From contig CATABD010000019.1 of NCBI GenBank assembly GCA_949494735.1, forward strand, positions 1 through 36,678: a stretch of 36,678 nucleotides of DNA, given 5' to 3'. The notes below the pieces were generated by a model. The model was given only the letters and a program-made list of their open reading frames with translations. It was not told where the DNA came from and did no database searches. Positions 1-36,678 of this stretch are shown piece by piece (positions within the stretch are counted from its first letter, which is position 1; each line of letters begins with the position of its first letter). A program made the position numbers and the translations under genes. This stretch comes from an uncultured Oscillospiraceae bacterium. GTDB lineage: Bacteria; Bacillota; Clostridia; Oscillospirales; Oscillospiraceae.

Positions 1-530
1 AAACGGAGATAGCCCACCGCCACAGCCTGTTGCAAGGCGCTGTGGAGCACGGTATGGATGTTACGCAGGGTCTTGGGGGATAAACCCTTGCCGCCCTCGT
101 CGGGGGGCCTTACAAGGCTGTTATAGAAGCCCTGGATGGTGTGGGTGTTCAGAGCTTCCAGCTTCACCGCACCCAGGGCGGGCTTGATATGGTTCTTGAT
201 GTTGCCGATGTAGTCTGCCACGGTGTAGGGCTTCACCCCGCCCAGGTAGTCGTTGGCCCAGATATCCATCCACGCGCCCACGGCCATGCGGCAGGGGGCG
301 GTATAGGTGCCAGCGTCCAGGGCGGCGGTGGCCGCTTTCAGCTTTTGGGCAACTTCTTTCTGTGTCTTGCCTGTGATGGAGCGTTGAATCTGCTTCCCGG
401 TGCCGGGGTCAAAGCCTACGGTATAGCGGGCCTCCCAGTAGGGGTATTCCTTCCCATTGCGGGTGACGGTCTTTTTACGAATGGTGCCTGTGCCGCTGGC
501 GGCACGGGCGTTTTCTTTTTTGCGCGGCAT
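1..530 (-). CDS. int: Tyrosine site-specific integrase (N-terminal part, runs off the window)
   Basis: Minus-strand reading frame opening at an ATG at 530, with an AAGGAGG site 8 bases upstream, and still open at base 1; about 176 residues are visible. The start reads MPRKKENARAASGTG, then an arm-type DNA-binding segment (GKEYPYWEARYTVGFDPGTG, IQRSITGKTQKEVAQKL), then the SAM-like core-binding domain (AVGAWMDIWANDY through LSPKTLRNIHTVLHSALQQA). The catalytic domain lies outside the window. This order is that of Tn916/Tn1549-type integrases, which excise and integrate circular element DNA with an excisionase. The neighbouring small gene at 813 is that excisionase. It is a different gene from the broken integrase at 33.5/36.6 kb. 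Family assignment is firm; whether the gene is intact cannot be seen. Confidence 0.9.
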   Translation of the reverse strand, partial: MPRKKENARAASGTGTIRKKTVTRNGKEYPYWEARYTVGFDPGTGKQIQRSITGKTQKEVAQKLKAATAALDAGTYTAPCRMAVGAWMDIWANDYLGGVKPYTVADYIGNIKNHIKPALGAVKLEALNTHTIQGFYNSLVRPPDEGGKGLSPKTLRNIHTVLHSALQQAVAVGYLR

Positions 531-621
531 TGTGATAAATCCTCCTTCCAAATGATGCCGCGTCCGATACACTAAGGCTATAGTATACCGGGCGCGGCGG
601 TTCGTCAATTCATTTTTTTGG

Positions 622-813
622 TTACGCGGCGGAAACGCCCAGGAACTTCATTACGGCCTCCTTGGACACCCGGTACTGGTGGCCTACCTCTACCGCCTCA
701 ATGCGGTTGCTGTGTATCAGGCTGTAGGCGGTGTTTTTGCTGATGTCCAGCACCTTTGCCAGTTGGGTGACGTTCATGATGATGGGGAGCTGGCTGAAAT
801 CGGTGTAATCCAT
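622..813 (-). CDS. xis: Excisionase / MerR-like helix-turn-helix protein
   Basis: A 63-residue protein just upstream of the integrase on the same strand. The core, PIIMNVTQLAKVLDIS followed by KNTAYSLIHSNRI and the wing VGHQYRVSKEAVMKFL, is the winged helix-turn-helix of the excisionase family: it binds DNA at the element ends and steers the integrase towards excision. The ATG at 813 is preferred over the TTG at 816 because GGAGGG at 820-825 is correctly spaced for it. Length is typical for Tn916-type Xis proteins. About 90 bases separate it from the integrase, and the two are probably co-transcribed. Function as excisionase rather than a plain regulator is inferred from position. Confidence 0.85.
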   Translation of the reverse strand: MDYTDFSQLPIIMNVTQLAKVLDISKNTAYSLIHSNRIEAVEVGHQYRVSKEAVMKFLGVSAA

Positions 814-840
814 CAATGGCCCTCCTATTCCAGAATATAG

Positions 841-1119
841 TCAGGCAGATACCCCCACTACACGGTCTGCTTCGTGATGGTCTATGACCGGACCCTGCCA
901 GAGCGGCGCATCCGGGACTACGACAACCTGGAGCTGAAAGCGGTGCTGGACGCCGCGGCCTGCTTCCTGATGGAGAGCGACAACGGACTTTTGTGCGACG
1001 CCTACCACTCCACGGAGTTGGGGGAGACGGACTGCACCCAGATGTTCATCATGGACAGCCGGTGTTATCCGCAATGGTATGCGGAGCGTCAGGAGAGGCT
1101 CCACGCCGCCAAAAAATAG
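841..1119 (+). pseudogene. Beheaded element gene (C-terminal remnant)
   Basis: An open frame follows the stop at 838-840 and runs to 1119, but no start with a ribosome site fits; the only candidate is a GTG at 874. The translated part (PHYTVCFVMVYDRT, ERRIRDYDNLELKAVLDAAA, DAYHSTELGETDCTQMFIMD) looks like the conserved C-terminal half of a protein recurring in Firmicute integrative elements. The D-Y-D-N-x-x-x-K-x-x-x-D spacing recalls RusA-type Holliday-junction nucleases, but I cannot confirm that. The sequence before base 841 switches directly to the excisionase promoter region of the opposite strand. I read this as a deletion that fused the excisionase end of the element to the tail of another gene. 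Confidence 0.55.
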
Positions 1120-1140
1120 GGTGCGGAGCGGGTAAAAACA

Positions 1141-1182
1141 GGGTCCCAATTTTACCGATTTTTTGATTTTATTTTGGGACCC
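1141..1182 (+). terminator. Inverted repeat after the remnant gene
   Basis: GGGTCCCAA (1141-1149) pairs perfectly with TTGGGACCC (1174-1182) around a T-rich loop. It lies 22 bases after the stop of the remnant gene and could end transcription from the left, though there is no clean T-run after it. Further on, TTTACCG (1244-1250) and CGGTAAA (1266-1272) form another small inverted repeat in front of the next gene, possibly an operator. Confidence 0.35.
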
Positions 1183-1299
1183 CGCGGTATATTCCAAAAG
1201 TGTTGAAAACAGCGGCCTTTGAGCGTTTGGAAGAGTTGTGAAATTTACCGAAGTCGTTTTAATCACGGTAAAAACATCAAGCAAAAAGGAGTTGGTGCC

Positions 1300-2415
1300 A
1301 TGCCCCAGAACAAAAAGCAGGCCCCGCCGCTGGATACAGCGGCGGGCCTATTGCTGACGCTCACCGCCCTGTCCGGCGAGTTCCCCACCGCCCTGGTCAG
1401 CCGTCTGCCGGGTGGGGAGGCTTACAAGATGAAGGTGGTCAAGCGGCTTAAGAAGGACAAACTTTTACACACTTATTACGCGGATGGGCTGCGTGGGTTT
1501 CGGCTGACGAACGCCGCGAAAAAATTGCTGCTGGATAGTTGGCCCGAACTGTTTGGCCCATACCTCACCGGACGCACCGAGACAAATATGCTGAAAAGTA
1601 AACAACTCCGCCGTCTGCGCCTCCACCGGATGGCCGAGGTGCTGGTGGCTATGTACAATGCCGATGCAGGGGTGTTCCCGTGGCAAAAGCACGCCGTATT
1701 TGATCCGGTGCCGCCGGACGATATCCGGATCGAATGGCCTATGTACTACAGCTCCCGCGAGGTGAAGGAGATCGGCCCCCAGCGCGACAAGATCCGGGGC
1801 TCCCGGGCCACAGGGGTGCTGCTAACGGAAAACGATGTGTTCGCCGTTTATAACGCCGGTGAGTCTGAGATAAAATGGGCGCATGAGGCCGAGCTGCGGC
1901 TGCGAGGGTTTCTTCAATTCGATCTGTGTATGCGCTGGCTGCCGGGGCAGTATGGGAGTGCCAGACAGAGCGCAATTATCTTCGAAAACGATATGAAGCT
2001 GATGCCTGTGCTGATGGGAGTGGGCGGCGACCAACGCCATAAGTATTTTGTGGTGGAGGAAGACTACCGCCGTTTTTACTATCTGACGAATGACCACTAC
2101 GGGGAGGTCATTTTGCGGCTTCTTTGTGAGCCGGATAAGAAAGCCATGATAGATAACATTTTGCTGGAGGGGCTGACTGAGGCCCAGCAGTACGGACGCG
2201 TGGAGCATGACGCCATGGACGGGAAGCGCCCGGTGCTGTTTGGTTACACCTGCGATATGCCCCGGATCAGACGGTTCAGCATTGGGCTGAGGGCGAACGG
2301 ATGGAAAGGAATACTGTACTGCTTCCACTTTCAGGAGGAGGCGTTGAGACAGATTTGCGGGCCGGGTGTGGACATACAGTGTATGGATTTTGAGGCGGTG
2401 AAGGGGCTTCTATAA
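1300..2415 (+). CDS. Element protein with winged-helix-like N-terminus, function unknown
   Basis: A 371-residue soluble protein. The ATG at 1300 is chosen because AAAAAGGAG (1283-1291) precedes it; an earlier in-frame start at 1219 has no ribosome site. Residues about 12-75 (LDTAAGLLLTLTALSGEFPT, KVVKRLKKDKLLHTYYADGL, RGFRLTNAAKKLL) look like a winged helix as used for DNA binding. The rest has mixed alpha/beta character without a motif I recognise, apart from a loose likeness to plasmid replication-relaxation proteins. It has no membrane segments. Its place beside integrase and excisionase suggests an element maintenance or regulatory protein; that is inference only. Confidence 0.6.
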   Translation: MPQNKKQAPPLDTAAGLLLTLTALSGEFPTALVSRLPGGEAYKMKVVKRLKKDKLLHTYYADGLRGFRLTNAAKKLLLDSWPELFGPYLTGRTETNMLKSKQLRRLRLHRMAEVLVAMYNADAGVFPWQKHAVFDPVPPDDIRIEWPMYYSSREVKEIGPQRDKIRGSRATGVLLTENDVFAVYNAGESEIKWAHEAELRLRGFLQFDLCMRWLPGQYGSARQSAIIFENDMKLMPVLMGVGGDQRHKYFVVEEDYRRFYYLTNDHYGEVILRLLCEPDKKAMIDNILLEGLTEAQQYGRVEHDAMDGKRPVLFGYTCDMPRIRRFSIGLRANGWKGILYCFHFQEEALRQICGPGVDIQCMDFEAVKGLL

Positions 2416-2498
2416 ACAAGTTAGGTGTCAGCTTTTCTGGAAGCTGGCCCATAGCCACTGTTAATGGATATTGAGATCATTTTTGTGCAGTTCTCCCT

Positions 2499-2527
2499 TT
2501 GACAAATTCGGTGAGTCGTGGTAAAAA
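2499..2527 (+). promoter_or_regulatory. Sigma-70-type promoter for the first MATE gene
   Basis: TTGACA at 2499-2504 and TAAAAA at 2522-2527 are 17 bases apart. Transcription would begin near 2534, the first base of the large hairpin that follows, so the message would start with a stem-loop. Confidence 0.6.
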
Positions 2528-2533
2528 GAAAGG

Positions 2534-2588
2534 GCAATGAGCCGCTGAAACAGCGTAAGACCGGTTGTTTCAGCGGCTCATTGCTTTT
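2534..2588 (+). terminator. 19-bp stem-loop with T-run: terminator or 5'-leader attenuator
   Basis: GCAATGAGCCGCTGAAACA (2534-2552) pairs without mismatch with 2566-2584, leaving a 13-base loop, and is followed by TTTTATTG. It could end transcription from the 1300-2415 gene. Because the promoter at 2499-2527 would start exactly here, it could also be a leader attenuator of the MATE gene 48 bases downstream. Confidence 0.6.
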
Positions 2589-2635
2589 ATTGTTTAGCGG
2601 GTGTCTCATCGAATATCGAAATTATGGAGGAAATT

Positions 2636-4054
2636 ATGGAAGCAAAAGCAAACGCAATTTTGGAAACGGAGAAAATCGGAATTTTGATGCGTAAATATGC
2701 CATCCCCTGCGTAATCTCCCTGCTGGTAGCGGCGCTCTACAACATCGTGGATCAAATCTTCATCGCCAACGCGGATTATCTGGGCTCCTACGGCAACGCG
2801 GCCAACACAGTGGTGTTCCCGCTGACGGTGGTGGCCCTGTCCATCGCGGTGATGATTGGCGACGGCTGCTGCGCCTTTGTCAGTATCAGCCTGGGCCGGG
2901 ACGACAAAAACGCCGCCCGCAACAGCATCGGCAGCGCGGTGCTGCTGTGCATTGCCGGCGGCCTTGTCCTGACCGCCCTCTATCTGGCACTCCAAGAGCC
3001 CATCCTCACCCTGTTCGGCGGACGGGTGAACGAGGAGACCTTCCGCCATGCCAAGGAATACTTTTTCTGGATCACCCTGGGCGTGCCCTTTTATATGTTC
3101 GGTCAGGCGCTCAATCCCATCATCCGCTCGGACGGCAGCCCGAAGTTTGCCATGGCCTCCACCCTGGCGGGGGCAGCCGCCAACATCATTCTGGATCCCA
3201 TCTTTATCTTTGCGTTTCGCTGGGGCATGATGGGCGCGGCTGCGGCCACGGCGCTGGGGCAGATTCTCACCGCCGCCCTGGCCGTTTGGTATCTGTTCCA
3301 CATGAAAGCCGTCCGGCTGAAGCGGTCCAGCTTCCGTCCCCATGGCGCACTGGTACGGCAGTACCTGCCGCTGGGCATTTGCAGTTTCCTGTCCCAGATC
3401 TCCCTGGTGATGGCTATGGCCGCCATCCAGAACATGACGCTGAAGTACAGCGCAGTCGATCCTGTTTTCGGACAGGAGCAGTACACGCAGATTCCCATGG
3501 CGGTGCTGGGCATCGTGATGAAGTTCTTCCAGATCGTCATCTCCATTGCTGTGGGGCTGGCGGCGGGCTGTATCCCGGTGGTGGGCTACAACATCGGTGC
3601 GGGACGCAGGGACCGGGCCCGCGCCCTGTTTACCCGGCTGCTGGCGGCGGAGGCTGTTGTGGGCGGGGCGGCGCTGCTCATCGTGGAGCTGCTCCCCCGG
3701 CAGCTGATCGGCATTTTTGGCGCGGCCAACGAAAGTGTATACTATACCCAGTATGCCGTCAAGTGTTTCCGGGTGTACCTGTGCATGATGCCGTTGGCCA
3801 CGGTGAACAAGGGCACTTTCATCTACCTCCAGTCCCTGGGGAAGGCCTTTGCCTCCACCGCCATCTCCCTGGTGCGGGAGGTGGTGTTCGGCGTGGGCTT
3901 TGCCCTGCTGCTTCCCCTGTGGTTTGGGCTGGATGGGGTTCTGTACTCTATGCCGGTATCCGATGTGCTGACCTTTGTGATTTGCGTGGCGGTAATCGCG
4001 TATACCTATCGTGAGCTGAACTCCAACGGCGCCCCAAAGCTTTGCGGCGCCTGA
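2636..4054 (+). CDS. MATE-family multidrug/metabolite exporter (MepA-like)
   Basis: A 472-residue integral membrane protein with about twelve hydrophobic segments in two pseudo-repeats, the normal size for MATE cation-coupled exporters in the cytoplasmic membrane. The N-terminus (EKIGILMRKYAIPCVISLL, ALYNIVDQIFIA) and the mid-protein stretch GCIPVVGYNIGAG are typical of the MepA branch. GGAGG at 2626-2630 sits 5 bases before the ATG at 2636, so this start is preferred to the ATG at 2624 that contains the ribosome site. It is transcribed alone from the promoter at 2499 and ends at a terminator shared with the convergent CarD unit. The substrate is unknown; drugs, dyes or the organism's own metabolites are all possible. 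Confidence 0.9.
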   Translation: MEAKANAILETEKIGILMRKYAIPCVISLLVAALYNIVDQIFIANADYLGSYGNAANTVVFPLTVVALSIAVMIGDGCCAFVSISLGRDDKNAARNSIGSAVLLCIAGGLVLTALYLALQEPILTLFGGRVNEETFRHAKEYFFWITLGVPFYMFGQALNPIIRSDGSPKFAMASTLAGAAANIILDPIFIFAFRWGMMGAAAATALGQILTAALAVWYLFHMKAVRLKRSSFRPHGALVRQYLPLGICSFLSQISLVMAMAAIQNMTLKYSAVDPVFGQEQYTQIPMAVLGIVMKFFQIVISIAVGLAAGCIPVVGYNIGAGRRDRARALFTRLLAAEAVVGGAALLIVELLPRQLIGIFGAANESVYYTQYAVKCFRVYLCMMPLATVNKGTFIYLQSLGKAFASTAISLVREVVFGVGFALLLPLWFGLDGVLYSMPVSDVLTFVICVAVIAYTYRELNSNGAPKLCGA

Positions 4055-4063
4055 TGGCAAACG

Positions 4064-4101
4064 GGAAGGACGGGAATGCGGCACCGCGTTCTCGTCCTTC
4101 C
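4064..4101. terminator. Bidirectional terminator between convergent genes
   Basis: GGAAGGACGGGAA (4064-4076) pairs with TTCTCGTCCTTCC (4089-4101) with one G-T pair. It lies between the stop of the MATE gene and the stop of the CarD gene that runs towards it. Confidence 0.75.
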
Positions 4102-4104
4102 TTC

Positions 4105-4626
4105 CTATTTTGTGATCTTCATTGCCTCATACAGACGTTCCCGGATGATGTCCGGCTCAGTGTCCAAGGCAAAGCCCAGCTCCTCGCAGGCCAGCCGCTC
4201 CGCGATTTTCTGATACTGATAATCTACCTGCCCCAGCTTTTTCCCCTGTGCGGTCAGCGTCCGCTCCTTCTGGCGGATCTCCTTGAGCAGAAGCAGGCAG
4301 CTTTCCAGCTCACAGGGCGCCAAAAGCTCCCGATAATGGGCTGCCAGCTCCGCCGGCTTTCTGGATGAAAACGTCTGGGGTTTTAACTCAGAGACAAGCT
4401 TCAGACAGCCGGAAGCTCTGCCGCCGTCCACCAGTCCCCGTATGGGCGCCGCCCCATCTACAGGGGTATAGATGCGTTCGCCGCAGGTGGAAAATACGGG
4501 GCGGAGGGTGTAGTAGCTGCGGCCATCGTCCTTTTGGAACGGCGGGGTTCCGATATCCTCCACACGGCACACCCCCGTCCGGCCATATACGACGGCGCTC
4601 CCCACCGAATACACGGCGGCGCTCAA
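4105..4626 (-). CDS. CarD/CdnL-family transcription factor
   Basis: A 173-residue protein whose start (YSVGSAVVYGRTGVCRVEDI) is the RNA-polymerase-interacting Tudor-like domain shared by CarD, CdnL and the transcription-repair factor. The rest is helical (ELAAHYRELLAPCELESCLL, LACEELGFALD), as in the DNA-contacting part of CarD. Such proteins bind the beta subunit and stabilise open promoter complexes. The TTG at 4626 overlaps the stop of the upstream gene by 4 bases, implying translational coupling. A GTG at 4617 would give the more usual start MYSVGS and may be the real one. It is a housekeeping-type gene, so the surrounding 4.1-5 kb could be chromosomal or long-resident cargo. Confidence 0.85.
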   Translation of the reverse strand: MSAAVYSVGSAVVYGRTGVCRVEDIGTPPFQKDDGRSYYTLRPVFSTCGERIYTPVDGAAPIRGLVDGGRASGCLKLVSELKPQTFSSRKPAELAAHYRELLAPCELESCLLLLKEIRQKERTLTAQGKKLGQVDYQYQKIAERLACEELGFALDTEPDIIRERLYEAMKITK

Positions 4627-4862
4627 TCCAGATAACCGCCCACCGGGTGGTAATTGTTCTGCCGTTTAAGCCTGATAAGGAGGGAACCATCGGGCTGTTC
4701 CGCTTCCTCCAAAATCTTATATTGCGTCCCCCGGTGGTCCAGCTGGGCTTTGTAGCCCTCATATTCCTGTTGGGCCTGCTGTTTTGCCTGATCCGGGTCA
4801 AGTCCGTCCTTCAAAATGAAATGGAGCGTTTGCTCCAGGCATTCCGCTTTGATTCGTTTCAT
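4623..4862 (-). CDS. Small conserved protein upstream of CarD, function unknown
   Basis: A 79-residue protein (MKRIKAECLEQTLHFILKDG, then DPDQAKQQAQQEYEGYK, ending in basic and polar residues). It has an amphipathic helical start and no membrane segment or catalytic motif that I can see. GGAGGG at 4871-4876 supports the ATG at 4862. Its stop overlaps the CarD start, so the two form one unit. It may act with CarD, but nothing in the sequence shows how. Confidence 0.75.
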   Translation of the reverse strand: MKRIKAECLEQTLHFILKDGLDPDQAKQQAQQEYEGYKAQLDHRGTQYKILEEAEQPDGSLLIRLKRQNNYHPVGGYLD

Positions 4863-4894
4863 AGAGTCGTCCCTCCATTTTTTAAGATAATTCT

Positions 4895-4923
4895 ATTTTA
4901 GCGGAAATTTGCACATTTTTCAA
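4895..4923 (-). promoter_or_regulatory. Promoter of the CarD unit
   Basis: On the minus strand TTGAAA (4923-4918) and TAAAAT (4900-4895) are separated by 17 bases, with the first gene starting 33 bases further on. Confidence 0.6.
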
Positions 4924-5114
4924 AGGACATCATCCACAAAAATATGCAAAGTGCATATAGTGCAAAACGCCGATGGTCTATCTGTTTACACAAAGGGTTT
5001 GGACATCGGTAGTTCTGGCTGAATTTCATTTCTTGACATTTTTAATTTTAGTGTTCATGATAATAGAGCATACAGCAACGCCAGATAAAGTGATTTCGCA
5101 AGGAGGAACGGAAC

Positions 5115-5636
5115 ATGGATACATTACAGGCTATTTTCACGCGCAGAAGTGTTCGAACCTTTTCGGAGAGGCAGATTTCTTCGGAGGACATCCACACTAT
5201 CCTACGGGCCGGGATGAGCGGCCCCACCTGCGTCAATGCCCGGCAGTGGTCTTTCATTGTAGTGACAGCCCGTGAAAAGCTGTCCCAGATGGCCAAGGCT
5301 AATGGCAAGCCTGCCGACCCGCTGAAAAACGCTGCCATGGGCATCCTGGTCTGCGGCGACCTGAACCGGGCATTCCCGCCCGCCCCAGATTATTGGGTGG
5401 TTGATGGAGCTATCGCGGCTCAAAACATGACGCTGGCCGCCCGTGCATTGGGCATCGGCAGTGTATGGCTGGGCACGTGGCCGCAAATGGACAGGGTAGA
5501 GCGGCAGCGCGAATTGTTTGGACTCCCTGAAGATATTGTCCCGCACTCCATTCTTGCCTTTGGCTATCCAGCTGAAGCTGACGACGAGGAGAGGGATTTG
5601 TTCGAGGCGGATCGGGTACATTATGCGGAATGGTGA
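5115..5636 (+). CDS. Nitroreductase-family FMN oxidoreductase
   Basis: A 173-residue protein with AAGGAGG before the ATG. The opening IFTRRSVRTFSERQIS is the FMN-phosphate-binding signature of nitroreductases. ILRAGMSGPTCVNARQWSFI supplies the second flavin-contacting segment, and AAQNMTLAARALGIGSVWLG is the dimer-interface helix. The size is normal for the short NfsA/FRP-like branch. Such enzymes use NAD(P)H to reduce nitro groups, quinones or flavins in the cytoplasm. It stands immediately before the TetR gene, with the TetR promoter in between, so it may belong to a redox or xenobiotic response unit. Upstream, TTGACA at 5033-5038 with CATGAT 17 bases later could be its promoter, but this is weak. 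Confidence 0.9.
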   Translation: MDTLQAIFTRRSVRTFSERQISSEDIHTILRAGMSGPTCVNARQWSFIVVTAREKLSQMAKANGKPADPLKNAAMGILVCGDLNRAFPPAPDYWVVDGAIAAQNMTLAARALGIGSVWLGTWPQMDRVERQRELFGLPEDIVPHSILAFGYPAEADDEERDLFEADRVHYAEW

Positions 5637-5677
5637 TATGCTGTTCTCCTATGGAACGGCTTCCAATCAAACAGCGC

Positions 5678-5706
5678 TTGACATCCTGTGGAAGGTCATG
5701 TAAAAT
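5678..5706 (+). promoter_or_regulatory. Promoter of the TetR gene
   Basis: TTGACA (5678-5683) and TAAAAT (5701-5706) are 17 bases apart, 50 bases before the TetR start. Inside this leader, CATAG-GT-CTATG (5723-5734) is a small palindrome suitable as an operator for autoregulation. Confidence 0.7.
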
Positions 5707-5756
5707 AAACCAAAGTCTAAATCATAGGTCTATGCATGATTACTGGAGGCGATGAA

Positions 5757-6467
5757 ATGAATTTGAAGCTGCCGCATGAAATCAAATCAGAGGAAACCAA
5801 GAAAAAACTGCTGGATGCCACGGAGCAGATGCTGTCCCAATACGACTTTAAACATCTGACAGTGCGGAATATCTGTGCTGAATCCGGCGTGGCCTACGGC
5901 TCCTTCTACCATCACTTTTCCAGCAAAGAAAACCTGCTGTATATTTTCACCAACCAGCTGTTCAAGCAGGCCCATGTGGATAATCCCCTTCCGGATTGGA
6001 TCAATCCGGAGGATTACATCAAAACCTGCTTATGGTATATTGTAGTGTATGGAAGGTTCTGCGAAACATTAGGGCGGGATTTGGTGAAATATCTGTACAC
6101 AAACTGCCCCCAGGATATGTTTGCCGAGGTTTACCGGCAAGAAATTCTTCCCCGCTTGGAGCAGGCAGATAGCGCGGGATATATTGATTCAGAGCGCAAC
6201 CACGCCCCCTTGAACGACCCCCATGTGTCGCTGCTGGCCAAAGATCTGGAAATTACCTGCAAAGGGGTGCTGCTATGGTGGAGCAACAGCTTTGAAGCCA
6301 ATTTGGAACCACTATATGCTACGCTGGAGCATTTGAGCTTTAATATGCTGTATTCCTACAGTTCTGGACACTACCAAGATGCCGATTTCCCGCATCGCCT
6401 GCTGACGGAAAGTCCACAGTTTGAAGGCAGTATTAAGATTGACAACATTTTTTCTAAGAAGAAGTGA
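5757..6467 (+). CDS. TetR/AcrR-family regulator
   Basis: A 236-residue protein. The N-terminal helix-turn-helix runs from about residue 13 to 60 (KKKLLDATEQMLSQYDFKHL, TVRNICAESGVAYGSFYHHF, SSKENLLYIF), the classic TetR DNA-binding pattern; the remaining helices form the ligand-binding and dimer domain. GGAGG at 5745-5749 is 7 bases before the ATG at 5757, so this start is chosen over the ATG at 5736. It lies between a nitroreductase and a MATE exporter, the usual setting for a local repressor of an efflux pump. An 8-base sequence in its leader (TAAATCAT, 5718-5725) recurs before the second MATE gene and before the transporter operon. The inducer is unknown. Confidence 0.9.
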   Translation: MNLKLPHEIKSEETKKKLLDATEQMLSQYDFKHLTVRNICAESGVAYGSFYHHFSSKENLLYIFTNQLFKQAHVDNPLPDWINPEDYIKTCLWYIVVYGRFCETLGRDLVKYLYTNCPQDMFAEVYRQEILPRLEQADSAGYIDSERNHAPLNDPHVSLLAKDLEITCKGVLLWWSNSFEANLEPLYATLEHLSFNMLYSYSSGHYQDADFPHRLLTESPQFEGSIKIDNIFSKKK

Positions 6468-6512
6468 TTGCGGCAGGCCGTGCCTAAAGAGGACGGCCTG
6501 CCGCAATTTGTG
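6467..6512 (+). terminator. Strong terminator after TetR
   Basis: ATTGCGGCAGGCCGT (6467-6481) pairs perfectly over 15 bp with 6493-6507 around an 11-base loop, and is followed by a short T-rich stretch. It separates the TetR gene from the next promoter. Confidence 0.8.
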
Positions 6513-6572
6513 CGTTTTGCACAAAACGCGGTTGATAATTATTGCAAATAGCTGAAAATGAATCAGCCCCCC

Positions 6573-6601
6573 TTGACAAATAAAGGAGCGACGGCTATTA
6601 T
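6573..6601 (+). promoter_or_regulatory. Promoter of the second MATE gene
   Basis: TTGACA (6573-6578) and TATTAT (6596-6601) are 17 bases apart, close to consensus. Directly downstream ATCGTGATTTAATTC (6612-6626) falls in the region to be transcribed first, a good place for a repressor site. Confidence 0.75.
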
Positions 6602-6655
6602 CAAAATATAAATCGTGATTTAATTCTTGAGCTAAATGCTAAAGGGGATGTGAGA

Positions 6656-8056
6656 ATGGCGGAGCTTGCGAAAAAGCGGGTGGGCCGGGATCTGACAGAC
6701 GGACCGATCATGTCGTCCCTGCTGATGTTTGCCCTGCCCATCGTGTTCACCGACCTGATCCAGCAGCTCTACTCTATGGTAGATCTGATTATCGTGGGAC
6801 ACTTCGTTGGAAACCTGGGCACCATTGGCGTCAATACCGGCGGAGAGATCGCGGATTTTCTCATGCCTGTGGCAACCGCTTTCGCGGCGGCTGGTCAAAT
6901 TTACATCGCCCAACTGGCGGGTGCCAAAAAGCATGAGGAACAGAAAAGCGCGATTGGGACTTTTGTGACCCTGATGCTGCTGGCCTCCATCGTTTTCATG
7001 GCGGTCACTGTAGCGGCGAACGGGTTGATCCTGAACCTGCTGAACTGTCCGGCAGAGGCGCTGGGCCAGGCGCGCTCCTATATGCTGATCACTGCCTTCG
7101 GCCTGCCATTCATCTATGGCTACAACGCGGTGTGCGGTGTCCTGCGGGGCATGGGCGAGAGCAAACGCCCACTGATGTTTATCATGATCGCGGCGGTGGT
7201 CAACATCTTCCTTGACATACTCCTGGTGGCGGTTTTCGATTTGGGCGCCGCAGGAACGGCCATTGCCACAGTATTCTCCCAAATCGCCTCCTTTACCGCC
7301 TCCTTCATGTATATGTACCGGCATAAGGAGACCTTCGCCTTCGAGCTGAGGCTGTCTTATTTCAAATGCGACCGGCATCATATGACCGTGTTGCTGAAGC
7401 TGGGTCTGCCCCAGGCCCTCCGCTCGGTGCTGGTGCGCGCCTCCATGATGTGGGTCAACGCCAGTGTTAACGCCTGCGGCGATATTGCTTCCGGCACCAA
7501 CGGGATCGGCAACAAGCTCCAAAAATTCCTGGAGATATTCACAGCCAGTATGTCCCAAGCCAGCGCCGCCATGGTGGGACAGAACCTGGGCGCGAAAAAG
7601 CAGGATCGCGCCCGGAAGTCCGTCCTGTGCACCCTCCTTTGCAGCGTAGCGTTTGCTGTGGTTATCAGCGCCGTCATTATGATATTCCCCCACCAGGTGT
7701 TTGGTATCTTTACGCCGGATGAGGCAGTGCAGTCCCTGGGCGTATTCTATATCCAGATGCTGGCGGTGCACATCCTGGTGTCCGCCGTGACCAGTTCCTT
7801 CCAGTCCATGGTGATCGGCTCCGGCAATGCGGCGTTGAATTTTGTAATCGGCATCCTGGACGGCGTGGTCTGCAAGGTGGGCCTGAGTCTGCTGTTTGTA
7901 TATGTGATTTTCCAGGTCACGCCTGAGACAGACTGGTTTATGACCACACTGGGTTATTTCTGGGGCACCGGCCTGTCCCGTGTTTTGCCTGCGTGCGTCT
8001 GCATCGGCTACTTCTTCTCTGGCAGGTGGAAGAACAGAAGCCTCGTTTCTGATTAA
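6656..8056 (+). CDS. MATE-family exporter (NorM/DinF-type)
   Basis: A 466-residue protein with about twelve membrane segments. The starting pattern DLTDGPIMSSLLMFALPIVF and LYSMVDLIIVGHFVGN is the MATE signature, and QASAAMVGQNLGAKKQDRAR is the equivalent motif in the second half. AAAGGGGA at 6641-6648 supports the ATG at 6656 rather than the GTG at 6650. It differs in sequence from the first MATE protein, so the two are not a recent duplication. It has its own promoter and is followed after 5 bases by a small membrane protein and then a large secreted protein, which form a likely operon. Substrate unknown. Confidence 0.9.
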   Translation: MAELAKKRVGRDLTDGPIMSSLLMFALPIVFTDLIQQLYSMVDLIIVGHFVGNLGTIGVNTGGEIADFLMPVATAFAAAGQIYIAQLAGAKKHEEQKSAIGTFVTLMLLASIVFMAVTVAANGLILNLLNCPAEALGQARSYMLITAFGLPFIYGYNAVCGVLRGMGESKRPLMFIMIAAVVNIFLDILLVAVFDLGAAGTAIATVFSQIASFTASFMYMYRHKETFAFELRLSYFKCDRHHMTVLLKLGLPQALRSVLVRASMMWVNASVNACGDIASGTNGIGNKLQKFLEIFTASMSQASAAMVGQNLGAKKQDRARKSVLCTLLCSVAFAVVISAVIMIFPHQVFGIFTPDEAVQSLGVFYIQMLAVHILVSAVTSSFQSMVIGSGNAALNFVIGILDGVVCKVGLSLLFVYVIFQVTPETDWFMTTLGYFWGTGLSRVLPACVCIGYFFSGRWKNRSLVSD

Positions 8057-8061
8057 GCGCC

Positions 8062-8649
8062 ATGGGACAGAAACGGACATCTTACCGCGACCGCTATTTT
8101 TCGGACAACCAGGCTGTCCGGGTGGCCGCGAGGAACCGAAAAGGTTACCGCACCGTGTACCAATATGTGGGCCTGTGGAAATCTTGGGAGAGCGCGGATG
8201 GCCGTTTGAAGCGGCAGAAGTTCCGCATCGGCCTGACGGAACTGGCCGGCCTGTGCCTGTATTTGACCTGCGCCCTTGTGAACGCCCCCATCAACTGCTC
8301 TCATGCTGCCGCAGGGCTGGGACTGCTGTCCGTGGTTCCGTGGCTGCTGGAGCTGGGAGGCATAGCCCGCTTCCTGCTGGCAAAAGGATTTATCCAGGAG
8401 CAATCTATGGACGAGATCGACCAATCCATCCGATCCGGCTGCTGCCTTCGCGCTATATTGGTTATAGCCTCCGGCCTTGCCGGGATGGCCGGGTGTATTC
8501 AGGCAGGAACGGCTGGGGTGCTGGACGCGCTGGTATTCGCGGGCATTGGGGCGAGCGGGATCCTATCCATCGTGATTTGGCGGCTTTATGACAAGCTGCT
8601 GGTCAATACCTATCGCAACGTGAACGGAAACCCTGGAAGCAAAATTTAA
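8062..8649 (+). CDS. Small four-helix membrane protein, function unknown
   Basis: A 195-residue protein. The first 60 residues are basic and polar (GQKRTSYRDRYFSDNQAVRV, NRKGYRTVYQYVGLWKSW). Four hydrophobic helices follow, at about residues 58-75, 83-103, 130-150 and 155-175. It starts 5 bases after the MATE stop and is probably translated by coupling. Proteins with this layout (cytosolic YRD-type head, then four membrane segments) seem to recur in related gut Clostridia, but I know no function. It may be an accessory to the exporter or to the secreted protein that follows. Confidence 0.7.
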   Translation: MGQKRTSYRDRYFSDNQAVRVAARNRKGYRTVYQYVGLWKSWESADGRLKRQKFRIGLTELAGLCLYLTCALVNAPINCSHAAAGLGLLSVVPWLLELGGIARFLLAKGFIQEQSMDEIDQSIRSGCCLRAILVIASGLAGMAGCIQAGTAGVLDALVFAGIGASGILSIVIWRLYDKLLVNTYRNVNGNPGSKI

Positions 8650-8670
8650 AGGAAAAGGAAGGAGAGCGTA

Positions 8671-11451
8671 ATGAAAAAACAAAGCAAGCTGTTGTCCCTC
8701 ACCCTCGCTGTCATCTTGACGCTTGGCCTGGTGGTTCCCGCTGCCGCCGCTGAGGCCTCGGCGGCGAATCCATCTACCACCAAGCTGGCAGTGGATGGGA
8801 AGTCCGTCCCCTGTACCGCATACATCATCAAGGGGAACAACTACTTTAAACTCCGCGATCTGGCAACCCTGCTGGACGGAACCGCCGCGCAGTTTGAGGT
8901 TTCCTTTGACGATGCCGCCAAAACAGTGTCCCTGACCACCGGGAAGGGCTATACCCCCGTTGGCGGCGAGGGGAGCGCACTGAAGCCCGCCTCCGCGGGC
9001 GCGAGTGACTGGAAGCTGATCATTGACGGCAAAGAAGTGTCCGCCCAGAAATACATGATTGATGGAAACAATTACTTTAAGCTTCGTGACCTGGGCGAGG
9101 CGTTGGGATTTGAGGTAGGTTATGTCTCCGCCACCAACACGGCTGTCATCGCGACGGAAACTGTGGAGTTCGGTGGCAATGAGTATTACAAGCTGGATAC
9201 CATCGTCTGCGTTGGCGAGACCAGCGGCGAGGGTATGGCTATGACGGAAAAGCAGTTTGATTCCTACTACGCGGAGGGTTCCGCGGAGGCCGGGATCAAA
9301 GCCATCAGCAAGGCCGGTCGAGTTTATGCCAACGGCCAGCAGATCCCGCATGAAGCCGACGCAAAGTCTATAGTCATCAATGGCAGCGAGGAAACCGGCC
9401 TTTGGACAGTGAACGGTGGTTGGGCATGGTCGGTCCACAAACAGCGCAGCTGGAATGATAATTTCTTCATGCCCAAAGTGGAGTCCGATTTTGAAGCAGG
9501 TAAACCAGTGAATCTGGAAACAGCGGCGTTCCTGTTCACCAAATATCTCTCCTTTGTGAAGGGGCAGACCGTAGAACTCTATGCGGTGCCTGGCAGCGAG
9601 ACCGTTGCTCTGATCTCCACCACCTTCCTCACCTCGACCTCGGTGAGTGAAGTAGAGACCGAGGACGGCGTGACCCGCTTCACCCGGGCTGGCGGCGATG
9701 CGCTGGGAATCGACTTTCCCTCCGGGAACGTGGATCCGGCAATCAAGGCTGGGGACATGATGATCTACTGGCAGGATGGCGAAAAGGGCTGGATGGCCAA
9801 GCGGGCCGTGGCCCAGTCTGGCCGCCTGATTGAGAACACCGACCCCAATAATCCCGACGCCAACAAGCAGCCCTACTTCCTGCCTGACGGCGCCACCGAG
9901 ACCATCGGCGCGGGCGACTCCCTGATCGGGAAGAACTTTGAGGAGGAGTTCCGCCACACCCAGTTCATCCGGGGCCATCGCCGCACCGACCAATACGCGG
10001 TGACGGAGAATCTCATCATGTGGAGTTCCGACGAAGGCGAGAACCATGTAATCGGCTTTACACGGGGCGATTCCGCGCTGGCTGCCCTAAAGCACGCCAT
10101 TGCCTATGCGGAGGAAACCACCAAGGATGTGCGCGTCAGCAAGGATGGCACGGATGTACCCTCCAACTGCTATTGGGTGACCGACGAAATTTGGAAACCC
10201 TATGCGGAAAAGCTGGCTGAGGCCAAAAAGATGGCGGATGCTGGCACTGCGGGCAATTTTGCCTATGACAAGATGCTGTTTGAACTGGGCAATGTCCTTG
10301 GGGGCACCGAGGATTTGAATAGCAAGGGGCCCATGAAGATGAATCCCCTGGGCGTGGTGGGTTCTATGAAATTAGGCAGTGCCTTGGCTACGTTTACCCT
10401 GGTTTGTGACGGCAGCGCCGCCTACAAAATTGCTGCCGAGGAACGGGACTTCAAGATGGGCTTCGACGGCAACTATGTCCTGGATGACTACTTTGGGACG
10501 GATATCAAAGCTGGTGTGGAGGCCCTCATCAGCAAGGGCGGCGTTACCATCAACGACCGTCCGGCGACCATGGACGAGGTTACCCAATCTCTGAAAAGCA
10601 GTGGCACCAACATCACGCTGACGGTAGAAAACGGCGCGGTCACCAAGATGAAACTGTTCAGCACGGCTGGTATTTTGGTTGACGAAGTAAAGCAGAGCAG
10701 CAACGGCACGATCATTGTCACCGGCGACGGTAAGGAACTCACGATTCCCGCCGCCAACGTGGACAATGGAGTGGAACCCTATGTGGTGTGTGTCTATTGG
10801 GAAGGCGCGGACGGGATGCACATCCGTCCCGCGGATAAGCTGACCGGCAAGCTTGTGAAAAGCGATGATCACGCGGGTGTGATCATCAACATTGATGGGA
10901 AAGACATTAACTTTGCCGGGGCCGATATGTACCAGCGGGGTGCCAGCGCTGGAAGCCGTCCTGGCGGTTATGCCAACACCACAGACCGGCTCGACCTGGA
11001 GGAATATGAACTCACCGCATGGCTGATCCCCGGCACAAAGGACACGGACAACCCAATGATTATCGCGTTTACCACCGGCACATCGGAGCGTGCCCGCGCC
11101 CGGCTCCAAGGGGCTATCGACTACGCCCAGAACCTTGTGGATATGACGGTCATTGCGGAGAGTGCCGAGGATGCCGCCGCCAAGACCGAGCTGAAAGAGT
11201 ACCACTGGCTCAAGTCTGAGGATATTGCCGTTCTGGACGGGCTGAAAAAAGCCATTGCGGACGCCAAGGCGGTACTGGCGGACAAGGCCGTTACGGCACA
11301 GGAGGTGGACGACACCGCCTACGATATCCAGATCGCCGTGTGGGGTTCTAACAGCGACGTCTCCGCCGTGTTTTCCGGCAACGCCAAGGACGGGTACTTC
11401 GACAAAGCGGATGGCGGCGAGCACGCCCTTCCTGCCGCCGTTCTGTTCTAA
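8671..11451 (+). CDS. Large secreted protein with two copper-amine-oxidase-N-like domains
   Basis: A 926-residue protein with a clear signal peptide (MKKQSKLLSLTLAVILTLGL, cleavage probably after AAA at about 27) and no lipobox or sortase motif. Two related domains of about 55 residues, near 37-92 and 112-165, share the pattern NNYFKLRDLA/GxxL typical of copper-amine-oxidase N-terminal domains, a wall or surface-associated module in Firmicutes. The middle contains unrecognised beta-rich segments. Two helical stretches, about 470-550 and 825-905 (ALAALKHAIAYAEETTKD; ARARLQGAIDYAQNLVD), look like FIVAR-type repeats that often bind sugars or wall components. GGAAGGAGAG precedes the ATG. It lies between an exporter and an importer operon and may capture substrate outside the cell; that role is inferred. 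Confidence 0.75.
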   Translation: MKKQSKLLSLTLAVILTLGLVVPAAAAEASAANPSTTKLAVDGKSVPCTAYIIKGNNYFKLRDLATLLDGTAAQFEVSFDDAAKTVSLTTGKGYTPVGGEGSALKPASAGASDWKLIIDGKEVSAQKYMIDGNNYFKLRDLGEALGFEVGYVSATNTAVIATETVEFGGNEYYKLDTIVCVGETSGEGMAMTEKQFDSYYAEGSAEAGIKAISKAGRVYANGQQIPHEADAKSIVINGSEETGLWTVNGGWAWSVHKQRSWNDNFFMPKVESDFEAGKPVNLETAAFLFTKYLSFVKGQTVELYAVPGSETVALISTTFLTSTSVSEVETEDGVTRFTRAGGDALGIDFPSGNVDPAIKAGDMMIYWQDGEKGWMAKRAVAQSGRLIENTDPNNPDANKQPYFLPDGATETIGAGDSLIGKNFEEEFRHTQFIRGHRRTDQYAVTENLIMWSSDEGENHVIGFTRGDSALAALKHAIAYAEETTKDVRVSKDGTDVPSNCYWVTDEIWKPYAEKLAEAKKMADAGTAGNFAYDKMLFELGNVLGGTEDLNSKGPMKMNPLGVVGSMKLGSALATFTLVCDGSAAYKIAAEERDFKMGFDGNYVLDDYFGTDIKAGVEALISKGGVTINDRPATMDEVTQSLKSSGTNITLTVENGAVTKMKLFSTAGILVDEVKQSSNGTIIVTGDGKELTIPAANVDNGVEPYVVCVYWEGADGMHIRPADKLTGKLVKSDDHAGVIINIDGKDINFAGADMYQRGASAGSRPGGYANTTDRLDLEEYELTAWLIPGTKDTDNPMIIAFTTGTSERARARLQGAIDYAQNLVDMTVIAESAEDAAAKTELKEYHWLKSEDIAVLDGLKKAIADAKAVLADKAVTAQEVDDTAYDIQIAVWGSNSDVSAVFSGNAKDGYFDKADGGEHALPAAVLF

Positions 11452-11536
11452 ACAGGGGTTCATCCTTGGGCTGCCTGTTTACCTGTGACAAAACGAACTG
11501 CGCTGCGGCTGAGATGCCGCATTCCTTCAAAGCAAT

Positions 11537-11551
11537 ATCATGATTTAATTC
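11537..11551. promoter_or_regulatory. Candidate operator before the transporter operon
   Basis: ATCATGATTTAATTC matches 14 of 15 bases with ATCGTGATTTAATTC at 6612-6626. Its reverse complement contains TAAATCAT, also found in the TetR leader (5718-5725). The 180-base gap here shows no convincing -35/-10 pair, so the operon may also be read from upstream. The link to the TetR protein is a guess. Confidence 0.3.
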
Positions 11552-11633
11552 GCGTTCAAAGACAAAGTGCCCCATTCACGGGCCGTGATGCCCATGGTTC
11601 ACCTATCCACCCAAACATAAAAGGAGGAAAACA

Positions 11634-13280
11634 ATGAAACGCAACATGAAAAAACTCTTGTCCCTGGCGCTGGCCCTGTGCATGATCTTCGCCCTGGCCG
11701 CCTGCGGCAGCGGGGAAACCACCCCTTCCGGCGATCCCAACTCCACCCCTAGCGGGAATGTCAGCACAGACCAACCCGGCGGTGAGACTGGCGGAGCCAA
11801 TGACCAAGACGGCAATGGCCGCGCCGATAAGGTGGTCTACGCCTCCACCATGTCCTATCCTTCCCTCAACCCCTTCCTGAATCCCAAGACCTTCACCTCC
11901 GCCGTCTACGAGCCTCTGGGCGCCTATGAGACCTACGGTGACAAGTTCGGCGGCCTGCTGATGGAAAGCTGGGAGCACCCCGATGAGCTGACCTACATCG
12001 TCAAGCTGAAGGAGAACATCACCGACTCCAAGGGTAACAAGATCGATGCCGAGGACGTGGTGTTCTGCTACGAAAAGGTCCGCACCGTGGGCGAGATCAG
12101 CCGTGTGTCCGTCATTGAGTCCGTCACCGCCCTGGATGAGTACCGGGTGGAATTCAAGTGGGCCGCCACCCCGGTGGTGGGCTCCTTCGAGAGCATCATG
12201 ACCGTGGTGAACATTGTGGACAAGGACGAGTATGAAGCCACCGGCGACGATATGTCCTCCGCCCCCGTGGGCACCGGTCCCTATGTGGTCTCCGAGTGGA
12301 CCAGCGGCGTGAGCATGACCCTGACCGTCAACGAGAACTACTGGGCCAAGGACGACATGAAGTACAACCGCCAGAAGCAGAACGTGGACGTCATTGAGAT
12401 CCAGACCGTTTCCGAGACCTCCCAGATCTCCATGGGCCTCCAGACCGGCACCATCCACATGACCGACGCCATCTCCAGCCAGGATGCCCCCAACTTCCAG
12501 GAGGGTGGTATGTATGCCTCCAACCACGCCGTGGTGGAAACGGAAGCCTTTGCCCCCAAGACCCTGCTGGTGAATACCGATCCCGCCGCCAAGACCAGCG
12601 ACCCCAACCTGCGCCAGGCCATCATCCGCGCCATTGACAACGAGACCATCGCAGCGGTGGTCAACGGCGGTTCCAACCACCCCACTTACGGCGTCGGCTC
12701 CTCCTATAACCCCGACTATGATGCCGAGGCGTTCAAGTCCTTCCTGCCCGGCTACAATGTGGAGGAGGCTAAACAGTACCTGGCCCAGTCTGCTTATCCC
12801 AACGGAACCACCATCTCCCTGCTGCTCATTGACGGCGGCATTTCCAACGATGTGGCCGAAATGGTCCGCAACCAGCTCTCCCAGATCGGCATCACCGTGG
12901 AAGTGAACGCGGAAATCTTCCCCAACTGGATGTCCAAGAAGCAGGACCCCGCCAACTGGGATCTCATCGTGTCCGAGCTGTCCTCCAGCGACTATGTAAC
13001 CACCATCTGGCAGAACGCCTTTGGCATCCGCAACGGCCACAACGAAATCTTCTCCGATGACCGTGACCAGCAGCTGATGGATCTGCTGGCCGCCTGCACC
13101 ACCGAGGCAGGTCACACCCAGGAGTCCGTTAACGCATTCCAGAAGTACGTCAGCGAGCAGGCCTACGCTATCCCCCTGCTGGCCCAGCTCCAGTACAACG
13201 TCTATGACACTGGCCTCATCAGCGAGATCGTCATGAGCGGTGAAGGCTGCATTATCCCCCAGGGCTTTACTTACAACTAA
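11634..13280 (+). CDS. Solute-binding lipoprotein of a Dpp/Opp-type ABC importer
   Basis: A 548-residue extracytoplasmic binding protein (SBP family 5). The N-terminus KRNMKKLLSLALALCMIFAL then LAACGSG is a lipoprotein signal with Cys at about 23, followed by a Gly/Ser/Thr/Pro-rich linker. The fold is marked by VVYASTMSYPSLNPFLNPKT, ITDSKGNKIDAEDVVFCYEK and VGTGPYVVSEW, all usual in peptide/nickel-type binding proteins. AAAAGGAGG precedes the ATG. The two permease and two ATPase genes follow. These importers take up oligopeptides but also glycosides and other small organics; here the metabolic partners suggest a decorated aromatic or sugar conjugate rather than a peptide. Confidence 0.92.
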   Translation: MKRNMKKLLSLALALCMIFALAACGSGETTPSGDPNSTPSGNVSTDQPGGETGGANDQDGNGRADKVVYASTMSYPSLNPFLNPKTFTSAVYEPLGAYETYGDKFGGLLMESWEHPDELTYIVKLKENITDSKGNKIDAEDVVFCYEKVRTVGEISRVSVIESVTALDEYRVEFKWAATPVVGSFESIMTVVNIVDKDEYEATGDDMSSAPVGTGPYVVSEWTSGVSMTLTVNENYWAKDDMKYNRQKQNVDVIEIQTVSETSQISMGLQTGTIHMTDAISSQDAPNFQEGGMYASNHAVVETEAFAPKTLLVNTDPAAKTSDPNLRQAIIRAIDNETIAAVVNGGSNHPTYGVGSSYNPDYDAEAFKSFLPGYNVEEAKQYLAQSAYPNGTTISLLLIDGGISNDVAEMVRNQLSQIGITVEVNAEIFPNWMSKKQDPANWDLIVSELSSSDYVTTIWQNAFGIRNGHNEIFSDDRDQQLMDLLAACTTEAGHTQESVNAFQKYVSEQAYAIPLLAQLQYNVYDTGLISEIVMSGEGCIIPQGFTYN

Positions 13281-13383
13281 AGGGTTTCCGCTTTGCTATC
13301 TTCCCCCGTCCCTGGGGCGGGGGAGGACGGCAGGCGGTAATACCAACGCCGTATCCCGAATCAGGAACAGCGTACACGCATCA

Positions 13384-13425
13384 AAGGGCCGGGTTCGCGC
13401 TCCAAAAGAGGGTAACTCGGCCCTT
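13384..13425 (+). terminator. Hairpin between binding protein and permease genes
   Basis: AAGGGCCGGGTT (13384-13395) pairs with AACTCGGCCCTT (13414-13425) with one G-T pair, followed by only a few Ts. A second, GC-rich hairpin (CCCCCG...CGGGGG) lies about 60 bases earlier. Such leaky hairpins commonly make the binding protein more abundant than the membrane parts. Confidence 0.6.
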
Positions 13426-13461
13426 ATTGTATAGAAACCACGACAAAGGCAGGTTCTGTTT

Positions 13462-14412
13462 ATGTGGAAATACATCCTGAAACGATTGCTCATGATGGTG
13501 TTCGTGGTGCTGGGCGTGGCCATCGTAATCTTCTCCATCATGTATTTTGTCCCTGGCAACCCGGCCGAGATCATCCTGGGCGCCACCGCCACAGACGAGC
13601 AGATTGCGGCCATGGAGCATGAACTGGGGCTGGACAAACCCTATCTGGCCCAGCTGGGGGACTACCTGGTCAACACATTCCTGCGGGGCGACCTGGGCCG
13701 CTCCTACCAGTCCAAGATATCCGTCGCGCAGGAGCTGATGACCATGTTCCCCCGCACCCTGATCATCGCCGCTTGTTCCATTGTGCTCACAGCCCTCATC
13801 GGCATCCCCCTGGGCATTATCGCCGCCACCCACCAGGGGAAATGGCCGGACTACGCGGCGGTGGTGCTCTCCCTGGTGGGCATTTCCATCCCCGGGTTCT
13901 GGCTGGCGCTGATGCTGGTGAACTGGCTGAGCGCGGGGCTGAAGATCCTGCCTCTTTACGGCATCACCGGGGCGCCCTTCGCGGACTGGCAGTACTATGT
14001 GATCCCGGTCATCTCCAACTCGGTGGTGGGCATCTCTATGATTGCCCGGCAGTGCCGCGTAGATGTGCTGGAGGTCATCCGGGCGGACTACGTGACCACC
14101 GCCCGGGCAAAAGGGGTCAGCAATCATAATACCACCTTCAAACACATTATGCCCAACGCCCTCATCCCCCTGATCACGTCCCTGGGCTCTACCTTTGCCA
14201 CATCCCTGGGCGGTACGGTGGTGACGGAATCCATTTTCGTCATCCCCGGCATCGGGCTCTACATGACCAACGCCATCGGGCGGCTGGATTACCCGGCGGT
14301 GCGGGGCGGCGTAGTCATGCTGGCGGTGGCGTTCAGCTTCGTTATGCTGGCGGTGGATCTCATTTACGCCTTTGTAGATCCGCGCATCAAGGCCCAGTAC
14401 GAGGGCAAATAA
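13462..14412 (+). CDS. ABC importer permease, DppB/OppB type
   Basis: A 316-residue inner-membrane permease with six hydrophobic segments. The opening (LLMMVFVVLGVAIVIFSIMY then FVPGNPAE) is the DppB/OppB hallmark. The cytoplasmic EAA-type loop (DYVTTARAKGVSN, then HIMPNALIPLI) contacts the ATPases, and the protein ends in VDPRIK. It forms a heterodimer with the next gene product, 14 bases downstream. Confidence 0.92.
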   Translation: MWKYILKRLLMMVFVVLGVAIVIFSIMYFVPGNPAEIILGATATDEQIAAMEHELGLDKPYLAQLGDYLVNTFLRGDLGRSYQSKISVAQELMTMFPRTLIIAACSIVLTALIGIPLGIIAATHQGKWPDYAAVVLSLVGISIPGFWLALMLVNWLSAGLKILPLYGITGAPFADWQYYVIPVISNSVVGISMIARQCRVDVLEVIRADYVTTARAKGVSNHNTTFKHIMPNALIPLITSLGSTFATSLGGTVVTESIFVIPGIGLYMTNAIGRLDYPAVRGGVVMLAVAFSFVMLAVDLIYAFVDPRIKAQYEGK

Positions 14413-14426
14413 GGGAGGGAAGGAAT

Positions 14427-15311
14427 ATGACAGTCCATACGGCGCAAGGCCCCCGGCTGGATCAGCCAAAAAAAACCAGCCAGACCAAGGAGGTCATGAA
14501 GCGCTTTGCCCAGAACCCCTTGGCTATGATCGCCATGGTCATGTTCGTGGTGTTCGTGGCGCTGGCGCTGCTGGCCCCATATATCTGCAAGTACGGTTAC
14601 GACGAGTATACCGCCGACCTGTTCTCCCCGCCCTCCATGGAGCATTTCTTCGGCACGGACCGCTTCGGTCGGGACTTGTTCAGCCGTGTGCTCTACGGCG
14701 GCCGGTACCCCATCTTTATGGGGGTGGCGGCCACCATTATCGGCACCTTCATCGGCCTGGTTCTGGGAGCCATAGCCGGATTCTTCGGCCAGACTGCGGA
14801 TAATATCGTCATGCGGTTCTGCGATATCTTCCAGGCCATCCCCGGCATCCTGCTCTCCATGGTGATCTCCACGGCCCTCGGCCCCGGTGTTGTGAATACG
14901 GTGATCGCCCTGTCCATCGCGGGCATCGCGGGAACCGCCCGGATGCTTCGCAGCCTGATCCTCCAGATCCGCAACAGCGACTACATCGAAGCGGCCGGCT
15001 CCATCAACTGCTCCAGCGCCCGGATCATCTTCATGCACATCCTGCCCAACACCTTCGGGCCCATCCTGGTGGGCTGCACCATGGGCATCGGCGGCACCAT
15101 CATGCAGGCGGCCAGCCTGAGCTTTCTGGGCCTGGGCGTCAAGGCTCCCATACCCGAGTGGGGCGCGCTGCTCAACGAGGGCCGCAACTACTTCATGCTC
15201 CATCCCCACCTGCTGGTGTTCCCCGGCCTTGCCATCGGCCTGCTGAGCTTCGCCACCTGCGTGATGGGCGACGGCCTGCGGGACGCCATGGATCCCCGGC
15301 TGAAAAAGTGA
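14427..15311 (+). CDS. ABC importer permease, DppC/OppC type
   Basis: A 294-residue permease. Features are a cytosolic N-terminal tail ending in FAQNPLAMIAMVMF, the periplasmic-loop motif GTDRFGRDLFSRVLYGGR typical of DppC/OppC, the EAA loop DYIEAAGSINCSS with HILPNTFGPIL, and the C-terminal GDGLRDAMDPRLK. There are six membrane segments. GGAGGGAAGG precedes the ATG. It pairs with the DppB-type protein to form the translocation channel. Confidence 0.92.
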   Translation: MTVHTAQGPRLDQPKKTSQTKEVMKRFAQNPLAMIAMVMFVVFVALALLAPYICKYGYDEYTADLFSPPSMEHFFGTDRFGRDLFSRVLYGGRYPIFMGVAATIIGTFIGLVLGAIAGFFGQTADNIVMRFCDIFQAIPGILLSMVISTALGPGVVNTVIALSIAGIAGTARMLRSLILQIRNSDYIEAAGSINCSSARIIFMHILPNTFGPILVGCTMGIGGTIMQAASLSFLGLGVKAPIPEWGALLNEGRNYFMLHPHLLVFPGLAIGLLSFATCVMGDGLRDAMDPRLKK

Positions 15312-15325
15312 CGGAGGTGTGATTG

Positions 15326-16324
15326 ATGGACGGTAAAAAAGAAACAAGCAGCACCTCCCAGCCTTTTCTGGAGGTAAAAGACCTGACGGTTTATTACACA
15401 GTCAGCAAAGTGGACACCAAGGCCGTCAACGGCGTGTCTTTCCGGCTGGAACGGGGCAAGACGCTGGGGCTGGTGGGCGAAACCGGCGCGGGCAAAACCA
15501 CCATCGCCAAAGCCATCATGGGCATCCTGCCCACGCCGCCCGCTCGGCTGATGGGCGGCGAGATCCACTTTGACGGTCAGGAGCTGACCGCTTTGCCGGA
15601 GGCGCAGATGCTGAAGATCCGGGGCGACAAGATTTCGATGATTTTCCAGGACCCGATGACCGCGCTGAACCCGGTCATCAAAGTGGGCGATCAGATTGCC
15701 GAGGTCATCGAGCTGCACAACAGCTTTTCCAAAGCGGAGGCCAAAAAACGGGCTGGGGAGATGCTGGAAATGGTGGGAATCCCCGCCTCCCGCTACTCGG
15801 AATATCCCCACCAGTTCTCCGGCGGCATGAAGCAGCGGGTGGTCATCGCCATGGCGCTGGCCTGCAGCCCGGATCTGCTGCTGGCGGACGAGCCCACCAC
15901 CGCCTTGGACGTGACCATCCAGGCCCAGGTGCTGGATATGATCAACGATCTGAAAAAGAAGAATAACACCTCCATGATCCTCATCACCCACGACTTGGGG
16001 GTGGTGGCCCAGAGCTGCGACGATGTGGCGGTGGTATACGCTGGCGAGATCATTGAGAGCGGCTCCAAAGAGGATATCTTTGACCACCCCACCCATCCCT
16101 ATACCATCGGCCTGTTCGGAGCGGTTCCCGAGCTGGACACGGACGAGGAATGGCTCCACCCCATTGAGGGCCTGCCCCCCGACCCCACCAACCTGCCGGA
16201 GGGCTGCGCGTTCAGCCCCCGGTGCCCCAACGCCACCGAGGAATGCCGGGCCAAGCGGCCCGTCAGCCGGGAAATCGCCCCGGGCCATTTCTGCCGGTGC
16301 CTGAACATCACGAAGGAGGCGTAA
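15326..16324 (+). CDS. ABC importer ATPase, DppD/OppD type
   Basis: A 332-residue cytosolic ATPase. Walker A GETGAGKTT lies at 51-59, the Q-loop in MIFQDPMTALNP, the signature FSGGMKQR, Walker B LLLADEPT and the H-loop in ILITHDLG. The C-terminal oligopeptide-transporter extension contains GCAFSPRCPNATEEC, with cysteines spaced as in DppD/DppF proteins. GGAGGTG at 15313-15319 supports the ATG at 15326. It works as a heterodimer with the next gene product, whose ATG follows this stop codon after a single base. Confidence 0.93.
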   Translation: MDGKKETSSTSQPFLEVKDLTVYYTVSKVDTKAVNGVSFRLERGKTLGLVGETGAGKTTIAKAIMGILPTPPARLMGGEIHFDGQELTALPEAQMLKIRGDKISMIFQDPMTALNPVIKVGDQIAEVIELHNSFSKAEAKKRAGEMLEMVGIPASRYSEYPHQFSGGMKQRVVIAMALACSPDLLLADEPTTALDVTIQAQVLDMINDLKKKNNTSMILITHDLGVVAQSCDDVAVVYAGEIIESGSKEDIFDHPTHPYTIGLFGAVPELDTDEEWLHPIEGLPPDPTNLPEGCAFSPRCPNATEECRAKRPVSREIAPGHFCRCLNITKEA

Positions 16325-16325
16325 G

Positions 16326-17285
16326 ATGAGCGTGCCATGTATTGAGGTCAAGCACCTCCAAAAATATTTCAAAGTGCGCGGCGGCTTCCTCCGCGCCACT
16401 GATGATGTGTCCTTCAAAATTGAGAAGGGCAAGACCATGGGCATCGTGGGGGAATCCGGCTGCGGCAAGTCCACCCTGGGCCGCACCATCATCCATATGC
16501 ATGAGAGCACAGGGGGACAGATCTTCTACAACGGGAAGGACGTCACCAAGGTCAACCACCGGGAGCTGAAGGAACTGCGGACCCATATGCAGATCGTGTT
16601 CCAGGATCCCTATTCCTCCCTGAACCCCCGGCAGACAGTGGAGCAGATCATCCGGGAGCCGCTGTACCTGACCCGGAAATACTCCAGGCAGCAGATCAGC
16701 GATGAGGTGACCCGGCTAATGGAGCTGTGCGGCGTGGAGGAACGCCTCCGTCTGGCCTATCCCCATGAGATGGACGGCGGCAGGCGGCAGCGGGTGGGCA
16801 TCGCCCGGGCGCTGGCCCTGAACCCCGACTTCATCGTCTGCGATGAGCCTGTGTCCGCTTTGGACGTATCCATCCAGGCCCAGGTGCTGAACCTGCTCAA
16901 GGAACTCCAGCAGAAGCAAGGGCTGACCTATATGTTCGTCACTCACGACCTGTCGGTGGTGCGCCATATCTCCAACGACATCGGCGTGATGTACCTGGGC
17001 CAGATGGTGGAGACCAGCGAGTCCAAGGAACTGTTTGCCAAACCCCTGCACCCCTATACCAAGGCGCTGCTGTCCGCCATCCCCTCCACCAACATCCACG
17101 CCCAGCGGGAGCGTATTGTGCTCAAGGGCGAAATCACCTCCCCCATCAACCCAAAGCCGGGCTGCCGGTTCGCGGCCCGCTGCCCCTACGCCACCCCCGA
17201 GTGCGGGAAGCCCCAGCAGTTGGAAGAAGTTCTGCCCAACCACTTTGTCTCCTGCCATCGGTGCAGGGAAATCAACGAGCTATAA
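16326..17285 (+). CDS. ABC importer ATPase, DppF/OppF type, with altered signature motif
   Basis: A 319-residue ATPase with Walker A GESGCGKST, Walker B IVCDEPVSALD and the H-loop MFVTHDLSVV. The C-terminal cysteine motif is GCRFAARCPYATPEC. The ABC signature reads MDGGRRQR instead of the usual LSGGQ/FSGGQRQR, so the conserved serine is replaced by aspartate while the two glycines remain. I have the impression that this DGGRR form occurs throughout one branch of gut Clostridia, so it is probably a branch feature and not damage. If so, only one of the two ATP sites, the one using the partner's normal signature, would be fully standard. Confidence 0.92.
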   Translation: MSVPCIEVKHLQKYFKVRGGFLRATDDVSFKIEKGKTMGIVGESGCGKSTLGRTIIHMHESTGGQIFYNGKDVTKVNHRELKELRTHMQIVFQDPYSSLNPRQTVEQIIREPLYLTRKYSRQQISDEVTRLMELCGVEERLRLAYPHEMDGGRRQRVGIARALALNPDFIVCDEPVSALDVSIQAQVLNLLKELQQKQGLTYMFVTHDLSVVRHISNDIGVMYLGQMVETSESKELFAKPLHPYTKALLSAIPSTNIHAQRERIVLKGEITSPINPKPGCRFAARCPYATPECGKPQQLEEVLPNHFVSCHRCREINEL

Positions 17286-17302
17286 GAGAGGTGTAACCAA
17301 CT

Positions 17303-18196
17303 ATGAGAAAGATGGTTGTTCGGGCCGATGACGTGGGCTATACCGACGTGTGCAACATCGGCACCTTTGAGACGATTACCAACGGCATTGTGACCTCCGC
17401 CGATATCATGCTGGATGCCCCCGGCACGGAGGACGCGCTGAAGCGGCTGAAGGAGCTGCCCTGGATCTCCATCGGCTGGCACAGCCACTTTTGGTGCAGC
17501 CCCGTCCTTCCTCTGGAGCAGGTGCCCACGCTGGTCATCCCCGGTACGGATCGGTTCCGCCACGACCTCACCACCGCCGATGACGTCAATGCAGAGGAGC
17601 TGGAGGCGGAGTGCCACACCCAGATGAAGCGCTGTGTGCGTCTGCTGGGCCGGGTGCCGGACACCACCGACCTGACCAATGTGGAGTCAGTGTTTAACCG
17701 GGTAAAGCGGAAAATCTGCGACGACTACGGCATCGTCTACCACTTTGCCACCAAGGGCGGGCGCACCGGCGTGACCTATCCCCTGGACAGGTGGAAGGAG
17801 CGGAACATCTACATCCCGGCCCCCACCAACGCCTATAAGGAAATTGAGACCGACTCCATCACGGCGCAGCGGGAGCGCTACGACCCCGTGAAGTACTACA
17901 CCGAGGATCCGGACAAGATGCTGGAACTGCCTGACGATGTGATCTTCGAGCAGTCCTGGCACCCCGGCTATGTGGACTACTTCGTCTACAAACAGGGCGA
18001 CTACGGCCCCCACGCAAAGGAGTTTTCCTCTGTGCGAACGGAGGATGTGGCGGCGCTGACCTCCCCGGTGCTGCGCCAGTGGATCCGGGTGCACAAGATT
18101 GAGCTGATCAACTTCCGGGACGCCCTCTACGGCACCCATGAGTATCAGAACTACCTGCGCTCCATCGACAGCGACCTGTACGTCGGCAATATGTGA
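17303..18196 (+). CDS. YdjC/ChbG-family deacetylase-like metal hydrolase
   Basis: A 297-residue cytosolic protein. MVVRADDVG at the start carries the Asp pair (9-10) of YdjC/ChbG carbohydrate deacetylases. GWHSHFW supplies His60 and His62 for the catalytic metal, and a later SWHPGYVD supplies another His. The family removes acetyl groups from amino sugars such as chitobiose. Here the substrate is unknown, but deacylation of an imported conjugate would fit the operon. AGAGAGGTG precedes the ATG, 17 bases after the ATPase stop. Confidence 0.85.
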   Translation: MRKMVVRADDVGYTDVCNIGTFETITNGIVTSADIMLDAPGTEDALKRLKELPWISIGWHSHFWCSPVLPLEQVPTLVIPGTDRFRHDLTTADDVNAEELEAECHTQMKRCVRLLGRVPDTTDLTNVESVFNRVKRKICDDYGIVYHFATKGGRTGVTYPLDRWKERNIYIPAPTNAYKEIETDSITAQRERYDPVKYYTEDPDKMLELPDDVIFEQSWHPGYVDYFVYKQGDYGPHAKEFSSVRTEDVAALTSPVLRQWIRVHKIELINFRDALYGTHEYQNYLRSIDSDLYVGNM

Positions 18197-18223
18197 GCGA
18201 CCGTTGGAAAGTAAGGGATAACA

Positions 18224-19936
18224 ATGGCTTATTATAACGACAAATACTCCTATCCCGACCTGTTCCTGTGGCAGGACGAGACCTGGCAGGGCAAGGAAAA
18301 CGCCGCCGCCCCGCTATACCGCAAGCTGGCGGAGCTGATCGAGGCCGAGCGGGCCGAGAAAGGCTATGTGGACCATTTCGCCGGCCGCACGGATGAGGAG
18401 TTTGATTCCGTCAACCGGGTGCCCTACTTTACCGATGTGGTGGAGGGCTGGAAAGAGCGTGGGATGCACTTTTCCAGCTACGGCATGATGGGGGAGCAGA
18501 TGGCCCCCACCGCTGTGGAGAACCATGAGATTTATGACGCCAAGGTGCTGCTGATCCCGTTCCTGCCCCATGGCGATCCCCATGAGGGAATGAACCTGCT
18601 GGCAGAACATGAGGACACCCTCGCCATCGCGGCGCGGGAAAATATCCTGGTGCAGTTTGCAGACTGCCGGGAGGGCGGCGGCGGGGCCATGATTGAAAAG
18701 GCCATCGAGACCCAGGGCACATTCCGGATTGCCTACAAGCCGCTGTACCTGGACATCAGCCTCCTCTCCCGGCACGGACTGACCCTGGCGGATGTGCCGG
18801 GACTTGACCCGGCCCAGTGGGCGCAGCCCGAAACGCTGGCCGGACGGACAGTGGTGGACATCTCCGACAAGTGGCAGGTCGGTCTGGCCCATCAGCACAA
18901 TATCAGCGAAATCTACCGGCGCAACCAGCCGGAGTGGGACTTCGACCGCCATATCCGCAGCATGGCCGGTAAGCGGCAGGCCGAGGGGATGCGGCTGGAA
19001 TACGAGTGCCTGGATCCCCGCGATTCCAAGATGAATGCCTTCTTCGCGGAGCGGGGCATCCGCTATGAGGATCACTATGCGGGACACGACTGGTATGTGA
19101 CGCTGACCCCGGAGTGCGCGTTTTCCCAGCGGTCGTACAAGCTCCCCCTGCTGATCGTGATGAAGGAGCCCCGCACCTGTTTCCCCGGCGTGATGCAGAC
19201 CGCGTTCCAGTTCTACTATGACTTCATCGAGCTGTGTGCCCGGGGCGAGTTCATGATGCTGTTTTTCGCACTGGAAACTCCGAAGGATAACAACGAGGTT
19301 TTACCGGGCATCATTGAGGAAACCCTGCGCGGCTATCCCATCGACCCCCAGCGGGTATATCTCACCGGCCAGTCCCACAACGGCTACTACGCCTTGGAGT
19401 TTTACCGTACCCACCCCAAACTCATCGCGGCGGCGGCTACCCTGTGCGATCCCGCTGGTCTCCAGGTGGGTGCCCGGATCGACTATTACAAACCCAGGGC
19501 GGAGGAGATCATCGCCAGCTTCCGTCAGTATGACTTCCCCCTCATCGACATCAACGGCAACCTGGAAAACAGCTACTGTAAGCCGGACCGCAGTCCCGAA
19601 AAGATGGAGGACGACGTGTTCTATTTTCAAAATCGCTTGGCGGCGTTCATGCTGCCTATGCGGAGCCGGGAGGAGATCCTGGTCGCACAGACAGCGGCGG
19701 ATTACGCCACCCGGAGGAACGGCGTCCCTGCCGACCGCACCGAGGTACGTTACCTGATGGGCAGCGAGGTGTATGTGTCCGACTTCCAGCGGGAGGACGG
19801 CAAGTGGTACTTCCGCTACATATCCATCGAGAACACCCCACACATGATCATGCCGCAGATGGCGGAGCTGTCCTGGGAGTTTCTGCGCCGCTTTGCCCGG
19901 GACAACGACACCGGCGAAGTGATAGAGCTGTACTGA
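18224..19936 (+). CDS. Large alpha/beta-hydrolase (esterase-like), 570 residues
   Basis: A cytosolic protein with no signal peptide. The nucleophile elbow is GQSHNGYYALEF with Ser384; the preceding strand (RVYLTG) and the following helix fit an alpha/beta-hydrolase resembling PHB-depolymerase/feruloyl-esterase-like proteins. The C-terminal ENTPHMIM may give the catalytic His. The first 370 residues form an unusual long extension rich in His and acidic residues (LIPFLPHGDPHEGMNLL, GLAHQHNISEIYRRNQPEWD), perhaps a second domain or a large lid. With the transporter and the decarboxylase in the same operon, hydrolysis of an ester-linked phenolic is the obvious guess; the sequence alone does not show the substrate. 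Confidence 0.75.
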   Translation: MAYYNDKYSYPDLFLWQDETWQGKENAAAPLYRKLAELIEAERAEKGYVDHFAGRTDEEFDSVNRVPYFTDVVEGWKERGMHFSSYGMMGEQMAPTAVENHEIYDAKVLLIPFLPHGDPHEGMNLLAEHEDTLAIAARENILVQFADCREGGGGAMIEKAIETQGTFRIAYKPLYLDISLLSRHGLTLADVPGLDPAQWAQPETLAGRTVVDISDKWQVGLAHQHNISEIYRRNQPEWDFDRHIRSMAGKRQAEGMRLEYECLDPRDSKMNAFFAERGIRYEDHYAGHDWYVTLTPECAFSQRSYKLPLLIVMKEPRTCFPGVMQTAFQFYYDFIELCARGEFMMLFFALETPKDNNEVLPGIIEETLRGYPIDPQRVYLTGQSHNGYYALEFYRTHPKLIAAAATLCDPAGLQVGARIDYYKPRAEEIIASFRQYDFPLIDINGNLENSYCKPDRSPEKMEDDVFYFQNRLAAFMLPMRSREEILVAQTAADYATRRNGVPADRTEVRYLMGSEVYVSDFQREDGKWYFRYISIENTPHMIMPQMAELSWEFLRRFARDNDTGEVIELY

Positions 19937-19946
19937 GGTGGGGAAC

Positions 19947-20585
19947 ATGGGATATCAAGCGATCATTTTTGACTTGGACGGTGTGCTGTGCCACACCGAT
20001 GAATACCACTATCAGGCGTGGAAGGCCATGGCGGACGGTTTGGGCGTCTATTTTGACCCGGAGATCAACAACCGCCTGCGGGGCGTGTCCCGCATGGACA
20101 GCCTGGAGATCATCCTGGAACAGTATAACGGCCCGGAACTGAACCAGGCGGAGAAACTGGCGCTGGCGGAGAAAAAGAACGAACTTTACCGGCAAAGCCT
20201 GGCGCAGATGACCCCGGACGACCTGTCCGGCGAAGTAAAGCGGACGCTGGACGCGCTGCGTGGGCGCGGGCTGCGGCTGGCCATCGGCTCCTCCAGCAAA
20301 AACACGCCCTTTATCCTGGAACGCCTTGGCCTGGGCGGGTTCTTTGACGCCGTCTCGGATGGAAATAACATCACCCGCTCCAAGCCGGATCCCGAAGTAT
20401 TTTTGAAGGCGGCTGAATTCCTGGGCCTGCCCAGCGGGGACTGCCTTGTGGTGGAGGATGCCGTCAGCGGCGCCCAGGCGGCCCACGCGGGCGGCTTCCG
20501 GGCGGCCTGCGTGGGGGACGCGGCCAAGGCCGGGGCCGGGGACTACAACCTGGACCGCATCTCAGAGCTGCTGGATGTCGTCTGA
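19947..20585 (+). CDS. pgmB: Beta-phosphoglucomutase-like HAD phosphotransferase
   Basis: A 212-residue HAD-family protein. FDLDGVL (nucleophile Asp9 and acid/base Asp11), the cap motif RLRGVSRMDSL characteristic of beta-phosphoglucomutases, GSSSKN (motif II), SKPDPEVF (motif III Lys) and EDAVSGAQAA (motif IV acids) are all present. Beta-phosphoglucomutase turns beta-glucose-1-phosphate into glucose-6-phosphate in the cytoplasm, which implies a phosphorylase somewhere; none is obvious in the operon. GAGGTGGGG supports the ATG at 19947 and not the GTG at 19938. A simple sugar-phosphate phosphatase is the alternative. Confidence 0.85.
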   Translation: MGYQAIIFDLDGVLCHTDEYHYQAWKAMADGLGVYFDPEINNRLRGVSRMDSLEIILEQYNGPELNQAEKLALAEKKNELYRQSLAQMTPDDLSGEVKRTLDALRGRGLRLAIGSSSKNTPFILERLGLGGFFDAVSDGNNITRSKPDPEVFLKAAEFLGLPSGDCLVVEDAVSGAQAAHAGGFRAACVGDAAKAGAGDYNLDRISELLDVV

Positions 20586-20595
20586 AAACCCTTGT

Positions 20596-20637
20596 GCGGG
20601 AGGCGGCGCGGCAAAGCGCTGTCTCCCGCGCTTTTTG
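20596..20637 (+). terminator. Intra-operon hairpin with T-run
   Basis: GCGGGAG (20596-20602) pairs with CTCCCGC (20623-20629), with a smaller GCGC/GCGC stem inside, followed by GCTTTTT. It looks like a working or leaky terminator that lowers expression of the genes beyond it. Confidence 0.65.
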
Positions 20638-20656
20638 ATTGGAGGAAACGCAGACT

Positions 20657-21943
20657 ATGAACAGAACCTATTGCAAAGTGGATGCCTTTTACCGTCCAAT
20701 GGGACGTGAGATGAACGGAGTCCTGTACACCCCCAGGGAGGACATCAGGGATACCGCCGTAGTGGTCATCCACTCCGATGCGGACTATCTGAACTTTACT
20801 GCCGGGAAGAACCTGGCGCGCCGGGGCTTTTTGACCCTGTGCGCCAACGTGGAGCACCCCTCTGACCCGCTGGAAAAGCGGCTGCCCAGCGTGAAGCTGG
20901 CCATCGAGGCGGTCAAGGCACAGCCCGGGATCAAAAAAGTGGTCATCCTGGGCCACAGCGGCGGCGCCACGCTGATGAGCTGCTACCAGGCGGTGGCGGA
21001 GAACGGCCCGGGCATTTTCCAGGGTGATGGCCGGATTGTAAAAATGGGGGAGGTGGAGCCCCTGCCCGCCGCGGACGGAGTGATGCTTATCGACTCCAAC
21101 TTTGGCAACGGTGTGATGACACTGGTGAGCCTTGACCCGGGCATTGTTGATGAAGCGGACGGCACAAAGCGCCAACTGGACTACGATGCATCCGCCCCCG
21201 AGAATGGGTTCTCAGCGGATGGCAAGACCTGTTACACGGAGGGATTCAGGAAAAACTTCTATGCTGCCCAGGCGGCGCGGCAGAAGCGGCTGATTGACTA
21301 TGCCTTGGAGCGGTTGAACGCGCTGGAACGCCGTGAGGGGCGCTATGAGGACGATGAACCGTTGATTGTTCCGGGAGGCAGCCAAATCGCCCCCAATAAC
21401 CGGCTGTTCCCCCAGGATCTGCATATGCTGGCCCACACGAAAGGGATGTATGACCTGATCCATGCCGATGGTTCCGTCACCCATGAGGTGGTCCGTTCCC
21501 TCCGCACGGCAAGGCCGATGCTCGACCCCACCCCGCGCTATGGGCTGGGAGCTATGACCACTACTGTCCGCACCTATCTCAGCTCCAACTGTGTCCGCAC
21601 CGCCCCGGACTATGGGGTGAGGGAGGACGGCATCGACGGTATTGACTATGACTCCGCCTTTTGCTGTCCTCCCGGCAACGTCCAATACATCCACGCCCCT
21701 ATGCTGATCATGGGCATGACCGGGGGCTATGAGTGCATTGCCAGCGAAATCATCTATCAGAACGCCGCATCGGAGGATAAGACCATTGCCTTTGTGGAGG
21801 GCGGCACCCATATGCTGGGCACCGCCAAGGACGCCGAGCAATATCCTGGCCAGTTTGGGGACGCGGCAAAGACCCTGTTCGATGCCATCGCGGACTGGCT
21901 GGACGTGAAATTCCCTGAAACCAACGGAGGTGACCGGCAATGA
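20657..21943 (+). CDS. Alpha/beta-hydrolase with GHSGG elbow
   Basis: A 428-residue cytosolic protein. VVVIHSDADYLNFTAGKNLA forms the first strand and oxyanion region. VVILGHSGGATLM is the nucleophile elbow with Ser101, and FVEGGTHMLG near the C-terminus offers the catalytic His. Between them lies a roughly 250-residue insertion typical of large-lid esterases. GGAGGA at 20641-20646 supports the ATG at 20657. Its last four bases overlap the next start (ATGA), so the two are translationally coupled. It is the second hydrolase of the operon, unrelated in sequence to the 570-residue one, which suggests two different bonds are cut. Confidence 0.8.
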   Translation: MNRTYCKVDAFYRPMGREMNGVLYTPREDIRDTAVVVIHSDADYLNFTAGKNLARRGFLTLCANVEHPSDPLEKRLPSVKLAIEAVKAQPGIKKVVILGHSGGATLMSCYQAVAENGPGIFQGDGRIVKMGEVEPLPAADGVMLIDSNFGNGVMTLVSLDPGIVDEADGTKRQLDYDASAPENGFSADGKTCYTEGFRKNFYAAQAARQKRLIDYALERLNALERREGRYEDDEPLIVPGGSQIAPNNRLFPQDLHMLAHTKGMYDLIHADGSVTHEVVRSLRTARPMLDPTPRYGLGAMTTTVRTYLSSNCVRTAPDYGVREDGIDGIDYDSAFCCPPGNVQYIHAPMLIMGMTGGYECIASEIIYQNAASEDKTIAFVEGGTHMLGTAKDAEQYPGQFGDAAKTLFDAIADWLDVKFPETNGGDRQ

Positions 21944-22815
21944 ACGGAAGTTCTGACGAACTGACCCGCGCCTACTTGGATCGGTTCGGGATCGAGTGGC
22001 GCTTTTTAGACACCGTGGAAGCCACAACGGAATGTACCCTCTTTGGCCATAGGCTGGATACCCCCATCATGCTGGGCGGCATGGCCCACTATGACAGCCT
22101 CCAGCCTGGCGGTGCGCCGCTTTACGCCCAGGCGGCCAAGCAGGCAAACACCGCCATCTGGACAGGCTTTTGCTCCGGGGACGAGATGGAGCGGGTGATC
22201 GCCGTTGGCGCTTCCGCCGCCCGAATTGTCAAACCCTTCGCGGAGCGCGATCTCGTTCTGGAGGCCATGGAGCACGACAAAAAGGCCGGGGCCTGCGCCA
22301 TTGCCATGGATGTGGATCATGTTTACAACAAACAGGGCCGCCGCGGCGCGTTCGGGGAGAACCCGTTGGCTTCCCCCAGTCGGGCCGCCCTGGAGGAATT
22401 TGCGAAACACTCTGATGTTCCCTTTTTTGTCAAGGGGATCGTATCCGTGCGCGACGCGGTGATGTGCGCGGAGGCAGGGGTGGCCGGGATCGTGGTGAGC
22501 CACCACAAAGATATGTTCCCGTGGACGGTGCCGCCGCTGAAGGTGCTGCCGGAGATCCGCAAGGCCGTGGGCAACCGCCTGACCATCCTGGCGGACAGTG
22601 GGCTGGTGTCGGGCTATGACGTATTCAAAGCCCTGGCCTGGGGGGCGGACGGTGTGTTCACCGTGCGGCCCATGATCCCGCTGTTCCGGGATGGGGGCGT
22701 TGCCGCTGTGGCCCAGCGGCTGCGGGAGATGACGGACGAACTGCGGGCCTGTCTGTCCAGGACGGGCGCGGCGGACATCAAACACATCGACCCATCTGTG
22801 GTCCGGGAATTGTGA
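21940..22815 (+). CDS. Short FMN-dependent 2-hydroxyacid dehydrogenase/oxidase relative
   Basis: A 291-residue TIM-barrel flavoprotein. TPIMLGGMAHYDSLQPGG, the strand FFVKGIVSVRDAVMCAEAG, GIVVSHHKD and LADSGLVSGYDVFKALAWGA with VRPM are the flavin- and phosphate-binding parts of the lactate oxidase/glycolate oxidase family. It differs in two ways. It is some 70 residues shorter than usual members. The usual SNHGGRQLD reads SHHKDMFPW (about 187-195), keeping the active-site His but losing the Arg that binds the substrate carboxylate. It probably oxidises a substrate without a free alpha-carboxylate. An isopentenyl-diphosphate-isomerase-2-like role is less likely. Confidence 0.75.
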   Translation: MNGSSDELTRAYLDRFGIEWRFLDTVEATTECTLFGHRLDTPIMLGGMAHYDSLQPGGAPLYAQAAKQANTAIWTGFCSGDEMERVIAVGASAARIVKPFAERDLVLEAMEHDKKAGACAIAMDVDHVYNKQGRRGAFGENPLASPSRAALEEFAKHSDVPFFVKGIVSVRDAVMCAEAGVAGIVVSHHKDMFPWTVPPLKVLPEIRKAVGNRLTILADSGLVSGYDVFKALAWGADGVFTVRPMIPLFRDGGVAAVAQRLREMTDELRACLSRTGAADIKHIDPSVVREL

Positions 22816-22825
22816 GGGAATGAAT

Positions 22826-24457
22826 ATGGATTTAAAAGCAAAACCCTTTTATCTCACCCAGCAGCAGGAGGATTGGGTTCAGTCCACCTTGGCCGCCATG
22901 ACCGAGGAGGAAAAACTCCGTCAGCTGTTCTGTGTCCTGGGCGACGCCAGCGCGCCGGAGGAGCTGGACCGGCTGGTGGAACGGGGGATTGGCGGCGTGC
23001 TGTTCCGTCCCGTGCGTGCCACGGCGGAGATTGCCGCCCATTTTGAGCGGCTGGACGCCTTGACCAAGTACCCCCTGCTCCATGCTGCCAACCTGGAGGA
23101 GGGCGGCGCGGGGGCCGCCAGCGACGGCACCTATTTTGCCAACCAGCTCCAAATCGCCGCCAGTCAGGACGATAGCGACGCGGCACATTTTGCCCAGGTC
23201 TGTGCCGCAGAGGGGCAGGCCGCAGCGGTCAACTGGACTTTTTCCCCGGTGGCGGACATCGACATGAACTTCCGCAACCCCATCACCAACTGCCGCACAT
23301 ACGGCTCGGATGCGGGGCGGGTGGAACGGCTGGCCTGTACCTACGTGGAAACGCTCCAAGAAACGGGCATGGCAGCCTGCGCCAAGCATTTCCCTGGCGA
23401 CGGGGTAGACTACCGGGACCAGCACCTCCACCCCACCTACAACAGTCTGAGAGCTGCGGAGTGGCGGGCCAGCTATGGGCAGATTTACCGCGCCATGATT
23501 GAAAAGGGCTTGCTGTCCATCATGGTGGGCCACATCTGCCAACCCGCTATGGAGGCAGAACACACCCCTGGGCTGAACCCGGAGGACGCCCTCCCGGCCT
23601 CGCTGAGCCGGGGGCTGCTCACCGGGGTTCTGCGGGAGGAGCTGGGCTTCAACGGCGTGATCGCCACCGACGCTACCATCATGGGGGGCTACACCATGGC
23701 CATGGAACGCTCCCGCGCCATCCCGACCAGCTTTGCCGCAGGCTGCGACATGATCGTGTTCTCTACAGACATTGAGGAGGACATCGCCTATCTGCGGGAG
23801 GGGCTTCACAGCGGCCTTGTGACACGGGAGCGGATCGACGAGGCGGTGACCCGTGTGCTGGCGCTGAAGGCAAAGGTTTGCGTGCCGGTCTCGCCGGAGC
23901 CGGTTCCTGCCGAACAGTGGCGGAAGGAGTGTGCGGACCGCTCCGTCACCCTGGTGAAGGACAAGGCGGGACTGCTTCCCATCGCGCCCCAAAGATTTCC
24001 CAGTGTTCGGTTAGCGGTGGTTGGGAACGACCAATGCTGGGACGGCTCCATCCGGGCATTGTTTACGGGGGAGCTGGAACGGCGCGGCTTTGCCGTGGAA
24101 CAGTACGACCCGTTCCAGGATGACCTTCACGGGACGGCCCAACTGCCCCGGAACCGCCTGACCCTCACGGTACTGCACTACCCCCACGCCTCTAACCAAA
24201 CCACTGTTCGGGTAAACTGGTGCCCCAAACACGCCCTGGAAATTCCTCGGTTTGTCCATGAGGAGGATACTGTGGTTGTCTCCCTGGCAAACCCCTACCA
24301 TTTGCAGGACGTGCCCCGGGCACAGACGTTTATCAACGCCTACACGGCCACAAGGGCCACCATCGAGGCGGTAGTGGAAAAGCTGTGCGGAGAGGCGCCC
24401 TTCCTGGGGCAAAACCCGGTAGATCCATTCTGCGGCCTGTTTGACACCCACCTGTAA
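22826..24457 (+). CDS. Glycoside hydrolase family 3, NagZ-like branch
   Basis: A 543-residue protein without signal peptide, thus cytosolic. The barrel carries CAKHFPGDG (187-193) followed by D198-x-H200, the Asp-His acid/base pair of NagZ-type GH3 enzymes. GVIATDATIMGGY provides the nucleophile Asp282. A second alpha/beta domain follows to the end. Members remove beta-linked N-acetylglucosamine or glucose, and some act as phosphorylases because they use His as acid/base. The ATG at 22826 has GAGGGA at the right distance; the ATG at 22820 is an alternative. In this operon it probably removes a sugar from the imported conjugate. Confidence 0.88.
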   Translation: MDLKAKPFYLTQQQEDWVQSTLAAMTEEEKLRQLFCVLGDASAPEELDRLVERGIGGVLFRPVRATAEIAAHFERLDALTKYPLLHAANLEEGGAGAASDGTYFANQLQIAASQDDSDAAHFAQVCAAEGQAAAVNWTFSPVADIDMNFRNPITNCRTYGSDAGRVERLACTYVETLQETGMAACAKHFPGDGVDYRDQHLHPTYNSLRAAEWRASYGQIYRAMIEKGLLSIMVGHICQPAMEAEHTPGLNPEDALPASLSRGLLTGVLREELGFNGVIATDATIMGGYTMAMERSRAIPTSFAAGCDMIVFSTDIEEDIAYLREGLHSGLVTRERIDEAVTRVLALKAKVCVPVSPEPVPAEQWRKECADRSVTLVKDKAGLLPIAPQRFPSVRLAVVGNDQCWDGSIRALFTGELERRGFAVEQYDPFQDDLHGTAQLPRNRLTLTVLHYPHASNQTTVRVNWCPKHALEIPRFVHEEDTVVVSLANPYHLQDVPRAQTFINAYTATRATIEAVVEKLCGEAPFLGQNPVDPFCGLFDTHL

Positions 24458-24483
24458 ACCAAAATGAAAAGGAGCGTTTAATC

Positions 24484-25491
24484 ATGAACATCGGAATCTG
24501 CGGAACCGGCACCATTGCCAGCTGGACCTCGGACATTATGAACCAGCTGGACGACCCCAGCATCGTACTCTATGCCTGCGCCACCGCCCCCGGCTTTGAC
24601 TGCACCGAGTTTGCGGCCAAGTACGGCTGGAAGAAGGTGTGTGCCAGCTATGAGGAGCTGATGTCCGACCCGGCTGTGGATTTGGTCTACATCGCGGTGC
24701 CCAACACGTTCCATTATGATCTGTGCAAGCAGGCGCTGAACGCGGGCAAAGCGGTGCTGGTAGAGAAACCCTTTGCCATCAACGACACTCAGGCCGCTGA
24801 GCTGATTGCGCTGGCGGAGGAGAAGGGCCTGTTCCTCTGCGAAGCGCTGTGGCCCAGCTTCCTCCCGGTGAGAAAGGCGATTGACGAGGAGATTACGGCG
24901 GGCACCATCGGCAAACTGACGGGCGGCGATATCGTCATGCTGGACAATGTGCTGTTCCTGGATCGGGTCAAGAGCCTGGAGCTGGGCGGCGGCAGTCTGC
25001 TGGACGGCGGGCCCTACACGTTGGGCTTCATGACCGACCACTTTGGGGTGGAGGTGGAGTCCGTCTCCGCTGAGGTACGCAAGTTTGAAACGGGCGTGGA
25101 TGCGGAGGATCGGATCACGGTGACATACAAAAACGGCGTTGTCGTCCACATCCGGCAGACCATGGACATCCCCCGGGAACAGCATGAGGAGTATGCGGAA
25201 ATCATCGGCGCCAAGGGGAAGATCCGGGTGGACAGCGTATCCAATCCCCGCAGCTGTCAGGTGCTGGGTCTGGAGGGAAATGTGGTGAAGGATATCCCGA
25301 TTCCGTCCCAACTCCAGTTCCGGGGTATGCCTCCGGTGTCCGGGTATGAGCATGAGTTCATTGCCTATGAGAAGGCCCTGCGGGAAGGCAGGACGGAATG
25401 CGCTGAGGCCACCCATGCCCAGACGCTGGCTATCGCCAAAATCATGACCGAGGTGCGCCGGCAGGCCGGCATCCGGTTCCCGTTTGAATGA
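24484..25491 (+). CDS. Gfo/Idh/MocA-family NAD(P)-dependent oxidoreductase
   Basis: A 335-residue protein. GICGTGTIA (4-12) is the Rossmann dinucleotide motif; VPNTFHYDLCKQAL and LVEKPFAIN (Lys95 as catalytic base) are the family signatures. GGGSLLDGGPYTLGFM is the active-site strand-loop of the C-terminal domain. AAAAGGAG precedes the ATG. Members oxidise or reduce sugar hydroxyls, inositols and dihydrodiols. In gut bacteria a Gfo/Idh enzyme starts C-glycoside cleavage by oxidising the sugar at C3, which makes it a tempting partner for the GH3 enzyme and decarboxylase here; this is inference. Confidence 0.9.
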   Translation: MNIGICGTGTIASWTSDIMNQLDDPSIVLYACATAPGFDCTEFAAKYGWKKVCASYEELMSDPAVDLVYIAVPNTFHYDLCKQALNAGKAVLVEKPFAINDTQAAELIALAEEKGLFLCEALWPSFLPVRKAIDEEITAGTIGKLTGGDIVMLDNVLFLDRVKSLELGGGSLLDGGPYTLGFMTDHFGVEVESVSAEVRKFETGVDAEDRITVTYKNGVVVHIRQTMDIPREQHEEYAEIIGAKGKIRVDSVSNPRSCQVLGLEGNVVKDIPIPSQLQFRGMPPVSGYEHEFIAYEKALREGRTECAEATHAQTLAIAKIMTEVRRQAGIRFPFE

Positions 25492-25504
25492 TCGGGTGGA
25501 CGGC

Positions 25505-26983
25505 ATGGAGCATCGAACGGAAATCTTATCCCTGCGGGACGCGCTGGCCGTCCTACGGGACACCCCCGGCCAGCTGATTGAGACGGACGTGGAGGTTGAC
25601 CCGGCGGCGGAGCTGTCCGGGGTGTACCGCAAGGTGGGCGCGGGCGGCACCGTCATGCGCCCCACCACCGTGGACGGCCCCGCCATGGTGTTCCACAACG
25701 TGAAGGGTCACCCCGGCGCGTCGGTGGCCATCGGTGTGCTGGCCAGCCGGGAGCGGGTGGCTAACCTGTTTGGCTGCAAAAAAGAGGAGTTGGGCCACCT
25801 GGTGCAGTCCTGCGCTGCTAACCCTATCCAGCCCGTGGTGGTGGACGACCCCGCCCCCTGCCAGGAGGTGGTACACCGGGCGGAGGAGCCGGACTTCGAC
25901 CTGTTCAAGCTGATTCCAGCCCCCACCAACACCCCGGTGGACGCGGGACCATATATCACCCTGGGGATGTGCTACGCCACCCACCCGGACACCGGGCTGT
26001 CCGACGTGACCATCCATCGGATGTGCATCCAGGGCAAGGATGAGCTGTCCATCTTCCTCCAGCCCGGTTCCCGCCACATCGGGGCCATGGCCGAGCGGGC
26101 TACAGAGCTGGGCCAGCCCCTGCCCATCTCTGTTTCCATTGGGGTAGACCCGGCCATTGAGGTGCTCTCCTGTTTTGAGCCCCCCACCACGCCCCTGGGC
26201 TTCAACGAGCTTTCCATTGCCGGGGCGCTGCGGCAGCGGCCGGTGGAGCTGGTGAAGTGCGTAGCTGTCAACGAAAACGCTATCGCCAACGCGGAATATG
26301 TCATCGAGGGCGAGATTTTGCCGGGGAGTAATCACGTGGTAGAAGATCAGAACTCCCACACGGGGTACGCCATGCCCGAGTTCCCCGGCTACAACGGCGC
26401 GGCCTCCCATGAGTGCTGGCTGCTGAAGGTGAAGGCCGTCACCCACCGCAAGAACCCCATCATGCAGACCTGCATCGGCCCCAGCGAGGAGCACGTGAAT
26501 ATGGCGGGCATCCCCACCGAGGCCAGCATCCTGGGCATGATCGACAAAGCCCTCCCCGGCAAGGTGGTCAACTGCTACGCCCACCGCTCGGGCGGCGGCA
26601 AGTATATGGCGGTGCTCCAATGCCGCAAAACCGTCCACACCGACGAGGGGAAACAGCGGCAGGCGGCGCTGCTGGCTTTCTCCGCTTTCCCGGAGCTGAA
26701 GCACGTGATCCTGGTGGATGAGGACGTGGACATTTTCGATCCCAACGACGTGCTGTGGGCCATGAACACCCGCTTCCAGGGGGATCGGGACATCATCACT
26801 ATCCCCGGCGTGCGCTGCCACCCCCTGGATCCCAGCTCTAACCCGGATTATTCACCCTCTATCTCGGACATTGGGGTGTCCTGCAAGACTATTTTCGACT
26901 GCACCGTGCCCTTCCATTTGAAGGAGCGCTTCCAGCGGGTGCCGTTTCTGGACGTGGACCCGGAGAGGTGGCTCCATGGCTAA
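25505..26983 (+). CDS. lpdC: UbiD-family decarboxylase, gallate/protocatechuate decarboxylase (LpdC) type
   Basis: A 492-residue prenylated-FMN-dependent decarboxylase. ETDVEVDPAAELSGVYRKVG, APTNTPVDAGPYITLG, SDVTIHRM, PGSRHIGA, FEPPTTPLGFNEL, EDQNSHTG (280-287), AMPEFPGYNG and GPSEEHVNMAGIPTEASIL follow the pattern I remember for Lactobacillus plantarum LpdC, including the active-site acids and the diagnostic THTG/SHTG loop, and not the ubiquinone UbiD pattern. It should remove CO2 from a hydroxybenzoate such as gallate or protocatechuate. The ATG at 25505 is preferred to a TTG at 25484 inside the previous gene. It overlaps the next gene by 8 bases. The exact substrate is not decided by sequence. 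Confidence 0.88.
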   Translation: MEHRTEILSLRDALAVLRDTPGQLIETDVEVDPAAELSGVYRKVGAGGTVMRPTTVDGPAMVFHNVKGHPGASVAIGVLASRERVANLFGCKKEELGHLVQSCAANPIQPVVVDDPAPCQEVVHRAEEPDFDLFKLIPAPTNTPVDAGPYITLGMCYATHPDTGLSDVTIHRMCIQGKDELSIFLQPGSRHIGAMAERATELGQPLPISVSIGVDPAIEVLSCFEPPTTPLGFNELSIAGALRQRPVELVKCVAVNENAIANAEYVIEGEILPGSNHVVEDQNSHTGYAMPEFPGYNGAASHECWLLKVKAVTHRKNPIMQTCIGPSEEHVNMAGIPTEASILGMIDKALPGKVVNCYAHRSGGGKYMAVLQCRKTVHTDEGKQRQAALLAFSAFPELKHVILVDEDVDIFDPNDVLWAMNTRFQGDRDIITIPGVRCHPLDPSSNPDYSPSISDIGVSCKTIFDCTVPFHLKERFQRVPFLDVDPERWLHG

Positions 26984-27542
26984 GCGGCTGATCGTGGGCG
27001 TCAGCGGCGCCAGCGGCGCGCCTATCGCCGTGGAGCTGCTGCGCCAGCTCCGGGAACACCATCCCGGCATTGAGACGCACCTGGTGGTGAGCCGGGGAGC
27101 GGAACTGACCCTCCGGCAGGAGTGCGGCATGGACGTGGAGGAGCTGCGAGCGCTGGCCGGGGTGTTCCATAAGAACGACGAAATCGGCGCGTCCATCGCC
27201 AGCGGAAGTTTTCAAATCATGGGCATGGTAATCGTGCCGTGCAGCATGAAAACTGTGGCGGGCATCGCGTCCGGCTACTCGGACAACCTGCTGCTGCGCG
27301 CCGCCGATGTGTGCCTCAAGGAGCGGCGGAAACTGGTGCTGTGCGCCCGGGAAGCGCCGCTATCCACTATCCATCTGCGAAACCTCTATGAGCTGGGCCG
27401 GATGGGGGCGGTGATCCTGCCGCCTGTGCTTACCTATTATCAGCGGCCGGAAAGCGTGGAGGACATGACGCGGCATATCGTGGGCAAGCTGCTGGATCAG
27501 TTCGGACTGGACTGCCCCGGTTTCCGCCGCTGGGAGGGTTGA
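26976..27542 (+). CDS. ubiX: UbiX flavin prenyltransferase (LpdB type)
   Basis: A 188-residue enzyme that joins dimethylallyl phosphate to FMN to make the prenylated cofactor of UbiD enzymes. VGVSGASGAPIAVELL is the FMN-binding start. PCSMKTVAGIASGYSDN, LLLRAADVCLKERRKLVLC, AREAPLSTIHLRNLYEL and ILPPVLTYYQRPESV are all present in order and full length. Its start overlaps the decarboxylase stop, so the cofactor is made where it is needed. Confidence 0.95.
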   Translation: MAKRLIVGVSGASGAPIAVELLRQLREHHPGIETHLVVSRGAELTLRQECGMDVEELRALAGVFHKNDEIGASIASGSFQIMGMVIVPCSMKTVAGIASGYSDNLLLRAADVCLKERRKLVLCAREAPLSTIHLRNLYELGRMGAVILPPVLTYYQRPESVEDMTRHIVGKLLDQFGLDCPGFRRWEG

Positions 27543-27544
27543 GC

Positions 27545-27958
27545 ATGGGTGCGCTTGAACTGGAACGGGAGGTGCTGGGACGGCCCCTCCGGGTGAGCGT
27601 TCTGCCTTGCAGAGCCGATTTGTCCGTGACCATCCGGGGCGGTGACGCGCCCCACGTGGGCAGTGTCACCGTGGCCCGGAACGGCAAAATCGTGAGCAAA
27701 TGGGTGGGGCAGGGGCACCGGGATGACGTGGTGGGCGACCGCTTTGCGGAAGCCCTGTCAAAAAAGGCAGGCGGCACGGTATGCGCTACCTGTGGGATCC
27801 ACTACGAAGCGGCCACAAGGGAGCAGCTGGCGGAGATTATTGCTGCCTGTGAAGAACTGCTTCAGATTGTGTTGAAAAGAGAAGATTTCTATGGAGTAAA
27901 TCCCAATTTTGAACAAAAACATGGAGCTGGCGGACTGCCGGGACAAGTGGACATATGA
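27545..27958 (+). CDS. lpdD: LpdD-like prenyl-flavin decarboxylase accessory protein
   Basis: A 137-residue protein starting 2 bases after UbiX (ATG at 27545; a TTG at 27539 overlaps the UbiX stop). The segments RPLRVSVLPCRADLSVTIRG, PHVGSVTVARNG, GHRDDVVGDRFAEALSKKAG and TVCATCGIHYEAATREQLAE fit the small LpdD subunit that accompanies LpdC and LpdB, thought to act as cofactor chaperone or subunit. The last 20 residues (after LLQIVLKRE) look less family-like, and their DNA overlaps another small reading frame, so the 3' end may mark a junction with element DNA. Confidence 0.8.
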   Translation: MGALELEREVLGRPLRVSVLPCRADLSVTIRGGDAPHVGSVTVARNGKIVSKWVGQGHRDDVVGDRFAEALSKKAGGTVCATCGIHYEAATREQLAEIIAACEELLQIVLKREDFYGVNPNFEQKHGAGGLPGQVDI

Positions 27959-28022
27959 TGAAAAGCACCGCTGCTGGTGTTTGGAGGACATTCTCTATAC
28001 TCTGGCGGCCACAGTGGATTGA
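27921..28022 (+). CDS. Possible 33-residue Cys/Trp-rich peptide or gene remnant
   Basis: ATG at 27921 to TGA at 28022, overlapping the 3' end of the lpdD gene in another frame. The product contains MELADCRDKW, TYDEKHRCWCLEDILYT and ends soon after. The non-random amphipathic, Cys/Trp-rich sequence suggests it is or was coding, perhaps the tail of an element gene whose front was lost when the operon joined the element. It has no good ribosome site. Confidence 0.35.
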   Translation: MELADCRDKWTYDEKHRCWCLEDILYTLAATVD

Positions 28023-28091
28023 CCAAATCTGCGGGCAAAATAAAAGCGTATAAGATAAAAACTTGCACCAATGGTTTCCAATGCTCTATCA

Positions 28092-28133
28092 GCAGCCAGC
28101 CTTGTACTTCGGTATGAGGCCGGCTGCTTTTTT
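28092..28133 (+). terminator. Strong terminator with UUCG tetraloop ending the metabolic operon
   Basis: GCAGCC (28092-28097) pairs with GGCTGC (28122-28127). The stem continues through GCC/GGC and G-T pairs to a TTCG loop (28108-28111), and six Ts follow at 28128-28133. A single A-C mismatch interrupts the stem. Confidence 0.85.
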
Positions 28134-28157
28134 GCGTTCCTACACTGCCGGGGGCCG

Positions 28158-28195
28158 CCTCCTTCATCTGACTGCAAAAAATCAGATGAAGGAGG
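28158..28195 (+). promoter_or_regulatory. Hairpin that sequesters the ribosome site of the sigma-like gene
   Basis: CCTCCTTCATCTGA (28158-28171) is perfectly complementary to TCAGATGAAGGAGG (28182-28195) with a 10-base loop. The right arm contains the AAGGAGG ribosome site (28189-28195), 7 bases before the ATG at 28203. When folded it would block translation. Confidence 0.75.
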
Positions 28196-28202
28196 TTGTC
28201 CC

Positions 28203-28612
28203 ATGGGACAGCAATATGAAAACCAAAGCAGGAATCGTGCCCTGCAAAACCGCTTTACAGCCTATCTTCAAATTGCTTTGAGGCGCAAAAGGCGCGACTA
28301 CATTCAAAAACGGCTCCGGCAAAACGTCCATGAAGTTCTGACGGACTTTCAAGAGACTGCATTTGCGGATGGGTCCAATTCCGATTTTGGCGGAACCTGC
28401 CGGGACCTGTCGCAGATGGAAGACAGCGCGCTTTTACAGGCCCTGTCCGGCCTGACGGGCCGGAACGTTTCATCCTGTTTGAGCGTGTGCTGAATGACCG
28501 CGGGTACGATGAGCTTGCCGAGGCCCTGGGCCTGCGGTACAACGGGGTTGTCTCGGCCTATCACCGCATTATAAAGAAATTGCGGAAAGAACTGCGAGGC
28601 GAGAGCAAGTGA
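28203..28612 (+). pseudogene. Sigma-70-like element regulator, frameshifted
   Basis: The start MGQQYENQSRNRALQNRFTA with RRKRRDYIQKRLRQNVHEVL is the sigma-70-like protein found near the excisionase end of Tn1549-type elements. The first frame ends early at 28493. The natural C-terminal part (ERFILFERVLNDRGYDELAE, then RYNGVVSAYHRIIKKLRK, a region-4 helix-turn-helix) continues in the -1 frame from 28460 to the TGA at 28610-28612. One lost G in the run at 28457-28459 explains it. No classic slippery heptamer is present, so programmed frameshifting is unlikely. As written the gene loses its DNA-binding half. Confidence 0.8.
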
Positions 28613-28791
28613 ATTTTGAGGAGCTTTTGACCCAGGCCCAGTGTGGCAGCGAAGCAGCATTAGGGGAAATTCTGGCCCGTTATAGGCCGTTGTTGGTCAA
28701 GCACTCCATCTGCGACGGTTTCTTCGATGAGGATCTCTATCAGGAATTGTGCATGACAATGATTAAGTGCATCCATTGCTTCCGCATTTAA
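28609..28791 (+). CDS. HTH_16-type element regulator
   Basis: A 60-residue protein beginning at a GTG that overlaps the stop of the sigma-like gene. NFEELLTQAQCGSEAALGEI, LARYRPLLVKHSI, DEDLYQELCMTMIKCI fit the short sigma-region-2-like/HTH_16 proteins that follow the sigma-like gene in Tn916/Tn1549 elements. Length is normal, so it is probably intact. In complete elements excisionase and integrase come next; here they are absent and AT-rich DNA starts. Confidence 0.75.
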   Translation: MNFEELLTQAQCGSEAALGEILARYRPLLVKHSICDGFFDEDLYQELCMTMIKCIHCFRI

Positions 28792-28885
28792 CGATAGACA
28801 GAGCGGAGCTCGCTGAAAGCGTTACCCTCGGCTAAGAGGATAGGAAAAGAAGCAGAAAAAACGCAGCGGAGTGATACTGTGGCAA

Positions 28886-28931
28886 ACGCAGGTTTAGGCG
28901 GTTCGCTAAAGTGGACTGTCTAAATCTGCGT
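28886..28931 (+). ncRNA. Possible structured RNA: 16-bp stem with G-U pairs
   Basis: 28886-28901 pairs with 28916-28931 over 16 consecutive positions, three of them G-U, with a 14-base loop. All departures from perfect DNA symmetry are G-U-compatible, which favours an RNA over a DNA palindrome. The surrounding 28792-29076 gap has no gene. TTGCAT (28999-29004) with TACAGT 17 bases later could be a promoter for the following gene. Confidence 0.4.
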
Positions 28932-29076
28932 ATTGCTGTGTGGCAAGGGTCAAACGGTCATCCCTGACTATAATTAGGGGCGGCGTGTACAAGAGCAAAT
29001 TGCATCTTGCATACTGAACCAATACAGTATAAAATAAATGCATCAGAAACGGGTTTACACCATGTTAGGAGCTCAT

Positions 29077-29880
29077 ATGGAATATATTGTATATTGTGAT
29101 GAGTCAAACAGTAATGGGACTAAGTTTAGCGACTTTTTCGGTGGCTGCATTGTAAGCGGAAAAGACTGGCACTTTGTGGAAGATGCGCTGGAAGCTAAAA
29201 AGAAGGAATTGAATCTGTTTGGTGAATTGAAGTGGACGAAAGTGACCGCGCAGTATTTGGAACGGTACATAGAAATTGTGGATTTATTTTTTGATTTTGT
29301 CCGGGACGGGAAGCTCAAGGTTCGCATCATGTTTCGGAACAATGCGGATCAGCCGACCAGCTCGGCCGTGCGCCATAGTGACGATAAGTATTTCAAGCTG
29401 TACTATCAGTTTTTGAAGCACGCTTTTGGGATAAAAGATATCCCTGCGGCAGAAGAAGACATTTTTATAAGGATTTACTTGGATCAGTTGCCGGATACTC
29501 GCGAAAAGTGCGAAGAATTTAAGAAGTTTGTCCGGGGATTGCCATCGACCTGGAATAGTGGACGTACAGGGGGAAAGCTGCACATCCGAAAAGGCGATGT
29601 GGCGGATGTGTGTTCCCATGATCACGTTTTGCTGCAATGCACAGATATTGTTTTGGGGGCGATGTATTTTCGCCTAAACGACTTGCACCTGGAAAAGCCG
29701 GCGGGGAGCGGGTGCAGAGGGAAACGGACGATAGCAAAGGAAAAACTCTATAAACACATCAATAAAAGAATTTGTGAGATACTGCCTCATTTCAATATTG
29801 GGATTTCTACAGGAGCGCGTGAGTATCAGAACGCAACCTGGGAGTTGCCTTATAGCCATTGGAGGTTTGTCCCCAGGTAA
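29077..29880 (+). CDS. DUF3800 protein (probable nuclease-like defence or element protein)
   Basis: A 267-residue protein. It starts MEYIVYCDESNSNG, the acidic DES strand that defines DUF3800, thought to have an RNase-H-like fold. LYYQFLKHAF, IRIYLDQL and near the C-terminus HDHVLLQCTDIVLGAMYF (the QxxDxxxGA helix) complete the family pattern. TTAGGAG at 29065-29071 supports the ATG at 29077 rather than that at 29038. DUF3800 proteins are frequent in prophages, mobile elements and defence islands; their activity is not settled. Base composition is clearly more AT-rich than the operon to the left. It lies 250 bases before the HamA-like gene on the same strand. Confidence 0.8.
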   Translation: MEYIVYCDESNSNGTKFSDFFGGCIVSGKDWHFVEDALEAKKKELNLFGELKWTKVTAQYLERYIEIVDLFFDFVRDGKLKVRIMFRNNADQPTSSAVRHSDDKYFKLYYQFLKHAFGIKDIPAAEEDIFIRIYLDQLPDTREKCEEFKKFVRGLPSTWNSGRTGGKLHIRKGDVADVCSHDHVLLQCTDIVLGAMYFRLNDLHLEKPAGSGCRGKRTIAKEKLYKHINKRICEILPHFNIGISTGAREYQNATWELPYSHWRFVPR

Positions 29881-30130
29881 AAAGAAAACGTCCCACCCTC
29901 TCTACATCAATACCCCACGTAGGAACGCAAGGCTTCGAGAAAGGCAGGACGCTTCTGACATATTGTATGGCGAAGGGAAGACAAATATGCAAACCCCTCT
30001 ATTCTTATGATACACTAAGGAAGCAGAAAAGTCAATATGAAAAGAGTGATAGGCCAATATAGTTCATATTAGGTAAATTAAGAAACGCTATCGGATAAAG
30101 GCTTGTGGATGTTGCGGATTTAAGTTAACC
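29881..30130 (+). other. Non-coding AT-rich spacer in the defence block
   Basis: No credible gene. Short open frames exist in two registers but lack ribosome sites and family features. No strong hairpin or terminator is visible. TATGAT near 30009 could be a -10 box, but no -35 fits it well. The promoter of the following pair must lie here if the DUF3800 transcript stops. Confidence 0.4.
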
Positions 30131-30841
30131 ATGCCGAGAATGGAAGGGATGTTTGTGAATATTCTTGAGTGCAAAAAAATATGTGAACCTGAAAATAATA
30201 GGGTTCTTTTCATACGTGTTGATCCAGAAGATATAAAAATAACGTTGCGGCAGATACTTGACGTACTATTTGACTGTTCATGGATCAGTAAATTTGACAG
30301 GGCCTATACACGTGAGAGCTTTTTGCGGAGGGCTGAACCAACGCTTGCCGATATTGAGCAGAAGCTTTTAGCGGCTAATCCGGACTCTATTTCGCAAGAC
30401 GCGGGAGAGTATGTGGTGTCTGAACTTGCAAGAGAAGCCATTATTCAGCAACTGGACTATTTGGACATTCCATTGGCGGAATTATACAACAAAAAGAAAT
30501 CTGGAAATCCAGGTTTTGACTTTCACAGCCAAACTACAGATGACGTTATTATATTTGGCGAAGCAAAATACCTAAAGGATAGAAATGCTTTTGGAAACAG
30601 TCTTGCACAGATAGTAAATTTCGTTGAAGTAGGAAAAGACATTAAAGATATCTTAGATTTGGAGTATTTTTGCAGTGACACGGCGCTAAATGCAGCATAT
30701 AGAGGCAGAAAAGGCTTTGCGGCGGCGTTCTCGGCAAAGCGTACAGCTTCAGATGACATCATCAAACATATCCAAGGAAATGAACATTATAAAGAACTTA
30801 TCAAATATCAAGAGTTGTTATTGGTGGCGGTGAATATATGA
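30131..30841 (+). CDS. HamA/AbpA-like (DUF1837-type) PD-(D/E)xK nuclease
   Basis: A 236-residue protein. AGEYVVSELAREAIIQQLDY (91-110), GNPGFDFH with Asp130 and IIFGEAKY with Glu144 and Lys146 form a PD-(D/E)xK nuclease core in the arrangement of HamA of Hachiman and AbpA of AbpAB. The start is uncertain: ATG 30131 has no ribosome site, while GGAAGGG at 30142-30148 favours a GTG at 30155. Its last bases overlap the helicase start (ATGA), so both are made together. In Hachiman the nuclease is held by the helicase and degrades DNA when infection is sensed. The family call rests on motifs and partner, not on a search. Confidence 0.65.
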   Translation: MPRMEGMFVNILECKKICEPENNRVLFIRVDPEDIKITLRQILDVLFDCSWISKFDRAYTRESFLRRAEPTLADIEQKLLAANPDSISQDAGEYVVSELAREAIIQQLDYLDIPLAELYNKKKSGNPGFDFHSQTTDDVIIFGEAKYLKDRNAFGNSLAQIVNFVEVGKDIKDILDLEYFCSDTALNAAYRGRKGFAAAFSAKRTASDDIIKHIQGNEHYKELIKYQELLLVAVNI

Positions 30842-33183
30842 AGAATGTCATTCAGCAAATAATCGCCCATGAGAATCTTGAGGAGATATATAAATTTGCT
30901 CAAGAATCATTATTTAGTGAGGGACCGATTTCTTCAACAACGCTTGAAATTTTGTCATATTTAAAGCTGTTTGCTCCAGAATTTTTTTCTACAATACAAG
31001 AGGAGGTTCTATCATTGATGGGAGTTTTCTATAAAAACCCATCATCAACGACATTAAAGGGACACCTATTAAATGCCTATGGTGAATACCTTTTTGAAAC
31101 ATATGACAAAAAATATACACCTGTACAGGCAAGCATAATTCGACAAATCAATGAGTCAAAAAACTTTAGTTTTTCTGCGCCAACAAGCACTGGGAAATCT
31201 TTTGTATTTAGAAACTTAATTGAGTCGTCAGAAAAAGATGTTGCCATGATTGTTCCTTCTCGCGCCTTAATAAATGAGTATTATGACCGAGTTTGTAGCC
31301 TGATTCCTGACAAATCTGTAAATGTGCTAACATTTGTTGACATTATTAATACAAAACGAGCTCGAAGAAGTGTGTTCATTTTAACTCCTGAGAGAGCAAA
31401 AGATCTTTTTAAACACAAAAAACAACTAAATATTGAGCTGTTTCTATTTGACGAAGCGCAGCTGAGTGATGAGGAAAGTGTTCGAGGCCTCTTTTTTGAC
31501 AGTATTGTGCGTCGAGCGCAAAAGGCGTTTCCTGACGCTAAGTATGTATTTGCACATCCATTTGTTGTAAACCCGGAAGCGCAATTAGTGAAGAATGGGT
31601 TTGACCAGGAATGCTCAGCTTCAATCTCCTACAATCAAAAAAATGTTGGGCAAATTTTCTTTGCGGTTGACAAAGGAGACTATTTTCATTTTGGATTAGA
31701 TGCGGCAGTAATGGGAACCAGGAAAATTAAAAGTGACTTTGATCCCGTCTTGAACGCTTTGCGTCGTGGAGGGTCGGTTTTAGTGTATACGACGAAGGCC
31801 AGTATTTATAGTAAAAAAGTATTTGAACAATTTCGAGTATACATTAATGAATGCAGACTCATTAAAGATCCTGAGGCATTACAGCTAATCGAACAATTTA
31901 AACAATACATAGGTGCCAATGACAAAGGAGAAGGATATTATCGCTCTGAAATGCTTGAAAATATGAGACGGGGAATTGTTACCCACCATGGTTCCTTGCC
32001 ACTGCAGGCCAGGTTGATTCTTGAGCATTTTACCCAAAAAGGGTTTTGTAGGATTTGCTTCGCGACCTCGACTTTAGAGCAGGGTATTAATATGCCATTT
32101 GACGTAGTCTATCTTAATACGTTCCAGGCCAGCAAACCACTATCTATGAAAAATTTAATAGGAAGAGCCGGGCGGTCAACACTGCATACAAAATTTGATT
32201 ATGGGAGTGTAATTATTAAATATAGCAATATGAGCGACTTCCGGGATGTTATGATGCATAAAGAAGTACTTGATGATGTTTCACTGCTGGATACTCCAGA
32301 GGACAAGGATTCTGACTATAATGATTTTAAAACGGCGATTAATTCAAACTCGTTTTCTGATGAGTATAATCTTACGCTTAATGAGGTTGAGAAGCTGAAT
32401 AGCTCCGCTATAACAGAGCTGGCAGTAAAAACACTGGATGCATTGTTTCGTGGAGACAGGTTGGTTTCACTGAGAGAGATAAATGCAGATTTAGACTATA
32501 AGCTACAGCTATATGGATATTTTAGGATACTTTATAGATGCCATCTTGGGAGATCGCTTTCAGATGGGGAAGAAAGTGTTTTAAACACAGCAATTAAAAT
32601 TTTGCTGTGGAAGATCCATGGACGAAGTTTTAAAAACATATGCTGGTATCGATATGCCTACATCGCGAGAATACCTGAGAGACGAGACTTGGCTAAACGG
32701 TATAGGATGGCGGGCTCGGAATCCATGCGTCAGTCCATCCGGGCACAAGCAAATCGACTGATGGCAAGGTTTGTCCGTGGCTATGCTGAAATACCTGACA
32801 GGGAATTGCGAAACTTTTCTCTGTATCCTCAAGGAACAAAAGCGAGAGAGATCGACTATGATATGATTGTGTTTGATACATATGATTATCTTGACAAACT
32901 CATAAGTTTCAAGTTGAGCGACATATTTTATGCAGTATTTGAGCAATGCTATAAGAAAACTGGTGATAGCCGGGCCATTCGCCTTGCACAATTTTTCAAA
33001 TACGGAACAGATGATGAGAAGGAAATATGGATGTTGCGATATGGCCTATCTTTTGAAGAGATTGAAATAATCAAGCCCTATGTTAAGACGGTAGACCAGA
33101 GTGAGATAAAATTGTTATCTACGGCATATAGTGACCTATCGGCGGAGCAGTTAAAGCCCATAGCACGCTACATTGGGGAGTAA
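30838..33183 (+). CDS. HamB/AbpB-like superfamily-2 helicase
   Basis: A 781-residue helicase. Motif I is APTSTGKS (114-121), motif II is DEAQ (205-208) rather than DEAD/DEAH, motif III region VFAHP, a conserved THHGSLPLQAR (382-392), motif V ATSTLEQGINMP (409-420) and motif VI IGRAGRS (441-447). This resembles Ski2-like/HamB helicases. The C-terminal 300 residues are helical without a motif I know. No signal or membrane parts. With the overlapping nuclease gene it forms a two-gene defence-type module. Base composition is AT-rich like its partner, pointing to horizontal gain. Confidence 0.75.
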   Translation: MKNVIQQIIAHENLEEIYKFAQESLFSEGPISSTTLEILSYLKLFAPEFFSTIQEEVLSLMGVFYKNPSSTTLKGHLLNAYGEYLFETYDKKYTPVQASIIRQINESKNFSFSAPTSTGKSFVFRNLIESSEKDVAMIVPSRALINEYYDRVCSLIPDKSVNVLTFVDIINTKRARRSVFILTPERAKDLFKHKKQLNIELFLFDEAQLSDEESVRGLFFDSIVRRAQKAFPDAKYVFAHPFVVNPEAQLVKNGFDQECSASISYNQKNVGQIFFAVDKGDYFHFGLDAAVMGTRKIKSDFDPVLNALRRGGSVLVYTTKASIYSKKVFEQFRVYINECRLIKDPEALQLIEQFKQYIGANDKGEGYYRSEMLENMRRGIVTHHGSLPLQARLILEHFTQKGFCRICFATSTLEQGINMPFDVVYLNTFQASKPLSMKNLIGRAGRSTLHTKFDYGSVIIKYSNMSDFRDVMMHKEVLDDVSLLDTPEDKDSDYNDFKTAINSNSFSDEYNLTLNEVEKLNSSAITELAVKTLDALFRGDRLVSLREINADLDYKLQLYGYFRILYRCHLGRSLSDGEESVLNTAIKILLWKIHGRSFKNICWYRYAYIARIPERRDLAKRYRMAGSESMRQSIRAQANRLMARFVRGYAEIPDRELRNFSLYPQGTKAREIDYDMIVFDTYDYLDKLISFKLSDIFYAVFEQCYKKTGDSRAIRLAQFFKYGTDDEKEIWMLRYGLSFEEIEIIKPYVKTVDQSEIKLLSTAYSDLSAEQLKPIARYIGE

Positions 33184-33315
33184 TGTTCTATTTGAGAATA
33201 TTCTAAACTGTGCCAGTTTAAAACAAACTTGAAACCCATACAAAACCCATACGGGCACCAAAAATGGGTATGCAAAGAAGTACAGCAAGGTGCGTCAAGC
33301 TAAATGATGGATGCG

Positions 33316-33346
33316 CCCGGAACCATTGCGCTGCAACGGCTCCGGG
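33316..33346. repeat. Imperfect hairpin in the attachment region
   Basis: CCCGGAACCATTGC (33316-33329) pairs with GCAACGGCTCCGGG (33333-33346) with two A-C mismatches and a 3-base loop. Upstream AAACCCATAC occurs twice near 33232-33252. These may be recombinase arm sites or a terminator of the helicase transcript. The 33184-33393 gap holds no gene. Confidence 0.4.
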
Positions 33347-33393
33347 CAATAAGATAGGACAAGGAACGGTAAAGGAAAACAACCTGGGAAGAA

Positions 33394-33438
33394 TTGGCAA
33401 GGATGAGGTCTCCAGTTCAAATCTGGATAGCAGCTCCA
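33394..33438 (+). other. tRNA-Thr 3' fragment: probable attachment site
   Basis: The sequence contains the 3' side of an anticodon arm (AAGGATG), a variable loop, a T-arm TCCAG-TTCAAAT-CTGGA, an acceptor strand TAGCAGC, discriminator T and CCA ending at 33438. It closely resembles the 3' half of Clostridia tRNA-Thr. The 5' half is absent, so it is not a functional tRNA. A tRNA-type terminator and the C-terminal end of an integrase follow directly, the standard layout of an integrated element whose attachment core is a tRNA 3' end. Confidence 0.75.
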
Positions 33439-33443
33439 CTGAA

Positions 33444-33476
33444 ACCCGTTGTCCCGCAAGGGATAGCGGGTTTTTT
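33444..33476 (+). terminator. Terminator downstream of the tRNA-Thr fragment
   Basis: ACCCGTTGTCCC (33444-33455) pairs with GGGATAGCGGGT (33460-33471) around GCAA, with two G-T pairs, and runs into six Ts. Confidence 0.8.
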
Positions 33477-33503
33477 CTATGGTTTTTTCCCTTATGTTTT
33501 CCC

Positions 33504-33681
33504 TTATTGGCCCAAAACGTCCTTGATGTAACTCTCCATGCGGCGGGCGCTCTCCTGTTTCATTTGGTCAGTGACGTGCCCGTACACGTCCAGGGTAAAG
33601 GCGGCGGTGGCGTGGCCGAGATTGCCTTGCACCGTCTTGATATCGTCCCCGGAACGGATGGAGGCCACGGCGTAGGAGTGC
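33504..33681 (-). pseudogene. int: Tyrosine integrase, C-terminal fragment (split by insertion)
   Basis: On the minus strand the frame reads SYAVASIRSGDDIKTVQGNL, GHATAAFTLDVYGHVTDQ, MKQESARRMESYIKDVLGQ and a TAA at 33504-33506. It contains the LGH box and the catalytic Tyr in TLDVYGH but lacks the Arg and first His of the active site. Those are at 36611-36678, where the frame reads ARFHDLRH just before the other junction. Joined, they give HDLRHSYAVASI, a normal integrase. The gene is therefore inactivated. The rest of its 5' part is beyond the right edge. Confidence 0.9.
33678..33681. repeat. Target-site duplication, left copy
   Basis: GTGC here and at 36611-36614 is present once in the reconstructed integrase gene. 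A 2-base TG duplication with 11-bp terminal repeats fits equally well, because the end bases are shared. Confidence 0.8.
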
Positions 33682-33691
33682 CCTTATGTCA
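33682..33691 (+). repeat. Left terminal inverted repeat
   Basis: CCTTATGTCA, complementary to 36601-36610. Beyond these 10 bases the two ends diverge. Confidence 0.85.
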
Positions 33692-33698
33692 TAATAGA

Positions 33699-33743
33699 GA
33701 CAAATCGGAAAGCCCTTGTGCCGCAACGGGTTTCGGATTTGTC
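33699..33743. repeat. Subterminal hairpin at the left end of the insertion
   Basis: GACAAATCGGAAAGCCC (33699-33715) and GGGTTTCGGATTTGTC (33728-33743) are nearly complementary, with one mismatch and one bulge. The position 17 bases inside the end suggests a recombinase-binding or transcription-stop element. Confidence 0.6.
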
Positions 33744-33842
33744 CTTATTCTTTTTCCATTTATTTGCCCCGCAAAAATAGGCATAACGAGGAATGTCAAA
33801 AAGTGAGGTGTCCTATAAAAGACAAAAGCAATGTATAACTAT

Positions 33843-33876
33843 CCAGCCGGGTGCGTACAGCGTCCCGGCTGGGTAC
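33843..33876. terminator. Terminator-like hairpin
   Basis: CCAGCCGGG (33843-33851) pairs perfectly with CCCGGCTGG (33864-33872), with a 12-base loop, followed by GTACTTTTT. Confidence 0.65.
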
Positions 33877-33986
33877 TTTTTACCAGCAGGGGACAGGCCG
33901 GCGAACCTTGTACTGGGGGTTGCCCCGTGGGAACTGCTCAGATAGACCGGCGCGGGTTAGCCTGTGTGCCTTATGCGCCTGATTAA

Positions 33987-34281
33987 GCTGTTCCCTCCCG
34001 AGCACCAGTGGGAACAGCGCACGGATACATTGCCGCAGGCAATGTATCCGTGCGCTCTGCGAGGCGCAACCTGAATCGCTGACTTGTCACCGCTCCAGGC
34101 CGCTTGCGCCGTTTTGCGGCTATCCCCTCATGACGTTGCCGGGTCACTCTTTCCCTGCTGGTCATGCGAAGCATGGAGCCACGCCGAAGGCGTGTTCGAC
34201 TGGACGCGGAAGTGGCCAGTCCGGGGGTTGGGGGAACCCCAACAAGCGAGCGGCAATATCCAAAAGGATATCGCCGCTCAT
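33987..34281. other. Hairpin-rich non-coding region, candidate transfer origin or element control region
   Basis: No credible gene lies between 33682 and 34362. Four inverted repeats follow one another: GCTGTTCCC/GGGAACAGC (33987-33995 with 34010-34018), a perfect 19-bp repeat with a 3-base loop (34016-34034 with 34038-34056), GTTGGGG-GAA-CCCCAAC near 34227-34243, and GAGCGGC/GCCGCTC with an inner ATATCC/GGATAT (34248-34279). The arrangement recalls the conserved non-coding DNA near mobilisation genes of Tn1549-like elements, where the transfer origin lies. No relaxase is present here, so transfer function is a guess. Confidence 0.45.
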
Positions 34282-34362
34282 TGCTTGCCACGTATGTTGA
34301 ACCGCCTCATTAATATAATCAACTACACTTTTGGATGGATACAAATTTATTGATATGTCTCT

Positions 34363-34767
34363 CTAATCAATATAATTATATGTAACTTGGCCCTGAGGTA
34401 AGTTACGTAGAGCGTCCGGCACATCGCGACCGGATTGAATGATTACCAGCCCCCCATTGGACCAAAGGTAACCCGCAAAGCACAGTGCTGCGGCCAGCAG
34501 TAATGCCAAAGTCACTGTTAAAATGCGTTGGCGGTGGACCTTTTTCTGCCGCTGCGCTGCAATCGTTGCCGGTGCACATTCCTCCAACAGACGTACCACA
34601 CACTCGTCCGGTGTGCCGAAGTTGGCAGCGAGGTCCGTATTGCCAGCCTCTGGGAAATCTTCTAAATAGGCGGTCAACGCACGGTCCAACCGTGATAGCA
34701 GGCGCTCTTTTTCTTCGCGTGGACAGTCCAACAGCTTACGCACGGATTGAAGATATTGTTCTTTCAT
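34363..34767 (-). CDS. HAAS/DUF1700-like membrane partner of a PadR regulator
   Basis: A 134-residue protein. The first 65 residues are a helical module (YLQSVRKLLDCPREEKERLL, LTAYLEDFPEAG, LAANFGTPDECVVRLLEE) like the HAAS-type domain found beside PadR regulators. One transmembrane helix follows at about 82-101 (ILTVTLALLLAAALCFAGYL), then a short extracytoplasmic tail. It starts inside the stop of the PadR gene (4-base overlap). Such pairs usually couple a cell-surface signal to a PadR repressor, but the mechanism is unknown. Confidence 0.8.
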   Translation of the reverse strand: MKEQYLQSVRKLLDCPREEKERLLSRLDRALTAYLEDFPEAGNTDLAANFGTPDECVVRLLEECAPATIAAQRQKKVHRQRILTVTLALLLAAALCFAGYLWSNGGLVIIQSGRDVPDALRNLPQGQVTYNYID

Positions 34768-35114
34768 TGGAGCGATTCCCCCTTCTCAAACGGCAGTATA
34801 CTGTCCACCAACCGCTCCACTCCGGCAGCAAAGGTCTGATATGTGTGCCAGAGTTCTCGAAAATAAGCGCGGCCATCTTCTGTGATTCCGAAATACTGCC
34901 GCCGCCGTCCGTCTGGAGCAATGCGCTTTGGAAGTTCCTGAATGTACTGCTGTTCAATTATACGGTATAAAATCGCGTAGGGAAATGTAATTGTGATTGC
35001 GCCGCCGCTGCGTTCCGAAATCGCAGCGGAAAGCTCCAGAGCGTAGTGGTCTCGCTCATAGAGCAACGCCAAAACCAACATTTCTGCCAGGGCCTTTTTC
35101 AAGTTTTCTTCCAT
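34764..35114 (-). CDS. PadR-family transcriptional regulator
   Basis: A 116-residue winged-helix protein. LAEMLVLALLYERDHYALEL, AAISERSGGAITITFPYAIL, YRIIEQQYI and PDGRRRQYFGITEDGRAYFR are the PadR helix-turn-helix, the wing (with the usual RRRxYxxT pattern) and a C-terminal dimer helix. It is a small PadR of the type encoded with a membrane partner. The gene is read divergently from the 390-residue protein gene, with a 204-base shared control region, so it probably represses one or both. Confidence 0.92.
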   Translation of the reverse strand: MEENLKKALAEMLVLALLYERDHYALELSAAISERSGGAITITFPYAILYRIIEQQYIQELPKRIAPDGRRRQYFGITEDGRAYFRELWHTYQTFAAGVERLVDSILPFEKGESLQ

Positions 35115-35218
35115 ATTGTGCCCCCGCTTTCAGCAATCAGTAGAGTTGATTATAGCACAAGTGTGGAATGCGCACAATATCATACTGTAAATAATTCTTA
35201 AATAAAATAAACTTTTCA

Positions 35219-35247
35219 TTGACAAATAATTTGCGTAGTTATAAAAT
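35219..35247 (+). promoter_or_regulatory. Promoter of the 390-residue protein gene
   Basis: TTGACA (35219-35224) and TAAAAT (35242-35247) are 17 bases apart. Downstream, AAGCACATGAC and GTCATGCTT (about 35258-35284) form an interrupted inverted repeat that could be the PadR operator. Confidence 0.65.
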
Positions 35248-35318
35248 GGGTTGAGCAAGCACATGACACACTGGGTCATGCTTGAATCAAATTGTTCCAA
35301 AAGGCAGGGGGGTATTTT

Positions 35319-36491
35319 ATGGATATCGGCAGAATGTCGAGTTTTCCTATGCGCATGGTGCGAATGATGGATTGCTCAAAAAAAGCGGGGGCTTCGTCGT
35401 TCAAAGACCTGCTGTCCGATGCGCAACAAACGGTCCAAGCGTCAATCCACCTGTATCTGCCCCGGGAAAACACCATTTTTTCCGGTGGGCCGGGCACTCA
35501 ATCCGTCTATGTGGAGTATACCGCTGATTCCACAGCGGAGGACCCCATTGTGCGTATCCGGGGTGAGGCCAGCAGCGGAGAGTATGACTTTACCTGCCAC
35601 ATCAATGACATTGACCCAAAAAAGGCGTCCTATGCAGAGATGTGTGCTTTGTGGGGTCATCTGCGGAGTGCGGGTGAGATTTCCTTCCAGTTTGGCGGCA
35701 GCAGCAGGCCAGTAATCCCCTACGGCGTAGACACTGGGGATGTCACGCAAAAGCAAAACTATATGGACAAAATCAATCGGATGACCATATCACAAATGTT
35801 TGATTCGGCTAATCAAATCAGCGCAAGGGAACTGCTGGGCATCTATCAAAATTTTATCGACAAAAGACAACAGAAAATTGAAGATGCTGGTGTGGAAATG
35901 GAAGTGTCCTGTTCTGTCGCTTATGCTGCCCGCATGGAGAAGGTGGCTGACACCATGGCACTGACCGATCCAACAAAGGACCCTACATTGAGGGCTGCAT
36001 ACGACCAGCTTTCCACCGCTTCCAAAGACGTGCTGGATCGTATGAATGCCGGACAGGACAACATCACTCAAGACGAATGGACGAACCTATGCCGGGAGTT
36101 AAGAGATGCGGGAATGATCACTGAGTCCGACTTTATGTGTACCAGAGCAGATCTCCGCACGGTGCCTCTTGGCTACATGGATGACGGCGGGAATGTTGTG
36201 TATTATGGCAATCCTCCATTCCTTTCACGTGGATTGCTGGGGACGGAAACCCGTTTGAGTGGTTATTCTGGTCTCAAGAGCCTTTGGACCGTGGAGGATT
36301 GGTCAGGTGACCCACTCAAATATTTTGACCAATGGATCGAATCACTGCGCAATTGGAGGAGCGACTTGGCAGCGGAGAAGAACGCAGACGGTACACGGAA
36401 ATACGGAGACCTTTCCCATCTTGGCAATGATATTAACTCCTGCCAGAAAGTGACCAATTTGGTGCGGGGTTTAATGAACTTTCCGAAATAA
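35319..36491 (+). CDS. 390-residue protein of unknown function carried by the insertion
   Basis: Starts at ATG 35319 behind a purine-rich site (GCAGGGGGG); a TTG at 35292 is less likely. There is no signal peptide or membrane segment. Visible parts are a basic N-terminus (FPMRMVRMMDCSKKAG), a beta-rich stretch (SIHLYLPRENTIFSGG, QSVYVEYTADSTAEDPIVRI, GEYDFTCHINDIDPKKASY), and a helical second half (MFDSANQISARELLGIYQNF, EVSCSVAYAARMEKVADTMA, LSTASKDVLDRMNAG) ending in a Trp/Tyr-rich region. I recognise no domain. It has its own promoter and terminator within the insertion and may be the element's cargo or, less likely, an unknown mobility protein. Confidence 0.75.
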   Translation: MDIGRMSSFPMRMVRMMDCSKKAGASSFKDLLSDAQQTVQASIHLYLPRENTIFSGGPGTQSVYVEYTADSTAEDPIVRIRGEASSGEYDFTCHINDIDPKKASYAEMCALWGHLRSAGEISFQFGGSSRPVIPYGVDTGDVTQKQNYMDKINRMTISQMFDSANQISARELLGIYQNFIDKRQQKIEDAGVEMEVSCSVAYAARMEKVADTMALTDPTKDPTLRAAYDQLSTASKDVLDRMNAGQDNITQDEWTNLCRELRDAGMITESDFMCTRADLRTVPLGYMDDGGNVVYYGNPPFLSRGLLGTETRLSGYSGLKSLWTVEDWSGDPLKYFDQWIESLRNWRSDLAAEKNADGTRKYGDLSHLGNDINSCQKVTNLVRGLMNFPK

Positions 36492-36498
36492 AAGGAAT

Positions 36499-36535
36499 GG
36501 GACAGCGGGGCAATAAAGTCCTGCTGTCCCTTTTT
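36499..36535 (+). terminator. Terminator after the 390-residue protein gene
   Basis: GGGACAGC (36499-36506) pairs with GCTGTCCC (36523-36530), with a further GG/CC inside, followed by five Ts. Confidence 0.85.
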
Positions 36536-36600
36536 GCCCTTGACAAAAGCTGTCTGAATATAAATTCAATAGAAAGAATAAAAATTCTTTGTCGTAGGCT

Positions 36601-36610
36601 TGACATAAGG
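36601..36610 (-). repeat. Right terminal inverted repeat
   Basis: TGACATAAGG, the complement of the left end at 33682-33691. Confidence 0.85.
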
Positions 36611-36614
36611 GTGC
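36611..36614. repeat. Target-site duplication, right copy
   Basis: GTGC, as at 33678-33681. The codon for the second His of HDLRH (GTG on this strand, CAC in the gene) is duplicated. Confidence 0.8.
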
Positions 36615-36678
36615 CGCAGGTCGTGGAACCGGGCCTCGGGACAGCCGATAGAGGCCACAATGGGCTTGTATGCCCGCT
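36611..36678 (-). pseudogene. int: Tyrosine integrase, upstream part of the split gene (runs off the window)
   Basis: The minus-strand frame reads RAYKPIVASIGCPEARFHDL then RH directly at the junction. This is the segment leading into the HxLRH active-site motif. Its continuation is at 33681-33504 beyond the insertion. Together they show one gene on the minus strand whose N-terminal two-thirds lie to the right of the window. Confidence 0.9.

Follow-up and report, generated by a model that had tools for sequence, protein, structure and literature searches.

The window, the whole 36,678-bp contig G000:C19, carries at its right-hand end a tyrosine integrase gene in two pieces, separated by an insert of 2931 bp (33681-36611; Table 1) in the genome of a gut bacterium, as delimited by its end sequences, its size and an empty site in L212. 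The N-terminal piece of the integrase is cut by the contig end, because the window comprises the entire contig. In L212, a same-genus relative, the gene is uninterrupted and both window flanks overlap there by exactly TG. The first-pass annotation had proposed an insertion splitting the integrase inside its catalytic motif, a reading to be given up if homologous integrases never showed an empty site; both junctions are present, and so is the empty site. Its further suggestion, that the host element would be frozen in place, is reasonable, although such freezing would be reversible, because the integrase frame would be restored by exact excision at TG. The probability of an assembly join of unrelated integrase fragments, which had been raised as the competing explanation, is practically negligible: the assembly is 84.9% complete and in 214 contigs, the window being one of them, and the right flank is only 67 bp, but the recommended search for bounded segments retrieved five more of them on other contigs and in other genomes, among them the 1369-bp satellite of L086 (strain D16-50), and the empty site has the same flanks.

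Table 1. Features of the insert and of the split integrase gene in the window.
Feature	Position	Strand	Remarks
C-terminal piece of split tyrosine integrase	33507..33680	-	starts at His of Arg-His; PF00589, E 0.0063
TG core, left junction	33679..33680	.	common to left ends of family
Left att arm	33681..33704	+	CCCTTATGTCA, 7 bases, GACAAA; common to ICE-type and satellite left ends
Left-end hairpin	33693..33749	.	inverted repeat I1; in first ~80 bp common to ICE-type left ends
Conserved non-coding region of satellite class	33759..34176	.	alignments A1 and A2
Multi-hairpin block, covarying stems	34177..34289	.	17 copies; also outside satellites
134-aa protein	34363..34767	-	weakly like DUF6120, E 0.0028, below Pfam cut-off; one hydrophobic stretch by eye
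PadR-like regulator, 116 aa	34764..35114	-	PF03551, E 9.4e-9
399-aa protein	35292..36491	+	no significant Pfam match; relatives in other genomes outside satellites
Right att arm	36588..36611	-	layout identical to left arm, read inward from right
TG core, right junction	36612..36613	.	flank overlap by TG in empty site
N-terminal piece, same integrase	36612..36678	-	22 codons before contig end; ends ARFHDLRH

The ends are perfect inverted repeats, as first described, but of 11 bp rather than 10 (33681-33691 and 36601-36611), and inward of them GACAAA (33699-33704) and TTTGTC (36588-36593) follow at a spacing of 7 bases on both sides. A duplication of four or two bases had been offered, and only the shorter one, TG, stands, as the neighbours of TG vary between copies. 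TG is found at 34/34 left ends collected by a script that demanded it and at 24/24 left ends of a separate set in which it was not demanded; of the 34 left-end copies, 23 have G before it and 11 have A. Nor is the C after TG constant, as the G011 right end has AAGGGTGGCG. The apparent GTGC duplication is to be read as a 2-bp TG core with chance neighbours, TG as a putative recombination core and not a transposase target duplication, and the two ends of the insert together make up an attP-like palindrome centred on this dinucleotide. The perfect repeats and the GTGC of the window would also suit a DDE transposon or MITE that ends in inverted repeats and duplicates 4 bp of its target, but this is highly improbable: across copies the two junctions have TG alone in common, all readable copies share a single gene position and orientation, and the relatives have large serine recombinases (LSRs) at the end and no transposase. 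A target duplication of constant length and variable sequence was not found, TG being fixed at one gene position. Three features expected of an LSR insertion are seen: a 2-bp core at both junctions, palindromic arms and an LSR in relatives with the same end.

Within the family, known mostly from MAGs, all left ends with a readable flank (34/34) lie at the His codon of the tyrosine-recombinase Arg-His box and in one orientation, and the target is more than chance because they share this one codon of integrase genes. The right ends lie after HxxRH in 13 of 14 cases and after HDVGH in one, again with fixed orientation. The recombinases hit are diverse; a Phage_integrase match is absent in 7 of 32 C-terminal parts at E<=0.1, and those are short or degenerate. 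The C-terminal part at L086 follows the integrase pattern for a few residues and then departs from it. In a viral collection, the exact left-end pattern had no matches and a degenerate pattern matched one contig. As the elements land inside the catalytic motif, they probably switch these integrases off. The sequence comparison indicates that integrase specificity is a trait of the whole family, larger relatives included; the non-autonomous, integrase-targeting element postulated at the outset is supported, but its targeting is not special to the small element.

Homing introns typically occupy conserved codons within conserved motifs. An intron-like element of this kind, spliced from the integrase transcript, would fit both the site and the strong folding of the insert, but is hardly credible, as there is no Rfam intron match, the cargo genes lie on both strands and the family includes large elements with LSRs.

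Larger relatives that share the right end of the insert have LSR genes adjoining it, mostly as triplets. These genes are all aimed at the end in G011:C16, G496:C16, G492:C4, G492:C5 and G000:C9, the last being a triplet in the same genome as the window, and Resolvase, Recombinase and zinc-ribbon domains were recognized in the four of these loci that were tested. The C9 and G011 triplets, the sole pair compared by position, show positional orthology (57/43/49%). The right arm of the C9 helper differs from that of the window at 2 of 11 bases, and an identical arm occurs in G011. G496:C2 has a fragmentary LSR next to its right end, in the opposite direction. The contig G011:C16 carries a PF03432 relaxase together with its LSR triplet and right end, and no left end was found on it. 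No contig contained both a left end and an LSR-bearing right end, so that none of the LSR-bearing elements could be closed, and a loosened search gave no partner ends in twelve more stretches from four genomes and one beyond the A81 satellite; the gene content of three of these stretches and of L174 was read by eye. That copies with a recombinase might share these ends had been anticipated, and the same right end does recur in the larger relatives, but the enzymes predicted for these recombinase-bearing elements are large serine recombinases instead of a transposase.

The insert belongs to a recombinase-less satellite class of nine elements with a common left end and a hairpin-rich region of ~530 nt; the class-assignment regexes missed two of them (L014 and L170), which were counted from alignments, and L099 is partial only. 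Six satellites have both ends, measure 1.25-6.6 kb and carry six different cargoes. No LSR match was found inside the three two-ended satellites of the window's own genome and no recombinase ORF was seen in the other three; in the window insert, no integrase or mobilisation genes of its own were found among the ORFs, by Pfam or by LSR match.

Internally, the satellites have only the hairpin-rich region in common, and the early recognition of this region holds up: 33678-34300 folds with a z of about -8 for both strands (20 shuffles per strand). In the hairpin block, changes on both sides occur in 13 of 35 pairs (17 copies). Matches of at least 80 nt to the conserved non-coding region next to it were restricted to G000, G166 and G379 among the 400 family genomes searched. 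An Rfam scan of 33400-36678 gave a single chance snoRNA match (E 0.48) and nothing at gathering score in the element. The region probably serves as a signal in cis or as an RNA. An oriT, an idea taken from its shape, was not supported: when five satellites were compared by blastn with 22 PF03432 relaxase loci plus L073, with flanks of at most about 1.5 kb and some cut by contig ends, only the shared right end, in L073, matched. On C9 the hairpin block lies about 3.5 kb from the relaxase, beyond these flanks, and it also occurs at loci in which inspection by eye showed no relaxase.

Together, these comparisons make it likely that 33681-36611 is a recombinase-less satellite in a family of LSR-inserted mobile elements, moved in trans by a helper. 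That the satellites are instead ordinary decayed ICEs (CIMEs), formed by independent deletions in LSR-bearing elements that kept attL and attR and with no lineage of their own, is rather improbable. Like CIMEs as defined in the accessible text of PMC5704250, the window insert has both att ends and lacks recombination, integration and transfer genes, and the hairpin block is also found on contigs C9 and C6, both carrying ICE parts. However, CIMEs are there described as ICEs or IMEs after gene loss, whereas the satellites share only about 80 bp with ICE-type left ends, and the ~530-nt module of the nine was not seen adjoining such ends. Independent deletions would not yield one module combined with different cargoes in the six bounded elements.

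Under the satellite reading, a helper, either resident or incoming, would supply triplet LSRs that act on the satellite in trans, both to excise and to insert it, through TG-TG exchange. Insertion would split and inactivate the integrase, excision would restore it, and spread between cells may occur by riding on a conjugative element. More tentatively, and with considerable doubt, these could be cargo-swapping satellites of triplet-LSR conjugative elements, built from a left att arm, a covarying multi-hairpin module (a mobilisation signal or a regulatory RNA directed at the helper), exchangeable cargo and a right att arm, with the tyrosine integrase motif as the attB of helper and satellites alike. 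Since any working integrase must keep this motif, such elements would have places to land in any setting rich in mobile elements and would immobilise competitors. The Arg-His box is hard to mutate without loss of function, so that the target is self-conserving and occurs across many unrelated families of integrases. Integrases, usually the tools of mobile elements, are here the target of a family, implying a direct conflict between mobile elements in which integrases lose their function and perhaps regain it on excision, and in which small elements without a recombinase of their own recur with swapped cargo. The family LSRs also offer a recurrent, defined attB, useful for testing serine-integrase site choice.

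SCC-type elements of staphylococci that lack ccr genes likewise have LSR-type att sites without LSR genes, but, unlike the satellites, they use one chromosomal site and are not known to target integrases. Streptococcal ICEs with a serine-integrase triplet are known (Ambroset et al. 2016, PMC4701971), and the available text describes three adjacent LSR genes at one end, in the same orientation toward the target, with positional orthology, direct repeats of 2-8 bp and disruption of the target gene; their targets there are mutT, traG and hsdM rather than tyrosine recombinases, and satellites are not described in it. According to the accessible parts of PMC13214566 and PMC5357655, IMEs in conserved ICE genes, traG, maff2 and snf2 among them, also use serine integrases against genes of other mobile elements, but carry their own integrase and usually a relaxase, neither of which was seen in the satellites. 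The element gin in gerE of Bacillus cereus resembles the present family in its three serine-recombinase genes and in a small split gene restored on excision, and differs in being 28.6 kb, autonomous and confined to one site in a sporulation gene, as far as the text at hand goes (PMC5595907). No report of tyrosine recombinases as the target of LSR elements, or of such satellites, was found in literature whose coverage left out most subscription papers and bioRxiv preprints, for which reason the evidence for novelty is weak.

With regard to cargo, both the PadR gene and a protein without a known family had been correctly named from the sequence of the window insert, and its three cargo proteins have no match in PADLOC. 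In the A81 satellite, one cargo protein matches the candidate families PDC-S27 and PDC-S01 of the same resource.

The insert measures 2931 bp between a TG at 33679-33680 and a second TG at 36612-36613, and its termini are perfect inverted repeats, as the first-pass annotation had noted, with a length of 11 bp each rather than 10. Further inward, at the same spacing on both sides, lie GACAAA (left) and TTTGTC (right). Only the TG is common to both junctions, because the adjoining bases vary among copies: G (23/34) or A (11/34) precedes it at left ends, and G instead of C follows it at the right end of genome G011. Of the GTGC repeat proposed earlier, the two-base TG part is therefore retained, while the outer bases are variable neighbours. 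An empty site, the earlier proposed check, was found with the 58-aa C-terminal integrase piece as query (119 relatives searched, 82 matched, 30 loci retrieved). Locus L212 (G014:C31, same genus as the window) is an uninterrupted gene with a 431-aa open frame, on which the match to the window's left flank (92% identity) runs up to base 548 and that to its right flank (82%) starts at base 547, the overlap being exactly TG. An unbroken RH/(S/T) reading was seen in 26 of the 30 loci, the others being the window itself (L211), L215, L226 and L235. The window's own genome (G000; 3.18 Mb, 214 contigs, completeness 84.9%), of which the window is contig C19 in full, holds, as its five closest listed homologues of the C-terminal piece, open frames of 56-59 aa (on C19, C6, C15 and twice on C77), all adjoining a left end. 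The split integrase is inferred to be inactive, since its catalytic tyrosine sits in the separated piece.

The search for bounded copies suggested earlier also succeeded, as left ends recur across genomes and six satellites (recombinase-less elements) have both ends. Within G000, roughly the first 600 bp of the element are also found in C72, C77 and C15, while C6, C10 and C24 match in the left end only. In GTDB genomes the left-end pattern was found at 23 loci, and a slightly looser version of it at one locus in viral contigs; the outside flank is an integrase piece beginning at His in all 24, L085 having three codons of flank only. Several named records among the relatives are Oscillospiraceae or Oscillibacter. 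After removal of duplicate records the set comprised 35 loci, 34 with sufficient flank, and in all 34 (the script required TG) the flank starts at His and has a tyrosine-recombinase-like C-terminus, that of L086 leaving the integrase pattern after a few residues and that of L164 carrying GD in place of GH. Among 33 distinct pieces (32-101 aa), 25 of the 32 scanned matched Phage_integrase at E<=0.1; the first residue of the pieces never varies, and the conservation of GH is 90% or more. The piece in the window is matched at identities of 13-74%, and many integrase families are therefore targeted. HxxRH precedes 13 of 14 right ends (eight from the right-end pattern, six from paired or LSR-adjacent places) and HDVGH the other; the C-terminal integrase side is always the left end.

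The left end and a non-coding region of about 530 nt are common to nine satellites, namely those of the window, C72, C77, C15, G031:C117, L164 (titled Erysipelotrichales bacterium A81), L170 (genome G166), L171 (G379) and L086 (titled strain D16-50), with L099 a partial tenth. The region has an insertion in C15 and lacks its middle in G379. Among the matches listed of at least 80 nt to this middle in 400 family genomes, only G000, G166 and G379 appear, a lower bound because two candidates per genome were scored. The six bounded satellites (2931, 2850, 2506, 6579, 1250 and 1369 bp) carry differing cargo, partly read by eye: PadR with two others; the DNA-repair genes HhH-GPD, an Ada-type regulator and a methylguanine methyltransferase; a sigma factor with a 369-aa protein; GntR regulators with transporter-like and ATPase genes; a 145-aa protein; and a histidine phosphatase. 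A PF07508 search gave no match within the G000 satellites, and no recombinase was seen among the ORFs of the remaining ones. Relatives of the window's cargo were matched in at least 16 of 149 genomes, two candidates being scored per genome. One such module (L046, G021:C9, 1422-3612; 68% DNA identity) lacks these ends, encodes a small membrane-like protein, a PadR-like protein and a protein of about 400 aa, and adjoins a recombinase-like ORF; a module of this type is a possible source of the cargo.

Behind the left end, 16 of the 35 loci continue differently, into ICE-type sequence, which in 11 cases begins with the same small gene; a RepA_N gene comes after it in L015 and, as judged by eye, also in L080 and L174. 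A third class (L090, L094, L102) also sits in the integrase box and has the same initial ~46 bp, but its interior is different; L105, a short sequence, may belong here, and the remaining loci are short or unclassified. On C77, an integrase in L013 (886-1045) contains a copy of the left end; unrelated sequence comes next, together with a piece of integrase-downstream DNA in inverted orientation. G000 contains two copies of one integrase end (window 33394-33758 and C6, L015 1851-2215; 98% identity), one split by the satellite and the other by an ICE-type left end; either the genome has genuine twin elements or the assembly is mixed.

Across 20 genomes the right-end pattern occurs at eight places in six genomes, and at four of these intact large serine recombinase (LSR) ORFs lie less than 3 kb inward, directed toward the end (Table). 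In the stretches examined inward of the right end, G031:C242 and G502:C31 have no LSR. On contig C9 of G000 the arrangement is the same, with an integrase N-terminal part ending HMLRH, a right end and, beyond it, LSRs that measure 516-521, 549 and 563 aa and have Resolvase, Recombinase and zinc-ribbon domains. The right arm of C9 differs from the window's 11 bases at two positions, that of G011 being identical. The G011 and C9 triplets are 57, 43 and 49% identical position by position, a pairing also reported for streptococcal LSR triplets (PMC4701971). In the sequence examined, which includes many MAGs and several left ends located at contig ends, both ends of an LSR-bearing element were never recovered together. 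The LSR load is very high, with 30 PF07508 matches in G000 and 30-67 per genome in G492-G495.

Serine integrases use a two-base core, a palindromic attP and a fixed orientation, and reverse precisely with a directionality factor. The first three features are seen here. The triplet LSRs would act on the satellites in trans, as suggested by the shared ends, the shared target and their co-residence in G000.

Table. Features in and around the insert, and right-end places of relatives
Location	Feature	Coordinates	Strand	Remarks
Window	280-aa gene	29038-29880		matches candidate family PDC-M04A
Window	DUF3800-VIII RNA (RF03075)	29887-29953	-	69.6 bits; just beyond 280-aa gene
Window	236-aa helicase partner	30131-30841		no match in PADLOC
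Window	DEAD-box helicase	30838-33183	+	HamB (Hachiman) models, E 5e-56; adjoins split integrase
Window	Integrase C-terminal part	33507-33680	-	starts at His
Window	Insert	33681-36611
Window	Hairpin block	34177-34289
G011:C16	LSR triplet			539, 545, 510 aa; toward right end
G496:C16	LSRs			562, 550, 516 aa; toward right end
G492:C4	Three LSR ORFs and a fourth recombinase-like ORF (by eye)			toward right end
G492:C5	LSR and partial LSR			515 aa (LSR); toward right end
G496:C2	LSR fragment			opposite direction
G491:C4	Satellite

On either strand the hairpin-rich region (33678-34300) folds far more stably than its shuffled versions (z about -8). In seven sequences compared over the whole region, a retained change on both sides is seen for 22 of the 147 pairs predicted, and the covariation term is small; a clear signal comes from the final 113 bp. 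This block, aligned in 17 copies (nine satellites, eight other places), has both-sided changes in 13 of 35 pairs, and 96.4% of its cells pair, against 88.3% in shuffles and 32.5-38.6% when slid. Further pair types do not exceed shuffles (31 vs 29.3; 88/500 shuffles reach 31), and these shuffle counts are not probabilities because the copies are related. C9 and C6, two contigs that carry ICE parts, also contain the block, as do further loci. By this comparison of copies the hairpin structure is conserved, and we would guess at a cis signal or an RNA; an Rfam scan and a comparison with relaxase flanks gave no match for the region.

The element that hosts the split integrase may be a small defence island (Table). 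At the other extremity of the window, positions 1-608 (minus strand) contain, by eye, the N-terminal part of an apparent second tyrosine integrase, truncated by the contig start.
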